Positions 1 to 64,000 of a stretch of DNA of 64,000 nucleotides are shown in pieces. The translations under genes were made by a program, and so were the position numbers. The stretch's first letter is position 1; each line of letters begins with the position of its first letter. Where the stretch lies: assembly GCF_002007105.1 (NCBI RefSeq), contig NZ_MVBC01000001.1:1-64000 (forward strand). The letters run 5' to 3'. The stretch is from Hymenobacter sp. CRA2 (GTDB lineage: Bacteria > Bacteroidota > Bacteroidia > Cytophagales > Hymenobacteraceae). The notes under the pieces are model-generated. The model had not been told where the DNA came from. It was given only the letters and a program-made list of their open reading frames with translations, and searched no databases.

Positions 1-123
<123 letters not shown>

Positions 124-424
124 AAAAAATGCTGAGCACTTGCCGAAGCAAGGCCGATGTCGAGTGCTGATCCGACCCGTATTGACGAGCTTATTTCTTG
201 TACGCTGCTCGTTGCTCTGCCGAAGCAAAGCAAGTCTTACCTATTTGTCTTTCCAGTCTTTCAAAGAACGTGTGCCGGTTCCTGTTGAACCCGCCGTGCG
301 GTTGCCGTGGCCACCTCTTCTCTTCGCCCCGCGGGGCGCAGGATCTTAACTACTTAGCGGCTGCCGTTCGTTCCCGACTCCCCTGCTTTTTTTGCAGCCC
401 GCTCAGCGTTTCCGTTCGGGGTTG

Positions 425-454
425 CAAAGGTAAGCAACTTCTTTTAGTTGGCAA
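425..454 (-). promoter_or_regulatory. rRNA operon promoter, proximal (P3)
   Basis: The minus strand carries TTG (454-452), 19 bp, then TACCTTTG (432-425), an exact fit to the Bacteroidota housekeeping consensus TTG-N19-TAnnTTTG. It points at the 16S gene about 300 bp downstream and is the closest of three tandem matches. Confidence 0.75.
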
Positions 455-528
455 GCAAGTCGAAGAAAAATTTTCTAACCTTTTTTCTTCGCTTTCCGTT
501 GCCGGCCGCCTCCTGCTGAAGCGGGGTG

Positions 529-558
529 CAAAGGTAAGAACCTTTTTGCCTTCCGCAA
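529..558 (-). promoter_or_regulatory. rRNA operon promoter, middle (P2)
   Basis: The minus strand carries TTG (558-556), 19 bp, then TACCTTTG (536-529). It has the same -7 octamer and spacing as the proximal promoter, 104 bp further upstream of the 16S gene. Confidence 0.75.
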
Positions 559-626
559 GCAGTGCGCTACTTTTTTTAGAAGCCGTTTTTCGCTGCCGCT
601 CGCCCCATTCCGTCTGATTGGGAGTG

Positions 627-657
627 CAAAAGTAGTAGACCAGTTTGAACTACGCAA
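627..657 (-). promoter_or_regulatory. rRNA operon promoter, distal (P1)
   Basis: The minus strand carries TTG (657-655), 20 bp, then TACTTTTG (634-627). It is the third TAnnTTTG match in the same orientation, 98 bp upstream of the second. Confidence 0.7.
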
Positions 658-1373
658 CCCTTTAGCACATAAATGGACGTTTTTTTCTTCGCAGCAAAGG
701 GCTATTGGCTTGCAACTGCTTAATAACCAATACACAATTCTGCTTAACCCATTCCTTATGTGGTAAGCTCAAGAGTCTAATCAGTTTTCGATGAGAGTAG
801 TTTCGCGGGAAACCGACTGGGTTGTATTTGTGAGCAGATGCCTGCTTATCTCTATTCTAGTGTAATCAGCGGGACTATTGATATAGCAGGAAGTGATAAT
901 TGGCGTCAATTCGGCATTCTTGTTCTTATATATAGATAGCAGCAAACAGGAAGTCCGATACTTGTGCTGAAGAGATATTGGCACGTCTCATCAATTATGG
1001 AGCTTCTATAGGAACGAAAACCTTGAAAATGAGAGCCTAAACGCTATGTTATTATGGCTTTCCGCAGATTCATCAGTCCCTGTACACTTAAACAGCTTAT
1101 CAAATGCTTCTAGCCAGGCTAGGAGCTAGGTGGTGGTTTGTGGTTGTTCGATGTCATTAATAGCGCCGGCACTGATTATGGCCTTACCCCTGATGTTTGA
1201 TTGGGAAGCTGTGCACAGGAAAGGGATTGTCGGTAACTGGTAGGACGTAAGTCCCCTCCCCTACTCCAGCCGCTGTAGCCGAAAAGCCTTGCCGTAGGCC
1301 TTACTTCTACATTAGATTCTCGAACGCTTTTCCGTTAGTGCCTCGGAGTAGAAGCAAGCAGGCGAGTGATGAG
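658..1373. other. AT-richer intergenic region, no gene seen
   Basis: This stretch lies between the rRNA promoters and a broken metallopeptidase gene. The only open frame of note (minus, 781-984, 67 codons) has no domain, no signal peptide and no codon bias like the neighbours. I see no tRNA, terminator hairpin or promoter that I can support. It is visibly richer in A and T than the surrounding genes. Confidence 0.5.
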
Positions 1374-2250
1374 TTAAGAATAGAAACGTTTCATTAGCCT
1401 GACACGACGTTGAACGAGTGCCGACTTCACGGGTTCGTACACGAAGACATCCTGGGCATTCTGGCGTACCACTATGCGAAACAGCTGTTTCAGCTTTCGC
1501 GTGAAATGGTATACTGTCACGTATTCCGCCCAGTCTTCCGTCCCGGTGGTGCTGCCGTACAGCGAGACGAAGGGAGTCCAGTGTAATAAGGAATATACTT
1601 GAGTGGCTTCGGCCGTGGTCAACATTTTACCCCCGCGGCGAAATTGAATATGCATTAGCAGGGTATGCCGTAAAGCGGGGACAGGAACGGTCCGATTTCT
1701 GCCAAACTCCGGCGGTAAAGGACTTGGCGGTAGCACTGTCGAGCAGTTGCCCTGCTGCATAGTAAGCTGGCGTTAGCTTCAGCTTGGCATCGACTACGTG
1801 CGTGGCTTCGTGCAGCAGTATGTAATCGATGGCAGGGCGCAGGCCAGCTTCTATGGCCACCTGCAATGAGGAATTATTGGCAGCAAAACACGTGCGCTTC
1901 TTTTCGGTAAGCCACTCACTTGCCGTTTGCGGCAGAATAGCGGCTCTGATGGTGATGTCGAAAAGCGGATGTGCCGCAGAGCTAACGGTGGAAGTGAGGG
2001 CCGTATTCGGCATGTCGTCCAGAAAGCTCAGGCGGCGCAAATGGTCTTTCAACACACGTTGGTGCAGTGGAGGCAAGGCTGAGAGGGCATCAACAACGAG
2101 GCGGTGTTCGGTAGCGGTGAGTACGTGCAGCCGCGGCGCCATGCCAGCTTCCTGGAACTTCTTTATTACGTCGTCCGGCGCGCTGCCGACACGCTCGAGC
2201 AGGGAAGTAGATGGCGCTTGCGCTGCGCAAGGATGGCTACTTCCAAAGTG
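1374..2250 (-). pseudogene. HExxH metallopeptidase-like protein, frame broken
   Basis: Two overlapping minus-strand frames together make one protein of roughly 290 residues. The upstream frame (open from 2250; first ATG at 2142) contains LLHEATHVVDAK, an HExxH zinc site. The downstream frame (to 1374) continues with TPFVSLYGS and EDWAEYV, which look like the region that supplies the third zinc ligand in such enzymes. Removing one A from the AAA at 1696-1698 joins them as VWQNRTVPVPALRH. The upstream frame ends at a stop at 2251-2253, so a signal peptide is not visible and the N-terminus may also be damaged. The substrate is unknown. It could be a true pseudogene or a base-calling indel. Confidence 0.65.
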
Positions 2251-2495
2251 TTAAACGAGGAGGATGATGGCACTAATGAGTCGTGCCAGGCGAGAGCGGT
2301 ACATTATGATTGCGGCCTATTCAATGAAGAGGAAAGAATGAGTAAAGTGAGCTGGCCGATTGGCTGGTCAGCTAGCTTACTCTACAATAGTCACCACAAG
2401 TGTGCTGGCCGACGCACTTCGCTTCTGCTGATACATAATTGCTCTTCGCTAACGTCCGCCTAATTCATCTTTTGCATCGGAGCCACTGGCCCACA

Positions 2496-2535
2496 AAAAA
2501 ACCGGGAGCCTGCCAATGGCAAGCTCCCGGTTTTT
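2496..2535 (-). terminator. Terminator of the FG-GAP protein gene
   Basis: A-tract, stem CCGGGAGC, inner TGCCA/TGGCA pairing, then GCTCCCGG and a T-tract. The hairpin follows the stop codon of the minus-strand gene by about 17 bp and has U-tracts on both strands. Confidence 0.85.
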
Positions 2536-2552
2536 GGATAAGCAGAAAGTGG

Positions 2553-5500
2553 TTAGCGCACGAAGAAACGGCTGGCGTACGACTTGTCGCCTGACGTATA
2601 GCGCACGATATAACCGCCGGCAGCCAGGTCCGAAACCGACACGGCGCCGTTGCTGAGCGTACCCACGACGCGGCGGCCCAGGTACTGACCCGTCAGCGTG
2701 TAGATGTCGAGGTAGGCATCTTCCGAGGCCGCACCCGTGAAGCGGTAGTGCAGCTTGCCATCCACCGAGCTGGTCGGGAACACCTGGAAACCAGCAGTGG
2801 CAGCCCCCAAGCTTACCGTGCGGATTACCGAAGTGGTAGCCGTGCCGTCGCTGTCGAGCTGACGCAGGCGGTAGTACAGCGTGCTCACGCCGGCAGGCAG
2901 CTTATCGTCCAGCCAAGCGTAGTCGTGGCGCACCGTAGCCGTGCCGTTGCCGGCGACGTAGCCCAGATCGGCGAACTGCTTGCCGTCGGTGCTGCGCTCC
3001 ACCACGAAGCCAGCGTTGTGCTTTTCCTGGGCCGTGGCCCAAGTCAGGCTGACGCTGTTGCGACCTTCGGCCTGCGCCACAAAGTTGATCAGTTCAACGG
3101 GCAGCGGCTGGGGCGGCAAGCTGGTAGCGTTGATACGCACGCTGGTGGTGTTGCCGGTGCCGCCTTGGTTTGCTGTTACGATGTCAAGGTCACCGTCGCC
3201 GTCCAGGTCGCCGAGCAGCACGTTGTTCGGACCGCTGCCCACCGTTACGGTGGCGCGGGCGCCGAAGCTGGCGGCGGTAATAGTGCCAGGAGCCGAAATC
3301 TGGTTTAGCCGGATGCTGACGGTGTTGCCACCGCCCGTGGTGCCGCCGCTGCCGTAGTCAGAAGTGGCAATGTCAAGCTTACCGTCACTGTTGAGGTCAC
3401 CCAGGGCAATGCCGGCGGGACCGGTGCCTACGGTGAAGTCCACCTTCGTAGCAAAAGCAATGTTGCCCACGCCGGTGCTGATATTGCGCAGCACGGAGAC
3501 GTTGTTGCCCCTGTTGTTGGAAGATACTACGTCCGGCCGGCCGTCACTGTCGAGGTCACCCACGCCAAGAGTCACCGGGAAACCGGCGGTGGTAAAGTCA
3601 ACCTTGGTAGCGAAACTGGCAGCAACAAAAGCCCCCGGTGCGGTAATAAGGTTGCGCAGTACGCTAATGGAATTGCCCGTAGAGTTGGCGGAAATAATAT
3701 CCTGTTTGCCGTCTTGATCGATATCGGCAATAGCAACCCCGTAAGGGCCGCCCCCCACCGTGTAATCGACCTTGGCGGCAAAACTAATGTTACCGGTACC
3801 GGTGCTGGTATTACGCAGGATAGAAACGCTGTTGCCGCCTTCGTTGGCCGTAGCAATATCCTGCTTCGCGTCGCCGTCAACGTCGCCGATAAACAGGCCG
3901 TAGGGGGTAGCGCCTACCGTAATCAGTTGAGCGGCGGCAAAGGCAATGTTTCCTACGCCAGTGCTGGTGTTGCGGAACACGCTCACGTTGTTCGTGGCGT
4001 CGTTGCTGGTTACCACGTCCAGTTTCCCGTCGCCGTCCAGGTCACCGATAGCAATGTTGTACGGGCCGGTAGCGCCGGTACCCACTGAGAAGTCCTGCTT
4101 GTTGGCAAAGTTCGGAACACCGTTGGTACCGGTATTGCGCAAGATGCTAATCGTCGTGCCGCTGCCGTTGCCATAGTTGGTCACGATCAGGTCGAGCTTA
4201 CCGTCGCCGTCCACGTCGCCCAGTACTTCGTTAGCCGGGTTAGCATTGGTGGTTTTCTCTATCGCACCGCCGAACGAGGCTGTGCCATTCTCAGTGGCCA
4301 CCACGAAATCAAACGTCTGCGGGTTACTGATGGCTTGGCCGCTGCCGTTCACCACCGTGTTGGGCACTACTACGTTCACCGTTTCACCGGGCTTGAAGTA
4401 GAAGGGAGCCGGGGTGATGGTTACTACGTTGTTATTGACAACCACTTGCGCCTGGCTCAGCGAGCCTACCTGGCTGCTGAAAACGCGGATTCTGGCGGCC
4501 GAAGCAGTAGGCACGTTTTGGCTGAAGCTCAGCACCACCGAAGCGTTACGGGCCACGGTCATTTCGTTATTGGCGGGCTTGAAGCTAGTTAGCGCAAACG
4601 GCGGGGTAAACGTTTGCGTGGACGTAGCCACACCACCGGGCGTCTTCACCGAAATGGGCCCAAACGTTACGCCCACCGGTACCGTCACCGATACCGAGGT
4701 GTTGGTGCCGCCTGCATTCGGCGTTACGGTTACGTCGTCGTCGGAACCGGTCTGGCCATTGAATATTACCGCGGTGGCATTGGCCAGGTTGTTACCCGTG
4801 ATGGTTACCGTCTGGCCTACCGGGCCGGACGTGGGGGAGATGCCGGCAATAGAAGGAGCCGGGGCCGGGGCTATGAATACCGTAATGACTGCGCCGGTGT
4901 TGTTGGCAGTGCTCGACTCCGGGTCCGTGGATGTACTGGAGGCTTGGGCCGTAACAGTACCCGGCTCCTGCGGGTTGAACTCTACCACTTTTACATCCTG
5001 CCCACTAGCGGGCAGGTTAACGGCTGCGAACGTAACTACGCCCGTGCCAGTGCCTGCATTGTAGCTATACGAAGCACCTGCCGGAAATACCGTGAACTCG
5101 GCCTGCGACGCCGGCGCGCTGGTAATAGTAATTTTTTGTACTACCGCGTCGGCCCCTGCGGTGGCAGAAGTCTTGCTGGTTACCGAAAAGGCCAGCGCAT
5201 AGCCGGCTACGACGGACCCATTGTTTGGCTGGGAAGCGCCAGTAGTGGTAGTTACGTCGGGTTTAACAACGTTGATAGTTGAAGTAGCGCCCGTGTTATT
5301 ACCAGTATTGGTATCCGTGTCGGCGCCTGTAACGCCAGTTCGCAGGGTGCTCGATGCCTGGCCGCTTACTGATGCCACATCTGGCGCATCGAACGTAACC
5401 GAAGCTGACAATGCCGTAGCGTTTACTCCCAGATCCACTGGTCCAAAGGTCCACGTAACGGTGGTGCCATTACGGGCATGGGTAGCGCCACCGCTGCCGG

Positions 5501-5828
5501 AGCCGCTAACCGTAAAATCGCCTTGCAGTACCGTGCTGGGCACGTTGGTAAGCACGATTCTCTGGATTACGCCGGTAGCGGTGCTATTGAGGCCAGAGCC
5601 ACCGGGATTGGTGGTAGTGGCTGTAAAAACCACAGCAGTACCAACTTTAGCGTTGCTACCATTGGCTGGCGTGCTGCTCGTCGTTGTTCTCACATCAACG
5701 TTGGCGGCATGCGCGCCAAATGCGCTCAGCAGCAATACTAGCAAGGTGAGCAGTCTGCCCGTTGTGCTCTTGGCTGCCCCCAAACTGGCAGCCCGACTCG
5801 CAGGCCAAATACGTACGAGTTTTTTCAT
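2553..5828 (-). CDS. T9SS-secreted FG-GAP/VCBS repeat protein
   Basis: A 1091-residue exported protein. The start at 5828 is chosen because MKKLVRIWPASR begins a signal peptide ending near FGAHA; a start 15 codons earlier would add an unlikely extension. Domains in order: DUF11-like beta repeats (about 40-315), an IPT/TIG domain (ISPTSGPVGQTVTITG), an SbsA-like Ig domain (FKPANNEMTVA), then seven FG-GAP/VCBS repeats with calcium-loop signatures such as GDLDGDGKLD, enough for one beta-propeller. A fibronectin-like segment (VELINFVAQ) and a C-terminal T9SS sorting domain ending YASRFFVR follow. It is likely exported through Sec, crosses the outer membrane by T9SS and is surface-attached or released. 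The ligand is unknown. The gene stands alone with its own promoter and terminator. Confidence 0.9.
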   Translation of the reverse strand: MKKLVRIWPASRAASLGAAKSTTGRLLTLLVLLLSAFGAHAANVDVRTTTSSTPANGSNAKVGTAVVFTATTTNPGGSGLNSTATGVIQRIVLTNVPSTVLQGDFTVSGSGSGGATHARNGTTVTWTFGPVDLGVNATALSASVTFDAPDVASVSGQASSTLRTGVTGADTDTNTGNNTGATSTINVVKPDVTTTTGASQPNNGSVVAGYALAFSVTSKTSATAGADAVVQKITITSAPASQAEFTVFPAGASYSYNAGTGTGVVTFAAVNLPASGQDVKVVEFNPQEPGTVTAQASSTSTDPESSTANNTGAVITVFIAPAPAPSIAGISPTSGPVGQTVTITGNNLANATAVIFNGQTGSDDDVTVTPNAGGTNTSVSVTVPVGVTFGPISVKTPGGVATSTQTFTPPFALTSFKPANNEMTVARNASVVLSFSQNVPTASAARIRVFSSQVGSLSQAQVVVNNNVVTITPAPFYFKPGETVNVVVPNTVVNGSGQAISNPQTFDFVVATENGTASFGGAIEKTTNANPANEVLGDVDGDGKLDLIVTNYGNGSGTTISILRNTGTNGVPNFANKQDFSVGTGATGPYNIAIGDLDGDGKLDVVTSNDATNNVSVFRNTSTGVGNIAFAAAQLITVGATPYGLFIGDVDGDAKQDIATANEGGNSVSILRNTSTGTGNISFAAKVDYTVGGGPYGVAIADIDQDGKQDIISANSTGNSISVLRNLITAPGAFVAASFATKVDFTTAGFPVTLGVGDLDSDGRPDVVSSNNRGNNVSVLRNISTGVGNIAFATKVDFTVGTGPAGIALGDLNSDGKLDIATSDYGSGGTTGGGNTVSIRLNQISAPGTITAASFGARATVTVGSGPNNVLLGDLDGDGDLDIVTANQGGTGNTTSVRINATSLPPQPLPVELINFVAQAEGRNSVSLTWATAQEKHNAGFVVERSTDGKQFADLGYVAGNGTATVRHDYAWLDDKLPAGVSTLYYRLRQLDSDGTATTSVIRTVSLGAATAGFQVFPTSSVDGKLHYRFTGAASEDAYLDIYTLTGQYLGRRVVGTLSNGAVSVSDLAAGGYIVRYTSGDKSYASRFFVR

Positions 5829-5903
5829 GCAGGAAAATATTGTAGGATGGAAAAACAAGCCCAAAACATCCAATGGCTTCTGAATGAAGACCTTTGAATC
5901 CTA

Positions 5904-5932
5904 CAAAGATACTAAAGTACCAGGTTGAAACA
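5904..5932 (-). promoter_or_regulatory. Promoter of the FG-GAP protein gene
   Basis: The minus strand has TATCTTTG (5911-5904), an exact TAnnTTTG match about 75 bp before the start codon. A TG lies 19 bp further upstream (5932-5931), a weaker match to the TTG box. Confidence 0.55.
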
Positions 5933-6032
5933 CGATAGTCTCAAAATAGGACGCAAGTAAAACATCCGCGCTGCCCAGCTTTCCGTAGGGCGGCGCGGAT
6001 GCATAGCAGCGGTTCAAATCCAGGTGTAGAAG

Positions 6033-6443
6033 TTATTTGGGCTTGCGTAGCAGATAACGCGTCATAAAAATGCCCTGCCCCGTGGAGCCGGCGCTTTGGA
6101 GCGTCTGGGTAAGCGGTGTCAACTGCACCAAGTCCCAGCCATCGGCCTGCAACTCCTGCAGGTAGCGCAGAAGGGTTTCTTCGTTGGCGCGCACGTTCTG
6201 CAGATTGATGCCCGTCAGGCTGAAGAGGTTTTCCATCTGGGCTTCCTTGGTACCCTTGAACTCGGGGGTAAATATCACCCGCGACCGGCCCAGCCCACCG
6301 GCCACGATGGACTCGATGGTGGTCATCTGCATGAATTGGTAAGAGCCGGCTTTTGACACCTGGGCCATACTGCGCTGGGGTAGCAATGGCAACAGCAGCA
6401 GTATCAAAACAGGAAGCGAACGAAGCAAACGGGGAAAGTGCAT
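6033..6443 (-). CDS. Small secreted protein, paralogue of 7671-8012
   Basis: A 136-residue protein of unknown function. The start at 6443 (MHFPRLLRS) gives a hydrophobic signal peptide ending near QRSMAQ; a start 12 codons upstream is possible but weaker. The mature part contains SYQFMQMTT, VIFTPEFKG, a leucine-rich helix with LQELQADGWDLVQLTP, and a final YLLRKPK. The same order of motifs occurs in the 113-residue product of 7671-8012, so the two are paralogues with the ppa/yetF-like pair between them. I recognise no named domain. Confidence 0.7.
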   Translation of the reverse strand: MHFPRLLRSLPVLILLLLPLLPQRSMAQVSKAGSYQFMQMTTIESIVAGGLGRSRVIFTPEFKGTKEAQMENLFSLTGINLQNVRANEETLLRYLQELQADGWDLVQLTPLTQTLQSAGSTGQGIFMTRYLLRKPK

Positions 6444-6597
6444 AACGCGGAACGGAGTAAGGAGTAACGTCAGCGCCAAAAGTAGCCGCCCCGCTCACCC
6501 GCGGCAATGGCATAATGATGTGAGGCCCAGCGGCCCGTACCAATTTGGTAACACCAGCTCCACCCGCACGGTATACAGCGGCAAGCCCCTGACTGAC

Positions 6598-7131
6598 ATG
6601 TCTACTTCTCCCTATCAGCTTCCCACCTATGCGCCCGGGTCGCGGCGCCTGCACGTGGTCATCGAAACGCCTAAGGGCAGCCGCAATAAGCTGGCGTACG
6701 ACCCCGAATTGGGCTTGTACAAGCTCATGGGCGTGCTACCCGAAGGCAGCGTCTTCCCCTACGACTTCGGCTTTGTGCCCTCTACCCTGGGCGACGACGG
6801 CGACCCGTTGGACGTGCTGCTCCTCATGGATGCTCCGACCTACCCGGGCGTAATCATCGAGGCACGCCTGATCGGGGTGCTTGAAGCCGAACAGCCCGAA
6901 GACGGCCAGCCCCAGCGCAACGACCGGTTGCTCGCCGTGGCCGCTGAATCGCGCCAGCACAAGCACGTGCGCGACATCCACGACCTGACGCCCCAGTTGC
7001 TGCACGAAATCGAGCACTTTTTCAGCTCCTACAACCAGGCCAAGGGCCAACCCTTCCGCATTCTGCACCGCAGCGGGAAAAAGCGCGCCGAGGAGCTGGT
7101 GCACCAAGCCACGCAGCGCACCGGCACCTAA
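6598..7131 (+). CDS. ppa: Inorganic pyrophosphatase (family I)
   Basis: A 177-residue cytoplasmic enzyme hydrolysing pyrophosphate to two phosphates, which pulls biosynthetic reactions forward. The signature D-G-D-P-L-D (residues 67-72, inside GDDGDPLDVL) is the metal-binding core of family I soluble pyrophosphatases. The N-terminal VIETPKGSRNKLAYD, FPYDFGFVPST, RNDRLLAV and C-terminal HFFSSYNQAKGQ segments also follow the family. The length is normal. The ATG at 6598 is preferred over an in-frame start 26 codons upstream because the family begins close to it. A frame-broken YetF-like gene starts 18 bp after the stop and may be cotranscribed. Confidence 0.92.
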   Translation: MSTSPYQLPTYAPGSRRLHVVIETPKGSRNKLAYDPELGLYKLMGVLPEGSVFPYDFGFVPSTLGDDGDPLDVLLLMDAPTYPGVIIEARLIGVLEAEQPEDGQPQRNDRLLAVAAESRQHKHVRDIHDLTPQLLHEIEHFFSSYNQAKGQPFRILHRSGKKRAEELVHQATQRTGT

Positions 7132-7149
7132 CCCTCTTGCCTGCCCATT

Positions 7150-7702
7150 GTGAAGCATTTCCTGAACGAAGTGGTGGGCCTGCACGCCAATTCCCATAAC
7201 ATCAGCGCACTGCAAATGTCGGTGCGGGCCGTGGTGGTCTTTTCACGGCGCGGCTGTTGCTGCGCCTGTCGGGCAAGCGCACCTTCGGCAGCAACAGCCC
7301 CTTCGACGTGGTGCTGAGAATCATCCTTGGCGCCGTGCTGAGTCGGGCTATTGTGGCTGCCTCTCCTTTTGTGGGCACGCTGGTAGCGTCGGCAGTGATG
7401 GTAGAGCTCTGCACCACCTGCGGGCTATGGCCGCTTACCGCAGCCACGCCGTGGGCAAGCTCATCAAGGGCAGCTCCTACGTGCTGGCCGAACACGTGGA
7501 GCTGCACCGTGGCAACATGCAGCACAACAACATCACCGAGTGGGACCTGATGGAAGGCGCACGCGGCAATGCCCTGACCGATAGCCTGGCCGATGTAGAA
7601 ACCGTGCGCCTGGAGCGCGACGGCGACATCAGTGTGGTTCTAAAGAAGCCGCGTTGGGGCAATTCTACTGCTACGGGGCAGGCCGGCGCAACAGGTAAAT
7701 AG
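7150..7702 (+). pseudogene. YetF-like (DUF421) membrane protein, two frameshifts
   Basis: Three successive frames make up one ~184-residue protein. From a GTG at 7150: VKHFLNEVVG to VRAVVVF; then LLLRLSGKRTFGSNSPFDVV to LVASAVMVEL; then MAAYRSHAVGKLIKGSSYVL to LERDGDISVVLKKP. This is the DUF421 layout: hydrophobic N-terminus, R-x-x-GKRT, SPFDVV, and a cytoplasmic end with G-x-I-S-V. One extra T in the TTTT at 7240-7243 and one extra C at 7408-7410 would restore a continuous frame. Everything else is intact, so this is either a very recent pseudogene or two indel errors. The C-terminus overlaps the convergent gene by about 30 bp. Confidence 0.65.
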
Positions 7703-8012
7703 CACCGTCGTTGCCGTCCTTGGAATTGTTGGGCAACACGTTCATCAGCTCCCATTGCGCAGCGGAAAACTCGTTGAGCAGCTTGCTCATGGCTTCCCAG
7801 CCTAGCTCCTTATTATCAGTCAGGGTATACCGTTCGCCCAGCAGGTCCGTGACTTTTACCCATTCCTTTCCCTGGTAAGCCGGCGAGAAGTAGATCCGCC
7901 GGCCTTGGTAGCTGACGTGCATAAATTGGTAACGGGGCGCCGGTTGTTGAGCCTGGGCCGGAGCAAAGAAGCTGCCGATATACAGCAGCAAGCCAGTAAT
8001 TAGTAAACGCAT
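7671..8012 (-). CDS. Small secreted protein, paralogue of 6033-6443
   Basis: A 113-residue protein with a signal peptide (MRLLITGLLLYIGS to FAPAQAQ). The mature part has PRYQFMHVSY, IYFSPAYQGKEW, LLNEFSAAQWELMNVLP and a final YLLRRP. These match, in order, the motifs of the 136-residue protein at 6033-6443. It is convergent with the YetF-like gene. Function unknown; the small exported form suggests a periplasmic or surface role, which is inference. Confidence 0.72.
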   Translation of the reverse strand: MRLLITGLLLYIGSFFAPAQAQQPAPRYQFMHVSYQGRRIYFSPAYQGKEWVKVTDLLGERYTLTDNKELGWEAMSKLLNEFSAAQWELMNVLPNNSKDGNDGAIYLLRRPAP

Positions 8013-8085
8013 AGGCTTAAGAGTAATGCCCGCTGCTTAGCGAGCTTGGTTCGTCACCTGCCAAGACAAAAACTAAGCCTTAACG

Positions 8086-8120
8086 CAAACGCCAGCCCGG
8101 TTTTACCGAACTGGCGTTTG
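8086..8120 (-). terminator. Hairpin terminator after uvrB
   Basis: CAAACGCCAG pairs with CTGGCGTTTG (8111-8120), with an inner CCGGT/ACCG pairing. It lies 28 bp past the uvrB stop codon. The U-tract is weak. Confidence 0.65.
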
Positions 8121-8147
8121 CAATCAGCGTTTTACGTTTTTCAAGGG

Positions 8148-10190
8148 TTACTCCCGCTTGTTCTTGAGCAGCAGCCGCAGCGAAGCCAGCTCGTCGCGGA
8201 ACTTGGCCGCCTGCAGGAAGTCCAGCTCCTTGGCCGCACCTTCCATCTGCTTCTCGGTTTGCTTGATGAGTTTCTCCAGGTCTGTTTTGCTCATCATGGC
8301 CACCACCGGCTCGGCCGCAATAGCCAGCCCGCCACCATCCTCGTCGGGGCCGGCATAGGCCTGGGGCTGCTCCGGAATGCGGTAATCGGAAAGCGAAGTC
8401 TGTTCCATGATGGCCTCGCGCGACTTACGCACGGTGCGCGGCGTGATGCCGTGCTCCTCGTTGTAGGCCATCTGCGTGGCCCGGCGGCGGTTGGTTTCGT
8501 CCATGGCCCGCTGCATCGAGCCGGTGATGCGGTCGGCGTACATGATGACCTTGCCCCGATCATTACGGGCGGCGCGTCCCATGGTCTGAATCAGGCTGCG
8601 CTGGTCGCGTAGGAAGCCTTCCTTGTCGGCGTCGAGGATAGCTACCAGCGACACTTCCGGCAGGTCAAGACCTTCGCGCAGCAGGTTTACGCCGATTAGC
8701 ACGTCGATTTCGCCCAAGCGCAGTTGCCGCAGGATTTCCACGCGGTCCAGGGTCTTCACGTCCGAGTGCACGTAGCTGACCTTGATGTTCAGGCGCTCCA
8801 TGTACTTGGTCAGTTCCTCCGCCATGCGCTTGGTCAGCGTGGTAACGAGCACCCGGTCGCCCTGCTTCACGCGGTTGTCCACCTCGTCGAGCAGGTCGTC
8901 GATTTGGTTCACACTCGGCCGCACTTCGATTTCGGGGTCGAGCAGACCCGTCGGGCGGATGATCTGCTCCACCACCACGCCGCCGGCGCGCTCCAGCTCG
9001 TAGTCGGCGGGGGTAGCCGATACGTACACAGCTTGCCGGAACATACTCTCGAACTCGTTGAAGGTCAACGGACGGTTGTCCATGGCCGAGGGCAGGCGGA
9101 AACCGTACTCCACCAGCGCGGTTTTGCGGCTTCGGTCACCGCCCCACATGGCCCGAATCTGGGGCATGGTGGCGTGGCTCTCGTCCACCACCAGCAGGTA
9201 GTCGTCGGGGAAGTAGTCGAGCAGGCAGAAGGGCCGCGAGCCGGGCGAGCGGCCGTCGAAGTAGCGCGAGTAGTTCTCAATGCCCGAGCAGTAGCCCAGC
9301 TCCCGAATCATCTCTAGGTCGAACTCGGTGCGCTCCACGATGCGCTTGGCCTCGGCATCGCGCCCCTCCTTCTCGAAGTAGGCGTGCTGCTGCACCATGT
9401 CGTACTGAATTTCCTTGATGGCCTGCTGCAAGGTGTCCTTGCCGGTCACGAACAGGTTGGCCGGAAACAGCGCCACGTCCTTTTCCTCGCTCAGCTTCTT
9501 GCCGCTTTCCGGGTCGATGCGGTGAATGGCCTCGATTTCGTCGCCGAAAAAGTAGATGCGGTAGGCGTAGTCTAGGTAAGCCGGGAAGATGTCCACCGTG
9601 TCGCCCTTCACGCGGAAAGTGCCGCGGGTAAACTCCTGCTCGGTGCGCGAGTACAGGATCTGCACGAACTGGTAGAGCAGGGCGTTGCGCGAAAACTTCA
9701 GCCCCGGCTTGAGCAGCATCATGTTCTTGCCGAACTCTTCCGGGTTGCCGATGCCGTAGATGCACGACACCGAGGCAATGACGATGACGTCGCGGCGCCC
9801 GCTGAGCAGCGAGGAAGTGGTGTGCAGCCGCAGCTTCTCGATTTCCTGGTTGATAGCCAGATCCTTCTCGATGAATACGTCGGTGGAGGCAATGTAGGCC
9901 TCGGGCTGGTAGTAGTCGTAGTAGCTGATGTAGTACTCGACGGCGTTATGCGGGAAGAATTGCTTGAACTCGCCGTAGAGCTGCGCGGCCAAAGTCTTGT
10001 TATGGGCCAGAATCAGCGCCGGCTTGCCCGTTTGAGCAATGACGTTGGCCATGGTAAACGTCTTACCGGTACCGGTAGCGCCCAGCAGCACCTGTGCCGG
10101 TTCGCCCGATTCGACACCCGCCACGAGCTGGGCAATGGCTTTGGGCTGGTCGCCGGTAGGCTTGAATTCAGAGGTCAGTTGATACTCCAT
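8148..10190 (-). CDS. uvrB: Excinuclease ABC subunit B (UvrB)
   Basis: The 680-residue damage-recognition helicase-like subunit of nucleotide excision repair. UvrA loads it on DNA and UvrC then binds and cuts. Walker A is GATGTGKT (residues 37-44). The beta-hairpin that probes the duplex is present (YYISYYDYYQPEAY), with the DEAD-like DESH box, helicase motifs RQLRLGEIDVLIGVNLLREG and QTMGRAARN, and a C-terminal UVR motif (LEKLIKQTEKQMEGAAKELD) for UvrC contact. Length is typical of the family. A terminator follows; no clear promoter was seen upstream. Confidence 0.98.
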   Translation of the reverse strand: MEYQLTSEFKPTGDQPKAIAQLVAGVESGEPAQVLLGATGTGKTFTMANVIAQTGKPALILAHNKTLAAQLYGEFKQFFPHNAVEYYISYYDYYQPEAYIASTDVFIEKDLAINQEIEKLRLHTTSSLLSGRRDVIVIASVSCIYGIGNPEEFGKNMMLLKPGLKFSRNALLYQFVQILYSRTEQEFTRGTFRVKGDTVDIFPAYLDYAYRIYFFGDEIEAIHRIDPESGKKLSEEKDVALFPANLFVTGKDTLQQAIKEIQYDMVQQHAYFEKEGRDAEAKRIVERTEFDLEMIRELGYCSGIENYSRYFDGRSPGSRPFCLLDYFPDDYLLVVDESHATMPQIRAMWGGDRSRKTALVEYGFRLPSAMDNRPLTFNEFESMFRQAVYVSATPADYELERAGGVVVEQIIRPTGLLDPEIEVRPSVNQIDDLLDEVDNRVKQGDRVLVTTLTKRMAEELTKYMERLNIKVSYVHSDVKTLDRVEILRQLRLGEIDVLIGVNLLREGLDLPEVSLVAILDADKEGFLRDQRSLIQTMGRAARNDRGKVIMYADRITGSMQRAMDETNRRRATQMAYNEEHGITPRTVRKSREAIMEQTSLSDYRIPEQPQAYAGPDEDGGGLAIAAEPVVAMMSKTDLEKLIKQTEKQMEGAAKELDFLQAAKFRDELASLRLLLKNKRE

Positions 10191-10264
10191 GCGGGGAGGT
10201 TTCGGGGAGCGGGAAGATAACCCTTCTTAACTACGCCGCTGCCCGCGGGGTTTCCGCTCAGGCA

Positions 10265-10301
10265 AAGAAAAACCCCACGGCTGGAAGCCAGCCGCAGGGT
10301 T
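10265..10301 (-). terminator. Terminator after the sigma-factor operon
   Basis: AACCC, CGGCTGG, loop AAG, CCAGCCG, GGGTT. On the minus strand the hairpin is followed by TTTTTCTTT, making an intrinsic terminator about 45 bp after the stop of the gene ending at 10344. Confidence 0.8.
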
Positions 10302-10343
10302 CGACCCAGGTGAGTGAATGGGTAATGCGGGTTACATCAGTAC

Positions 10344-11942
10344 TCAGGGGGCCAGTTCCGCTTTGCCGCCGCCAAACTCCACGCTGGCCGACAGGCCCAC
10401 GGCGTAGGGCCGGGTGCGCTTGCCCCAGGTTTCGGTGGGGTTGGCGTTGAGCGTGGTCAGACCGGCTTCGGCTTCGGGCCCTACGTTCAGCTGCCAGTTG
10501 CCGGCAGCGTAGCGCACCCCGGCGCTGCCGCGGGCCGAGCCCAGCACGCGGCGGTACGAGCCGTCGTCGGTAGCGCTCTGGGTGCCAACAGCAGTGCGGT
10601 TGCGCATCAGCACGTTGACGGCAGCGCCCACGGCGGCGTACACGCCCCAGCCCTGCTTGCGTCCTTCGTAGCGCACCTGCACCGGCATACCCACCGTGGT
10701 CAGGTGGTAGCGGCCCGTCAGGGTTTTGCCGTTGCGGTCGGCGGGCATATTGGCGAGGCCGGCAGTGTTTCTTGGCGCCACCTCAAAGGCGGTGTTGCCG
10801 GAAATCGACGTCAGTTCTGCGCCCGTCAGCAGCGTCCAGTGCTTGCGGCCCAGCGGTATGGCGGCGCCAAACTGGGCGCGGTGTGCCAGCCCTGGTTGCA
10901 GCTGCGTGGGCTCAGGGGTGGTCGGAGCATAGGAGTTGAAGGTTAGCGGAGCCGAGCGCAGCGCAATGCCGCCGCCCAGAGAGCTGCTGACGTTCGGCGC
11001 GAAGCGCTGGGCGGAGTAACCGCCACGCCACCGCCAGCGGCTGGGCACGGCCGATTTTTCCGATTCCTGCTCTTTCTCTACGTCCTGGCTGGCCAGCAAA
11101 GCGGGTGCGCTTACCAACGCGGCCTTCAACGAATCGGGCCGCCGACCACCGAGGGCCGCGCCGCGCAGCCGGGCGGCTACGGGCTCCAGTCCGGCTTCCG
11201 TCCAGTTGGCTGCTGAGGCAGCCGTAGCGGCCACTACCAGCGGCGAAGCTGCTTCGGTATTTTGTCCGTTCGGGCTGATAGCACCTCGGCTGGCAATACC
11301 GGTGGCACCATTATCAATACTGCGCGGCATCCCGGCGGGCATAGTCCGCGGCTGAGGTACCCCAGCCGGCGCGTGCCCGCCGAAGGCTTGGCGAATAGCA
11401 GCGAGGGCCCGGCCAGCCAGGCTGCCTTCGGCGGCCTCCTGCTGGGTAGCAGCGTGGGCCCGGCTTGCGGCGGCTACGCTGCTGGCCATACCCGAGGCAT
11501 CGTTGGTAGCCTGAGTAGCACCGGAGTTAGTAGCGGCATTGGCCGCAGCGGCGTCGGTAGCCGTCGGCAGCTGGCCGCCCCGGCTGTTAGTCGCCGTGCG
11601 CTGGTGAGCGGCCACCGTGCCAGCAGCTCCGCTAGCCTGGCGCAGGGCTTCTACGTTGATGACCGAAGCGGTACTATTGGTGCCGGTGGGCGTGAGGTTG
11701 CGCTGCGCCAGCCAGCCACCGAAGCCGAGCGTAGCCACGGCGCAGGCAGCCGCGGCGAGGCGGCGGTAGCCCACCAGCCGGCGGCGGTAGCCCTGGTTTT
11801 CGCGCAGCAGCAGCTCGTGGTCGAGCCGCTCCCACACGTCGGCGCGGGGTGTAAGCTCGGCCTCAGCGAACTTCTGGCGGAAGAGCTCCTCCAGGTTGCC
11901 CGTGGGCTGCTGATGGTTGTTATTATCGGAAACGGGTGTCAT
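10344..11942 (-). CDS. Membrane protein with anti-sigma-like N-terminus
   Basis: 532 residues. Residues 17-50 (LEELFRQKFAEAELTPRADVWERL) resemble the short cytoplasmic segment found in proteins encoded next to ECF sigma factors in Bacteroidota. A single membrane segment lies at about 62-80 (LAAAACAVATLGFGGWLA). A long Ala/Thr/Ser-rich low-complexity stretch follows (about 85-290). The last ~230 residues alternate in the way of outer-membrane beta-strands (RWRWRGGYSAQRF, GWGVYAAVGAAVNV, YAVGLSASVEFGGG). The start overlaps the end of the sigma gene by 20 bp, which suggests coupled translation and a regulatory partnership. The role as anti-sigma factor is inference. Confidence 0.75.
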   Translation of the reverse strand: MTPVSDNNNHQQPTGNLEELFRQKFAEAELTPRADVWERLDHELLLRENQGYRRRLVGYRRLAAAACAVATLGFGGWLAQRNLTPTGTNSTASVINVEALRQASGAAGTVAAHQRTATNSRGGQLPTATDAAAANAATNSGATQATNDASGMASSVAAASRAHAATQQEAAEGSLAGRALAAIRQAFGGHAPAGVPQPRTMPAGMPRSIDNGATGIASRGAISPNGQNTEAASPLVVAATAASAANWTEAGLEPVAARLRGAALGGRRPDSLKAALVSAPALLASQDVEKEQESEKSAVPSRWRWRGGYSAQRFAPNVSSSLGGGIALRSAPLTFNSYAPTTPEPTQLQPGLAHRAQFGAAIPLGRKHWTLLTGAELTSISGNTAFEVAPRNTAGLANMPADRNGKTLTGRYHLTTVGMPVQVRYEGRKQGWGVYAAVGAAVNVLMRNRTAVGTQSATDDGSYRRVLGSARGSAGVRYAAGNWQLNVGPEAEAGLTTLNANPTETWGKRTRPYAVGLSASVEFGGGKAELAP

Positions 11943-12606
11943 TGCAGCGTTGGTCGAGTTTCTCCAGCTTGGCTTTCAGAATAACGCGGGCCCGGGAGTA
12001 CTGCGACTTGCTGGTACCCTCCGAGATGCCCAGCATCTCGCCAATTTCTTTATGGCCGTAGCCTTCGATGGCAAACAGGTTGAACACCATGCGGTAACGC
12101 GGGGCCAGTTCCTGCACCATCTTGAGTAATTCTTCGAAGTTATAGTTCGACAGGATCAGTTCCTCGTCGGCTACGGCTTCGGGGTATTCGTTTTCCGTGA
12201 CGGCCAGCATGGGGGCGTTGCGGCGGTGCTGGCGCAGGGCGGCGTTGATCATGATACGCCGAATCCAGAATTCCAGCGGACACTCGCGGCGGAAATGGCG
12301 CAGGTTGCTGAACACCGTCACGAAACCTTCCTGCAGCACGTCTTCGGCCTCGAAGGTCGTTTGGGAGTAGCGCGAGCACACGGCCAGCATGCGGCCGGCG
12401 TAGCGAACGTAGAGTTCCTTCTGCGCCACGCGGCTGCCGTCGAGGCAGGCGTCGATTAGCTCGGCTTCGCTCCAGCGGCTGGAGGGCGTGAGCGGGCGCG
12501 TGGCGGCGGGCGGTGGGGGCACTTCGCTAGCTTCAGCGGGGGTGGCGGTCAGCCCCCCGACCAAGCGGCCGAGGCTGCTGCTGCCGAATGCGGCGAGGGC
12601 GCTCAT
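11923..12606 (-). CDS. ECF-type RNA polymerase sigma factor
   Basis: About 227 residues from the ATG at 12606; an in-frame start at 12774 would give 283, so the start is uncertain. Region 2 is clear: LIDACLDGSRVAQKELYVRY, then TFEAEDVLQEGFVTVFSNL and FWIRRIMINAALRQHRR. Region 4 is also clear: LAPRYRMVFNLFAIEGYGHK and IGEMLGISEGTSKSQYSRAR, the helix-turn-helix that reads the -35 box. The ~50 residues before region 2 are Pro/Ala-rich and not part of the family core. It sits first in a two-gene operon with a membrane protein likely to control it. Target genes are unknown. Confidence 0.9.
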   Translation of the reverse strand: MSALAAFGSSSLGRLVGGLTATPAEASEVPPPPAATRPLTPSSRWSEAELIDACLDGSRVAQKELYVRYAGRMLAVCSRYSQTTFEAEDVLQEGFVTVFSNLRHFRRECPLEFWIRRIMINAALRQHRRNAPMLAVTENEYPEAVADEELILSNYNFEELLKMVQELAPRYRMVFNLFAIEGYGHKEIGEMLGISEGTSKSQYSRARVILKAKLEKLDQRCNDTRFR

Positions 12607-12879
12607 ACGCGGGCCCGGCAGGTGCGGCCGGGGGCGCCATTGCGCCGCGGGGTGCGGCAGGCCAGGGTAGCAGGTAACAAATTTTTCATGGGCTAACGGT
12701 TCACGGTAGCTGAATGGCACCGGCGTGTGGGCTCCGGTATTGCTAGGAGTCGGGGCCCGGTCTGGCGGTTGCAATGGGTGATTATTTTTTTGAAACGAAA
12801 TCGAATACTACTGCTAGAATGACCTTGCGGCTGGGTTTTATCGACTTGCCGGCACATAGTATCGGCCACCGGGCCGATG

Positions 12880-13635
12880 TTAGAGTTGGTTGTGGGCCCG
12901 GATAAGCGCGGCAAACGCGTCGCGGTAGGTGTCGCCGATGGGTAGCAGGCGGCCGGCTACCTGCACGCGGCCGCGCTCCACGTGCTCGATACGGTTCAGG
13001 GCCACGATGTAGGATTTGTGAATGCGGGCAAAGCGTTCGGGGGGCAGCACTTCCTCCACGCGGCGGAAGGACTGCAGGGTAAGAATCTTGCCGCCGGCGG
13101 TGCAGATCAGCAGGTACTCCTTCATGCCTTCTATATAAAGGATATCGTCGAAGGCGACGCGCTGCAGCCGGTGCTCGTTCTTGACGAACATGGCATCGGG
13201 GCTGGTGGCTACGGCGGCAGGCTCGGGCGCCGGTGCTGACGCCAACGGGGCAGGTGCGGCGTGCTGGCGTGCTTTGCTGATGGCCTGTACAAACCGCTCG
13301 AAGGCAATGGGCTTGAGCAGGTAGTCCAGCGCGCTTAGCTCGTAGCTCTGCACCGCGTATTGGTCGTAGGCAGTGGTGAAAATGATGCGCGGCGTCGGCG
13401 CGGGCAACAGCTGCACGAACTGCAAGCCCGTAATACGCGGCATGTGAATATCGAGCAGTACGAGGTCGACGGGGTTGTCCTGCACGAAGGCCAAGCCCTG
13501 CAGGGCATCGTGAAACTGCCCGCGCAACTCCAGAAAAGGCACCTGCGCGCAGTAGCCGGCCAGCAGATCGAGGGCCAGCGGTTCGTCGTCGATGATGACG
13601 CAGGAAAGCTTGCGGCTGGGCGTGGTAGGCTCCAT
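12880..13635 (-). CDS. LytTR response regulator (first pair)
   Basis: 251 residues. The receiver domain covers about 10-125, with acidic residues DDE (16-18), phospho-acceptor Asp62 in LLDIHMPR, and TTAY and KP motifs. The LytTR DNA-binding domain covers about 150-251 (ILYIEGMKEYLLI, LTLQSFRRVEEVLP, FARIHKSYIVALNRI, LPIGDTYRDAF). The start at 13635 (MEPTTPSRK) is preferred over one 19 codons earlier. Its kinase is 44 bp upstream. It is close to the regulator at 19896-20636, with the DNA-contacting part nearly the same, so the two may share operators (inference). Confidence 0.93.
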   Translation of the reverse strand: MEPTTPSRKLSCVIIDDEPLALDLLAGYCAQVPFLELRGQFHDALQGLAFVQDNPVDLVLLDIHMPRITGLQFVQLLPAPTPRIIFTTAYDQYAVQSYELSALDYLLKPIAFERFVQAISKARQHAAPAPLASAPAPEPAAVATSPDAMFVKNEHRLQRVAFDDILYIEGMKEYLLICTAGGKILTLQSFRRVEEVLPPERFARIHKSYIVALNRIEHVERGRVQVAGRLLPIGDTYRDAFAALIRAHNQL

Positions 13636-13679
13636 GAGTACAAGATAGAGAGAACGATAACCGAAAAGCGCCGCGGCGT

Positions 13680-14828
13680 TTACCCCGGCCACAAAGTAAG
13701 CACGGCGCGGTAATGCTCGGGCGTGGCGCTGATGACCAGCTGGTGGCGCCCCGGGTAGAGCAGCTCCAGCCGGCGTCGCAGATTGACCAGGCCCACTCCA
13801 CCGGATGGTTCTAACCCGGCAGGTGGCCGGCTGCCGGCCGGCGCCACCGCGTTATCGACCACGAAATGCAGGGCGCCGCTCTCGGGCTGCTCCAGGCGCA
13901 TCCTGACCACGGGGCGAGCTGTCAGGTCGCCGTGCTTGAAGGCGTTTTCTACCAGCGGCTGCAGCAGCATGGGCGCAATAGGCCAGCTGGGAGACTCGCC
14001 GAGGCCGACGGTATCGAATACAATAGCGGCCGGGCCGGTGGCGGGCAGGCGCAGGCGCTGCAGCTCCAGAAAGCTGCGCAGGTGTTGCAGCTCTTTGGCC
14101 AGCGGCACGGTATCGGCGCTGCTCTCGTAGAGCATGTAGCGCATGATTTCGGAGAGGCGCAGCACGGCCTCCGGCGCGCGGTCCGATTTCTGGCTGGCCA
14201 GGGAGTAGATGTTGTTGAGCGTATTGAATAGGAAGTGCGGGTTGACCTGCATTTTCAGGGCCGTCAGCTCGGTAAGCAACTGCTGGCGCTCCAGCTCACG
14301 GCGGTGGCGCTGGGCCCGTAGGTAGTCACGCGTCACGCACAGGGCCGAGCTGAGAAACAGCAGAAACAGCGCCGCCAAGGTATATTGCAGCAGCAGGCGT
14401 GGCAACTCTTCGCCGCGCATCGGCGAGGTGGCTTGCAGGGGCAGCAGGCGGTTGGAAAAGAAGCGCAGCAGCTCGTAGAGGCTTACCAGCAGCAGCGCCC
14501 CCAGGCTGTAGCGCCCTACGCGGCCCTGCCCGAGCGTGCGCGGGATGAGTATTCGCCAATTGAGGTAGAACAGGCCCGCGCCCAGCACGTCGATGACCAC
14601 CGTGCGCCCCAGCCAGGGCGCCCAATGGGGAGCTGGCATTTTGGGGTTGAGGCTCTGCGCGTACAGCACAAACGCATCGACGCCGAGCAGGTACAGCCAG
14701 AGCACGGCGTGGGCCCAGCCCGGCACGGCGGCGCTATCCGCGGTACGCTCCTGCCGGAACCAGACCCGCAGTCGATTAAGCCAGCCAACGGGTTCTAGCG
14801 CCGGGTTGAGATTGGCAACACTTTCCAT
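13680..14828 (-). CDS. LytS-type sensor histidine kinase (first pair)
   Basis: 382 residues in the inner membrane. About four membrane segments lie between 40 and 165. The His_kinase domain has QVNPHFLFNTLNNIYSLA with phospho-acceptor His198, then LLQPLVENAFKHGD (N-box) and GGVGLVNLRRRLELLYPG (G-box). The start at 14828 (MESVANLNP) fits the family; the frame is open for 15 codons further. No periplasmic sensor domain is visible, so the membrane segments probably sense the signal. It is transcribed with the regulator at 12880-13635, divergently from an ABC exporter. Confidence 0.92.
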   Translation of the reverse strand: MESVANLNPALEPVGWLNRLRVWFRQERTADSAAVPGWAHAVLWLYLLGVDAFVLYAQSLNPKMPAPHWAPWLGRTVVIDVLGAGLFYLNWRILIPRTLGQGRVGRYSLGALLLVSLYELLRFFSNRLLPLQATSPMRGEELPRLLLQYTLAALFLLFLSSALCVTRDYLRAQRHRRELERQQLLTELTALKMQVNPHFLFNTLNNIYSLASQKSDRAPEAVLRLSEIMRYMLYESSADTVPLAKELQHLRSFLELQRLRLPATGPAAIVFDTVGLGESPSWPIAPMLLQPLVENAFKHGDLTARPVVRMRLEQPESGALHFVVDNAVAPAGSRPPAGLEPSGGVGLVNLRRRLELLYPGRHQLVISATPEHYRAVLTLWPG

Positions 14829-15036
14829 ACAGCAAAGTAGCGCCGCCGGGGTGCAATCCGCCGGGCTTCTCAACGAACTGGCTGCGGCCCGTCATCAACT
14901 GGCCAAAACCGGCCGCCAACGCCTGCTGGGTAGTTGTGGGTAACGGACCGGAGGATTAGACACCACTTATTGAGCTATTCGCGGAAGTTTTTGGGCTGTT
15001 GGTGGATTTTCCGGGCAGCGTGTTGGGGTGCCCGCC

Positions 15037-15044
15037 TACGTTTG
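15037..15044 (+). promoter_or_regulatory. TACGTTTG element before the ABC exporter
   Basis: TACGTTTG fits the -7 consensus TAnnTTTG and sits 26 bp before the exporter start codon, but no TTG box lies 19-21 bp upstream. TACGTTTGT also fits the published half-site of LytTR regulators, [TA][AC][CA]GTTN[AG][TG]. The same octamer occurs twice as an inverted repeat at 21990-22039. A promoter needing an activator is possible; this is inference. Confidence 0.4.
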
Positions 15045-15069
15045 TTTCACTGCTCGCCCTTCTGACGCT

Positions 15070-15999
15070 ATGAAACCAGACGAACTCTTGATCGAAACCC
15101 AGCACCTGACCTTCCGCTTCGGCGGGCGGCAGGTACTGCACGATGTGGACCTGCGGGTGCCTCGTGGCAGCATTTACGGCTTTCTGGGCCCCAACGGCGC
15201 CGGCAAAAGCACCACCATGCGCTTGCTGCTGGGCTTGCTGCCCGCCCCGGCCGGCGCAGTGCAGCTCTTCGGCCACGACCTGGCCCGGCACCGCCTCGGC
15301 ATCCTGGCCCGCGTGGGGGCCCTCATCGAAACGCCCTCGCTCTACGACCACCTCAGCGGCCACGACAACCTAGAAGTAACGCGGCGCCTGCGCGGCCTGC
15401 CTACTGGCCGCACTGCCGAGGTGCTGGCCACCGTGGGCCTGGCAGCCGATGCGCACCGCCCCGTGCGGCAATACTCGCTGGGCATGCGGCAGCGGCTGGG
15501 CCTGGCCCTCACGCTGCTGCCCGACCCAGAGCTGCTCATCCTCGACGAGCCCACCAACGGGCTGGACCCGCAGGGCATCATCGAGATGCGCGAGCTGCTG
15601 CGCAAGCTGCAGCAGGAACACGGCAAGACCATTCTGCTCTGCAGCCACCTGATCAGCGAGGTGGAGCGGGTGGCCACGCACGTGGGCGTGATTCAGCAGG
15701 GGCGCTTGCTGTTTCAGGGCAGCCTGTCGGCCCTGCAGCGGCGGCGGCACTCGGCGGCGCAGGTGGTTATCGAAACCGACGACGCGCTGCGCTGCCGCAA
15801 CCTGCTGCCGGCCGAGTTTGGGGCGGCCACGGTGCTGAGCCCCGGCACGCTGGGCCTGCCCTACCACTCGCAGGAGCAAATGGCCTACCTGGCCCAGCAG
15901 CTGATAGCCGCCGGGCAGCCGCTCTACGGCCTGCGCTGCGAGCAGCCCAGCCTCGAACAAAGCTTTCTGCACCTCACCGAAACCGCTCTGGCCGGATGA
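15070..15999 (+). CDS. ABC transporter ATP-binding protein
   Basis: 309 residues, the cytoplasmic ATPase of an ABC-2 type exporter. Walker A is GPNGAGKST (residues 40-48). The signature is YSLGMRQRLGLA, Walker B is LLILDEPTNGLDPQG, and the switch His is in LLCSHL. The C-terminal ~90 residues form the extension seen in exporter ATPases of the bacitracin/lantibiotic-resistance type. The start at 15070 (MKPDELLIET) gives the normal N-terminus. It overlaps the permease by 4 bp (ATGA). Its place between a divergent kinase/regulator pair and a beta-barrel receptor suggests envelope-stress or peptide export; the substrate is unknown. Confidence 0.93.
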   Translation: MKPDELLIETQHLTFRFGGRQVLHDVDLRVPRGSIYGFLGPNGAGKSTTMRLLLGLLPAPAGAVQLFGHDLARHRLGILARVGALIETPSLYDHLSGHDNLEVTRRLRGLPTGRTAEVLATVGLAADAHRPVRQYSLGMRQRLGLALTLLPDPELLILDEPTNGLDPQGIIEMRELLRKLQQEHGKTILLCSHLISEVERVATHVGVIQQGRLLFQGSLSALQRRRHSAAQVVIETDDALRCRNLLPAEFGAATVLSPGTLGLPYHSQEQMAYLAQQLIAAGQPLYGLRCEQPSLEQSFLHLTETALAG

Positions 16000-16823
16000 A
16001 CACTGCCCTCCTCGCCCCTACCCCGGGCCCGCTGACGCAACTGCGCCGCAGCCTAGCCGCCGATACGCTCAAGCTGAAGCACACCGCCGCGCTGTGGCTG
16101 GCGCTGGGCAGCGGCGCCCTGCCAGTGGTGCTGTACCTGCTGATTTTCTACTTCAAAGGGCAGTATCTGGTGAAGGCCGGGCAGAACCCCTGGCCCAGCT
16201 ACATCAGCCACAGCTGGCAAACCACGGCCGGCCTGCTGCTTCCCCTGTTTGTGGTGCTGCTGTGCAGCCTGGTGCTGCACGTAGAAACCAAAGCCAGTGC
16301 GTGGAAGCACCTCGACGCCCAGCCGGTGGGCCACTTGGCCACCTACGTCAGCAAGCTGCTGGTACTGCTGGGACTGAATCTGCTGGCGCAAGTCGTGTTC
16401 GTGGTGCTCCTGCTGGCCTCCGGCGCTTTGCTGGGGCTGCTACGGCCGGGCCTGCTTTTCTCGGATTACGCACCTCCTGTGGCCGCCATGCTCACGCTGC
16501 TGGGCCATACTTACTTGGCCACGCTGGGCATATTGGCCTTGCAGTTCGTGGCAGCGCTCTGGTGGCGTAACTTTGTGACGCCGGTAGCCATTGGGATGGG
16601 TTGCACGGTAGTGGGCCTAGCTTTGCTGCGCTGGGAATATATTGATTGGGTGCCCTACGCCGAACCGCTGCTGGCAACGAGCAAGGCCATGGTGAAGGGC
16701 AAGGCGAATACGCTGACCGTGGCCCAGGTTTTCAACCAAACCGAACAGCTAGCTGTCGGCTGGTGGGTGGTGGTGCTGACGGTGGCCTACCCGCTGCTGC
16801 GCTGGCGCCAGCAACGCCAGTAA
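15996..16823 (+). CDS. ABC-2 family transporter permease
   Basis: 275 residues with six hydrophobic segments: about 30-55, 75-95, 120-150, 160-185, 190-210 and 240-265 (for example LLLPLFVVLLCSLVLHV and LLGLNLLAQVVFVVLLL). This is the layout of the single-chain permeases paired with bacitracin/lantibiotic-type ABC ATPases. Translation is coupled to the ATPase by a 4-bp overlap. No substrate can be read from the sequence. Confidence 0.87.
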   Translation: MNTALLAPTPGPLTQLRRSLAADTLKLKHTAALWLALGSGALPVVLYLLIFYFKGQYLVKAGQNPWPSYISHSWQTTAGLLLPLFVVLLCSLVLHVETKASAWKHLDAQPVGHLATYVSKLLVLLGLNLLAQVVFVVLLLASGALLGLLRPGLLFSDYAPPVAAMLTLLGHTYLATLGILALQFVAALWWRNFVTPVAIGMGCTVVGLALLRWEYIDWVPYAEPLLATSKAMVKGKANTLTVAQVFNQTEQLAVGWWVVVLTVAYPLLRWRQQRQ

Positions 16824-17176
16824 GTCAGCCTCCTACTGGCCTGCTCGCTCCTCCCGGAATAGCAAACAATTTTGTCTGCCCCGAATGCAACCTCACCCAC
16901 AGGCCCTGCGACACTTGTCCCGAATGCAAAAACGATGCGCTGTGCCGCCCGCTCATCACATGATCAAGTGATTGTCTAGCTGAAGTTACCGCCGGTCCTT
17001 TGTGCCCGTGTCAGCCGCCCCACCCGCCGCTGATCCGCCAGTTCCCCTACTGCGCCTCCGCGCTTTCCACCCTTTACTTACAGCCAACGGCGCTGCCTCG
17101 CCGGACCTCCGCCCGGGCCATCTGCTGATTGCCCCGCTGCCTGTTGCCCATTTCAGGCTCACCCATCGTTCCGACC
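16824..17176. other. Intergenic region with a possible operator
   Basis: 353 bp between the ABC permease and the first beta-barrel receptor. No convincing promoter or terminator is seen. The best structure is the near-palindrome ATCACATGATCAAGTGAT (16955-16972), whose centre TGATCA is self-complementary; it could be an operator. Two copies of CCGAATGCAA lie 40 bp apart (about 16880 and 16920). Confidence 0.3.
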
Positions 17177-19822
17177 ATGAAAAACAAGTTACTCCTGCTG
17201 CTGGCCTCCTCCGGGCTGCTGGCTACCAATGCGTTTGCACAAGCGCCGGCTACGGGCCGGCCGGCCGTACCCGGCAGCGGCGCCCCCACGGGTGCCCCGG
17301 GTGGCGCCAGCCCCCGCGCCGCGGTGCTGCCCGCCGCCCCGCAGGGCAGCGGCCGCATCACCGGCACCGTTATCGACGCGGGCACCAAGCAGCCGGTAGA
17401 GTACGCCACCGTAGCGCTGCTGCCCGCCACCGGCGAGCAGCCCATCGACGGGGCCGTGGCCGACGACAAGGGCCGCTTCACCATCAAGGGCCTCGCGCCG
17501 GGCTCGTACCGCCTCTCCATCAGCTTTATCGGCTACGGCACCTCCCTCCAGCCCATCACGCTGGAAGAAGGCAAGATGAGCGTGGACCTGAACACGGTGG
17601 CGCTGACCTCGCAGGCCAAGCAACTGGGCGAGGTGAAAATCACCGGCGAGCGGCCCGTGGTGGAAAGCAAGCCCGACCGCCTCGTGTACAACGCCGCCCA
17701 GGACGCCACCAACTCCGGCGGCTCGGCGGCCGACGTGCTGCGCAAGGCCCCGATGGTGAGCGTGGACCCCGACGGCAACCTGCAGCTGCGCGGCTCCGGC
17801 AACGTGCGCGTGCTCATCAACGGCAAGCCCTCGGCCGTGGTAGCCGGCGACGTGGCCCAGGCCCTGAAGCAGCTGCCCGCCGACCAGATCAAGAACGTGG
17901 AGGTCATTACCTCGCCCTCGGCTAAGTACGACGCGGAAGGTTCGGCTGGTATCATCAACATTGTCCTGAAGGAGAATAACCTGCAGGGCGTCAACGGCAA
18001 CGTGGGCCTGGCCGTGGGCACGCGCAACTCCAACGCCAACTTCGCCCTGAACGCCCGCAAAGGCAAGTTCGGCCTCTCGTCGGCGCTCAATAGCTGGTTG
18101 TTTTACTCGCCGGCCTTGCAGGAGCTGGACCGCACCAACTACGACCGCAGCGGCAACGTGCTTAGCAAGCTGGAGCAGCGCAACGAGGGCAACGGCCTCG
18201 GCGGCGGCGGCAACCTGCGCCTGGGCCTCGACTACGAGCCGGCTCCTAACCACGCGCTGAACCTGTCGGTCAACGGCAACCTGTTTGCGCGCGGCCAGGA
18301 GGCTACCGTGCGGCAAAAGCTGTTTCAGGGCCCGGGCCTGGCGCTGCAGACCAATCCCTTCAGCACCTACTTCCGCGACCTTGACCAGGATTTCGGCAAC
18401 AAGAACGTGGACCTGACGGGCTCGTATACCCGCAGCTTCGGGCAGCAAAGCCGCCGCGAATGGGTGGTGCTGGCCCAACACTCGCGCAACAACAACCGCA
18501 ATACCTACGCCATCGACCAGTTCAACCTGAACTCGGCCTCGGATGAAAAGGTACCGCTGGACATCCCCTTCTACCAGGAAGACAGCCGCAACAAGGCCCG
18601 CAACCTCGAAACCACGCTGCAAACCGACTACGTACACCCGCTGTCGGACAAGCAGACGGTGGAAGTAGGCGCCAAGATGATCCTGCGCAACGTGCGCAGC
18701 CAGTACTTCGTGGACACGGCCTACGCCTCGAACAGCTTCGGCCGCAACGCGCAGCTGACGAACGTATTCAACTACGACCAGAACGTAACGGCCGGCTACC
18801 TCACTTACGCCACGCCGCTGAGCAAGAAGTTCAGCACCCGCATCGGGGGCCGCGTGGAGCGCACTGACCTGGGTGGCAACTTCCAGCAGGGCGAGGCCTC
18901 GCGCTTCACCACCGACTACACCAACCTGTTGCCCAACGTCTCGCTGACCTACAGCCTGAAGCAGCCCGGCTCCACGGTGCGCGCCAGCTATTCGCGCCGC
19001 ATCCAGCGCCCGAGCATCTTCTACCTGAACCCCTACCAGAACCGCATCGACCCCTACAACATTCAGCAGGGTAACCCGCGCCTGGACGCCGAGTTTTCGG
19101 ACAACTACGAGCTGAACATGAACACCTTCGTGAAGGGCTCGGTCATCAACCTCACGGCCTACGCCCGCATCACCAACAACGCCATCGAGGGCATCCGCTC
19201 GACGCGCGACACTCTGGTGGAAAACCAGACGCGGCAGATTACCTTCACCAGCTACGGCAACGTGGCCCGCAACCAGAGCTTCGGCCTGAACCTGTTCGGC
19301 TCGGTGAAGCCGCTGCCGAAATGGGACATCAGCGGCAACGTAAACGCCTACTACGTGTACCTGAAGAGCGCCGCGCTTCAGACCAGCAACAGCGGCGTGG
19401 TGGTATCGGCCAACCTAAACTCCAGCTACAAGTTCGACAAGGGCTGGAGCGCGCAGTTCTTCGGCATGATCAACACGCCGCGCGTGCAGCTGCAAGGCAA
19501 GTCCTCGGCCTGGCAGATGTACTCCGTGGGGGTGCGCAAGAGCTTCCTCAAGGACAAGGCTGACCTGACGCTGAACGCCGACAACATCTTCAGCCCCTAC
19601 CGCCGCCTCGATAATGACTTCACCACCCGCTTCCTGGATGGTGCGGAAGTTGGCCGGAAGCAGTCGGAACAGACGAACACCACCCGCATTTACAACCGCG
19701 GCGTGCGTCTGGCCTTCAACTACCGCTTCGGCAAGCTGGAAAACAAGCCCAAGCGCCCGGCCCGCTCCATCCGCAACGACGACCAGAAAGCCGGCGACGG
19801 TGGTGGTCAGGGCGGCAACTAA
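17177..19822 (+). CDS. TonB-dependent-receptor-like beta-barrel protein (copy 1)
   Basis: 881 residues in the outer membrane. The start at 17177 gives the signal peptide MKNKLLLLLASSG to TNAFA. A carboxypeptidase-regulatory-like domain (about 57-140; SGRITGTVIDAGTKQPVEYA) is followed by a TonB plug-like domain (about 155-270; GGSAADVLRKAPMVSVD, GSGNVRVLINGKPSAVV, YDAEGSAGIINIVLKE), then a long barrel of the OMP_b-brl_3 type. The chain does not end at the last strand: after FNYRFGK comes a charged tail with RSIRNDDQKAGDG. The protein at 22079-24565 has the same architecture and tail. Ligand unknown. Confidence 0.9.
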   Translation: MKNKLLLLLASSGLLATNAFAQAPATGRPAVPGSGAPTGAPGGASPRAAVLPAAPQGSGRITGTVIDAGTKQPVEYATVALLPATGEQPIDGAVADDKGRFTIKGLAPGSYRLSISFIGYGTSLQPITLEEGKMSVDLNTVALTSQAKQLGEVKITGERPVVESKPDRLVYNAAQDATNSGGSAADVLRKAPMVSVDPDGNLQLRGSGNVRVLINGKPSAVVAGDVAQALKQLPADQIKNVEVITSPSAKYDAEGSAGIINIVLKENNLQGVNGNVGLAVGTRNSNANFALNARKGKFGLSSALNSWLFYSPALQELDRTNYDRSGNVLSKLEQRNEGNGLGGGGNLRLGLDYEPAPNHALNLSVNGNLFARGQEATVRQKLFQGPGLALQTNPFSTYFRDLDQDFGNKNVDLTGSYTRSFGQQSRREWVVLAQHSRNNNRNTYAIDQFNLNSASDEKVPLDIPFYQEDSRNKARNLETTLQTDYVHPLSDKQTVEVGAKMILRNVRSQYFVDTAYASNSFGRNAQLTNVFNYDQNVTAGYLTYATPLSKKFSTRIGGRVERTDLGGNFQQGEASRFTTDYTNLLPNVSLTYSLKQPGSTVRASYSRRIQRPSIFYLNPYQNRIDPYNIQQGNPRLDAEFSDNYELNMNTFVKGSVINLTAYARITNNAIEGIRSTRDTLVENQTRQITFTSYGNVARNQSFGLNLFGSVKPLPKWDISGNVNAYYVYLKSAALQTSNSGVVVSANLNSSYKFDKGWSAQFFGMINTPRVQLQGKSSAWQMYSVGVRKSFLKDKADLTLNADNIFSPYRRLDNDFTTRFLDGAEVGRKQSEQTNTTRIYNRGVRLAFNYRFGKLENKPKRPARSIRNDDQKAGDGGGQGGN

Positions 19823-19837
19823 CCGACTGACTTACGG

Positions 19838-19883
19838 CAACGAGAACGGGCGCCTCCCAGCTGGGAGGCGCCCGTTCTCGTTG
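19838..19883. terminator. Perfect 46-bp palindrome between convergent genes
   Basis: CAACGAGAACGGGCGCC followed by TCCCAG, then its exact complement CTGGGA to CTCGTTG. The two 23-bp arms meet with no spacer (centre CAGCTG). It lies 15 bp after the first receptor and 12 bp from the end of the second LytTR regulator, so it probably ends transcription from both sides although there is no T-tract. Confidence 0.75.
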
Positions 19884-19895
19884 CTGGCGGCTTCA

Positions 19896-20636
19896 TTACT
19901 GGATGTAGTGATGGTAGCGCAGCAGCGCCAGAAACGCCTCGCGGTAGGTGTCGCCGATGGGCAGCAGCGTGCCTGCAATCTGCACCTTGTTGCGCTCCAC
20001 AAAGTCGAGGTAGCGCAGGCTCACGAGGTACGATTTGTGGATGCGGGCAAAGCGGCCGGCGGGCAGCAACTCCTCCATGCGCCGGAAGGACTGCAGCGTG
20101 AGAATCTTGCCGGCGGCGGTGTAGAGCATCAGGTACTCCTTCATGCCCTCGATGTAAAAGATGTCGTCGAACACGACGCGGCGCAGGCGGCTATCCTGAC
20201 GCACCAGCATGGCCTCGGCGGGCTGCTGGCTTTCGATGGCAGTGGCAGAGCCGCCGTCGAGAGCCACGCGGGCCTTGCCCACGGCCTGCACAAACCGCTC
20301 GAACGCCACGGGTTTGAGCAGATAATCCAGAGCATTAAGCTCGTAGCTCTGCACGGCGTACTCGGCATACGCGGTGGTGAAGATGATGCGCGGGGCCGGC
20401 GCGGGCAGCAGCTGCACCAGCTGCAGGCCGGTGAGGCGCGGCATGTGAATATCGAGGAATACCACGTCGACGGGATGCTCCTGCAGGAAGGCCACGGCCG
20501 CTACGGCGTCGGTGAACTGCCCGCGCAGCTCCAGAAAGGGCAGCTGCGCGCAGTACTCGGCTAGCACGCCCAGGGCCAGGTGTTCATCGTCGATGATGAT
20601 GCAGGTAAGCGGCCGGCGGCCGGGCAGGGTTTCCAT
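19896..20636 (-). CDS. LytTR response regulator (second pair)
   Basis: 246 residues. The receiver domain has DDE (16-18), phospho-acceptor Asp62 in FLDIHMPR and FTTAYAEYAVQSYEL. The LytTR domain covers about 145-246 (FYIEGMKEYLML, LTLQSFRRMEELLP, FARIHKSYLVSLRYL, LPIGDTYREAF). It is a clear paralogue of the regulator at 12880-13635, sharing Asp position, linker length and DNA-binding segments. The gene follows its kinase by 10 bp and converges on the first beta-barrel receptor. It probably controls the divergent receptor at 22079-24565 (inference from position). Confidence 0.93.
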   Translation of the reverse strand: METLPGRRPLTCIIIDDEHLALGVLAEYCAQLPFLELRGQFTDAVAAVAFLQEHPVDVVFLDIHMPRLTGLQLVQLLPAPAPRIIFTTAYAEYAVQSYELNALDYLLKPVAFERFVQAVGKARVALDGGSATAIESQQPAEAMLVRQDSRLRRVVFDDIFYIEGMKEYLMLYTAAGKILTLQSFRRMEELLPAGRFARIHKSYLVSLRYLDFVERNKVQIAGTLLPIGDTYREAFLALLRYHHYIQ

Positions 20637-20646
20637 ACTGAATGGG

Positions 20647-21771
20647 CTAATACGGCCGCGGGGCGGGCTCCAGGATAAGCGAAACGAGGTACTCCTCGGC
20701 GCCGGCCTGCACCGTCAGCTGGTGGCGGCCGGGGTAAAGCAGCTCCAGGCGCCGCTGCAGATTGACCATTCCCAGGCCGCCGGGCTGCGCGAGAGCCGCG
20801 CCGTTGAGGCTCACAAAGTTGCGCACCGAGAACTGTAGGCGGCCGTCGGCATCGAGCTGCAGGGTAAGCCAGGCCACGTGCGGGCGAGCGGCCAGGTCGC
20901 CGTGCTTGAAGGCGTTTTCCACCAGCGGCAGCAGCAGCATGGGCGGAATGTGGTACACGTACTCCGCGCCCGGCGGCAGCATCAGGGTAACGGGAATGGC
21001 TTCGTCGGCTACCTCGGGCGGCAGACGCAGTGCCTGCAGGGCCACGAAGCTGCGCAGCTGCCGCAGCTCTTGCACCAGCGGCACGGCGTCGTCGCTGCTT
21101 TCGTAGAGCTGGTAGCGCATCAACTCCGAGAGGCGCAGCACGGCTTCGGAGGCCAGGGCCGAGCGTTGCAGCGTGAGCGAATAAATGTTGTTCAGGGTGT
21201 TGAAGAGAAAATGCGGGTTGAGCTGGGCCTTGAGCAAGCTTAGCTCGGTGGCCAATTGGCGCTGTTCCAGCTCCTGCCGGCTGCGTCGCTCGCGCAGGTA
21301 GTCGCCGCTCAAGCGCAGTCCGAAGCTGAGGCCAAGAATCAGCATACCCAGCAGCAAGTGCGTTGTGCCCAGCACTTTCAGGCGCACGGCCAGCGGCACC
21401 GGCGAGGCCCCGAGTTGGGCGGCTTCGTCCAGAAAAACCCCGACGCCGCTGCGCAAGGCCACGAAGAGCAGCAGCCCGCCCAGGGCCCCGAGGCTGTACC
21501 ACGCCAGGCCGCGCCGCGTGAGCAGGTAGGGCATCAGCCAAAACCAGTTCAGGTAGAATAGCCCGGAGTCAACGGCGTCGGTGACAAGTGCTTTCAGCCA
21601 CACGTCGGTGGTGGACGAGGCGTAGAAAAGGCCGCCGGTCAGCCACAGCTGCAGGTCGGCAAAGACCAGTAGGCTAAGCCAGATCAGGTGCGGCCAGGGC
21701 CACCGCGCCACCCCGGCGGGCAACCAGGGCCGCGGCGCACGGGCGCGAACGAAACGGGAAGCAGTGAGCAT
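20647..21771 (-). CDS. LytS-type sensor histidine kinase (second pair)
   Basis: 374 residues. About four membrane segments lie between 28 and 155. Phospho-acceptor His187 is in LNPHFLFNTLNNIYSLTLQ, with N-box LLPLVENAFKHGD and G-box GGLGMVNLQRRLELLYPG. No periplasmic domain is visible. It is a paralogue of the kinase at 13680-14828, cotranscribed with the regulator at 19896-20636 and divergent from the second beta-barrel receptor. Confidence 0.92.
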   Translation of the reverse strand: MLTASRFVRARAPRPWLPAGVARWPWPHLIWLSLLVFADLQLWLTGGLFYASSTTDVWLKALVTDAVDSGLFYLNWFWLMPYLLTRRGLAWYSLGALGGLLLFVALRSGVGVFLDEAAQLGASPVPLAVRLKVLGTTHLLLGMLILGLSFGLRLSGDYLRERRSRQELEQRQLATELSLLKAQLNPHFLFNTLNNIYSLTLQRSALASEAVLRLSELMRYQLYESSDDAVPLVQELRQLRSFVALQALRLPPEVADEAIPVTLMLPPGAEYVYHIPPMLLLPLVENAFKHGDLAARPHVAWLTLQLDADGRLQFSVRNFVSLNGAALAQPGGLGMVNLQRRLELLYPGRHQLTVQAGAEEYLVSLILEPAPRPY

Positions 21772-21989
21772 GCAGCGGTGGCCCAGGGCCCTCAGTGGCT
21801 ACGAATGTACATAAGCATCAGACGTCAGCCGGCGGCTTTTCAACCAGCGTGTGCCTGCGCCCTACCAACAAAAGCCGCCACTTCGCCAACTCCCGCCCGG
21901 CGGCAGTGGCAGTAGTTGAACCGGGCCGGGCGTTCGTTGAAAGCGGGCATTGGGTTGGTAGAATATTCCGCCCTGCGGCTCCCGGGGCG

Positions 21990-22039
21990 CCTACGTTTGC
22001 CCTGCCTGCCAGCTCTGCTGTAGCGCAGGCAAACGTAGG
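21990..22039 (+). promoter_or_regulatory. Inverted repeat upstream of the second receptor
   Basis: CCTACGTTTGCC (21990-22001) is repeated as its exact complement GGCAAACGTAGG (22028-22039), with 26 bp between. Each arm contains TACGTTTG, the octamer found before the ABC exporter at 15037. The element lies between the divergent second kinase and the second receptor, 40 bp before the ATG at 22079. It may be a hairpin in the leader or a two-site operator for a LytTR regulator (inference). Confidence 0.5.
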
Positions 22040-22078
22040 TTTTCGCCCACCCCTTTGCGGGTCTTTCCCAGCTTATTG

Positions 22079-24565
22079 ATGCTGCCCTTATCCCTTTTTC
22101 TGCGCAGTACGGCGCTTGTGAGTCTGGCATGCGCGCCGCTGTGGGCCCAGGCCCAATCTACCGCTCGGCGTGGCACCGCCCACCTCAGCGGCACCGTGGT
22201 AGACGCTACCACCCAAAAGCCCGTCGAGTACGCCACCGTGGCCCTGCTACCGGCTGCGGGCGAGCAGCCGCTTGCCGGCACCGCGGCCGACGCCCAGGGC
22301 CAGTTTGTGTTTAAGGACCTCGCGCCGGGCTCGTACCGCCTGGCGCTGAGCTTCGTGGGCTACGCGGGCCGCACCGTACCCATCACCCTGGCGGAGCAGG
22401 GTACCGACCTCGGCCCTCTGCCGCTAACGGCCGCCGCCGAGCAGTTGGGCGAGGTGAACATCACCGGTGAGCGGGAAGTAGTGGAAACCCGGCCCGACCG
22501 CCTCGTGTACAACGCCGACCGCGACGTAACCAACACCGGCGGCACGGCTGCCGACGTGCTGCGCAAAACCCCGCTGCTGAGCGTGGACGCCGACGGCAAC
22601 GTGCAGCTGCGCGGCTCCTCCAACCTGCGCATCCTGCTCAACAACAAACCCTCGGCCCTGCTGGCCGGCAATCTGGCCGAAGCCCTGAAGCAGATTCCGG
22701 CCGACCAGATCAAAGCCGTGGAGGTGCTGACGGCTCCCTCGGCCAAGTACGACGGCGAAGGTTCGGCGGGCGTGGTCAACATCGTGCTGAAGAAAAGCAG
22801 CCTGCAGGGCGTCAACGGGAACGTGGGTGCGGGTGTCGGCAACCGCAACCAGAACCTCAACGGCTCCATCAGCGCGCGCCGGGGCCAGGTGGGTGGCAAT
22901 GCCAGCGCCAGCCTGTTTGCCAACCAATACCCCGCCAGGAGCAACTCCACCCGCCTGGACTATCTGCCAGACGGAGAAATCGGGCGGCTCGATCAGCAGA
23001 CGACTTCCCGCACCAACGGCGCCGGCGGCTTTGCCGAAGCCGGCCTGAGCTACGACCCTTCGGAGCAGCACGGCTTCACACTCACCTTCGATGGCAGTTC
23101 CTTCCTTACCCGGCAGCCGCAGCAGTTCACCAACCAGTACAGCGGCGGCGGACCGCTGCTCGACACGCTCTACGCCCGCTCGACGCGCCAGCGCTGGCAG
23201 CGGCGGAGCTTCGACCTCAGCAGCGGCTATACCCGCACCTTCGCCGGCAAGCCGGGCCGCGAGTGGGCGGTGCTGGCGCGGCACTCGCGCAACCGCAACA
23301 CCCAAGGCTACCAGCTGGAGCAGTACCCCGGCGGCGCCCTGTCTCTGGAGTCCATCGAATACCAAGAACAGAGCCGCAACCTCTCTCAAAACCTGGAAAC
23401 GACGCTGCAAACGGACTATACCCGTCCCGTGAAAGAAAACGTGTCGTGGGAAGCGGGCGGCAAGGTTATCTGGCGCCGCGTCAGCAGCGACTACACCATC
23501 GATACCCTGTTGAAAAGCCGTCAGACTGCCTTTGCCCGCAGCGTACTGCGCTCCAACGGCTTCCATTACCAGCAGAACGTAGGAGCGGCTTACGGCACCT
23601 ACAACTTCGCCGTGGGCAAGCAGTACCGCTTCAGCCTGGGCACGCGCTTGGAGTACACCGACATCACGGGGGAATTTCGGGGCGAAAACGGCCGCTTCGC
23701 CAACTACTATACCAACCTGCTGCCCAGCCTCAGCACCACGCGCAACCTGAAGAAGCCGGGCGAAACGTTGCGTCTAAGCTATTCGCGCCGCATTCAGCGC
23801 CCGGATATCTACTACCTGAACCCGTTTATCCGGCAGCTCGACCCGCGCAACATCACCTACGGCAACCCGCAGCTCTCACCTGAAGTCACCGACAACTACG
23901 AGCTAACCTACAGCACCTTCGGCAAAAGCAGCACGCTGAACGCCACGGCGTATACCCGGCGCACCAACACGGCCATTGAGCAGGTCAGCTTCTACAACGG
24001 AGCGCTGGCGCGCACGGAAAGCACCTACCGCAACATTGCCCGAAACCAAAGCTACGGCCTGAGCCTGTACGGCTCGCTGAAACCCACGCCGAAGTGGCAA
24101 ATCGGCCTCAGCACCGACGGCTCGTACACGCAGCTGCGCAGCCCGACCCTGAACCGCACGGCCACTCGGCTGCAGATCAGCGGCAATCTGAACACCTCCC
24201 TGCGCTTCGGTAAGGGCTACACCGCGCAGGCGTACGCGGGCTACGCCTCGGGCGGGGTGCTGCTGCAGGCGCGCTACTCGGGCGGGGGCTACTACACCCT
24301 GGGCCTGAAGCGCACCCTGCTGAAGGACAAGCTCGACCTGACGCTGAACGTGTCCAACTTCGCCCAGCGGTACCGCGTGTTTCGCTTCCGCACCCGCACG
24401 CCGCAGTTTGAAACCGCTGCCACCAACTACTACCCGCAGCGCTCCGTGCGGCTTTCGCTGAGCTACCGCTTCGGCAAAACGGACCCGAACGCCCCGCAGC
24501 GGCAGCGGCGCTCAATCCGCAACGACGACCAGAAAGCCGCCGGCAACGGTGGTCAGGGCGGCTGA
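22079..24565 (+). CDS. TonB-dependent-receptor-like beta-barrel protein (copy 2)
   Basis: 828 residues from the ATG at 22079; an in-frame TTG 24 bp upstream is a possible alternative. Signal peptide MLPLSLFLRS to APLWAQAQ. A carboxypeptidase-regulatory-like domain (LSGTVVDATTQKPVEYATVA) is followed by a plug-like domain (GGTAADVLRKTPLLSVD, YDGEGSAGVVNIVLKK) and a barrel with YSRRIQRPDIYYLNPF. The final strand YRFGKTDPN is followed by a charged tail RSIRNDDQKAAGN. It aligns along its length with the product of 17177-19822. Position suggests control by the adjacent kinase/regulator pair. Ligand unknown. Confidence 0.9.
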   Translation: MLPLSLFLRSTALVSLACAPLWAQAQSTARRGTAHLSGTVVDATTQKPVEYATVALLPAAGEQPLAGTAADAQGQFVFKDLAPGSYRLALSFVGYAGRTVPITLAEQGTDLGPLPLTAAAEQLGEVNITGEREVVETRPDRLVYNADRDVTNTGGTAADVLRKTPLLSVDADGNVQLRGSSNLRILLNNKPSALLAGNLAEALKQIPADQIKAVEVLTAPSAKYDGEGSAGVVNIVLKKSSLQGVNGNVGAGVGNRNQNLNGSISARRGQVGGNASASLFANQYPARSNSTRLDYLPDGEIGRLDQQTTSRTNGAGGFAEAGLSYDPSEQHGFTLTFDGSSFLTRQPQQFTNQYSGGGPLLDTLYARSTRQRWQRRSFDLSSGYTRTFAGKPGREWAVLARHSRNRNTQGYQLEQYPGGALSLESIEYQEQSRNLSQNLETTLQTDYTRPVKENVSWEAGGKVIWRRVSSDYTIDTLLKSRQTAFARSVLRSNGFHYQQNVGAAYGTYNFAVGKQYRFSLGTRLEYTDITGEFRGENGRFANYYTNLLPSLSTTRNLKKPGETLRLSYSRRIQRPDIYYLNPFIRQLDPRNITYGNPQLSPEVTDNYELTYSTFGKSSTLNATAYTRRTNTAIEQVSFYNGALARTESTYRNIARNQSYGLSLYGSLKPTPKWQIGLSTDGSYTQLRSPTLNRTATRLQISGNLNTSLRFGKGYTAQAYAGYASGGVLLQARYSGGGYYTLGLKRTLLKDKLDLTLNVSNFAQRYRVFRFRTRTPQFETAATNYYPQRSVRLSLSYRFGKTDPNAPQRQRRSIRNDDQKAAGNGGQGG

Positions 24566-24733
24566 TCTGCTGGGCGTGGTCCTGTTCGCCGAGCAAAAGC
24601 TGTTGTTTGCACAGTGGCGCCCAGGGCTGGGCCAAATCGGCCAATAGCGGCGACTTAGGCGGTATTCCTTTGTGGTGTTCGACGGGCCCAACGCCCCGCT
24701 CTACTCTTCCGACACCGCCTTTTGCCGCCTCAT

Positions 24734-24916
24734 ATGAAAGCTTCTCTCCTCGCCCGCCTCGCTTCGTTTTTCCTCGTAGTGGCCCTGCTGCTGCCCACGC
24801 TCAACGCCGTAGCGGCTGATGCGCCGAAGCGGGCGCGCTATAACAAGGCCGGTGTACACCGCCCGGTGTACAAGAAGTATAAACCCGGCCACCGCTGGAT
24901 TTTCCAGAAGCGCTAG
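24734..24916 (+). CDS. Tiny secreted cationic protein
   Basis: 60 residues. MKASLLARLASFFLVVALLL to NAVAA is a good signal peptide; the mature chain would be only about 33 residues, DAPKRARYNKAGVHRPVYK then KYKPGHRWIFQKR. It has 11 Lys/Arg, two His and one Asp, so it is strongly basic, with several Tyr and one Trp. The start at 24734 is chosen for the signal peptide; an ATG four codons earlier is in frame. A hairpin terminator follows 27 bp after the stop. I do not recognise a family. It could be an envelope-binding or antimicrobial-like peptide, which is inference from composition. Confidence 0.65.
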   Translation: MKASLLARLASFFLVVALLLPTLNAVAADAPKRARYNKAGVHRPVYKKYKPGHRWIFQKR

Positions 24917-24943
24917 GCATCTCCTACCCGGCTCATTCTATCG

Positions 24944-24980
24944 ACGCCCGCTGCACCACACCGCAGCGGGCGTTGTGTTT
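24944..24980 (+). terminator. Terminator after the small cationic protein
   Basis: ACGCCCGCTGC (24944-24954), loop, GCAGCGGGCGT (24963-24973), then TGTGTTT. It lies between convergent genes and may also help end aroE transcription. Confidence 0.7.
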
Positions 24981-24986
24981 GGCGCC

Positions 24987-25730
24987 CTAGCGGTTCCAGA
25001 TGGCCCAGGCGGCCTCGGCCTGCAGGCACAGCATCTCGAAGCCGTTCTGCGTTTGGGTACCCTGCTCGCGGCCCCGGCGCAAAAACTCGGTTTCCTGCGG
25101 GTTATATACCAGATCGAAGAGGTAGTGCCGGGGCGTAAGCAGCTCGTAGGGAATGGCCGGATAGGTATCGACCTGCGGGTAGGTGCCCAGCGGCGTGGTG
25201 TTGATGATGAGCGTGTGCTCGGCCATCAGGGCGGGGCTCAGTTCGCCGTAGGTGAGGCCGCGGCTCATCGGGTCGCGCGAAACGAGCCAGTAGCGGATGT
25301 CCAGCTCGCGCAGGGCCACCTCCACGGCCTTGGCGGCGCCGCCCGTGCCCAGCACCAGCGCGGCGGCCTGCGCCCCCCGCGGCGGGTAGAAGCGGCGCAG
25401 CGACTCGCGGAAGCCGACGTAGTCGGTGTTGTGTCCGATCAGCCCGCGCTCGGCGTCGAACTGCACCGTATTGACGGCCCCCACGCGCGCGGCCGAAGCG
25501 TCGAGCCCGTCGAGGTAGGGCATGATCTGCTCCTTGTAGGGAATGGTCACGTTCAGGCCCTGCAGGTCGGGGTGGCGGGCCAGCAGGGCGGGCAGCTCGC
25601 CGATGTCGGCCAGCTCAAAGGCTTCGTAGGAGCAGTTGTCCAGGCCCAGGTGGTCAAATTTGCGCTGGAAATACGTCGGCGAAAACGAGTGCGTCAACGT
25701 CCGCCCAATTAGTCCAAACTCCCGGCTCAT
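24987..25730 (-). CDS. aroE: Shikimate dehydrogenase (AroE)
   Basis: 247 residues. It reduces 3-dehydroshikimate to shikimate with NADPH in aromatic amino-acid synthesis, in the cytoplasm. The substrate site has SFSPTYFQRKF and NVTIPYKE with catalytic Lys66; catalytic Asp103 is in GHNTDYVGF. The nucleotide site is VLGTGGAAKAVEVAL, and NTTPLGTYP is the family motif near the cofactor. The chain ends FEMLCLQAEAAWAIWN, as usual, and is slightly shorter than the E. coli enzyme. It is downstream of dedA on the same strand, but a strong terminator separates them. Confidence 0.96.
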   Translation of the reverse strand: MSREFGLIGRTLTHSFSPTYFQRKFDHLGLDNCSYEAFELADIGELPALLARHPDLQGLNVTIPYKEQIMPYLDGLDASAARVGAVNTVQFDAERGLIGHNTDYVGFRESLRRFYPPRGAQAAALVLGTGGAAKAVEVALRELDIRYWLVSRDPMSRGLTYGELSPALMAEHTLIINTTPLGTYPQVDTYPAIPYELLTPRHYLFDLVYNPQETEFLRRGREQGTQTQNGFEMLCLQAEAAWAIWNR

Positions 25731-25764
25731 GCGTGCTCCTGATTGATTTCAGTCCTCAACAAAC

Positions 25765-25803
25765 AAAAAAAACCGCCCCGGCCAAAGCGGCTCGGGACGG
25801 TTT
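25765..25803 (-). terminator. Terminator after the DedA gene
   Basis: On the minus strand ACCGTCCCGAGCC pairs, with two mismatches, with GGCCGGGGCGGT and is followed by eight T residues. It lies about 26 bp after the dedA stop codon. Confidence 0.8.
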
Positions 25804-25828
25804 CCAACTTTCTATTGTACAAGTGCAG

Positions 25829-26479
25829 TTAGCGAGCGGCCGGGGTGCGGCGCTGCTTGATAAATTCGAATATTACTGGCAGCACCGACACAACGATGAT
25901 GCCGATGGTGAGCAGGCCGAAATTTTGCTGAATCCACGGGATGCTGCCCAGAAAGTATCCGGCCCCGGTCAGCAACGTCACCCAGAGCACCGCCCCCACC
26001 AGGTTATAGGACAGGAAGCGCACGTAGCTCATGGTGCCCACCCCGGCAATGAAGGGCGCAAACGTGCGAATGATGGGAATGAAGCGGGCGATAATAATGG
26101 TTTTGGCGCCGTGCTTTTCGTAGAACTCCTGGGTGCGCAGCAGGTGCTCCCGTTTCAGAAAGCGGTAATCCCGGGCAAACACCCGTGGCCCGATCCAGTC
26201 GCCGATGTGGTAATTGAGCGCGTCGCCGAGCACGGCCGCCACGATGAGCAGCAGGATGAGCAGCACCACGTTGAGCGGGCTGCCATTCAGGGCGGCCAGC
26301 GAGCCGGCCGCGAACAGCAGCGAGTCGCCGGGCAGGAAGGGCAGCACTACCACCCCGGTTTCCACGAAGATGATCAGGAACAAGATGGCGTACGTCCAGG
26401 TGTCGTACTGATTGACCAGATCCAGCAGGTGCTTATCGAGGTGTAGAACGAAGTCGATGAAGTGCTTGATGATTTCCAT
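25829..26479 (-). CDS. DedA family inner-membrane protein
   Basis: 216 residues of the DedA/VTT family, polytopic inner-membrane proteins tied to lipid-carrier or phospholipid flipping and envelope homeostasis. Family motifs are present: FVETGVVVLPFLPGDSLLF, then GDALNYHIGDWIG, FARDYRFLKREHL, FYEKHGAKTIIIARFIPIIR and FAPFIAGVGTMSY. The length is normal and the start codon is the only sensible one. It is 68 bp downstream of the methyltransferase-like gene with its own candidate -7 box. Confidence 0.93.
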   Translation of the reverse strand: MEIIKHFIDFVLHLDKHLLDLVNQYDTWTYAILFLIIFVETGVVVLPFLPGDSLLFAAGSLAALNGSPLNVVLLILLLIVAAVLGDALNYHIGDWIGPRVFARDYRFLKREHLLRTQEFYEKHGAKTIIIARFIPIIRTFAPFIAGVGTMSYVRFLSYNLVGAVLWVTLLTGAGYFLGSIPWIQQNFGLLTIGIIVVSVLPVIFEFIKQRRTPAAR

Positions 26480-26499
26480 GCGGGCGAGAAGTTAGCCCG

Positions 26500-26528
26500 C
26501 AAAGCTACGCCCTCGGTCGCAAAGACCA
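26500..26528 (-). promoter_or_regulatory. Candidate promoter of the DedA gene
   Basis: The minus strand has TAGCTTTG (26507-26500), fitting TAnnTTTG, 20 bp before the start codon. Only TG (26528-26527) is present at the -33 position, with a 19-bp spacer. Confidence 0.45.
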
Positions 26529-26547
26529 CGCGCCGCCGGGCCATTGC

Positions 26548-27225
26548 TTATTGCGCCGGCCCCGGCCGCAGCAGCTGCCCGACGACCAGCCGGTTAAGCT
26601 GCTCCACCCGGTGCTCGGCAGCTTCCAGGCCTAGCTGCGCCAGCACATCGAGCAGGGGCTGTTCGTCCACGGTCAGCTCGCCCTCGGCAATGGCGTTGAA
26701 GATGACGTAGCCGCCGGGCCGCAAGCCCCGCCGCACCTGCTGCCAGAAGGCACGGCTCAGCACCTGCGGCGGCATGGCCAGGTCGATGAACAGATCGATG
26801 ATGATGAGCCCGAACTGCTCGGTGAGCTGTGACAGGTAGGCAAAAGCATCGGCCTCGATGATGCGCAACTGCGCGTCGGGCCGAATGCCGAATTCCTCGG
26901 CAGCCAGCTGTACGACTACGGGGTCCAGCTCCACGGCGGTGATGCGCCCCTGGTAGCCCAGCTCCCCGCGTAGCGTGCCAATGACCGAGCCGCCGCCCAG
27001 ACCCAGCAGCAGCGCCTGTTGCACCGGCTGCAGCCGAATTTGGCGCAGGCCGTAGCGCAGCACGCGCTGCAAGGAGCCGTAGGAGTAATTGGCGCTGCGG
27101 CTGTCCAGCACCTTGCGGCCGTTGCTCAGGGTAATTTCCAGCGGGCCATTGATGGCTGAAGCTACCCGCCGCGTGAGCGGAAACAGGTAGCTCAGGAGGC
27201 ATTGCCAGCGGGAAGGCTCGTTCAT
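26548..27225 (-). CDS. Spermidine-synthase-like SAM-dependent methyltransferase
   Basis: 225 residues with one Rossmann-fold domain. ALLLGLGGGSVIGTL is the glycine-rich SAM loop; ITAVELDPVVVQLA supplies the acidic residue that binds the ribose; IIEADAFAYL and LIIIDLFIDL follow as motifs II and III. The fold and VELDP motif place it with the spermidine-synthase-like group, but the polyamine-binding residues of true spermidine synthases are not evident, so the substrate is open. It starts 20 bp after the thioesterase gene and is probably cotranscribed with it from the transcript that carries the cobalamin riboswitch. Confidence 0.8.
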   Translation of the reverse strand: MNEPSRWQCLLSYLFPLTRRVASAINGPLEITLSNGRKVLDSRSANYSYGSLQRVLRYGLRQIRLQPVQQALLLGLGGGSVIGTLRGELGYQGRITAVELDPVVVQLAAEEFGIRPDAQLRIIEADAFAYLSQLTEQFGLIIIDLFIDLAMPPQVLSRAFWQQVRRGLRPGGYVIFNAIAEGELTVDEQPLLDVLAQLGLEAAEHRVEQLNRLVVGQLLRPGPAQ

Positions 27226-27245
27226 GCCGCCAAAGTACTCCGGGA

Positions 27246-27632
27246 TTAGAGCACCGATACCGGCACTTTGTGCTCGTCGATGGCCACGAAGGTGAACGTG
27301 CCCGACACGGCGTGCTGGCGCACGTCGGAGTACATTTCCTCGATGTGGATGTCCACCGTTACGTCCACGCTCTTGGTGCCGAGGCGCGACACACGCCCGA
27401 TCAGTTCCACGATGGTGCCGGCCGGAATGGGTATGCGGAAGTTGATGCGGTCGGAGGACACGGTGACCATGCGCTTGCGGCTGAAGCGCGTGGCGGCAAT
27501 AAAGGCCACTTCGTCCATGAGCTGCATGGCCGTGCCGCCAAAGAGCGTGTCGTAGTGGTTGGTGGTGTTGGGGAATACGGCCTTAAACAGGCGCGTTTCG
27601 GCTTGGGCAATGCGTACGTCGAGGTCCGTCAT
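27246..27632 (-). CDS. Acyl-CoA thioesterase, hotdog fold
   Basis: 128 residues of the YciA/acyl-CoA hydrolase type, cleaving acyl-CoA to free acid and CoA in the cytoplasm. The motif TRLFKAVFPNTTNHYDTLFG then GTAMQLMDEVAFIAA is the family active-site helix, with Asn26 region and Asp40. VTVSSDRINFRIPIPAG and IEEMYSDVRQHAVSGTFTFV complete the fold. The start at 27632 (MTDLDVRI) gives the normal N-terminus; the in-frame extension up to 27746 is Pro-rich and is probably leader. A cobalamin riboswitch ends 171 bp upstream on the same strand, an unusual setting for this family. Confidence 0.88.
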   Translation of the reverse strand: MTDLDVRIAQAETRLFKAVFPNTTNHYDTLFGGTAMQLMDEVAFIAATRFSRKRMVTVSSDRINFRIPIPAGTIVELIGRVSRLGTKSVDVTVDIHIEEMYSDVRQHAVSGTFTFVAIDEHKVPVSVL

Positions 27633-27803
27633 CAGGAGAAAAGAAGAAAAGTCGCGCCTGCGGAGCGGTCTTTCGTTTTCCGGAGGGGCAGTCGGGGGCA
27701 CGGCAATACGCTGCCCGGGCCCCGGCGGGGCCGGCACTGGCGGCAAGTATTCCCAATTGATCCGACGGCTGCTTCAAGTCGCGAAAGCACATGTCACGTC
27801 GTA

Positions 27804-27963
27804 GCACGGCAAGTCTCCTGGCTTGTAACGAGACTACCCGCCTTCTCACGGCCGCGAGGGCCGTAATGGCGTGGTGTGGGTAGCCCAGCGGCAGTTACTT
27901 ACAGTTGCGCGTCAGCCCGTGAGTTGCACACGGTTCCTTTTTCATCCGGACACTTTTGCGTGC
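27804..27963 (-). promoter_or_regulatory. Cobalamin (adenosylcobalamin) riboswitch
   Basis: Read on the minus strand, the conserved blocks occur in order: GGAACCGTGTGCAACTCACG, then GCTGACGCGCAACTGTAA, GCCGCTGG, GAGAAGGCGGGTAG and AAGCCAGGAGACTTGCC. These are the core of the cobalamin aptamer (usual forms: GGUGcAAuUCC, CCGCaACUGUAA, GCCACUG, GGGAAGG, AGCCaGgAGACCuGCC). P1 is formed by GCACGCAAAAGT at the 5' end and ACTTGCCGTGC at the 3' end. The first gene downstream is the thioesterase at 27246-27632. A GGCCCC/GGGGCC hairpin in the 171-nt gap could be the switching element. A promoter was not found. Confidence 0.9.
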
Positions 27964-28034
27964 CCGAAACCCTGCTACGGCAATTGCGGATGGCAAAGAA
28001 CTGCGCGCAAGGTAGCACCCCGAGCCATAATGGA

Positions 28035-28158
28035 ACGTCATTCCGAGCGCAGCCGAGGAATCTCGCGTGTTTAGTCAGGCAGTAAAATCTTCGTTGAACG
28101 AGAAGAATACTACCGGACGTCACCACGCGAGATTCCTCGGCTGCGCTCGGAATGACGT
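28035..28158. repeat. 35-bp perfect inverted repeat, REP-like
   Basis: ACGTCATTCCGAGCGCAGCC to TCTCGCGTG (28035-28069) returns as its exact complement at 28124-28158, with 54 bp between. The arm begins and ends like the palindromic intergenic repeats that recur in many bacterial genomes (GAATGAC ... CGAGGAATCTC). It lies between the cobalamin riboswitch and the 3' end of a dehydrogenase gene and could fold into a very stable hairpin. Confidence 0.8.
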
Positions 28159-28171
28159 GCTGTTTTGCTTC

Positions 28172-29551
<1,380 letters not shown>

Positions 29552-29626
29552 GGTCTGGGCAATAGATACATCCGTCTATTACTGCCCAGATGCGTCAGGG
29601 TTGCCCTCGCGGCAGGCGTCAGCCGG

Positions 29627-30553
29627 TCAGTGCCTGGCCGGGGCAGTACCTAGCAGGAAGCGCGCCGGCACGTCGAACCGCTTTTTCCACGAGGCTTCAT
29701 TGTGCGCCGCGCCTTCGTACCTGCGCGTCTGCCACTGCTGCGCGGAGTAGCCCTTGGCCCGCAGCAGGCTGTCGATGCGCAATTGATGCACTTCGTAGCG
29801 GACATCGAGCGTAGCGGTGCCGTAGTCGAAGTAGAGCCTGGGGCCACGGCTGGGGCGGGACAGCTGCGCGTCGAGGTAACGCAGGCAGGCATTGGTGAAG
29901 TCGGCCGTATTGTCCTGCAGGCTCAGCGGCCAGTGCGTCGAAAGGCAGGCCGCCCCGCCGAACACGCGCGGATATTCCAAGGCTGCATAGAGCGCAATCA
30001 GCCCGCCCATGCTGCTGCCGCCGATGAACGTGCTGGCCCGCCGTGGGTCGGTGCGGTAGTGCTGGTCTACGTACGGCTTGAGCTCCTGCACGATAAAGCG
30101 CAGGTAGGCATCGGATAGCGGCGCGCCGATGTGCTGCTGAGCTAGCTGCGTCCGCCGCGCCGGGCTCAGCAGCTGGTAAGGCTTGGCGGGCGCGTATTCG
30201 GCGAAGCGCTGGTCGGTGTTCCAGATGCCCACCACGATAACGTCGCGCACCTGCTGGCGCTGCCCCAGCGCGGCCAGGGTGCTATCCACCTCCCAGGCGG
30301 TGCCGCCGTAGGAGGTGGCTGGATGATAGAGGTTTTGCCCGTCGTGCAGGTAGAGCACGGCGTACTTGCGCCCGGGCTGCGGGTACCCGGCGGGCAGCCA
30401 CACATCCACGTGCCGGGCCTTCACGAACTTCGACGCAAAGTCGGCCAGGTGCTCTACCCGGCCGGGGTCCCGCGGGTCGTCGGCCCGGAAAGCGGCCAGT
30501 AGCAGCGCCAGGGACAGCAGGCGGATAGGCAGGAAACGGCGGCGGATGGTCAT
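29627..30553 (-). CDS. Secreted esterase, alpha/beta hydrolase
   Basis: 308 residues of the enterochelin-esterase/putative esterase family. An N-terminal hydrophobic segment (LLSLALLLAAF) probably directs export. VDVWLPAGYPQ and YAVLYLHDGQNLY form the oxyanion region, FIGGSSMGGLIALYAAL contains the nucleophile elbow GGSSMGG, and EGAAHNEASWKKRF supplies the catalytic His. The family hydrolyses esters of siderophores or carbohydrates; the substrate is not determined. It lies 48 bp after the GNAT gene and 75 bp before the dehydrogenase on the same strand. Confidence 0.85.
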   Translation of the reverse strand: MTIRRRFLPIRLLSLALLLAAFRADDPRDPGRVEHLADFASKFVKARHVDVWLPAGYPQPGRKYAVLYLHDGQNLYHPATSYGGTAWEVDSTLAALGQRQQVRDVIVVGIWNTDQRFAEYAPAKPYQLLSPARRTQLAQQHIGAPLSDAYLRFIVQELKPYVDQHYRTDPRRASTFIGGSSMGGLIALYAALEYPRVFGGAACLSTHWPLSLQDNTADFTNACLRYLDAQLSRPSRGPRLYFDYGTATLDVRYEVHQLRIDSLLRAKGYSAQQWQTRRYEGAAHNEASWKKRFDVPARFLLGTAPARH

Positions 30554-30601
30554 GGGCGTGGAAGATGATCGGCTGAAGTTACACGGCTGCCTACCGCGAC
30601 C

Positions 30602-31156
30602 TTAGCGCGGCGCCAGCAGCGAGTAAATGGCCGAGTCCAGAAACTGCCCGCGGAAGTGGTAATTCTCGCGGAAGTAGGCCTCGCGCACGAAGCCTTGGCG
30701 CTCCAGCAGCTTGATAGAAGCGGCGTTGGCCGGGTTCACATTGCCCTCGATGCTGTGCAGGTGCAAGGTTTCGAAACCGTAACGGCACACGGCGGCCAGC
30801 GCTTCGCTCATCAGCCCCTGCCCCCACGCGGCGGGGTGCAGAGCGTAGCCGATTTCGCCGCGGTGGTTTTCGGCATCCATGCGCCACAGGCCGCAGGTGC
30901 CGAGCAGCTGGTCCTCCTCCCCTACGCGCGCCAGCCCCCAGGTAATGCCGCGGTTTTCGACCAACGAAGAATCTATCATCCGCACAAAGTCTTCCGCCTC
31001 GGCCAGCGTGGCGGTGGGCTCCCGGTCGAGGTAGCGCATTACCTGCTCGTCGGAGCGCAGAAAGAAAATGGTGGGCGCATCGGCCAGCACAATGCGGCGC
31101 AGCAGCAGGCGCTCGGTGCGCAGTTCGGTAAACGGGGTCAGTTGCAGGTGCAGCAT
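30602..31156 (-). CDS. GNAT N-acetyltransferase, RimJ/RimL type
   Basis: 184 residues. TERLLLRRIVLADAPTIFFL begins the RimJ/RimL-type N-terminus. HRGEIGYALHPAAWGQGLMS is the beta-strand plus acetyl-CoA loop (Q-x-x-G-x-A region), and LHSIEGNVNPANAASIKLLE plus GFVREAYFREN complete the fold. It transfers acetyl from acetyl-CoA to an amine, in this family often a protein N-terminus. The target is unknown. Confidence 0.9.
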   Translation of the reverse strand: MLHLQLTPFTELRTERLLLRRIVLADAPTIFFLRSDEQVMRYLDREPTATLAEAEDFVRMIDSSLVENRGITWGLARVGEEDQLLGTCGLWRMDAENHRGEIGYALHPAAWGQGLMSEALAAVCRYGFETLHLHSIEGNVNPANAASIKLLERQGFVREAYFRENYHFRGQFLDSAIYSLLAPR

Positions 31157-31210
31157 AGCAGCGTCTTCGCGGGCGTCGGTCGCGCGCCGGGCTTGTACCG
31201 GGCAGCGCTC

Positions 31211-32653
31211 TTAGCGGTGATAGTATAGGGTTTTCTTTTTCGTCACGCCCCAGTGCAGAAGCAGTTTGGCGTTGGTTTCCGAGTCCTGGGGCGAAGCAAA
31301 CTTGGTCCAGGCCATAACCGGGCAGTCATTATCGAGCACCACTACGTCTTGCGGAGCGGCGGCCAAGGTGGCCATAGCTTCCCGCTCGCAGGTGTTGCTG
31401 TCGTGCCGCACGGGCGTATCGGTGAGCAGAAACAGCAGCGAAAACGCGCCGAGCACGGGCAGGTACCAGCGCCGCGGGGCCCAGTTGGGGAGGCGCAGCA
31501 GGTAGTAGCTGCTGGCGCCGTACCAGTACACCACTCCGATGATGACGGGCAGCAGCGTGTCGCGCCGCAGGATGTAGGGGCGGTATTCGCGGTAGCCGCC
31601 CAGGGGCAGCAGCACGATGTAAATGGCAGCAAACACGCCCAGCCATCGCAGCGTCAGCAGCAGGCGGCGGCGCGTGGGCGTGTCGGCTTCGCGGCCCAGC
31701 AGCCAGCGGTTCACGCCCAGCAAAAGCAGCATCAGGGGCCAGCCCAGCTTTTGCTTGAACTGATAATAGATGCCCAGCGGCAGGCGCGCGTACCGCTCAG
31801 CCAGCGGCAGCGTGTGCGTGAAATTTTCCGCGTTGAAGCGCCCCAGGTAAAGTGAGTACAGGCTCAGCAGCAAGAACAAGCCGAATGGCACGAGCAGCGC
31901 AACGGGCATTGTGCGCAGGGCTACCCAAGCGCGCCCTAGCCCCGCCGGCGCGGTGCTGGTCCGCCAGCGCTGCCACCAGCTGTATGCCAGCACGCCGGGC
32001 CCGAGCAAGGCAATGACGCCGGTGATGATGGGGCTGTTCAGCGACAAAAACACCACCAGCCCCAGTACGCCCACCCAACCCAGCACCGACAGGCGCACGG
32101 GCTGCCCCGCCGCGGCGGCCCGGAAATATGGCAGCAGGAAAAGCAGCAGCAGGGCTACCGGCAGCGCGTAGCAAAACGTGTACACCACCGATTTATCAAT
32201 GATGCCGATTTGCCCGTTCCAGCCGTTGGTTTGAAACAGCGGCGTGACCAGGGCCGCCGCCAGCACCCAGCCCCGATTCAGCACCGCGCGCCGCCCGCTG
32301 ATGTACACGCCCAGCAGATATATCAGCAAGGCCTGAATGGCCGTTTTGGCTACGGCACACGCCAGGTACACGCTATCGATGGGTGCTGCCCAGGCCTGCA
32401 GCCACAGCGGCACGGCCCGGAAGTACTGCGCAATGGTCTGGTGCTGAAAAAAGCGGTTCGGCGCCGCGTATACCTCGCCGCGCAAGGCCCGCAGCCCCAG
32501 CGGATCGATGAGCACCTGCTCGTACCACGGGTCGGGCACCACGATGCCGGACAGGTCGCCGCCCAGGGCTACGTGAAAGTGCTGCCAGAAGGAATAGGCG
32601 AGGTCGAGCACCAGCAGCAGAAGCAGCAGCGCGGGCCAGCGTCGTTTGATCAT
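31211..32653 (-). CDS. Multispanning membrane protein, glycosyltransferase-like
   Basis: 480 residues from the ATG at 32653 (MIKRRWPALLLLLL). The longer frame up to 33106 overlaps the carbonic-anhydrase-like gene and is not coding. Some ten hydrophobic segments alternate with Arg/Trp-rich loops; the C-terminal ~70 residues are soluble (DTPVRHDSNTCE, DVVVLDNDCPVMAW). The topology resembles polytopic sugar transferases of the GT-C kind, but I see no convincing catalytic motif, so the function is open. It is 152 bp after the carbonic-anhydrase-like gene and 54 bp before the acetyltransferase gene. Confidence 0.75.
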   Translation of the reverse strand: MIKRRWPALLLLLLVLDLAYSFWQHFHVALGGDLSGIVVPDPWYEQVLIDPLGLRALRGEVYAAPNRFFQHQTIAQYFRAVPLWLQAWAAPIDSVYLACAVAKTAIQALLIYLLGVYISGRRAVLNRGWVLAAALVTPLFQTNGWNGQIGIIDKSVVYTFCYALPVALLLLFLLPYFRAAAAGQPVRLSVLGWVGVLGLVVFLSLNSPIITGVIALLGPGVLAYSWWQRWRTSTAPAGLGRAWVALRTMPVALLVPFGLFLLLSLYSLYLGRFNAENFTHTLPLAERYARLPLGIYYQFKQKLGWPLMLLLLGVNRWLLGREADTPTRRRLLLTLRWLGVFAAIYIVLLPLGGYREYRPYILRRDTLLPVIIGVVYWYGASSYYLLRLPNWAPRRWYLPVLGAFSLLFLLTDTPVRHDSNTCEREAMATLAAAPQDVVVLDNDCPVMAWTKFASPQDSETNAKLLLHWGVTKKKTLYYHR

Positions 32654-32805
32654 GCGGAGCGGCCCGGCGGCCTGTTCAAAGGAAATCAGCGCAGCGGCAA
32701 AGCCGTGTGGAACAAGGCGACTTACAGGCGCCGACTTCCCTGCCGCCACGAAGATAGGCAGCCGCCGCACGCAGTAAGGCACGGTATCCGCGCCGTCGGG
32801 CGCGA

Positions 32806-33285
32806 TTAGCTCGCCGTGTCGAGCAGCTCTACCCCGCCGCGCAGGTCCATCAGGAAGCAACGGACCTGCAGCGGATACTGCGAATGCTCTTGGCTCCAGG
32901 CGCGAATCTTGTCGGCCAGCTGCTGGGCGTACTGCTTGTGCAGCGCGTATTCGGCATCGTGGTCGTGCGCCGCGTCGCCAAAAGCGCCTTTTTCGCCCAG
33001 GAATACCCGATAGGCGCCGCAGTTGCGGTGCTCCAAGATGTACACGTCGCGCACGTCGTGCAGCTGGCAGGCCACCTCCAGGTGCTCGAAAAAAGCCTGG
33101 TCCCAATGCTCGTTATGCGCGGCGCCCAGGGCAGCCCCGGCCAGAATGAACTGGTCGTAGCGGTTGGTGAGGTTGTCGTGCTCCATGAAGTGCACGATGT
33201 CGTCGAGCAGGCGCAGGTCCATGCAGCTCAGCAGCAACACGTTGCCGCGGGCCGGCGGGTAAGTAGGGTAATGGCGGTGGGGCAT
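32806..33285 (-). CDS. Beta-carbonic-anhydrase-like protein
   Basis: 159 residues from ATG 33285 (MPHRHYPTYP); a start 12 codons earlier is possible. SCMDLR gives Cys21, Asp23 and Arg25, and LEHRNCGAY gives His86 and Cys89. Together these are the Cys/Asp/Arg and His-x-x-Cys zinc-site elements of beta-carbonic anhydrases, which hydrate CO2. The chain is shorter than usual and the region between the zinc ligands carries YDQFILAGAALGAAHN. The C-terminus (LQVRCFLMDLRGGVELLD) resembles the family end strand. Activity is likely but not certain. Confidence 0.8.
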   Translation of the reverse strand: MPHRHYPTYPPARGNVLLLSCMDLRLLDDIVHFMEHDNLTNRYDQFILAGAALGAAHNEHWDQAFFEHLEVACQLHDVRDVYILEHRNCGAYRVFLGEKGAFGDAAHDHDAEYALHKQYAQQLADKIRAWSQEHSQYPLQVRCFLMDLRGGVELLDTAS

Positions 33286-33367
33286 ATGGTTGTTGATTAG
33301 GTCGACAGGCAAAGTCCACATGCTGGATCAGAACTGCCGCTGGCCCCCTGCCCCATCAGGGCGGGTA

Positions 33368-34323
33368 TTAGTCCAGCTGCCGCAGCTCCGCGCTCCTGCG
33401 CGAACTATTGCCAATGCGCGTGAAGGTAGTCACCAGCCGCAATCTATACAGCCCCGGTACTGCTTGGTCGGTCTTGCGCGCTGATGCCCAGTCCGCCGGA
33501 GCGTTGCGTATGGCCTGCACCGCCGCGCGTTGTAAAGTGCTGGGCTTACCGGTTGGTCGTTGGGGCAAAAAAACCGAGTCCACGGCGCCGGCTCCGCTGA
33601 TGGCCACGGTAACATCGATACTATCAGTACCCAGTTGCGGCGGTATTTTCTCGATGAGTTCCGCCGTCAGCATGTTGTGCAGCAAGCCGCCGCTGCCGCC
33701 CAAGTACAAGGCCGGATGATTGCGGGCAGCTTCGGGGCCAGCCTGTTCCCGCCCGTCCGGGCTACGCCAGTACAACAGCTGCCCGGTACTGTGGTCGTAG
33801 CGCTGAGCCAGTACTCCCGGCGTGCTGTAGTAGACCCATTCGCCCTGCTTCTGGCCGGCGGCATAGCTGCCTTGCTGCCGCAAAGCGCCGTACGTATCGG
33901 GCACGTCTATACAAAAGCTCGATGACTTTCCCGTGGCTGTTATGGCAACTCGGCTCCGAACAGTATCCGGAAAAAAAGCCTCCCACCCCCGGCCAGTTTG
34001 CCTTGCTCGTAATGCGCCAAGCTGGCTATTTGGTTGCGGGCGAAACCCTCGTAGTACTGCCGCCATTCCCCGTCTTTCTGCCCTTGGTCGTAGCGGCCAA
34101 GCTCCAACAGCGTTACGCCGGCCAACGCGCTGGCGTGGTACTTCACGTACTGCCCATGCCGAATTTGCTTATCGGCAATTAGCACGCTGTACTCCTCCGT
34201 GAAGGCCGGATAACAATTTTCGCGAGTTACCGGCTTGGTAATAGCCTGCGGGTAAGCCGAATAACTCCCTGGTAACAGCCCGGCGCCCATTAAGCAGGTC
34301 CAATACCAGGTTTGTCTTTTCAC
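33368..34323 (-). pseudogene. YwqK/MORN-like protein with TonB-C-like end, frameshifted
   Basis: Two overlapping frames make one protein of about 318 residues. The first (from 34323, MKRQTWYWTCLMG, signal peptide) runs through KDGEWRQYYEGFARNQIASL to EQGKLAGG. The second continues WEAFFPDTV, then KQGEWVYYSTPGVLAQRYDH, STGQLLYW and a TonB-C-like end (IDVTVAISGAGAVDSVFLP, LQRAAVQAIRNAPADW). The repeated G-x-K-x-GEW-x-YY unit is of the YwqK/MORN kind. One extra base in the C5 at 33986-33990 or the A7 at 33971-33977 restores the frame as LAGGWEAFFP. Either a recent pseudogene or a homopolymer error. Confidence 0.65.
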
Positions 34324-34368
34324 AACAATTAAAAAATCAGCAGGAATAAGAATTTACGGCCTAAAAAC

Positions 34369-34407
34369 AGGAAAGCTCTTGCTGCAATGCGCAGCAAGAG
34401 CTTTCCT
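34369..34407 (-). terminator. Terminator after phosphosulfolactate synthase
   Basis: AGGAAAGCTCTTGCTGC (34369-34385), loop AATGC, exact complement to 34407. On the minus strand it is followed by TGTTTTTAG. It begins 21 bp after the stop codon at 34428. Confidence 0.85.
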
Positions 34408-34427
34408 AACACAGCCGAGTTGACGGC

Positions 34428-35261
34428 TTACCCGCGCGGCATGGAGGTGCCCGGCTTAGCGCCCGGCTTTTCCACGGGCTTGAACATCGGGTCGACGCCG
34501 TCCATGTCCAGGAAGTGCGAGAACGTGTCGCCGCGCAGGCCCAGGCGAATGGTTTCCAGCGAAATGACCTCGTTCGGGGCGATGTTGCCCAGGTTCACGT
34601 TGGCGCCGAGCATTTTGATAAACCACACCTGCTGCGCCTTCTGCGGCGCTTCCCAGAGAATTTTCTCGAAGGGAATCTGCGTCAGGATTTCTTCCACCAG
34701 GCCCGAGCGTACTTCGCCCGTGGAACGGAACAAGCCCACGTTGCCGGCCTCGCGGGCCTCACCGATAACCTTGATGGCGCCGGCTTCGAGTTCGGTGCGC
34801 ATCTGGGCAATCCACTTGTAGGGCGGAATGATCTTCTCCGCGTCCTTGGAGCCCACTTCCGACAGCACCTTCACGTCCTTGGCCAGCGTGCGGATAAACT
34901 CCAGCTTCCGGTCGTGGTCCAGCTCGATAGAGCCGTCCGATACCTCGGCGTACTCCATGCCGTACTGGTCGAGCAGGCGGCGGTAGTCCTCGAACTGGTT
35001 GCGGATGATGAAGGCTTCGAACAGCGTGCCGCCGAAGTACACCGGAATGCCGGCGGCCTTGTAGACGTCGAGCTTGCGCTGCAGGTTGCTGGTCACGTAG
35101 GAGGTGGCCCAGCCCAGCTTCACGATGTCGGTGTAGTCGGCCCCGACTTCCAGGAAGTCCTCGACTTCGCGCACGCTCAGGCCCTTGTCCATGACCATGG
35201 TAAAGCCTTGTTCGCGCGGTTTCTGAGTGCGTTCGGGGATTTGCGAGAGGGTGTAGTTCAT
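34428..35261 (-). CDS. Phosphosulfolactate synthase (ComA/YitD-like)
   Basis: 277 residues from ATG 35261 (MNYTLSQIPE). Members of this TIM-barrel family join sulfite to phosphoenolpyruvate, giving (R)-phosphosulfolactate, the first step of coenzyme M synthesis in archaea and of sulfolactate in Bacillus spores. Family segments: TMVMDKGLSVREVEDFL, YTDIVKLGWATSYV, GIPVYFGGTLFEAFI, VLSEVGSKDAEKI and VNLGNIAPNEVISLETIRLG, then LRGDTFSHF. The pathway served in Bacteroidota is not settled; sulfonate metabolites are one possibility (inference). It is the last gene of a same-strand series that starts with exopolysaccharide genes, but a terminator precedes it. Confidence 0.88.
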   Translation of the reverse strand: MNYTLSQIPERTQKPREQGFTMVMDKGLSVREVEDFLEVGADYTDIVKLGWATSYVTSNLQRKLDVYKAAGIPVYFGGTLFEAFIIRNQFEDYRRLLDQYGMEYAEVSDGSIELDHDRKLEFIRTLAKDVKVLSEVGSKDAEKIIPPYKWIAQMRTELEAGAIKVIGEAREAGNVGLFRSTGEVRSGLVEEILTQIPFEKILWEAPQKAQQVWFIKMLGANVNLGNIAPNEVISLETIRLGLRGDTFSHFLDMDGVDPMFKPVEKPGAKPGTSMPRG

Positions 35262-35315
35262 TGGGTGGTACGAGGTATTAGATATTTGGTATATGGATGA
35301 CGGCAGGCAGACAAA

Positions 35316-35350
35316 AAGGCTTGGAGAAGGTGCTACCTTCCCCAAGCCTT
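35316..35350 (-). terminator. Terminator after the TPR protein gene
   Basis: AAGGCTTGG, GAAGGT, loop, ACCTTC, CCAAGCCTT. On the minus strand the stem is followed by TTTTTG. It lies about 42 bp after the stop of the TPR gene. Confidence 0.8.
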
Positions 35351-35391
35351 CATTATCCGATTACCAGCTAGCTGATACCAAATACCCAAGT

Positions 35392-36795
35392 TTACTTCCG
35401 GTATTGCTCGATCAAGCGGGTGAGGGCGCGTTGCTGCTCCAGTTCCGGAAAGAACTCGAACAGCAGGCGGTGCTTGTCGAAGTCCAAAAGTAGGGCATTT
35501 TCGAGTACGTCGTACGCCTGGCGGTAGCGGCCGGCCGCTAACTGGTAGGCGCACAGGCGGTAGAGCAGCTCCGCGTCTTCGGGCAGCAGCTCGGTGGCCG
35601 TCTTCATCAGGTCGATGGCCGCGTCGTAGTTGCCCTGCTCGTAGAGGATGGCGCTCCAGTTAATCCAGCCTTCGGGCATCTCGGGCGCTACCTCGGTGGC
35701 CTTTTCGTAGGCTTCCAGCGCCGAGACGATGTTGCCCACCTGGTACTCAGCCCCGGCCAGGGCCACCCAGTACTCCCCGCTGCCGTCGTACAGGCTCACG
35801 GCCTTGCGGTAGTAGTGCAGGGCCTGAAACCAGTGCTCCTGCGCGTCCAGTATCACCCCGATACCAAACCACGCCTCGTCCATTTCCGGATCCAGGTCGA
35901 TGGCTTTCTGGTAATGGCGGCGTGACTCGTCCCACTTGCGCAGCTTCTCGTAGCACTCCCCGATGTTGCACAGGGCCTCGGCCGTCGGCTGGCCTTCCTC
36001 GTAGCTGAGCTGAAACTCCTCGATGGCGCGCTGGTACTCCTCCATGCTCACGAAGCAGCTCGCCAGGAAAGCGTGCGCCTCGTAGAACTTCGGGTCGATG
36101 ACGATGGCGTAGTCGAAGGCCTGCGCGGAGTTGCCGTACTGCTGGGCTTTGTAATAGGCCTGCCCGAGGTTGTACCAGGCCAGGGCCGAGTACGGGTCCT
36201 CGTCGGTGAAGCGGCGGAAAAACTCCAGGTTGGTTTCCAGCCGGCCCGACACCTCCAGGCAATACAGTAACTCCTGTACCGCCGCGTCGTTGTCGGGGTT
36301 CAGCTTCAGGCTCTGCTTGTAGCTGCGCGCGGCGCTCTTAAACTTCTGCCACTGCTGGTAAGCCAGGCCGAGGTTGAAGTAGATATCGTCGCGCTCGGGG
36401 GCACGCTCGGCGCCCTGCTGGAAGTAGGCCACCGCCGCCGGAAAGTCGCCCTGCTGCGTGGCTACGATGCCGCGGGTCACGGCCACGTCGGCGTTGTCCG
36501 GGTCGCGCTCAGCTACCTCGTCGATCTGCTTCAGGGCTTCCTGGTACTGGCCGCGCATGGCCAGCACCTGCGCCCGATCAATGAGCAGCTCGATGCTAAA
36601 GGGGTACTGAGCTACCGCAGCTTCGCAGGCTTGTAGCGCTTTATCAAATTGGGTGTTCTGGGTATAGTGGTCGATGATGCTTTCAAAATCGGCCAGATCA
36701 AAAAACATCGGTTCGCCATCAGCCAGCATGCGCTCAAAGCGGCGCACCGTTGCCAATACCTCATCCCGTTCCTCAGACTGTTCGTTCATTCTCAT
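35392..36795 (-). CDS. TPR-repeat protein
   Basis: 467 residues from ATG 36795 (MRMNEQSEERDE). It has no signal peptide and no membrane segment, so it is probably cytoplasmic. It is built almost wholly of tetratricopeptide repeats, roughly eleven units of 34, for example DDIYFNLGLAYQQWQKFKSA, SALAWYNLGQAYYKAQQYGN, AEALCNIGECYEKLRKWDES and DEAWFGIGVILDAQEHWFQA. Such proteins are docking scaffolds; no partner can be read from sequence. The longer frame upstream of 36795 is a Gly/Arg-rich shadow of the epimerase gene. Confidence 0.9.
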   Translation of the reverse strand: MRMNEQSEERDEVLATVRRFERMLADGEPMFFDLADFESIIDHYTQNTQFDKALQACEAAVAQYPFSIELLIDRAQVLAMRGQYQEALKQIDEVAERDPDNADVAVTRGIVATQQGDFPAAVAYFQQGAERAPERDDIYFNLGLAYQQWQKFKSAARSYKQSLKLNPDNDAAVQELLYCLEVSGRLETNLEFFRRFTDEDPYSALAWYNLGQAYYKAQQYGNSAQAFDYAIVIDPKFYEAHAFLASCFVSMEEYQRAIEEFQLSYEEGQPTAEALCNIGECYEKLRKWDESRRHYQKAIDLDPEMDEAWFGIGVILDAQEHWFQALHYYRKAVSLYDGSGEYWVALAGAEYQVGNIVSALEAYEKATEVAPEMPEGWINWSAILYEQGNYDAAIDLMKTATELLPEDAELLYRLCAYQLAAGRYRQAYDVLENALLLDFDKHRLLFEFFPELEQQRALTRLIEQYRK

Positions 36796-36875
36796 GTAAT
36801 CAGCAACGGACGCCCCGGCCAACGCGGCCTGAGCCTCCCTCCTCTGTACGGCTCCCGCCTTCCGACGGACAGCCC

Positions 36876-37892
36876 CTAGGGTAGTACAACCCCTTGCGCG
36901 GGCGCGGAGTTCGACACCTGCTGCAACCCGGCGCAGGCCCACCGAATAGTTTCGGCCAGGGGCCGAAACTCCAGCCCCACGGCCCGCTGCACCTTCTCGG
37001 CGCGGTACACCACGGGGCGGCGCCCGGCCCGGGCGGTATCCTTGGTGATGAGCGGCCGCGAGCCGGTAACCAGACTGCGCAGGTGCTCCAGGCGCCAAAT
37101 GGCTTCGGCGGCCCAGTCGGGCACTTCCACCGTCGGGGCTTTCTTACCGAAATACGCTGCGGCCTGCCGAAAAAACTCGATCAGCGGCAGAGCGCCGGCA
37201 CTCAGAATGTACCGCTCGCCCGACACGTCCGATCGGTCCAAAGTCAGCCGCAGCATGGCCTCGACCACGTCGCGCACATCTACAAAATTAACGCTTCCCG
37301 GCGTGTAAAACGAATGCTCGTCGTGGGCATAGCGAAATAAGCGCGTGCTGCTGCGCGTCCAGTCCGTAGCACCTAGGATTACCGAGGGGTTCACGATGAC
37401 AGCGGATAAGCCTTCGGCCACGCCCCGCCACACTTCCGTCTCGCCCAGGTACTTGCTGGTAGCGTAGTGCCCGTGCGCGGCGCCCAGGTCCCACTTGGCC
37501 GTTTCGTCCAGCTCGGGGCCGGTAGCCGTTTCGGGCAGCCCGCCCAGCGCCGCCACCGACGACACGTAGCACAGCCGCACGCCGGGGCGACTCAGGCAGG
37601 CATCTACCACAGCGGCGGTACCTTCCACGTTTACCTGTTGCAGCAGCTCGGCATCCTGCGGCGCGTACGATACCAGCCCGGCGCAGTGAAATACGTGCGT
37701 TACGCCGGCCAGCGCGTCGCGCAGCACTCCGGAGTCGCGCAGCTCGCCCTGCACCCACTCTACCTTGTCGGCGCCCGGCACCTGCCTGGGCACTTGCTCC
37801 CGGTACAGCGCCCGCACGGCCAGCCCGCGCGCCTGCAAGGCCGGAATCAGGTAGGAGCCGATAAGTCCACTGCCGCCGGTAACAAAGATCAT
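36876..37892 (-). CDS. NAD-dependent epimerase/dehydratase (extended SDR)
   Basis: 338 residues from ATG 37892; MIFVTGGSGLIGSYLIPAL begins directly with the Rossmann motif TGGxGxIG. The frame allows a start 16 codons earlier. The active-site triad is partly visible as YVSSVAALGG (Ser) and the Tyr-x-x-x-Lys of HYATSKYLGE. VFHCAGLVSYAPQD and VNPSVILGATDW are family segments. It resembles sugar-nucleotide or dihydroflavonol-4-reductase-like members. It sits 87 bp after the CpsB-like phosphatase and may be part of the exopolysaccharide operon. Confidence 0.9.
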   Translation of the reverse strand: MIFVTGGSGLIGSYLIPALQARGLAVRALYREQVPRQVPGADKVEWVQGELRDSGVLRDALAGVTHVFHCAGLVSYAPQDAELLQQVNVEGTAAVVDACLSRPGVRLCYVSSVAALGGLPETATGPELDETAKWDLGAAHGHYATSKYLGETEVWRGVAEGLSAVIVNPSVILGATDWTRSSTRLFRYAHDEHSFYTPGSVNFVDVRDVVEAMLRLTLDRSDVSGERYILSAGALPLIEFFRQAAAYFGKKAPTVEVPDWAAEAIWRLEHLRSLVTGSRPLITKDTARAGRRPVVYRAEKVQRAVGLEFRPLAETIRWACAGLQQVSNSAPAQGVVLP

Positions 37893-37979
37893 GGGGAAAC
37901 TGGCTTGCTGACTGGAGGCGGCTGGCCGTTGTGCTAACATGGAACAATCAACCGCCGGGCCATTCAGCCATTTGACAAT

Positions 37980-38735
37980 TTAAAGCTCCGTGTTCCGCAA
38001 GGGCAGACGCAGCAGCTTGGTGAGGTAGTCGCTCTGCAGCACGCGCTCCAGCGCCGCCGTGTGCTTGAGGTTGTGGGTGTCGGTCCCGACGAAGTCCACC
38101 ATACCCGAGTCGATAAGCTTTTCGGCCACGCGCTTGGCTCCCGACGAGTAGTAGCCCACCAGGGAGTTCAGGTTCAGCTGCAGCAGCGCGCCATTCGCCT
38201 TGATTTTTTCCAGGTCGGGAAAACGGCCGTACAGGTACGTGTAGCGTTCCGGGTGGGCCAGCACCGGCTGGTAGCCCGCCGATTGCAGCCCGAACACCAC
38301 CTCCTGCAAGTTGAAGGGCTCGTTGATGTAGGATGTCTCGAACAGCACGTAGCGCTTCTCCCCAAAGCTGAGCAGCTCCTCTCCGGTTTCCAGGCGGCGC
38401 ACCAAGGCTTCGTCCAGGTAGTACTCGGCGGCGCAGGCTAGCTCTACCTCAATACCCGCTGCGGTAGCCGCGGCCTGTACCTGCGCCAGCGCCCCGCGGA
38501 TGCCTGCGGGCGTATTGCGGTAAAAGTCGCCCATGATGTGGGGCGTCATGATCAGCTTGCGGTACCCGAAGCTTTGCAGCTTGCGCAGCAGCTCCACCGA
38601 TTGCTCCACGGTTTCGGCGCCGTCGTCGAGCCCGGGCAGCAAATGGGAGTGCATATCAACGCCAAGTCCGGCTAACGACGCCGAAACGCCATTGGCCGGA
38701 CCGCGTCCGAAAAGCTTTTGAAAAAAAGAGGCCAT
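37980..38735 (-). CDS. CpsB/YwqE-like PHP-domain tyrosine phosphatase
   Basis: 251 residues. VDMHSHLLPGLDDGA is the first PHP metal motif (HSHLLPGLDDG); LIMTPHIMGDFY is the second; ELACAAEYYLDEAL, PVLAHPERYTYL and VDFVGTDTHN supply the remaining ligands. This family removes phosphate from the tyrosine-rich tail of the capsule kinase. The gene starts 12 bp after the Wzc-like kinase, the classic kinase/phosphatase pairing controlling polysaccharide export. Confidence 0.93.
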   Translation of the reverse strand: MASFFQKLFGRGPANGVSASLAGLGVDMHSHLLPGLDDGAETVEQSVELLRKLQSFGYRKLIMTPHIMGDFYRNTPAGIRGALAQVQAAATAAGIEVELACAAEYYLDEALVRRLETGEELLSFGEKRYVLFETSYINEPFNLQEVVFGLQSAGYQPVLAHPERYTYLYGRFPDLEKIKANGALLQLNLNSLVGYYSSGAKRVAEKLIDSGMVDFVGTDTHNLKHTAALERVLQSDYLTKLLRLPLRNTEL

Positions 38736-38747
38736 AGAGGCGGCAAC

Positions 38748-41243
38748 TTACGAAAAGCGGCGGCGCAGGCGCGCCAGCAGGCCTTTGGGTGCCTGCGCTT
38801 CCTCGTAGTACCCGTAGCCGGTACCGTAGCCGTACCCGTACCCATACCCGTAGCCGTACCCGTAGCCGTACATGCCGCCAGCCTTGGCATCGTTCAGCAC
38901 GGTGGTCAGCTTAGTGAAGCTGCCGCCGCGCACCAGCTTGTTAATGTTCTTGAGGAAGGCCTTTTTGGAGTAGCCGGCGCGCACAATATAGATGGGTACG
39001 TCTACTTTGCGCATGATCAGAATACCGTCGGTTACCAGACCCACCGGCGGCGTATCGATGATGATTACGTCGTAGGTGCGCTTGAGCTCTTCCAGCATGC
39101 GGTCGAACTGCGGGTGCAGAATCAGCTCCGAGGGGTTGGGCGGCGTCGGGCCGGCCGAAATGAAGTCCAGCGTCGGAATGTTGGTGTGCTGAATGCACTC
39201 CTGCACTGAGTGGCGGTCAATCAGAATGGTGCTGACGCCGCGGGTGTTTTCCGCGTCGAAGGCCAGGTTTACCTTCGGCTTGCGCATGTCCAGGTCGATG
39301 ATAACTACGCGCTGATCCGACAGGGCAATGATGCCGCCCAGGTTTACGGCCACGAAGGTCTTGCCTTCCCCCGAAATCGTCGAGGTAATGGAAATCAGGC
39401 GCTTCTGCTTGGAGTTGGCCATGAACTCCAGGTTGGTACGAATCGAGCGGATGGCCTCCGAAATAGCCGACTTCGGGTTCTTGTCGACGATGAGCTTCGA
39501 CACGGCCAGCTTCTCCTTTTCGTACGAGGGCACCACGCCCAGCACCGGCGCCGAGGAGTTGCGCTCCAGCTCCCGGATGTTGGTCACGGTGTTGTGCAGC
39601 AGGTAGCGCCCTGCCACCAGGCCCAGGCCCAGCACCGTGCCCAGCGCCAGCCCGATGGCGTACACCATGAGCTTAACCGGATAAATGGGTGACCCCGGCG
39701 TGCTGGCCGGCGACAAGATCTGGAAGTCGGCCGTGGTACCGGCTTTCTGGATGTTGAACTCTACCTTCTTGTCCATCAGCATGAGGTAGGACTTCTCGTA
39801 GAGTTCCAACGGGCGGCGCAGGCGCGCCAGCTCAGTTTCCTTCTGCGGCAGTGCCAGCAGCTGGCTGTTGAACTCCCCGTTGCGGCGGTCCAACGCGCTG
39901 ATTTCTTCCCGCACCAGCTTCACATCCTGCTGCAGCAGCTTCTGAATGTTCGACTTGGTTTTTTGCAGCTGGTCTTCCTTGATGCGGACGGCCGTGGTAG
40001 CATTCGGCTGGTACGATTGCAGCACTTTGCGCATTTCGCGCTGCTGCTCGTTGAGGAAGCCGATTTGCTGACTTAGCACGGGGTCTTCCAGCGCGGCTAG
40101 GCCTGGAATGCTCTGCTCCACCGTTTCGTCGTCCTTGGTGAGGCGCTCCTGCTCCACCAAGCGGGTGATTTCCGTCAGGACGGTAGCCTTGCGCAGCAGC
40201 TTCTCCCGCTCCTTCTGCAGCTCCGACAGCTCCTGGGTAATGGCGCCGAGGTCGGATTTGGCGTCGTAGGTCTTGTTCTGCTTGACAAAGTTCTGCAACG
40301 CTTCTTCGGCGTTCTGCAGTTTGTCGCGGTTTTCCACCAGCTGCCCGTCCAGGAAGGTCAGCGTTTGCTGCGTGGCCTGGTTGGTGCGGGCTAGCTTTAC
40401 CTGCAGGTACACCGAATCAATTTTGTTGACGATGTCGCGGGCCTTGGCCGGGTTGTTATCGGTAAAGGAAATGCCAATGGTGCTGGCGTCGGGATTGATG
40501 ACGCTAACGCCCAGGTTCGAGCCGAGGTAGCCGTTGATGGAGCCCGGGTCTTTGATGATAAAGTAGTAAGCGCCTTCCGTATCCTGCGGGTTGAAGTGCT
40601 TGGTCGGCTGCAGCTCCAGCGTAAAGCCGGGCGTGGTAATGGGCTGCCCAAAGCGGTACTCGCCTTCCGTTTCTCCCGCTCCGGCCGGATAAGACAGCTT
40701 AAAGCGCTGCGCATCCAGCAGTTTCACGCTGAATTTGAGGTTAAACTGGCTGGGCTCCCGCACCGTGTACGTGACGTGGAAGGGCGAAACTCCGTAGAGT
40801 TCGGTTTCCAGCACCGTACCCTCGGCGTAGTAGTTCACGTCCAGCGGCAGCGAATCGCGCAGCCGGGTGTAAATCAGGTCCGACTTGATCAACTCCACTT
40901 CGCCGGCCAGCTGGCTCATGCTCTGGCGCGGATCGGCCGCGCCGGGCGGCAGCAAACCCAGCTGCCCGGCTTCGGTCTTCTCGTCGATCTTGATGGTCGA
41001 GCTCGACTGATAAATGGGCTTCGTGTAGCGCAGGTAGGTCCAGCTTGCACCCAGCCCGAGCAGAATCAGCAGGATCATCCACGGCAGGCTCCGCCGCGTC
41101 ACGGACAGCAACAGCGGCAGGTCCAATCCCCCGCCGACGTTGTCATCATCCGACTCGGAAGCGGGCGGCGCCGGCGTGTTGACGCCGCCGCTCGTAGCGT
41201 TCCGAATCAATTCCTCCAACTCAGCATTTTCGTTTACAGCCAT
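38748..41243 (-). CDS. Wzc-like polysaccharide co-polymerase and tyrosine autokinase
   Basis: 831 residues in the inner membrane. The Wzz domain begins after the first membrane segment (LPWMILLILLGLGASW, about 55-72). A long coiled-coil periplasmic part (about 270-470) leads to the second segment (MVYAIGLALGTVLGLGLVAG). The cytoplasmic kinase has Walker A SGEGKT, Walker A' VVIIDLDMRKP and Walker B VIIIDTPP. The C-terminus carries an 11-tyrosine cluster arranged as Tyr-Gly repeats. The autokinase cycles with the phosphatase encoded 12 bp downstream and works with the Wza-like exporter upstream. Confidence 0.95.
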   Translation of the reverse strand: MAVNENAELEELIRNATSGGVNTPAPPASESDDDNVGGGLDLPLLLSVTRRSLPWMILLILLGLGASWTYLRYTKPIYQSSSTIKIDEKTEAGQLGLLPPGAADPRQSMSQLAGEVELIKSDLIYTRLRDSLPLDVNYYAEGTVLETELYGVSPFHVTYTVREPSQFNLKFSVKLLDAQRFKLSYPAGAGETEGEYRFGQPITTPGFTLELQPTKHFNPQDTEGAYYFIIKDPGSINGYLGSNLGVSVINPDASTIGISFTDNNPAKARDIVNKIDSVYLQVKLARTNQATQQTLTFLDGQLVENRDKLQNAEEALQNFVKQNKTYDAKSDLGAITQELSELQKEREKLLRKATVLTEITRLVEQERLTKDDETVEQSIPGLAALEDPVLSQQIGFLNEQQREMRKVLQSYQPNATTAVRIKEDQLQKTKSNIQKLLQQDVKLVREEISALDRRNGEFNSQLLALPQKETELARLRRPLELYEKSYLMLMDKKVEFNIQKAGTTADFQILSPASTPGSPIYPVKLMVYAIGLALGTVLGLGLVAGRYLLHNTVTNIRELERNSSAPVLGVVPSYEKEKLAVSKLIVDKNPKSAISEAIRSIRTNLEFMANSKQKRLISITSTISGEGKTFVAVNLGGIIALSDQRVVIIDLDMRKPKVNLAFDAENTRGVSTILIDRHSVQECIQHTNIPTLDFISAGPTPPNPSELILHPQFDRMLEELKRTYDVIIIDTPPVGLVTDGILIMRKVDVPIYIVRAGYSKKAFLKNINKLVRGGSFTKLTTVLNDAKAGGMYGYGYGYGYGYGYGYGTGYGYYEEAQAPKGLLARLRRRFS
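38802..38873 (-). repeat. Tyr-Gly hexanucleotide repeat in the kinase tail
   Basis: An approximately 6-bp repeat (TACGGG/TACGGC on the coding strand) encodes eight consecutive Tyr-Gly pairs, then Thr-Gly, Tyr-Gly and Tyr-Tyr. Codons vary at third positions (TAC/TAT, GGG/GGC/GGT), so the repeat is not freshly made by slippage alone. Confidence 0.9.
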
Positions 41244-41299
41244 ACTAGGCGCAGTAGCTTATTCAAGTAGGAACGGGGTTCCGTCCCGGAAGGTGTTTA

Positions 41300-42229
41300 T
41301 TAGAAAGTTCTAATAATCAGAAGGTACGTCGTGAACAAAGTCAACGCGGTGGTCACGTAGGGCAGTACATCCCGGAACCCCTCCGTAAACGGCTGGCGGA
41401 CCGGATCGATGTAGATTACATCGTTGGGCTCCACTTGCAGGTTGGCCCGGCGCATCCCCTCAATGGTCGTCAGGTCAATTACCTGCACCTGCGGATTTTT
41501 CAGGTCGCCCCGAATCAAGCGGATGTTGTCGGCCCGGCCGATAGACATGTTCGTGACATTGCTGCCCCCCGTCTGGCCGCCACCGCCGATGCCTCCTACT
41601 GCCGCCAATACTTCCAAGAGGTTCATGTTTTCGTTGAGCAACGGGACAATGCGCCCGCCCGGACTGCCGAGCACGATAACGCGGTTGTTGGTTACCCGCG
41701 TGGCTACGTACACGTCCTTGTAGTACTTGGTGTAGCGCACTTGCAGCAGGCTATCCGCCTCCAGCAAGGTCAGGCCCGCCACTTTTACCATATCCACCAT
41801 GGGAAGTTTCACCTGCCCATCAGCCTGCACCAGAAACTCGCTGTTGCCAGGAGCCTGCTGCGTGCTGCCGGTACTGATGCCGCCACCACCACCCGTACTC
41901 GGCGTAATCCGCGGAATGCTGGTTGCCCCTGAACCCGAATTGAGCCCGCCCGGGTTCCCGAATTGTAATTCTCCGTTAGGATCCAGAATTCGCTCACCCT
42001 TATTGGTGTACACCCGCACCTCCAGGTAATCGTTGGGCCGGATGCGGTATTGCTGCTCGGCGCGGTTTACGGCTTTGCGCAGCTTCAGCGTATCGGTCCC
42101 TTCGGGCAGGCGGAACATGGTGTTCTGGCGGTACAGATTCGACGTCGCGCACGACGACAGGCCCAGCACCAACGGGGCAAGCAACCACAAATGGCGAAGC
42201 CACTCACGGCCTAATTTCAAACAGCGCAT
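41300..42229 (-). CDS. Wza-like polysaccharide export lipoprotein
   Basis: 309 residues from ATG 42229 (MRCLKLGREW). The signal peptide ends in lipobox LSSC (Cys27), so it is an outer-membrane lipoprotein. The Poly_export domain (about 55-190: YRIRPNDYLEVRVYTNKGER, FLVQADGQVKLPMVD) is interrupted by a Gly/Ser/Thr-rich insert (about 95-130). An SLBB domain follows (about 200-285; NNRVIVLGSPGGRIVPLL). It ends with a hydrophobic segment, VTTALTLFTTYLLIIRTF. It is the first gene of the exopolysaccharide operon; the kinase starts 56 bp later. Confidence 0.92.
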   Translation of the reverse strand: MRCLKLGREWLRHLWLLAPLVLGLSSCATSNLYRQNTMFRLPEGTDTLKLRKAVNRAEQQYRIRPNDYLEVRVYTNKGERILDPNGELQFGNPGGLNSGSGATSIPRITPSTGGGGGISTGSTQQAPGNSEFLVQADGQVKLPMVDMVKVAGLTLLEADSLLQVRYTKYYKDVYVATRVTNNRVIVLGSPGGRIVPLLNENMNLLEVLAAVGGIGGGGQTGGSNVTNMSIGRADNIRLIRGDLKNPQVQVIDLTTIEGMRRANLQVEPNDVIYIDPVRQPFTEGFRDVLPYVTTALTLFTTYLLIIRTF

Positions 42230-42459
42230 GCAGGCAGAAGCTAAAAGAAATTTAAGGCAGGGGCAACGCGGAACGTGCACCAATCCTTGTGGTTTATCCC
42301 AAAAAACCTTCAAAGAAACCGAATTACCGGGCCGCATCAAAATTGGGGCCGAACAGCCAGTGGCGGCGGGTAGTAAAAAACCGTACCTTAGCCCAACCCA
42401 AACGAGCGTTTGTTTTTCTCGTTCTACTTCTCCCATCATTCCCACTATTCTCTACTGCC

Positions 42460-43599
42460 ATGGAACTGGTAGCCACCGAAAACCAAACGATGATTGCCCA
42501 GATGGTGCGCGATTTTGGCGCTACCCACATCAAACCCCACATGCGGGAATGGGACGACACCCAGGAATTTCCCGTGGAGGTGTTTCATAAGCTGGGCGAA
42601 CTGGGCCTGATGGGCGTGCTGGTGCCGACGGAGTACGGCGGGGCCGGCTTTGGCTACACCGAATACGTGACGGCCATTGCCGAGCTGTCGAAGATTGATC
42701 CGAGCATCGGCCTTTCCATGGCGGCCCATAACTCGCTGTGCACCGGGCACATCCTGCAGCATGCCTCCGAGGAGCAGAAGCGCAAGTACCTGCCCAAGCT
42801 GGCTTCGGGCGAGTGGATTGGCGCCTGGGGCCTGACCGAGCCCAACACTGGCTCCGACGCAGGCAACATGCGCACCACCGCCGTGCTCGACGGCGACCAT
42901 TACGTGCTCAACGGCGCCAAGAACTTCATCACCCACGGCAAGTCGGGCAACGTGGCCGTGGTTATTGCCCGCACCGGCGAGATGGGCGACTCGCACGGTA
43001 TGACGGCTTTCATTATTGAGCGCGGCACTCCGGGCTTCGCTGCCGGCCGCAAGGAAGACAAGCTGGGCATGCGTGCTTCGGAAACCACTGAGCTGATCTT
43101 CACCGACTGCCGCGTGCCCGTGGAAAACGTCATCGGCAAGGTAGGCGACGGATTCGTGCAGGCGCTGAAAGTGCTCGACGGCGGCCGCATCAGCATTGCC
43201 GCCCTCTCGCTGGGCATCGCGCAGGGCGCCTTCGAGGCGGCACTGCAGTACTCCAAGGAGCGCCAGCAGTTCAACCAGCCCATCAGCAACTTCCAGGGCA
43301 TTTCGTTTAAGCTGGCCGATATGGCCACCGAAATCGAGGCAGCCTCGCTGCTGACCTACCGCGCCGCCGACATGAAGGACCAGGGCCTGAGCATCAACCG
43401 TGAATCGGCCATGGCCAAGCTTTACGCTTCCGAAGTGTGCGTGCGCGTGGCCAACGAAGGCGTGCAGATTTTCGGCGGCTACGGCTATACCAAGGACTAC
43501 CCGGCCGAGAAGTTCTACCGCGACTCCAAGCTGTGCACCATCGGCGAAGGCACTTCTGAGATTCAGAAGCTGGTTATTGCCCGCACAATTCTGAAGTAA
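42460..43599 (+). CDS. Acyl-CoA dehydrogenase
   Basis: 379 residues, an FAD enzyme of fatty-acid or branched-chain acyl-CoA oxidation. ATG 42460 ([12 protein letters not shown]) fits the family; the upstream open frame of 57 codons overlaps the Wza-like promoter region. Motifs: [17 protein letters not shown] (first signature), [42 protein letters not shown] and the second signature [20 protein letters not shown]. The catalytic base is Glu363 in IGEGTSEIQ, the position used by short-chain enzymes. Closest in feel to butyryl-CoA dehydrogenases. Divergent from the exopolysaccharide operon. Confidence 0.95.
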
Positions 43600-43731
43600 A
43601 CGTCCGCTGCTTCTTCGCTTTGGCCGCTAGCCTACGCGGCTGGGTATCGCCGAAAAATTTGGCTGCCCGGCCGCGTAAGCCATTTGGAACAGTCTGCCAA
43701 GCGGTTGCGGCAAAAAAATCGGCGCAAGCCG

Positions 43732-43761
43732 TGCATTCGTCAAAATCTCTGGCTATCTTTG
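43732..43761 (+). promoter_or_regulatory. Promoter of rpsU
   Basis: TATCTTTG (43754-43761) is an exact TAnnTTTG box, with TG (43732-43733) 20 bp upstream. The start codon at 43799 leaves a leader of about 30 nt. Confidence 0.65.
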
Positions 43762-43798
43762 CGGCCCTTAAACTCAGAAACTCCACGCTTTCTTTTTT

Positions 43799-43990
43799 AT
43801 GCTCATCGTCCAAATCAAGGAAAACGAGTCGGTTGACCGCGCGCTGAAACGTTTCAAAAAGAAATTCGAGCGCACGGGCGTGCTGAAAGAGCTGCGCCGC
43901 CGCACGTTCTTCCAGAAGCCTTCGATTACGAAGCGCAAGCAGAAGATCAAGGCTGCCTACAAGCAGGCGATGTACGGCCAGCAGGACTAG
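43799..43990 (+). CDS. rpsU: 30S ribosomal protein bS21
   Basis: 63 residues, the full length for the family. LIVQIKENESVDRALKRFKK is the bS21 N-terminus, and GVLKELRRRTFFQKPSITKR then KQKIKAAYK the basic C-terminal part that lies near the 3' end of 16S rRNA. In Bacteroidota this protein helps hide the anti-Shine-Dalgarno sequence. The leader has no purine-rich Shine-Dalgarno stretch (it reads CTCCACGCTTTCTTTTTT before ATG). A strong terminator separates it from xerC. Confidence 0.97.
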   Translation: MLIVQIKENESVDRALKRFKKKFERTGVLKELRRRTFFQKPSITKRKQKIKAAYKQAMYGQQD

Positions 43991-44042
43991 TTCTGCACCG
44001 TCTATAAGCAAGCAGGCTAAGGCTCAGCGTGCTACCAGATTC

Positions 44043-44087
44043 ACGGCCAGCCAGCCCATTCCGCATGGGCTGGCTGGCCGTTTTTTA
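44043..44087 (+). terminator. Terminator after rpsU
   Basis: ACGGCCAGCCAGCCCAT (44043-44059), loop TCCGC, exact complement 44065-44081, then TTTTTAT. It is a textbook intrinsic terminator. Confidence 0.92.
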
Positions 44088-44145
44088 TGTTTTTATATTC
44101 CGGCCGGTTGCCTACATTGGCCATCCGCCACCGCGGCTTTCCTGC

Positions 44146-45033
44146 ATGGAAGCATTCATCGATTACCTGCGCTTCGAGCGCCGCTACTCCCCGCACACCA
44201 TCCTGTCGTATGAGACTGATCTACGGCAATTTAGCGACTACCTGCTGGCCACCTACGAGATGAGCGACCCCGCCACGGCGGATCATACGCTTATCCGCTC
44301 GTGGATAGTGACCCTGATGGAGCAGCAGCGCGACCCGCGCACAGTCAACCGTAAGATTGCCTGTCTGCGCTCCTACTTCAAGTTCCTGCAGCGCACCGGC
44401 GTGGTCGAGCGCAACCCTATGCTGCGCATCACGGCGCCCAAAACCAGCAAGAAGCTGCCGGACTTCGTGCCGGAGGAGCCGCTAAACCACCTGCTCGACT
44501 CGTTCCAGTTTGAGGACAGCTTTGTGGGTGCCCGCGACCAACTGGTGCTGGAGTTGCTCTACGGTACGGGCATCCGCCTGGCCGAGCTTATCGGCATCGG
44601 GCACCAGGACGTGAGCCTGCCCGGGCGCACGGTGCGGGTAACGGGTAAGGGCAACAAGCAGCGGATAGTGCCGCTGAATCCGTCGCTGATTAACGTGCTC
44701 AGCAATTATATCACGCGGAAAGCCAAGGAGTTCGGCACGGCTGACAACGCCGCCGGTCCCTTGCTCGTTACGGACAAGGGAAAGCCGCTCTATCCGCAGC
44801 TGGTGTACCGCACCGTCAAGCACTACCTCGGGCAAATCACCTCGGCGCCCGGGCAGCAGCACCCCCACGTGCTGCGCCACTCCTTTGCCACGCACCTGCT
44901 GGGCAAAGGCGCCGATCTGAACGCCATCAAGGAATTGCTGGGCCACGCGAATCTGGCGGCTACTCAGGTGTACACCCACCTGAGTATCGACAAATTGAAA
45001 TCAGTGTTTGAAAAGGCCCACCCAAAGGCCTGA
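44146..45033 (+). CDS. xerC: Tyrosine recombinase XerC/XerD-like
   Basis: 295 residues. It cuts and rejoins DNA at dif to resolve chromosome dimers. The N-terminal SAM-like core-binding domain (about 1-85; MEAFIDYLRFERRYSPHT) is followed by the catalytic domain with all key residues: Arg144 (GTGIRLAEL), Lys168 (VTGKGNKQR), His241 and Arg244 (HVLRHSFATHL), His267 (LGHANL) and nucleophile Tyr276 (VYTHLS). ATG 44146 gives the normal N-terminus. The order rpsU - recombinase - hpf is typical of Bacteroidota, supporting a housekeeping Xer protein rather than a mobile-element integrase. Confidence 0.93.
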   Translation: MEAFIDYLRFERRYSPHTILSYETDLRQFSDYLLATYEMSDPATADHTLIRSWIVTLMEQQRDPRTVNRKIACLRSYFKFLQRTGVVERNPMLRITAPKTSKKLPDFVPEEPLNHLLDSFQFEDSFVGARDQLVLELLYGTGIRLAELIGIGHQDVSLPGRTVRVTGKGNKQRIVPLNPSLINVLSNYITRKAKEFGTADNAAGPLLVTDKGKPLYPQLVYRTVKHYLGQITSAPGQQHPHVLRHSFATHLLGKGADLNAIKELLGHANLAATQVYTHLSIDKLKSVFEKAHPKA

Positions 45034-45066
45034 GTTTCCTTTTTCTTACTCCAAACCCCACACCCG

Positions 45067-45366
45067 ATGAAAGTACAGATGCAATCGGTGCACTTCACCG
45101 CCGATCAAAAGTTGCTCGACTTCATCCAGAAGCGCCTTGATAAGCTGGAAACCTTTTATGACCGCATTGTGGAAGGCGAAGTGATTATGCGCCTGAACAA
45201 CAACGACGGTGTCAACAATAAAACCGTAGAAGTCAAGATCTTCGTGCCGGGCAGCACCCTGTTCAGCCAGGAGAGTTCCAGCAGCTTCGAAGCCGCCGCC
45301 GACGCGGCCGCCGAGCAGCTGAAGAAGCAATTGATTCGCTACAAAGAGAAGCAGGTAGCGCACTGA
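45067..45366 (+). CDS. hpf: Ribosome hibernation-promoting factor, short form
   Basis: 99 residues of the HPF/RaiA family, which binds the decoding centre of idle 30S subunits. MKVQMQSVHFTADQKLLDFI, KRLDKLETFYDRIVEGEVIM and ESSSSFEAAADAAAEQLKKQ match the family beta-alpha layout. There is no C-terminal dimerisation domain, so it is the short type. It starts 33 bp after xerC and is probably cotranscribed. Confidence 0.93.
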   Translation: MKVQMQSVHFTADQKLLDFIQKRLDKLETFYDRIVEGEVIMRLNNNDGVNNKTVEVKIFVPGSTLFSQESSSSFEAAADAAAEQLKKQLIRYKEKQVAH

Positions 45367-45383
45367 GGCGTCTCTGATGAATA

Positions 45384-45429
45384 AACTCAAACGGCGCCCG
45401 TTCCAGTTGGAACGGGCGCCGTTTGAGTT
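45384..45429. terminator. Bidirectional hairpin between hpf and metK
   Basis: AACTCAAACGGCGCCCGTTCC without its last base fits in 20 bp; the full 21-bp arm pairs exactly with 45409-45429 around the loop AGTT. It lies 17 bp after hpf and 26 bp after the end of metK, so it serves convergent genes. Confidence 0.85.
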
Positions 45430-45455
45430 GTATGCGGCGCGTAGACTTGGTTTAG

Positions 45456-46721
45456 CTAGTTCAGGCCGAACGTCTGCTTGATCTGGTCTACGTAGTCGAG
45501 CTTTTCCCAGGTGAACGTCTCGACGGTGCGGGTGCTGCCGTCGGCGGCTTTCACCTCCTTGGTCCCGGGCTGACGGCCCATGTGCCCGTAGGCAGCCGAT
45601 TCGGCGAAGATGGGGTTCTGCAGACCCAGACGCTTCACGATGGCGTACGGGCGCAGGTCGAAGATGCCCTGTACTTTCTCGGCAATTTGCCCGTCGGTGA
45701 GCTTCTGGCCGTTGCCATTGCTCACGTGCGTGGTGCCGTAGGTCGTTACGAACACGCCTACCGGCTCGGCTACGCCGATGGCGTAGGCTACCTGCACCAG
45801 CACCTGGTCGGCTACGCCGGCGGCCACGAGGTTTTTGGCAATGTGGCGGGCAGCGTACGCGGCCGAGCGGTCTACTTTCGAGGAGTCTTTGCCCGAGAAA
45901 GCACCGCCGCCGTGGGCGCCTTTGCCGCCGTAGGTATCCACGATGATTTTACGGCCGGTAAGGCCGGAGTCGCCGTGGGGGCCGCCGATAACGAACTTAC
46001 CGGTGGGGTTGATGTGGTACTTGATGTCGTCGGTGAAGAGCTGCTGCACCTCGGCGCCGAGTTGGGCCTTCACGCGCGGAATCAGGATGGACTTGATGTC
46101 CTGCTCGATCTGCTTCAGCATCACCTGCTCGTCCGAGTTGAAGTCGTCGTGCTGGGTGCTCACCACGATGGTTTCGATGGCCTCGGGCGTGTTGTCGTCG
46201 GCGTAGCGGATGGTTACCTGGCTTTTGGCGTCGGGGCGCAGGTAGGTCATTTCCTGGCCTTCGCGGCGGATCTTAGCCAGCTCCTGCAGCAAGCGGTGCG
46301 ACAGGTCGAGGGCCAGGGGCATGTAGTTGTCGGTTTCGCGGGTGGCGTAGCCGAACATCATGCCTTGGTCGCCGGCGCCCTGTTCTTCGGGCTTGGCGCG
46401 CTCCACGCCCTGGTTGATATCCGCCGATTGCTCGTGCAGGCGGTTCATCACCTCGCAGGTATCGGCGTTGAAGAGGTACTCGGGCTTGTTGTAGCCGATG
46501 CGGCGAATCACGTCGCGGATGATGGGCTCGGGCTCCACGTGGGCCGTCGATTTGATTTCGCCCGCTACCAGCGCAAAGTCGGTGGTAACGAGGGTTTCGC
46601 ACGCGACCTTGGCCGTGGGGTCCTGACGCAGGTACTCGTCGAGGATGGCGTCAGAAATCTGGTCGGCGACTTTGTCGGGGTGGCCTTCCGAAACCGATTC
46701 GGAAGTAAACAGATAGGGCAT
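45456..46721 (-). CDS. metK: S-adenosylmethionine synthetase (MetK)
   Basis: 421 residues, somewhat longer than the E. coli enzyme. It makes SAM from methionine and ATP. FTSESVSEGHPDKVADQISD is the N-terminal ATP/metal motif, GAGDQGMMFGYA the hexapeptide signature, and GGGAFSGKDSSKVDRSAAY the P-loop-like phosphate site. IHHN-like substrate loop: YHINPTGKFVIGGPHGDSG. The length fits the Bacteroidota form. The leader (46722-46797) is GC-rich, and I could not match it to a known SAM riboswitch. Confidence 0.98.
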   Translation of the reverse strand: MPYLFTSESVSEGHPDKVADQISDAILDEYLRQDPTAKVACETLVTTDFALVAGEIKSTAHVEPEPIIRDVIRRIGYNKPEYLFNADTCEVMNRLHEQSADINQGVERAKPEEQGAGDQGMMFGYATRETDNYMPLALDLSHRLLQELAKIRREGQEMTYLRPDAKSQVTIRYADDNTPEAIETIVVSTQHDDFNSDEQVMLKQIEQDIKSILIPRVKAQLGAEVQQLFTDDIKYHINPTGKFVIGGPHGDSGLTGRKIIVDTYGGKGAHGGGAFSGKDSSKVDRSAAYAARHIAKNLVAAGVADQVLVQVAYAIGVAEPVGVFVTTYGTTHVSNGNGQKLTDGQIAEKVQGIFDLRPYAIVKRLGLQNPIFAESAAYGHMGRQPGTKEVKAADGSTRTVETFTWEKLDYVDQIKQTFGLN

Positions 46722-46797
46722 TGCGCTGAATTAGTGCCGGCTTCACGGAAACCTGACACCCGCCGGGCGCCCCGGCAGAGCGGCGGCGAGTGAGGCG

Positions 46798-46805
46798 CAA
46801 AGCTA
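46798..46805 (-). promoter_or_regulatory. Candidate -7 box of metK
   Basis: The minus strand has TAGCTTTG, fitting TAnnTTTG, 77 bp before the start codon. No TTG box stands at the usual distance, so only the -7 element is supported. Confidence 0.4.
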
Positions 46806-47007
46806 CGATTTTAGTTGTCGGTTCGTAGCCTGGCCCAAGCGGAACCGGTAGGCAGGCACGCGCCGGCACAGAGCCGCGGCGGGAGCGGCAGCTCGGGCAG
46901 GCTACCGCTGATACTTAGACCAGGCGTGAAAAAACAGCGAGCTAATTACAGCACAGGCCGAAATTGATAGCTTGCGGCTCTCATTCAGCAATAGCTACTT
47001 CGTTATT

Positions 47008-48405
47008 ATGCGGATCTGGACGCGCGGCCTGCTAATTGCCGCGTTGGGAATAGCAACCGAGCAAGGAGCTTCGGCCCAGGTATTTGAACCCGGATACCTC
47101 ATCAACAGCCGCGGCGACACCCTGCGCGGGGAAGTGGAAAACGCCTTTTGGCAGGACCCACCCACGGTGGTACGCTTTCGCAGCTCGGCCACGGCGCCCA
47201 TCGTCACCTATCACGACAACCACCTACGGGCCCTGGGTCTGACTAGCGGGCGGCAGCTGCGCCGGGAATTGCTGCCCATCGATTACCGGGCGACCAAGGA
47301 CATCAATCGGATGCAACGGGGCTTGTCGGTATTGCAAACTCCGGATTCAGTGCTGGCCGATGTGCTGTTGGATGGTCCTGCCTCGCTGCTGAGCGTGCAG
47401 GTACACGATGTGCACCACTTCTTCGTGAAGCGCGAAAACACCCCGTATCTGGAAATGACGGAGCGCCGCTACCTGCGCGAGGTGAACGGGGCGCTGCAGG
47501 TGGCGGACGGCAATAACTACCGGGCGCAGCTGTTTCAATACTTCGGCGACTGCGCCGCGGCCGCCGCGGCGACAAACAAAGCAGCCTTTACAGCGGACGC
47601 TCTGGCCGACGTGGTGCAGCTCTATAACCGCGAATGCAGCAGCCAGCGTGAGGCAGGTCGGCGTATCAGCGCCGCCGTCCGGGATCAGGCAAAAGTGGTG
47701 TTCGGGCCGCTGCTGGGGGCACGCTACAATTCGTTTCGGCTGCACACTGATACTCCCCCGGGCTTGGAAACGCCGACCCTCGACGGCTACAACCTGGATG
47801 GCCGCGTGCACGGGCAAGGGGGCATCTTTCTTGACTTGGTACACGGTGGCCGCCGCATGGCGCTGCACGCTGCCGTATTCTACTCCCGCTTCGGGGGGCC
47901 GCAGCGCAGCATTGCCAGCCCCAACGGCTCGGCGCAGTGGCGGGGCACCGTGGACTGGCGCGGTGGAATGGCCACGCTACAAGTGGGCATGCGCTTTATG
48001 CGGCCCTTGGGCACGTCGTGGCAGCTGCTGGCCGGCACTGGTATCGAGTTTCCGGCTTACTGGGAGGAAAGCTACGTGGTGCAGTTTGGCAATGCTCTTA
48101 ACCAAGCGCGCTACCTGACTAACCAAGTGGCAGCCCGGAGCACCGAGCTCCTTCCTCTAGGCTTTGCCAGCACCAAGCTGCCCTATCTGGAAGCGGGCGT
48201 GCGGCATCAGCGCTTTACACTGACGCTGAGCGCCCGCCGCTACGGCAAGGAGCTGTTCTTTGATAATACGGCCATATCGCGCATCGAGCGCGCGTCTGCC
48301 TCGGACGCATACGGGGTGGGCTATGATTACAGCGGCCGCACGTTCAGTACTACGCTGTCGGTGGGCTATCAGCTGAATGCTGATACGGATGCCAAGCGTA
48401 AGTAG
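47008..48405 (+). CDS. Uncharacterised outer-membrane beta-barrel-like protein
   Basis: 465 residues from ATG 47008 (MRIWTRGLLIAALG), with a signal peptide ending near GASAQ. Residues 30-190 form a soluble part (PGYLINSRGDTLRGEVENAF; RYLREVNGALQVADGNNYRA) with a short DCAAAAAATNK loop. The rest alternates like outer-membrane strands (VVFGPLLGARYNSFRLH, GGIFLDLVHGG, ATLQVGMRFMRPLG, FSTTLSVGYQLN). It is similar in plan to PorT-like barrels common in Bacteroidota. Function unknown. A terminator follows. Confidence 0.8.
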   Translation: MRIWTRGLLIAALGIATEQGASAQVFEPGYLINSRGDTLRGEVENAFWQDPPTVVRFRSSATAPIVTYHDNHLRALGLTSGRQLRRELLPIDYRATKDINRMQRGLSVLQTPDSVLADVLLDGPASLLSVQVHDVHHFFVKRENTPYLEMTERRYLREVNGALQVADGNNYRAQLFQYFGDCAAAAAATNKAAFTADALADVVQLYNRECSSQREAGRRISAAVRDQAKVVFGPLLGARYNSFRLHTDTPPGLETPTLDGYNLDGRVHGQGGIFLDLVHGGRRMALHAAVFYSRFGGPQRSIASPNGSAQWRGTVDWRGGMATLQVGMRFMRPLGTSWQLLAGTGIEFPAYWEESYVVQFGNALNQARYLTNQVAARSTELLPLGFASTKLPYLEAGVRHQRFTLTLSARRYGKELFFDNTAISRIERASASDAYGVGYDYSGRTFSTTLSVGYQLNADTDAKRK

Positions 48406-48449
48406 CAGATGGTCAAAGCTGTGGTTGACACCTTACCAAACTGGCTTAA

Positions 48450-48496
48450 GCAAGACGCCCGCCCCAAGTGAATTGGAGCGGGCGTCTTGCGTTTTT
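48450..48496 (+). terminator. Terminator after the beta-barrel-like gene
   Basis: GCAAGACGCCCGC (48450-48462), loop, GCGGGCGTCTTGC (48478-48490), then GTTTTT. It lies between convergent genes. Confidence 0.88.
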
Positions 48497-48509
48497 GGTT
48501 GGGCTAGAA

Positions 48510-49499
48510 TTACGCCGTTTGTGGCTGCGCGGCCACGGATGGTTCTGTGGACTGCCCTTCCTGCGGCAGTTCCTGCTCCTCGGCCGTCACTGCTTCTGCC
48601 ATGTCGGGCAGCGGGGCGCTGAACCGCTCGCGCAGGGTTTCGTAAGCCTCCGGGCTCAGCGCCAGATAGGAAAGCAGGTCCGACGTTTTTTCGGACTCCT
48701 TGCCTTTGTTGTCGACTTCGATGCGCACCTGCTCCAGCGAGGCGAAGCGGCAATTGGTGTCGTTGGGGGTAGCGTACAGCTTGAGGCGGCAGAACACCGG
48801 GTCGGCGTTGTGGGGCAGCGGGTATAGCTCGGCGCCGAGCAGCGCAGTGGCGGCTTCGTCGGCATTGGTCAGCATCGGCGCGCGGCGCGTCATGGCTTCT
48901 TCCTGGGCCCATTCGCCGCACTGCTCCGAGAAAGGAGCCTGGGCGGCCGTGTGGGCGCTCAGGGCCGGCATGGCCACGATGATGGCGGCTTCAATCAGCC
49001 ACACAGCCACTAGGAAGATACCGCTGACCTGAATACCGAAAATGGACCAGGAGCCGGTGCCGGCCAGCTCACTCATCACGGAGAACATGCCGCCGGGGTG
49101 CGCCAGGATGGTCAGGAAGACGTCGGGGCTGAACGAGGTGCTGGCAATGGACATCTGCCGGGCTCCGCTGCCGAATTCGTTGACGTCGGTGGTGTTGATG
49201 ATGAGCGTCAGGTACACGGCCCACTGGATGTACTCGGCCATCAGGCCCACCAGTAAGCCCAGCCCACCGGCCAGGCGCGGGTTGCGCAGCTTGCCGGCCT
49301 TCACCAGCCGGCTCAGCACCACGCCCAGCACCAACCCGAAACCAATGGTGGCGAGGAAGTTGACGTAAATCAGCGGGATGTACCACACGGCGTACACGTA
49401 CGCCAGCGCCAGCACGGCCGCGGCCGCAATGCCGCCCAGCAGGTACAAGGCTACACCGCCGGCAGAAAAACGATTGGAAGGCTGGTAGAATTGGGTCAT
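48510..49499 (-). CDS. Inner-membrane protein of unknown function
   Basis: 329 residues with five hydrophobic segments: about 13-36, 38-62, 75-98, 125-145 and 158-180 (for example VALYLLGGIAAAAVLALAYV and FLATIGFGLVLGVVLSRLV). A cytoplasmic tail of about 140 residues follows (AELYPLPHNADPVFCRLKLY, NKGKESEKTSDLLSYLALSP) and ends in a Glu/Pro/Gln-rich stretch. The central GMFSVMSELAGTGSWSIFG suggests a re-entrant or loop region. No domain recognised; neighbours give no clue. Confidence 0.75.
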   Translation of the reverse strand: MTQFYQPSNRFSAGGVALYLLGGIAAAAVLALAYVYAVWYIPLIYVNFLATIGFGLVLGVVLSRLVKAGKLRNPRLAGGLGLLVGLMAEYIQWAVYLTLIINTTDVNEFGSGARQMSIASTSFSPDVFLTILAHPGGMFSVMSELAGTGSWSIFGIQVSGIFLVAVWLIEAAIIVAMPALSAHTAAQAPFSEQCGEWAQEEAMTRRAPMLTNADEAATALLGAELYPLPHNADPVFCRLKLYATPNDTNCRFASLEQVRIEVDNKGKESEKTSDLLSYLALSPEAYETLRERFSAPLPDMAEAVTAEEQELPQEGQSTEPSVAAQPQTA

Positions 49500-49611
49500 A
49501 GACTATTTAGATGATTGAATTGGCACTGTAAATAGGCTATTTGTTCTTTACCAAGCAATCCGTCTTCCCCTAAATATGCGCAGACATAACCTGCGCTTAA
49601 CCTCATAACGC

Positions 49612-49676
49612 CTCCGCCCCGGGCAACGCGGGCCGCTCCGCACGTGTCGGAGCGGCCCGCGTTGCCCGGGGCGGAG
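49612..49676. terminator. Very long GC-rich hairpin after the S9 peptidase gene
   Basis: The 29-bp arms CTCCGCCCCGGGCAACGCGG to GCTCCG (49612-49640) and 49648-49676 pair exactly around the loop CACGTGT. It lies 20 bp beyond the peptidase stop codon. There is no T-tract on either side, so termination is inferred from position. Confidence 0.6.
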
Positions 49677-49695
49677 TACTATGGTGTGCGGCGTG

Positions 49696-52185
49696 CTAGC
49701 GGCTACCCGTGCTACCTCCTCCCCCACCCGCGCCGGCCGGGGCATTTTGCCCACGCAGGTTGGTTTCGAACAGCTTGAGGATGCGCTTGTACTCGTCGGT
49801 CCACGACGAAGGCTCAACGAAGCCGTGGTCTTCCACCGGATATACGGCCAGCTCCCAGTTCTCCTTTTTCAGCTCGATAAGGCGCTGCGAGAGGCGCACG
49901 ATATCCTGGAAGTGCACGTTGGTATCGACCATGCCGTGGCACATCAGTAGCGCGCCTTTCAGCCCCTCGGCGTAGTTGATGGGCGACGACCGGGCGTAGG
50001 CAATGGAGTCGTTGTAGGGCTCGTTGAGGATGTTGTCGGTGTAGCCGTGGTTGTAGTGGGCCCAGTCGGTGACGGAGCGCAGGCCGGCGCCGGCGCGGAA
50101 CACGTCGGGCTGGGTGAACATGGCCATCAGCGTGATAAAGCCGCCGTAGGAGCCGCCGTAGATGCCGATGCGCTGCGGGTCGACGTTGTACTTGTCGACC
50201 AGCATTTTGGCGCCATCGACCTGGTCCTGCAGGTCCTTGCCGCCCATGTAGCGGTAGATGCCGGTGCGCCAGTCGCGGCCGTAGCCGGCCGAGCCGCGGT
50301 AGTCCACGTCAAGCACAGTGTAGCCACGGTCGACGAGCAGGTTGTGGAACATGTACTCGCGGAAGTAGGTGCTCCACCACTTGTGCGCGTTCTGCAGGTA
50401 GCCGGCGCCGTGCACGAAGATGACGGCCGGACGCGTAGGGTCTTGCTGGGCCGGGCGGTACAGGCGGGCGTACACCGAGGCCCCGTCCTGGGCCTTGAAG
50501 GTCACCACTTCCGGGTCGCGCCAGGGGTAGCTTTCAAATTCCTTGGTGGTCGAGTGCGTGAGCTGCCGGTACTTGGCGCCGGGCTTGTTGTCGAGCACAA
50601 ACAGCTCCCAGGGCTTGTTGGAGTAGCTGTAGCGCACCAGCAGCGTTTTCTCGTCGGGCGACACTACTACTTCGTGGGCTCCGGGGCGCGAGGTAATCTG
50701 GGTGAGCTGGCCGCCCTCCACGGGCAGGCGGTAGAAGTGCTGCTCGCCGGGATGGGGCTTGTTGGCGGTGATAAACCAGGTTTTGCGGTCCTTCGAGAGC
50801 TGGGCCTGCTGCACTTCGAAGTTGCCGCTGGTCAGGGCTCTTTTCTGGCCGCTGGTAGCGTCGGCGGTGTAGAGGTGGGAGTAGCCGGTTTCTTCGCTCT
50901 GGAACCAGATGCGCTTGTCATCGGGCAGCCAGCCCACGTTGCCGGCTTCGTAGCCGATGCCGGGGCCGTTGATCCAGGCCTCGTCGCGCTGTCGGTCGAG
51001 CAGGTTGATTTTCTGCGTGGCGGGGTCGAGGCCCACAATCCACCGGTCCTTGTTGTCGGCCGAACGGATGACGAGGAAGGCTCGCTCGCCGGTACGGTTC
51101 CAGAACGGTCCGAACGGCATCACCCGGCGCAGCTCGTTGGCCGGCTTGTCCTTAGCGGCGGTTTTATCCCCAGCGGCGGGCACGGGCGCTTTGGCCTTCA
51201 GTGGGTACTCCTTGCGGTAGGCAGGCTGCTCGTCGAGGCCCTTCAGCTCCTTGTAGCCGAGCGTGAAGGTGGTGTCGCGGCCGATGTCGTAGATGCCCAG
51301 CTCGTAGGCCGTCTGCGGCGAGCCGACTTTGTTGCGCGTGTTCAGGTCTTCGGTGAAGCCCGAGGCCGTCACGAAGCTGGGTACGATGGTCGGCTTCTCG
51401 GCGCTGGGCGCCTGCCCCAGCGTGTAGGTCACGTAGCGGCCGTCGGGCGAGAGCTGCAGGTTCTCCACCGTCTGCGTGCCGAGGTAAATGGCCTTGGGGC
51501 GCAGCTTGGCCAGCGCCTTCTGCTGCCGCTCGCGCGCCAGGCGGTCCTGCTCGCGCCCGCGAATTACCTGAAACAGCGCCAGCTGCTGGGCGCGCAGGTA
51601 CTTATCGGCTTTATCGGTGCTGGGGCCGGGCGGGCGCTGGCCGCGGCGGAAGTCGGTGCGCTGCACTGTTTCGCCGGTGGCCGGGTCCCAGGTAAAGAGG
51701 TTGCCCGCACGGGTGTAGCTGATCAGCCGCTCCTGCAAGGTGAATGCCGGCTCGGTTTCGCGCTCGGCCGTGTTGGTCACGCGCCGCGTCTTGCCCGATT
51801 TCAGGTCGAGCAGGTAAATGTCGCCGTCCTTCTCATACACCTTGCGGGTGCGGGCGTAGTCATACTCGCCGCGGGGGCTGGGCAGGCTGCGCTGCTCCGC
51901 GAGGCTCACCTTGCGCGGGGTCGTGCCGGCGGACGTGGTCACGTAGAGCGAGTCGCGGCGGGCGCCCTCGGGGTTCCACTGGAAATAGATGCGCTTGCCG
52001 TCTTCGCTCCAATAAGGATTGACCGGCAGGCCGCCCAGCCACTGGGCCGGCTCGCGCATGATTTTATCGACGGTGAGCGGGGCCAGGGGCCCGGCCGGAG
52101 GCGCGGTTTGGGCCACGGCGGCCACCGATACCGGCAGGCACCACGGCAGCACGCGCAGAGCTAGAGAAAAACGCATAGACAACAT
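49696..52185 (-). CDS. S9 family serine peptidase, DPP-IV/prolyl-oligopeptidase type
   Basis: 829 residues, exported (signal peptide MLSMRFSLALRV to AAVAQ; a start at 52176 is equally good). The N-terminal two thirds form a beta-propeller (RVTNTAERETEPAFTLQERL, YSHLYTADATSGQKRALT). The C-terminal alpha/beta hydrolase has the nucleophile elbow GIYGGSYGGF (Ser about 677), Asp in CHGMVDTNVHFQD and His in YPVEDHGFVEP. It releases dipeptides or short peptides from periplasmic substrates. The chain ends in a Gly-rich tail (NAPAGAGGGGGSTGS). It stands alone between hairpins. Confidence 0.93.
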   Translation of the reverse strand: MLSMRFSLALRVLPWCLPVSVAAVAQTAPPAGPLAPLTVDKIMREPAQWLGGLPVNPYWSEDGKRIYFQWNPEGARRDSLYVTTSAGTTPRKVSLAEQRSLPSPRGEYDYARTRKVYEKDGDIYLLDLKSGKTRRVTNTAERETEPAFTLQERLISYTRAGNLFTWDPATGETVQRTDFRRGQRPPGPSTDKADKYLRAQQLALFQVIRGREQDRLARERQQKALAKLRPKAIYLGTQTVENLQLSPDGRYVTYTLGQAPSAEKPTIVPSFVTASGFTEDLNTRNKVGSPQTAYELGIYDIGRDTTFTLGYKELKGLDEQPAYRKEYPLKAKAPVPAAGDKTAAKDKPANELRRVMPFGPFWNRTGERAFLVIRSADNKDRWIVGLDPATQKINLLDRQRDEAWINGPGIGYEAGNVGWLPDDKRIWFQSEETGYSHLYTADATSGQKRALTSGNFEVQQAQLSKDRKTWFITANKPHPGEQHFYRLPVEGGQLTQITSRPGAHEVVVSPDEKTLLVRYSYSNKPWELFVLDNKPGAKYRQLTHSTTKEFESYPWRDPEVVTFKAQDGASVYARLYRPAQQDPTRPAVIFVHGAGYLQNAHKWWSTYFREYMFHNLLVDRGYTVLDVDYRGSAGYGRDWRTGIYRYMGGKDLQDQVDGAKMLVDKYNVDPQRIGIYGGSYGGFITLMAMFTQPDVFRAGAGLRSVTDWAHYNHGYTDNILNEPYNDSIAYARSSPINYAEGLKGALLMCHGMVDTNVHFQDIVRLSQRLIELKKENWELAVYPVEDHGFVEPSSWTDEYKRILKLFETNLRGQNAPAGAGGGGGSTGSR

Positions 52186-52269
52186 CGGCAGTGAATCGGC
52201 GCAAAATACGCCGCCGGGGCCGCAACGACACTGCCCGGCCCGCCGATGTTGCAGCCCCGTCGCGGGCCC

Positions 52270-52917
52270 CTAGAATTTGTCCTGTTGCCAGGCCTCCAGC
52301 TCGGCGCGCAGGTTGCGGCGGGCGGCCGTTTCCAGCTTCTGGCGGAAGGCTTCAGTCTGGTAAATGCGCGGCGTGTCCAGAAACTTGCTGAGCACCTGCT
52401 GGCGGCCGCGGCGGTAGAGCACGTCGGGCACCAGGGAGTATTCCTGCCGCACCTGCCGGGCGTAGCGCCAGTAGTCGGCCTCGGGCGCCCCCAGGATCTG
52501 CAGGTCGATGTCGAGCAGCAGGTGCAGGTCCGGGTCGGCGGCGGGCGGGCGCTGGGTGTGGTCCTGGGTGCGCTCGATGAGGAAGGCTACCCGCTCGCGG
52601 CGCGGGGCAGCAAGGCTGGTTTGGGCCAGAAACTGCCGGGCCAGCTCGGCGCTGCGCGCTTCGTTATCGGAGCGCATGGGGCTGTAGACGGCGTCGTGAA
52701 ACCAGATGGCCAGCTGCACGGCCACGGCATCCTGCAGCCGGGCGTGGTAGGCCTCGGCCGTTTCGAGCATGTGCCGGATGTGGGCGAGGGAGTGGTAGTG
52801 GCGGCCGCTTTGGCTGTAGGCATCGGAGAGCTGCCGGAAGCCGCGGCGCCGGACTTCGGCGTCCGGTGCCAGCGGCGTCAGCAGTTGGTGCCAACGGGCT
52901 TCGAGGGTTAACGACAT
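52270..52917 (-). CDS. HD-domain phosphohydrolase-like protein
   Basis: 215 residues from ATG 52917 (MSLTLEARWHQLL). RHYHSLAHIRHMLET carries the first metal histidines and AIWFHDAVYSP the HD motif; SAELARQFLAQ and FLIERTQDHT follow with the later His, and LLDIDLQILG the final Asp. Known relatives are small predicted metal-dependent HD hydrolases of unknown substrate. No signal peptide. It lies on the same strand as the amidase (57 bp before it) and the S9 peptidase. Confidence 0.82.
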   Translation of the reverse strand: MSLTLEARWHQLLTPLAPDAEVRRRGFRQLSDAYSQSGRHYHSLAHIRHMLETAEAYHARLQDAVAVQLAIWFHDAVYSPMRSDNEARSAELARQFLAQTSLAAPRRERVAFLIERTQDHTQRPPAADPDLHLLLDIDLQILGAPEADYWRYARQVRQEYSLVPDVLYRRGRQQVLSKFLDTPRIYQTEAFRQKLETAARRNLRAELEAWQQDKF

Positions 52918-52974
52918 TGGGCGAGAACAATCGGGGGTAGTACCGGCTATACGGAAGCACAACCGCCACGGCCG

Positions 52975-54651
52975 CTAGAAATTCAGCGGCGGGTGCTTTT
53001 CGTCGAAGTCGGTAGCATCCTGATAAGCCTTGGCCAGGGCCATCAGCTTGGCTTCTTGGTAGAGCTGCCCGGTGAAGGTGATGGTGCTCGGCAGCCCATT
53101 GGGGCGCATGCCGTTGGGCATCACCACGGCCGGGTGCCCGGTAAGGTTGGTGATGACCAGGTTGTTGCTGAACGAAGGCGCCACGTACGCGTCGAGGTCC
53201 TTAATACGGGCGTCCATATCCTCAATGAGCAAGGCCCGGGCCCGCTGCGCCTGCAGGTACTCCACGGCCGGCACGAAGCGCGAGGCGCGGAACAGGTTGG
53301 GCCAGGCGTTGCGGTCCTGCTTCACCATTTGCGCGTCGCGGCCCGAGCGGGTGAGGTCGTCGAAAGCGGCGGCGCCCTCGGCCGTGAGCAGGAAAGTCAT
53401 GTCGCCAGCTGGCAGCTTGGGCAGCTCCAGCTCCACCAGCTGCACGCCCAGCTTGCGCAGGGTTTCCAGCACGGCCTGGTCGTTGGCCTTGGTGGGGTAG
53501 CTGCGGTCGAAGTCGGCCTTCACGTAGCCGATACGCAGCTTTTTTACGTCGAGGTTGAAGGCGTAGGCGAAGCCGTAATCAGCCAGCTGCGTGGCCGCGT
53601 CGCGGGCGTCGCGGCCTTCGATGGCGTCGAACACGATGGCGCAATCCTCGGCGGAGCGCGTAATGGGCCCGATTTTGTCCATCGACCAGCTCAGGGCCAT
53701 GGCGCCGGCCCGACTGACCCGCCCGAAGCTCGGGCGCAGGCCGGTGGTGCCGCAGGCCGTGCTCGGGCTGACGATGGAGCCCAGCGTCTCGGTGCCGATG
53801 GCGAAGGGCACCAGCCCCGCCGCCACCGCCGAGGCCGAACCGGCCGACGAGCCGCTGCTGCCCTGCTTCAGGTCCCAGGGGCTGCGCGTCATGCCGCCGT
53901 ACCACACGTCGCCCATAGCCAGCTCGCCCAGGGTGAACTTGGCCACCAGCACCCCACCGGCCTCGCGCAGCTTCTTCACCACTGTGGCATCCTCATCCAG
54001 CGTTTGGTCCTTGTAGGGCACCGAGCCCCAGGTGGTCTTATATCCTTTGGTGCTCAGCAGGTCCTTCACCCCGAAGGGCACGCCGTGGAGCGGGCCTTTG
54101 TACTTGCCGGCCTTGATTTCGCTATCGGCCTGCCGGGCTTGCTGCAGGGCCAGGTCCTCGGTGAGGGTGGTCACGCACAGCAGCTTGGGGTCGTACTTTT
54201 TCAGGCGGGCCAGGAAGAACCGGGTCAGCTCTTCGGAGCTGATTTGCTTGGTGCGAAGCAACTCGCCGAGCTGCCGCACCGAGTAGAAAGCCAAATCGTC
54301 GCGGTTGGCCGGCAGGGTCACCTTATCGATTTTGGGCAGCTTATCGGTGGCCTGGTACTTGTCCGACGGTCCGTAGCGCAGACGCAGCGGGCGCGGGTCG
54401 AAAATCATGGTCGGGGCCACGCTGTTGGGCAGCGGCAGCTTGCGCAGGGCCTCGTAGCTGCCGCGCGAGTCGGTGACTTCGCGGCGGGCCGAGTCCAGTT
54501 GGGCATCGGTGAAGTGCAGGCCCATGACTTCCTGCGCGGCGCGCAGCACACTCACGGTAATGGGCGCGGGCGCATCGGCCACGCGCATGGTCAGAGCGCC
54601 CAGGGCAAAGCAGGCCGAGCCGCCTATCAGGTAAGAAAACAGTGGTTTCAT
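52975..54651 (-). CDS. Amidase-signature family protein, exported
   Basis: 558 residues from ATG 54651 (MKPLFSYLIGGSACFALG). The N-terminal hydrophobic segment suggests export or membrane anchoring. The catalytic Ser-cisSer-Lys triad is visible: Lys in PFGVKDLLSTKGY, the two serines in GSSGSSAGSASAVAAG. GTETLGSIVSPSTACGTTGL and RPSFGRVSRAGAMALSWSMD are family segments. The first ~110 residues are not part of the core. Family members hydrolyse amides, including those of peptides, indoles and aryl acids; substrate unknown. The divergent neighbour starts 130 bp away. Confidence 0.92.
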   Translation of the reverse strand: MKPLFSYLIGGSACFALGALTMRVADAPAPITVSVLRAAQEVMGLHFTDAQLDSARREVTDSRGSYEALRKLPLPNSVAPTMIFDPRPLRLRYGPSDKYQATDKLPKIDKVTLPANRDDLAFYSVRQLGELLRTKQISSEELTRFFLARLKKYDPKLLCVTTLTEDLALQQARQADSEIKAGKYKGPLHGVPFGVKDLLSTKGYKTTWGSVPYKDQTLDEDATVVKKLREAGGVLVAKFTLGELAMGDVWYGGMTRSPWDLKQGSSGSSAGSASAVAAGLVPFAIGTETLGSIVSPSTACGTTGLRPSFGRVSRAGAMALSWSMDKIGPITRSAEDCAIVFDAIEGRDARDAATQLADYGFAYAFNLDVKKLRIGYVKADFDRSYPTKANDQAVLETLRKLGVQLVELELPKLPAGDMTFLLTAEGAAAFDDLTRSGRDAQMVKQDRNAWPNLFRASRFVPAVEYLQAQRARALLIEDMDARIKDLDAYVAPSFSNNLVITNLTGHPAVVMPNGMRPNGLPSTITFTGQLYQEAKLMALAKAYQDATDFDEKHPPLNF

Positions 54652-54780
54652 CAGCGCAGAACTCGCCGCCGGCCAACGCAGCCGCAGCTGCCAGAAATAT
54701 CCGCATTCCGCGCGGCTCACCCAATGGTTACTTGCGTACGTACTTTATCACGTTGTTTGTCAGACCCTAAAACCCAGCTT

Positions 54781-56199
54781 ATGAAATCTTTCGCCGCATT
54801 GTTTCTGCTGCTTACCTGGCTGATGGCCCCGTGCTGCCTCGCTCAGCCCACTACCTACCAAGTAGGCACGACTACCCTCACGCTCTCCACGCTTACGCCC
54901 AACCTGACTACCCCGTGGGAGCTGGTCTGGGGTCCCGATAACTTTCTGTGGATGACGGAACGGGGCGGCCGCGTCAGCCGCGTGAATCCGACTACGGGCC
55001 AGGTGCTGCCGTTGCTCACCATTGCCGACGTGACGGAGAACGGCGAAAGTGGCCTGCTCGGCATGGCCGTGGGGCAGTCCTTCGCGCCCAACGCCCTGCC
55101 CGGTGAACTGTGGGTGTACGTGGTGTACAACTACACCAACGCGGGCAGCCTGCGCGAAAAATTGGTGCGCTACCGCTACCTGCCCGGCCAGGGCCTGAGC
55201 GCCCCGTTGACGCTGCTCAACGACCTGCCGGCCCAGAGCACCCACAGCGGCTCCCGCCTGCTGCTACTGCCCGACAACACCCTGCTGATGACCACCGGCG
55301 ACGCGCAGAACACCAGCCTGGCCCAGAGCGCGCAGGCTCTAAACGGCAAGATTCTGCGCCTGAACCTGGACGGCTCCGTGCCCGCCAGCAACCCCACGGC
55401 CGGCAGCCTGGTGTACACCCTGGGCCACCGCAATCCGCAGGGCCTGGTGCGAGTGGCTGCTACCGGCCGCATTTACAGCTCGGAGCACGGCCCCAACAAC
55501 GACGACGAGCTGAACCTGATCGAGCCGGGCCGCAACTACGGCTGGCCCAACGTGGAAGGCTTCTGCAACCTGGCCACCGAGCAGACCTTCTGCCAGCAAA
55601 ACAACGTGCGCGAGCCGCTGGTGGCCTGGACGCCTACCCGCGCCGTATCGGGCCTGACCTACTACGACCATCCGGCCATTCCAGAATGGCGCAACACTTT
55701 GCTGCTGAACAGCCTCAAGGACGGCGCTTTTACTTACCTGCCGCTGTCGGCTACCGGGGAGCAGGTTACCCGCCAGGCCGACTTGTGGCGCGGTACCTAC
55801 GGCCGGTTGCGCGCCATCTGCGTGTCGCCCCAGGGCCGGGTGTACCTGGCTACCTCCAACCGCGACGGCCGCGGCAACCCTGCCGCGGCGGATGACCGCA
55901 TTCTGGTGCTCGAAAACCCCTCGTACATTCCCAATGCCACCCAAACCACCCGCACTACCTTGCTGGGCCTCTACCCCAACCCTGCCCCCGCCGGCGCGGC
56001 TGTGACGCTGGAGCTGCCGCAGACAGCCGGCGCCGCGACGCTGCTGCTCACCGACGCACTGGGCCGACAGGTATGGAGTACCACGGTAGCTGCTCAACAA
56101 GCGCGGCTGCAGCTGCCCGCCACGGCACCCGGCCTGTACCTGCTGCGCCTACGCACCGCCGCGGGTGAGGAGTTGCAGGGACGCCTGGTACGGCAGTAG
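54781..56199 (+). CDS. PQQ-type sugar dehydrogenase with T9SS tail
   Basis: 472 residues. MKSFAALFLLLTWLMAPCCL to AQP is the signal peptide; the much longer open frame upstream is the shadow of the amidase gene. The six-bladed propeller of the soluble glucose-dehydrogenase type covers about 25-385 (TTPWELVWGPDNFLWMTERG, ENGESGLLGMAVG, HSGSRLLLLPDNTLLMTTGD, LGHRNPQGLVRV, GRIYSSEHGPNNDDELNLI, GRNYGWPNVEGFC). The end (LGLYPNPAPAGAAVTLEL to LQGRLVRQ) is a T9SS sorting domain. It is probably secreted by T9SS and oxidises sugars with PQQ at the surface (inference). Confidence 0.9.
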   Translation: MKSFAALFLLLTWLMAPCCLAQPTTYQVGTTTLTLSTLTPNLTTPWELVWGPDNFLWMTERGGRVSRVNPTTGQVLPLLTIADVTENGESGLLGMAVGQSFAPNALPGELWVYVVYNYTNAGSLREKLVRYRYLPGQGLSAPLTLLNDLPAQSTHSGSRLLLLPDNTLLMTTGDAQNTSLAQSAQALNGKILRLNLDGSVPASNPTAGSLVYTLGHRNPQGLVRVAATGRIYSSEHGPNNDDELNLIEPGRNYGWPNVEGFCNLATEQTFCQQNNVREPLVAWTPTRAVSGLTYYDHPAIPEWRNTLLLNSLKDGAFTYLPLSATGEQVTRQADLWRGTYGRLRAICVSPQGRVYLATSNRDGRGNPAAADDRILVLENPSYIPNATQTTRTTLLGLYPNPAPAGAAVTLELPQTAGAATLLLTDALGRQVWSTTVAAQQARLQLPATAPGLYLLRLRTAAGEELQGRLVRQ

Positions 56200-56251
56200 C
56201 GCGTATCCGCCCCAAGCAGTGTTTAACTGCTTGAATCATCAGCGACCCAAT

Positions 56252-56290
56252 AAAAAAGCCGGAAGCGCCACGGGCACTTCCGGCTTTTTT
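56252..56290. terminator. Bidirectional terminator between convergent genes
   Basis: AAAAAAGCCGGAAG (56252-56265), loop, CTTCCGGCTTTTTT (56277-56290). It has U-tracts in both directions and lies between the dehydrogenase and the next T9SS protein gene. Confidence 0.93.
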
Positions 56291-56307
56291 AGCCGAAGCA
56301 GGTAGGG

Positions 56308-59300
56308 TTATTCCACCACTATCGTCCGGGTCATAGCCGAACCGGCTACTTCCAGGCGCAGGGTGTACAGACCGCGGCTCAAGCCCTCGATAACGAGCTG
56401 CTGTTCGGCAGCACCGTTGCGGATGGTCACCGGTTGCTTGCGCACCACCTGGCCCAGCGAGTTGATCAGCTGTGCCTGGCCGTTTTGGGCTGCGCCCGCG
56501 CCGTTCAGGCGCAGCGTCAGCGTACCACCGTGGGCCGGGTTCGGGAATACCGACAGCTCGCTGCCCGCCAGGGCGTTGTGCGCAGCCGTGCTGGCCGAGC
56601 CGATAACGAAGGCACCTTGCGTGTCGTTGGTACCGTAGCCCGACACCGCAATGTAGTACGTCTGACCACCGGTAAGGCCCGTGAAGACCTGCGGACCCGC
56701 AGAGGTGTTGGCCGCGCCGCCGGTGCGGCAATCCACCTGCACGAACGACGTCGAGCAGCTAGCCGCCGTGAACAGGCGGATCATGCCTGCCGGAGCACCC
56801 GACAAGCTAACGTTCAGGGAAGTCTGACCGGCCGGCAGCGCTACGCGGAACCACACGTCTTTCGGCGAGAGGGAGGGCGAGCAGGCCGGCAGCAGGTTGG
56901 CCAGGCCACCCACCGTTGACGTCAGCGAGCCAGCGTTGGTGCTCTGCGTTACGGGGAGCTGACCGTTGCTGTTGACGGTTAGCGTCACCGCGCCGCAGGG
57001 GTCGTCGTTGGCCGGAGCACCCATCATGGTCTGGAAGCAGGTTTCGGCCGTGGCCGTGCTGTTGCCCAGCGCGGCGCCGCAGTTTTTCGTCACGGTGAAG
57101 CAGTACTCCGTGTTGGGCTGCAGGTTGCTCAGCGTGGTCGTGGCCGCCGTCAGACCGCTCACGGTGGTGCTGCCCGAGCCATTGCGCACGCGGTACACCA
57201 CCGAGAAGGTTTCACCTGCCCCCAGGGCCCCGGCCCAGGTGAGCGTCGCCGAGTTAGCGGTGATGGTGGTCGTGGCCGGCAAGGTGGGGGTAGCGCAGCT
57301 GCCCGCTCCCGGCTTCACGCACAGCGTGAATACAGCCTGCGCCACTGGAATAGTGGTGCTGGTATTGGCGTACACCCGGATGTAGTACTGCTGGCCGGCA
57401 GTGAGGTTGGTCACGGTGCGAGCAGTGCCGTTACCCGACGACACCGTGGCGCAGGAAATGCTGGTCAGCGAGCCGCAAGCGCCGCTGAATACTTCCATTA
57501 CGGCGCTGAACTGCGGCGTGAGCAGGATGTCCTGAGCGGAAGAAACGGCCGTAAACTTGTACCACACGTCATTGACCGGGGCGCTGCTCGAGCCGCAGTT
57601 GGCAGCCTGCGACTGCGTAGCGCCCGTGATGTAGCCGCTGGTGGGGCTGCAGGTCAGGGCGCTTTGCACCGTTATAGCGGTGGCGCACTCATCGTTGGTG
57701 GGCGGCGGCGGCGGCGACACCGAGCGCACGCAAATGGCAATGCGTCCCGAAGGCTGCGCGTTGTTGTACACCCACACGCGCACGTAAATCGTGCTGCCGG
57801 GCGTCAGGCCCGTGCGGTCGATGTAGGAGAAGGTACCGTTGGGCGAGTCGTCGTCGTCGCACTCAATGGACGTCAGGTTCCCGCAGGTGCCGGAGTAGAT
57901 TTCCATGCCGGTATCGGTGATGGACGAGCCCCCTACCGAGTCGGTTTCAAACGTCAACGCGCCGTTGGCCGGCACCACTACGCTGAACCATACGTCGCCG
58001 CCCTGGTAGTTGGCGCAGGAAGGCGCCGGCACTCCCAAGGACGAGCTGGCCCCCGAAATGGTGAAGCGCGTACGCGTGGTGCAGGTGTTGCCGTTGGAAA
58101 CCTGCAGCACCTGTGCCGAGGCGCAGTCATCGTTGGCGGGCGGCGGGGGCGAGGGCACCACGCACACCGTTACGCCACTGCTCGTCGCGCTGGGGGCCGT
58201 GTTGCTGTTGGCGTACACGCGCACGAAGTACTCCTGGTTGGCTACCAGGCCGCCTACGCGTAGGGTGCGCCCGGCAGTACCCGAGGTGAACGTGTTGCAG
58301 ATGAGGCTGGTAGTAGCAGTGCAGCCCCCCGAGCGCACGTCAACCACCCCGCTGAACTGGCCAGTAACGGTAATGTCGTGCGACGTAGCGCTGGCCGTGA
58401 ACCTAAACCATACGTCGTTGGCAATGGTCGTGCTGGTTGAGCCGCAGCTGCCCGTCGGGGCCAAGGTCTGCGTGGCGCCCAGCACCGTGCCCGTGGTAGG
58501 CGACGTGCATGCCGTCGTCACCGGCACGTTGATTGCGCCGGCACAATTGTCGTTGGCGGGCGGCGCCACCATGGTGGTAAAGGCGACGGGCCCCGTGCGG
58601 GTGCTGTTGCCGGCTGCGCTGCCGCACACCTGCGTTACGTAGGCTTGGTAAGCCGTGCTGGGCGTCAGGCCGGTGAGGGCGCGGCTCGTGCTGCCGGCCG
58701 TAGCCGTAACCACGGTGCCCTGACCAGGCTGGAAGCCGGTAGGACCGTATTCCACTGAGAAAGTACCACCGCCACCAACAACCGTCCAGTTGATGGTGGC
58801 CGTGTTGCTGCTGATACCCGAAACCGTAAGGTTACGCGGCGCCGGGCACGCCGCGGGCGGGGCCGGCACGAAAGCGTACACCTGACCCGTAGCCGGCTTG
58901 GTGGCAATGGTCGTGGTTTCGGTCGTCGAGCTCGTGGTGGGGGCGCTCGACGCGTTGCTCAGCGACAAGAACGAGCCGACGCCCGAGCCGGTACCCGTCA
59001 GGCCGATGGAGGCCGAAGGCGTAGCCGGCGCACCGGCTTCCTGCTGGTAGATGAACTCCACGCGGTTTGACGTCTCGTAGAGCTTTACCTGGAAGCTGAT
59101 AACCGGAGCCGCGGCAGTGTAGCGCCACTTCCAGTTCTTCCACTCCATGGTGAAGACGCGGTTTGGCGCCGTACCGGTGGTGGTGTAGCTGGCTGTACCG
59201 CTGTCCCCATCCATGTCGTCCCACAAGGGCGCTACCAGCGGACGGGCATCGGCGTCTACGTTGTCGAGGTCATTGCCGAGGTAGCTGGAGCTCGGAGCCG

Positions 59301-59589
59301 TGGCAAAGGACAGCCAGCCGTTGGACGATATGCTCGCCTGGGTGTAGGGCGTGCCATCGAACACAAACGTGAAGCCTAGCTGAATGGGAGCGGACACCTC
59401 ATCGTCGTCCTGAATGTCGGCGAGCGGCGTGCCACCGCTCAGGGGAACGTAAGTGCCCTGGCTGGGGGTCAACGTGTAGGTGTCGACCTGCGCCATGGCT
59501 GCCGAAGAGCCCAGGATAGACGCCACGGCTATTGCTGCCGCGCGGCGCCAGAGCTTCCCGGACCACCAACTGCGTAAAGTTTTTACCAT
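56308..59589 (-). CDS. Large T9SS-secreted fibronectin-III-type protein
   Basis: 1093 residues from ATG 59589 (MVKTLRSWWSGKLWRR), signal peptide ending SSAAMAQ. Residues 30-230 form a jelly-roll-like N-terminal domain (QLGFTFVFDGTPYTQASISS; RVFTMEWKNWKWRY). Then come fibronectin-III-like units (NLTVSGISSNTATINWTVVG, TLPATTTITANSATLTWAGA) and several about 130-residue modules that open with ANDNCAGAI, NDDCASAQV, NDECATAIT or NDDPCGAVT and contain NDVWFRFT or NDVWYKFT. The C-terminus (LSVFPNPAHGGTLTLRL to TRTIVVE) is the T9SS sorting domain. It shares modules and a 49-bp identical block with the next gene. Probably a surface adhesin or matrix protein. Confidence 0.9.
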   Translation of the reverse strand: MVKTLRSWWSGKLWRRAAAIAVASILGSSAAMAQVDTYTLTPSQGTYVPLSGGTPLADIQDDDEVSAPIQLGFTFVFDGTPYTQASISSNGWLSFATAPSSSYLGNDLDNVDADARPLVAPLWDDMDGDSGTASYTTTGTAPNRVFTMEWKNWKWRYTAAAPVISFQVKLYETSNRVEFIYQQEAGAPATPSASIGLTGTGSGVGSFLSLSNASSAPTTSSTTETTTIATKPATGQVYAFVPAPPAACPAPRNLTVSGISSNTATINWTVVGGGGTFSVEYGPTGFQPGQGTVVTATAGSTSRALTGLTPSTAYQAYVTQVCGSAAGNSTRTGPVAFTTMVAPPANDNCAGAINVPVTTACTSPTTGTVLGATQTLAPTGSCGSTSTTIANDVWFRFTASATSHDITVTGQFSGVVDVRSGGCTATTSLICNTFTSGTAGRTLRVGGLVANQEYFVRVYANSNTAPSATSSGVTVCVVPSPPPPANDDCASAQVLQVSNGNTCTTRTRFTISGASSSLGVPAPSCANYQGGDVWFSVVVPANGALTFETDSVGGSSITDTGMEIYSGTCGNLTSIECDDDDSPNGTFSYIDRTGLTPGSTIYVRVWVYNNAQPSGRIAICVRSVSPPPPPTNDECATAITVQSALTCSPTSGYITGATQSQAANCGSSSAPVNDVWYKFTAVSSAQDILLTPQFSAVMEVFSGACGSLTSISCATVSSGNGTARTVTNLTAGQQYYIRVYANTSTTIPVAQAVFTLCVKPGAGSCATPTLPATTTITANSATLTWAGALGAGETFSVVYRVRNGSGSTTVSGLTAATTTLSNLQPNTEYCFTVTKNCGAALGNSTATAETCFQTMMGAPANDDPCGAVTLTVNSNGQLPVTQSTNAGSLTSTVGGLANLLPACSPSLSPKDVWFRVALPAGQTSLNVSLSGAPAGMIRLFTAASCSTSFVQVDCRTGGAANTSAGPQVFTGLTGGQTYYIAVSGYGTNDTQGAFVIGSASTAAHNALAGSELSVFPNPAHGGTLTLRLNGAGAAQNGQAQLINSLGQVVRKQPVTIRNGAAEQQLVIEGLSRGLYTLRLEVAGSAMTRTIVVE

Positions 59590-59667
59590 AGAGTAAAAAG
59601 GGTGAAAGGATTGAAGGTGAAGAGGAAAAAAGGGTAAGAACGGATGGGTTTGCCAAGAAACATAAAA

Positions 59668-59700
59668 AAAAGACAGCAACGGAGGCCGTTGCTGTCTTTT
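59668..59700 (-). terminator. Terminator after the second giant T9SS gene
   Basis: AAAAGACAGCAACGG (59668-59682), loop AGG, CCGTTGCTGTCTTTT (59686-59700). On the minus strand a run of T residues follows the stem. Confidence 0.9.
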
Positions 59701-59719
59701 CAATATTAGGCCGTTTTAA

Positions 59720-62700
59720 TTATTCAACTACCACTTTCCGCACCAGCGTTTCAGTGCCCAAGGTGAGGCGCACCTGGTACAGCCCCCGGGCTAAGCCCGT
59801 AGTAGTCAGGCGCTGCTCCAGAGCGCCGTTACGCATGGTTGCGTGGCGCGTCAACACCACTTGGCCCAGTGCATTCAGCACTTCGCACTGCACGGCGCCC
59901 GGCTTGGCCCCGCTGATGCGCACGTTCAGCTCAGAGCCACCGGCCACCGGGTTCGGGAAGATGTCCACACGGCCACCCGCCAGCTCGTTGCGCATGGCGA
60001 GTACCTGGGCGCTGAAGGGGCCCTGCGTGTCGTTGGTGCCGTAGCCCGACATGGCCAGGTAGTACGTCCGGCCAGCCGTCAGGCCCGTGAACGAGAAGCC
60101 GCCCACTGCTTGGTTGGCACCGGCCGAAGCGCGGCAGTCCACCTGCGTAAACGCCGTTGAGCAGTTGTCGGCCGTGAACAGGCGTACCATGCCCACAGTG
60201 GGGCTGGGTATCACCGCGCTGAGGCTCGTCACGTTGGGCGGCAGGGTCACGGTGAACCACACGTCTTTCGGCGAGAGGGAGGGCGAGCAGGCCGGCAGCA
60301 GGGCCGCCAGGCCACCGCCGGTGCTGGTGGTAGCTCCCAGCGTCGTACCCGCAATGTTCAGCAGCTGCCCTTGTTGGCCCTGGGCCGTAACCAGCGCCGG
60401 AATGGCGGTGCACGGCTCGTCGTTGGAAGCCGCTGCCACGCCGGTGCTGAAGCAGGCCGAGCTGCTCCATGCGCTTTGGCCGTTCACCCCGCCGCAGTTC
60501 TGCCGCACGTAGAAGCAGTAGTTCGTGCTGGCGGTCAGGCCGGTCAGCGTAGCCGTCTGGCTGCTGATGCCGCTGATGATGGTGCCTTGGCCTTGGGTAA
60601 AGCCCTGCACGCCGTATTCAACAATGTACGTAGCACCGGTACCCTGCACCCCACCCCACGTCAGGGTGGCCGTCGAGCCGCTCACCGACGCGGCGGCCGG
60701 CAGCACCGGCGCCTGGCAGTTCGGCAGCAGCTGGGCACAAATGGCAAATGCCCCCTGCGCATCGGCACTGGCGTACCCCGACACGCGCACGTAGTAGGTC
60801 GTGGAAGGCGTCAGGTTGTTCAGGTCCAGGTTGGGGGCGGCCACGGTGCTGCTGGTAGCCGCGCACCCAATGCTGGTGAACGGCCCGGCCGCGCTGGCAG
60901 CCGAGAAGGCGCGCAGCTGGCTGGCCGGCGTGCCCGTTACGGTGATGCGCACAGCCGTGCTGGTCGGGCCCGTAGCTGCCGTCGTGAACTTGTACCACAC
61001 GTCTTTGGGCGACGTGCCCGAGCCGCAGCCCCCGGCGTTGGTGTAGCCGTTGGCGGTGGTGGTGGTAGCGCCCACGTTGGTACCGCTTACCGGCGTGCAG
61101 GTGTTGTTCACGGTCAGCGCAATGGCGCCGGCCGGATCATCGTTGGTAATCTGCGTGTTGAACACCAACGGGCCACCGGCCGGCGAAGCCGTGCTGCCGC
61201 AGTTCTGCGTTACGTAGAACTGGTACGGGGTGCCGGGCGTGAGGCCCGTCAGCGTGGTAGAGGAGCCGGTAATACCGGTTACCTGCGTGCCCTGGCCCAG
61301 CGTGAAGCCGATGGGGCCGTATTCTACGGTGTGGGTGCCCGTGCCGCCGCTCACCCAGCTCAGCGTAGCCGTGGTCGAGGTGGTGGCGCTTACAGTCAGG
61401 CCGGCCGGCGACAGGCAGCCGGTAGCCGACTCCAGGCGCACGTTATCCAGGCCGATGTCGGTGACGCCGAAGTCACTGCGGCCGCGGAAGCGGATTACCG
61501 TCGTAGCCGAAGTGCTCGTGATGGGCAAGGCCTGATTCGTCCAGGTAGCCGCTTGATTGAGGCGCAGCAGGGTGCTGAAGGTCTGGCCGCCGTTAGTCGA
61601 CAGCTGAATCGTCAGCGAGTCGAGGCCGCTCGTATTGATGAAGTCGAACGTTAGTCGCTTGTTGCCGGCCGCACTCAGGTCCGCAAACAGGTCCAGCGTG
61701 CCGACGGTGCCCGACGAAGCATTGTAGGTGTGGAAACGAGCCGAGCGGGAGCCTTGGCTGCTGATGGGCGTGTAAGCCCCCGACGCCGGACTAGCCCAGC
61801 CCCCGCCAGCACCGTCGTCGTCGCGGCGCCAGGAGGCGTCGGCGTCGGTGGCCGAGGGCGTCATGCGCCAGCTGTTGCTCGGCGCGTCGCGCGTTGCGCA
61901 GGCATTCACCCACGCCGCTTCGAAGTTCTCAATAACGGGCAGCGTGGCATAGCTAGGCCCGTTCACCACTACCTGCACGGCCGTAGCAGTAGCCGATTGG
62001 CCCGAGCACGTGAGCACGGCGCGGAACCAGGTGGTAGCCGTTACCGGCGCCGTGGTGTACGTAGAGCTGGTAGCCCCGGCAATGTCGGTGTACGTCGTGC
62101 CGTTGATAGAGCTCTGCCATTGATAGCTCATCCCGCTACCGAATGAAGCTCCCTGCAGCCCCAGCGTTACGGGCAAGGGTGCGCATATGCTCGTAGTGCT
62201 GGCAGTAGCGGTGCCGGCCGTGGGCGGCGCGGTGCAGGGCGCCGCTGGCGCAATAGTCACTATGTAGTCTTCGGTTTCGCCCGAGCCAAAGTTGGTGCAG
62301 GCATCGGCCGCGCCGTTGGGGTTGTTGTAGCTGCGGCTACGCACGCGCATGGCCGTCTGTCCCGCTACCGCACCCGTCGGCACTACAATGGCAACCGTAG
62401 CGGGTTGGCCGCCCGTGGAAGCCGTAGCTACCTGCGTCCACTCCGAGGCTTCGAACGTCCCGTTCTGGTTGAAGTCAACCCATACGGAGATGATGCCGGA
62501 CTCAGGGGTCGTCACGCTCAGCTGATACGTTACGCCGGGGTTTAGCACGGCCGTGGTGCTACCGCTGGCCGGCCACTGTACGTAGCTATTGCCATTAACG
62601 GTGTTACAGGTCGTGTTGGGGTTGTTCAGCGTGGTATTGGCAATGGCAACGGCCGAAATGTTGGCGTTGCCCGAGCCGCAGAACCCACCCAGGCTCGCAG

Positions 62701-64000
62701 TGCAGTAGATCGGCATCGAGCTCGTCGTGAACTGGTTCACCACGCAGCCCGTAGCGGCCCCGTTGGGGTTGCGCGGCACGATCTGGTAGTAGTAAGTCGT
62801 GTTGGGGAGGAGCGTGCCGGCGGGCGTGTACGAAGTCCCGGTCTGGTTGCTGCTCACCAGGGGCGGCGTGGCTGCAGTGCCGAAGTATACGTCGTAGCCA
62901 GTGGCTACACCGCCACCGTTGGCCCAGGTCAGTGTCACCGGCCGAATGACGCCGGTAGCGTTGTTGGCCGGCGAGAAATTGGTAGCGCAGTTGGGTACCC
63001 CGGTCAGCACCTCAAGGTTGAGGTTATCCAGCCCGATGTCGGTGGTACCGAAGTCGGAGCGGGCCCGGAAGCGAATCACGGCCGTGGCCGAGCTCGAGCT
63101 GATGGATACGTACTTCGGCGTCCACGTGGCGGCTTGGTTGAGGCGCAGCAACGCCGGGCCGAAGGTTTGCCCGCCATCGGTCGACAGCTGAATCGTCAGC
63201 GAGTCGGCTCCGGTCGTGTTGATGTAGTCGAAGCTCAGAATCTTGTTGCCGGCCGCGCTCAGGTTCACGAACAGGTCCAAGGTGCCGATGGTACCCGACG
63301 ACGCGTATCCGCTGTGAAAGCGGGCCGACCGGGCGCCCTGGCTGGCCGCCGGCGTGTACATATAAGAAGTAGCCGACGTCCAGTTAGCCGTGGCGCCTTC
63401 ATCGTCGCGGCGCCAGGAGTTATTGCCGGTCCCGGGGGCATTACGCCAGTTGCCCGATGGTATGTCGTGCGTGCCGCAGCCATCTACCCAGGCGGTTTCG
63501 AAGCTCGTTGCCACGGGTAGCGTGGCGTAGGTCGGTGCACTCACTGTTACCTGCACGGCCGGCGTGGTAGCCGACTGGCCCGAACACGTAAGCACGGCGC
63601 GGACCCAAGTCGTAGCCATCAGCGTGGCCGCGTTGTACACCGGGCCGGTAGCGCCCGTAATATCCGTAAACGTGGTGCCGTTGGTGGAGCTCTGCCACTG
63701 GTAGCTCATGCCCGCGCCGTACGAGGCGCCCGGCAAGGTAAATGAGACGGGCGTGCCGCTGCAGACGCTGGTGCTCGAGGCCCGCACTGTGCCAGCCGTG
63801 GGTGGCGCCGTGCAAGCAGCGCCCGGCGTGTAGGTAACGCGTAGGGTGGGCCGGCGGTTGCCGTAGCTGCTAGCGGTTAGGCTGGTGGTCGGTGTCAGGG
63901 CAGTGCTGTTGGCATACCCAACGGCATAGCCGGTGGCTTCATTGGTCACGAAGTTTACTGCGCCCGTGGCTGTGCCCGTCTGCACCCAGTCGGTGAGCAG
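59720..64000 (-). CDS. Giant T9SS-secreted adhesin-like protein (partial)
   Basis: At least 1426 residues; the frame is open to the window edge, so the N-terminus is missing. From the left of the protein: end of a DNRLRE-like unit (GNRRPTLRVTYTPGA), an Ig-like unit, a MAM-like carbohydrate/jelly-roll unit (FRARSDFGTTDIGLDNLNLE), a fibronectin-III-like unit, a GEVED domain (ISVWVDFNQNGTFEASEWTQ; GSGETEDYIVTIAP), a second copy of the Ig plus jelly-roll pair, further fibronectin-III and NDVW-type modules, and the T9SS sorting domain (VDIFPNPVAGGSELNVRI to VRKVVVE). Modular build suggests a surface adhesin; ligand unknown. Its last 200 residues closely match the neighbour at 56308-59589. Confidence 0.9.
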   Translation of the reverse strand: MLTDWVQTGTATGAVNFVTNEATGYAVGYANSTALTPTTSLTASSYGNRRPTLRVTYTPGAACTAPPTAGTVRASSTSVCSGTPVSFTLPGASYGAGMSYQWQSSTNGTTFTDITGATGPVYNAATLMATTWVRAVLTCSGQSATTPAVQVTVSAPTYATLPVATSFETAWVDGCGTHDIPSGNWRNAPGTGNNSWRRDDEGATANWTSATSYMYTPAASQGARSARFHSGYASSGTIGTLDLFVNLSAAGNKILSFDYINTTGADSLTIQLSTDGGQTFGPALLRLNQAATWTPKYVSISSSSATAVIRFRARSDFGTTDIGLDNLNLEVLTGVPNCATNFSPANNATGVIRPVTLTWANGGGVATGYDVYFGTAATPPLVSSNQTGTSYTPAGTLLPNTTYYYQIVPRNPNGAATGCVVNQFTTSSMPIYCTASLGGFCGSGNANISAVAIANTTLNNPNTTCNTVNGNSYVQWPASGSTTAVLNPGVTYQLSVTTPESGIISVWVDFNQNGTFEASEWTQVATASTGGQPATVAIVVPTGAVAGQTAMRVRSRSYNNPNGAADACTNFGSGETEDYIVTIAPAAPCTAPPTAGTATASTTSICAPLPVTLGLQGASFGSGMSYQWQSSINGTTYTDIAGATSSTYTTAPVTATTWFRAVLTCSGQSATATAVQVVVNGPSYATLPVIENFEAAWVNACATRDAPSNSWRMTPSATDADASWRRDDDGAGGGWASPASGAYTPISSQGSRSARFHTYNASSGTVGTLDLFADLSAAGNKRLTFDFINTSGLDSLTIQLSTNGGQTFSTLLRLNQAATWTNQALPITSTSATTVIRFRGRSDFGVTDIGLDNVRLESATGCLSPAGLTVSATTSTTATLSWVSGGTGTHTVEYGPIGFTLGQGTQVTGITGSSTTLTGLTPGTPYQFYVTQNCGSTASPAGGPLVFNTQITNDDPAGAIALTVNNTCTPVSGTNVGATTTTANGYTNAGGCGSGTSPKDVWYKFTTAATGPTSTAVRITVTGTPASQLRAFSAASAAGPFTSIGCAATSSTVAAPNLDLNNLTPSTTYYVRVSGYASADAQGAFAICAQLLPNCQAPVLPAAASVSGSTATLTWGGVQGTGATYIVEYGVQGFTQGQGTIISGISSQTATLTGLTASTNYCFYVRQNCGGVNGQSAWSSSACFSTGVAAASNDEPCTAIPALVTAQGQQGQLLNIAGTTLGATTSTGGGLAALLPACSPSLSPKDVWFTVTLPPNVTSLSAVIPSPTVGMVRLFTADNCSTAFTQVDCRASAGANQAVGGFSFTGLTAGRTYYLAMSGYGTNDTQGPFSAQVLAMRNELAGGRVDIFPNPVAGGSELNVRISGAKPGAVQCEVLNALGQVVLTRHATMRNGALEQRLTTTGLARGLYQVRLTLGTETLVRKVVVE
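61425..63822 (-). repeat. Internal duplication of an Ig plus jelly-roll module
   Basis: 63000-63822 and 61425-62243 encode two ~270-residue copies in the same gene, about 1577 bp apart. Both run PPTAGT, GMSYQWQSS, TWxRAVLTCSGQSAT, SWRRDD, GTLDLF, LTIQLST, LRLNQAATWT and RSDFG-TDIGLDN. The DNA is also clearly similar. A GEVED domain lies between the copies. Confidence 0.85.

Follow-up and report, generated by a model that had tools for sequence, protein, structure and literature searches.

An acyl-CoA thioesterase gene as a predicted recurrent target of cobalamin riboswitches in Bacteroidota

A cobalamin riboswitch on contig NZ_MVBC01000001.1 of Hymenobacter sp. CRA2 raises the question of what it controls. 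In the 64,000-nucleotide stretch of DNA analyzed here (the window), it is followed by genes for a thioesterase (TE) and a methyltransferase-like protein, and the preliminary description of this DNA left two readings: either these genes belong to an undescribed B12-linked function, or the true target has been lost and the riboswitch is an orphan. Coordinates of the features discussed are collected in Table 1.

Table 1. Features of the riboswitch-thioesterase locus, in window coordinates.
Feature	Position	Strand	Evidence
Spermidine-synthase-like methyltransferase, outside the conserved unit	26548..27225	minus	Pfam just above cut-offs
4HBT acyl-CoA thioesterase (TE), 128 aa, very probable conserved target	27246..27632	minus	PF03061 E 2e-17; riboswitch linkage
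Remaining 5' leader, little conserved	27633..27770	minus	Alignment; fold z-score 0.41; no terminator recognized
P13 hairpin, loop TCGCG able to pair with loop L5; expression platform begins	27771..27788	minus	Covarying stem
Cobalamin riboswitch aptamer RF00174	27791..27989	minus	93.9 bits, E 4.5e-22, model 1-189, covariation
Promoter-like box TACCTTGC, relaxed form of the Bacteroidota -7 box TAnnTTTG	28007..28014	minus	25 nt before aptamer

The preliminary description had placed a B12 aptamer at 27963-27804 on the minus strand and proposed an Infernal search with RF00174 as the check. The match obtained by running cmscan over the whole window (27989-27791) encloses that span, covers the full model length and, at 93.9 bits, lies well over the gathering score of 31.5. 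Only two matches in the whole-window Rfam 15 scan exceeded their gathering scores, RF00174 and the start of a 16S rRNA; the window edge (1-123, minus strand) is the inside of a 16S rRNA gene. The conserved structure continues past the Rfam model with a P13 stem-loop at 27788-27771. Past P13 the leaders of TE loci are little conserved, that of the window folds no better than its shuffles (z-score 0.41), and no minus-strand terminator is recognizable at the window locus. The one other RF00174 match in the same genome precedes a TonB-receptor-like and a beta-propeller-like ORF (translations read by eye).

Selection on the RNA was assessed with 37 aptamers from TE loci, all of them Rfam matches and three of them heading metE-TE. 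Over two helices, a five-pair stem and P13 (9 pairs in all, named after the alignment had been viewed), 94.8% of cells are paired and 8 of the 9 pairs show changes on both sides; on each measure, 0 of 500 shuffles came as high. P13 is the weaker helix, with 88.0% of cells paired, one pair unpaired in 12 of the 37 aptamers and another unpaired in four, with six gaps. CGCG is found in L5 of 35 and in L13 of 34 of the 37 aptamers, and in L163 and L166 the loop pair CGCG/CGCG has jointly changed to CCCG/CGGG with pairing kept. One aptamer (L208, which bears the label Glaciecola, a name at odds with its neighbors) has no L5-L13 match at the aligned place. Judged from this alignment, the RNA looks selected as a switch.

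The first gene downstream begins 158 nt past the Rfam match. It had been described as a thioesterase, and the Pfam result agrees, with a 4HBT match (PF03061, E 2e-17) of 63.7 bits against a cut-off of 20.6. The gene has an ATG start; a longer ORF with a TTG start, reaching 27746, was rejected, the starts of orthologues giving it no support. Relatives of solved structure found by phmmer are 2gvh (E 1.5e-43), 2eis (E 1.7e-28) and HI0827 (1yli, E 1.6e-11). In the MDE motif, which may supply the catalytic acidic residue of the hotdog helix, D40 is conserved in 16 and E41 in all of 17 aligned orthologues. Two more specific assignments were discarded: the protein reaches 48.2 bits against a cut-off of 162 for the YciA equivalog (NF007970), and a B12-independent isozyme is not indicated, the protein matching 4HBT only and no mutase, synthase or reductase family.

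Comparison of the locus across Hymenobacter genomes, another check proposed in the preliminary description, speaks for a lasting association, the riboswitch being kept with TE in every TE-bearing genome of the genus and across genera. Eight genus genomes contain 16 RF00174 matches; the 11 whose surroundings were viewed are all loci of a TonB-receptor, cobT/cobS-like or TE gene (names from translations). TE orthologues are present in five of the eight genomes (that of the window and four others at 86-92% identity), in each case behind a riboswitch. Another riboswitch heads a cobT/cobS-like pair in three genus members (L003, L004 and L005, named likewise), and G005 has TonB-receptor, cobT and TE riboswitches together.

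The linkage extends to the family, where TE orthologues with E no higher than 4.5e-47 were found in 73 of 150 genomes. Upstream DNA was covered for all 73, by Rfam for 71 and through the coordinates of both match lists for G103 and G091. A same-strand riboswitch lies 154-238 nt before the TE match in 62 (195 nt in G103 and 187 nt in G091), and G137 reads riboswitch-metE-TE, with the riboswitch 2640 nt from TE; no upstream riboswitch was found for ten orthologues (G018, G030, G051, G074, G079, G096, G110, G114, G128 and G138). Surroundings of the riboswitch-TE pair vary by lineage: in the genus the pair stands between a GSDH gene on its upstream side and DedA on the other, and other lineages have several different sets. 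TE is the only candidate target at 13 of the 62 direct loci, six with one conserved ORF cluster and seven with another, because the next conserved ORF there lies on the opposite strand. Paralogues that are 33-43% identical served as a control. Among the matches listed, 76 paralogue rows could be set against 156 riboswitch places, 150 from the family list and six from the genus; for 58 of these rows the genome also has a riboswitch in the list, and for 18 there was none to compare. None of the 58 lies less than 5 kb from a riboswitch among the matches listed, the nearest on one contig being 19 kb away. With high confidence we regard TE as the conserved target of the window riboswitch. A TE-like stretch with in-frame stops, apparently a decaying copy, follows a riboswitch and metE in G039 (L359 7430-7714).

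The methyltransferase gene starts 20 nt past TE and is probably read together with it in the window genome. The pairing of the two genes as a unit, as first described, did not survive the genus comparison: the methyltransferase is 3' of TE in one of five genus members only, and it was therefore rejected as a riboswitch co-target. In the other four riboswitch-TE members the next conserved ORF is DedA, ahead of which L133 has a predicted 75-aa ORF without a match. In Pfam the protein scores barely over the cut-off for each of Methyltransf_25, Spermine_synth and Methyltransf_11, and it passes the subfamily model MFS_SpdSyn (59.6 against 40); it falls short of the polyamine aminopropyltransferase equivalogs, the best of which scores 62.3 against 304 bits.

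A promoter separating the riboswitch from the thioesterase, which the preliminary description had named as counter-evidence, was not found: there is no sigma-70-type promoter in 27200-28200 and no TAnnTTTG box within the leaders of the five genus loci. Of 61 family aptamers, 21 have an exact TAnnTTTG, presumably the Bacteroidota -7 box, no more than 110 nt upstream, where mononucleotide shuffles gave 1.5 on average; in 15 of the 21 the box is 30-33 nt from the aptamer. At the window locus the relaxed form alone is present and no exact box; a relaxed box stands 25-26 nt before the aptamer in four of the five genus loci. A MITE-like inverted repeat of 44 nt, its arms 91% complementary and separated by 54 nt, occupies 28026-28167, between riboswitch and GSDH gene; its 31-nt core recurs nowhere else in the window.

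How far does the association reach beyond the family? In an order set of 291 genomes, TE was found at E 1e-28 in 102, of which 77 are outside the family; 65 of these 77 loci were read, over about 1.5 kb upstream. An nhmmer profile placed a riboswitch within 1.5 kb in three of the 65 (L149, L163 and L166), and Rfam, applied to 20 of the 65, confirmed these three and gave none in the other 17. Direct linkage is therefore rare in the rest of the order. The riboswitch stands directly before TE in G193 and G244, and a PAS gene intervenes in G247. Six more order genomes have RF00174 at 2.2-4 kb before TE. The order riboswitch-metE-TE is found in G351 and, with an additional small Cys-rich or PAS gene, in G162 and G390; G384, G370 and G392 read riboswitch-TonB receptor-TE, two of them with further uptake-type genes (G392 by tblastn only). 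When eight order loci without a known riboswitch were re-read to about 6 kb, G218, G373 and G389 proved to be riboswitch-metE-TE, and no riboswitch was found over that distance in G157, G164, G240, G290 and G359.

We have also read 80 named TE loci, which were chosen by likeness to family TEs and not by riboswitch; an upstream riboswitch is present in 47 of them, a share that does not stand for a phylum average. In 38 it lies on the same strand within about 3 kb (nhmmer profile, E below 1e-6). All 29 of these that were given to Rfam passed; the remaining nine belong to Hymenobacter and Pontibacter, and some of their genomes, at the least, are also in the family set. Nine more have an Infernal match 3.0-6.3 kb upstream (L212, L226, L246, L248, L250, L261, L264, L273 and L277), the intervening genes of L226 and L248 being annotated in part. 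L205 passed Rfam narrowly, at 33.0 bits, L224 matched the clan sister RF01482, and L279 gave a weak nhmmer match that is absent from the Rfam result. Riboswitch calls for L330-L367 are from nhmmer, with those for L351-L356, L357 and L358 agreeing with Infernal places and those for L339 (3e-9) and L347 (2e-9) weak.

The arrangements among these loci are diverse. The riboswitch precedes TE alone in Chryseobacterium, Tenacibaculum and Taibaiella koreensis, and metE and TE in Mucilaginibacter, Pedobacter, Muricauda, Niastella and Taibaiella helva. A KAS III gene is inserted between metE and TE in three Pedobacter (by Pfam for one and tblastn for the others), and a PAS gene in Echinicola and Spirosoma. 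L357, from the same genome as L212, reads riboswitch-nrdB-nrdA-TE, and in L227, L241 and L358 riboswitch and TE are accompanied by TonB receptor, DUF5074 or Peripla_BP_2 genes. A small Cys-rich gene is alongside TE behind the riboswitch in Fluviicola (L206). Two Larkinella loci (L214 and L221) have metE before TE and no riboswitch nearby.

Further genes accompany TE in this setting. A small PAS protein is encoded just before TE in L149 (1881-2504), L226 (2534-3001), L261 (2513-3004), L265 (2399-2989) and L273 (2237-2764), that of L149 being closest to LOV-type models of NCBIfam. The small Cys-rich protein, CWC-like by eye, lies shortly before TE in L206 (2673-2924), with similar ones in L329, L356 and L373; it has no NCBIfam match. 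A diphthine-ammonia-ligase-like PP-loop ATPase occurs in the riboswitch-TE operons of L236 (2194-2976, PF01902) and L374 (5822-6385, by tblastn). In L241, a DUF6580 protein (1180-1746) is encoded between the B12 riboswitch and the Peripla_BP_2 gene and TE, and is possibly a B12 uptake component.

A draw from the whole phylum gave TE at E 1e-40 in 25 of 296 genomes, and in 13 of these a riboswitch lies upstream of TE at up to about 4 kb (G000, G016, G247 and ten by nhmmer, with G492 and G745 weak). G715, one of the ten, reads riboswitch-nrdB-nrdA-TE. In G177, G577 and G738, metE or nrdA adjoins TE and no riboswitch was found; nine genomes, all of genus g121, have neither riboswitch nor metE/nrdA with TE in the 6 kb read. 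In a TE tree of 182 rows, from which alone ten named loci taken as repeats of family genomes or species were left out, riboswitch state changes at least 30 times among 179 counted rows (122 linked, 57 not); these changes are not readable as independent gains because a quick tree of 128 residues is too little for that. As riboswitch and TE remain together from genus to genus and are paired again in other orders, the earlier suggestion of an undescribed B12-linked function is strengthened, and on comparative grounds we consider that TE is a recurrent target of B12 riboswitches in Bacteroidota.

What would such control achieve? The transcript probably begins just upstream of the aptamer, if the promoter-like box is used, and would carry the riboswitch and then TE. 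Bound cobalamin would let the L5-L13 kissing loop form, and expression would fall, whether through transcription or through translation; TE would be made when B12 is scarce. In well-studied cases metE, nrdBA and btu-type genes are B12-repressed, and with this class of riboswitch and these partners TE is most likely made when B12 is short. The enzyme may then hydrolyze short acyl-CoAs (propionyl-, methylmalonyl- or branched are the candidates) and free CoA, such acyl-CoAs being expected to accumulate when AdoCbl-dependent mutases have no cofactor. Among B12-dependent enzymes, acyl-CoA mutases are those with CoA-ester substrates, and we know of no B12-free acyl-CoA mutase; an acyl-CoA drain is the simplest role for TE. 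The whole account, a B12-repressed TE relieving acyl-CoA build-up at mutases, appears to us about evenly balanced between right and wrong. The mutase-relief role of TE, taken separately, is plausible at slightly under even chances. More tentatively again, a riboswitch-controlled thioesterase could be a third response to B12 shortage beside MetE for MetH and NrdAB for NrdJ: a safety valve draining stranded acyl-CoAs, since on this reading no B12-free mutase exists.

Mutase presence fits the mutase-relief role. A PF01642 mutase-family gene was found in each of the 80 named genomes with TE, 47 of 47 riboswitch-linked and 33 of 33 others, and with both groups at 100% its co-occurrence does not discriminate. 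PF01642 also matches fused mutases of about 1130 residues, the sole kind of match in a few genomes. In the order set, with kinship ignored, the family is matched in 91 of the 102 genomes with TE and in 130 of the 189 without. An apparent split of 32/32 linked against 59/70 unlinked genomes was discarded as void, since most order loci cover 1.5 kb only and in view of G389 and the distal links. In G389, which reads riboswitch-metE-TE, PF01642 gave no match at E 1e-30, an argument against a mutase being strictly needed.

The same genome suits a different, though unlikely, role: TE may be B12-repressed for lipid remodeling or general acyl-CoA control and not for mutase relief as such, for example in handling odd-chain or branched fatty-acid precursors under B12 shortage. 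The KAS III gene between metE and TE in the three Pedobacter also points this way, as enzymes of this kind use acyl-CoA primers, but no other fatty-acid synthesis gene is seen among the Pfam-scanned genes between riboswitch and TE. A further parallel is the fatty-acid desaturase behind a B12 element reported in Kazanov 2007 (PMC2211319). Less likely still is that TE, though under B12 control, acts on a different substrate or serves a different purpose, with which the varied substrates among 4HBT relatives would be consistent. A part for TE in B12-independent methionine synthesis seems improbable: riboswitch-metE-TE, or metE adjoining TE, is found in many genera, but in the family, where riboswitch-TE is common, metE occurs in only 7 of 150 genomes, and none was found in the remaining 143 or in that of the window, so TE is not merely a helper of MetE. 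A part in cobalamin uptake or salvage, suggested by operons with TonB receptor, DUF5074 and Peripla_BP_2 genes, is just as improbable, since TE is a 4HBT thioesterase without a signal peptide visible by eye and many TE loci have no adjoining uptake gene. The orphan reading, by which loss of a btuB or metE target left TE as a bystander, is very improbable: metE loss from an arrangement like that of G137 could leave riboswitch-TE, and few TE loci of the order outside the family have a linked riboswitch, but 63 of 73 family orthologues retain the link in differing neighborhoods with similar spacing and covariation, and elsewhere TE shares metE, nrdBA and btu-type operons.

With a thioesterase target, one of the most widespread riboswitch regulons would gain a recurrent member outside its recognized classes, and an uncharacterized Bacteroidota thioesterase would have a directly testable function. 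If the safety-valve reading is true, it would explain how the CoA pool is protected when scavenged B12 runs out. The problem of the CoA pool under B12 failure is familiar from human methylmalonic acidaemia, and to our knowledge its protection on B12 loss is little described in bacteria. In our literature search, mostly of open-access main texts, no B12 riboswitch was described ahead of an acyl-CoA thioesterase gene, and an earlier mention is possible; no such link is made in the accessible portions of PMC3766115, PMC2211319, PMC9600662 and PMC8620254.

Among known thioesterases, YciA (HI0827), ACOT7/ACOT12, 2gvh and 2eis have the 4HBT family in common with TE, although TE scores far below the YciA equivalog cut-off, and we know of no B12 control for any of them. 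On the RNA side, riboswitches with metE, nrdAB and btuB targets have the same aptamer family, the L5-L13 kissing loop and the presumed off-switch in common with the window element, and these very targets share operons with TE in other Bacteroidota. The closest parallel in acyl metabolism is the desaturase, described in Kazanov 2007 (PMC2211319) as an unusual B12-element target in metagenome fragments: like TE, it is an acyl-metabolism gene behind a B12 element, and the enzyme differs. Cobalamin targets, as grouped in Sun 2013 (PMC3766115), are B12 synthesis, transport of B12 or its precursors, cobalt transport and isozymes of B12-dependent enzymes, and TE fits none of the classes named there. 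The window riboswitch differs from those with known targets in what it precedes, an acyl-CoA thioesterase instead of a transport, synthesis or isozyme gene.
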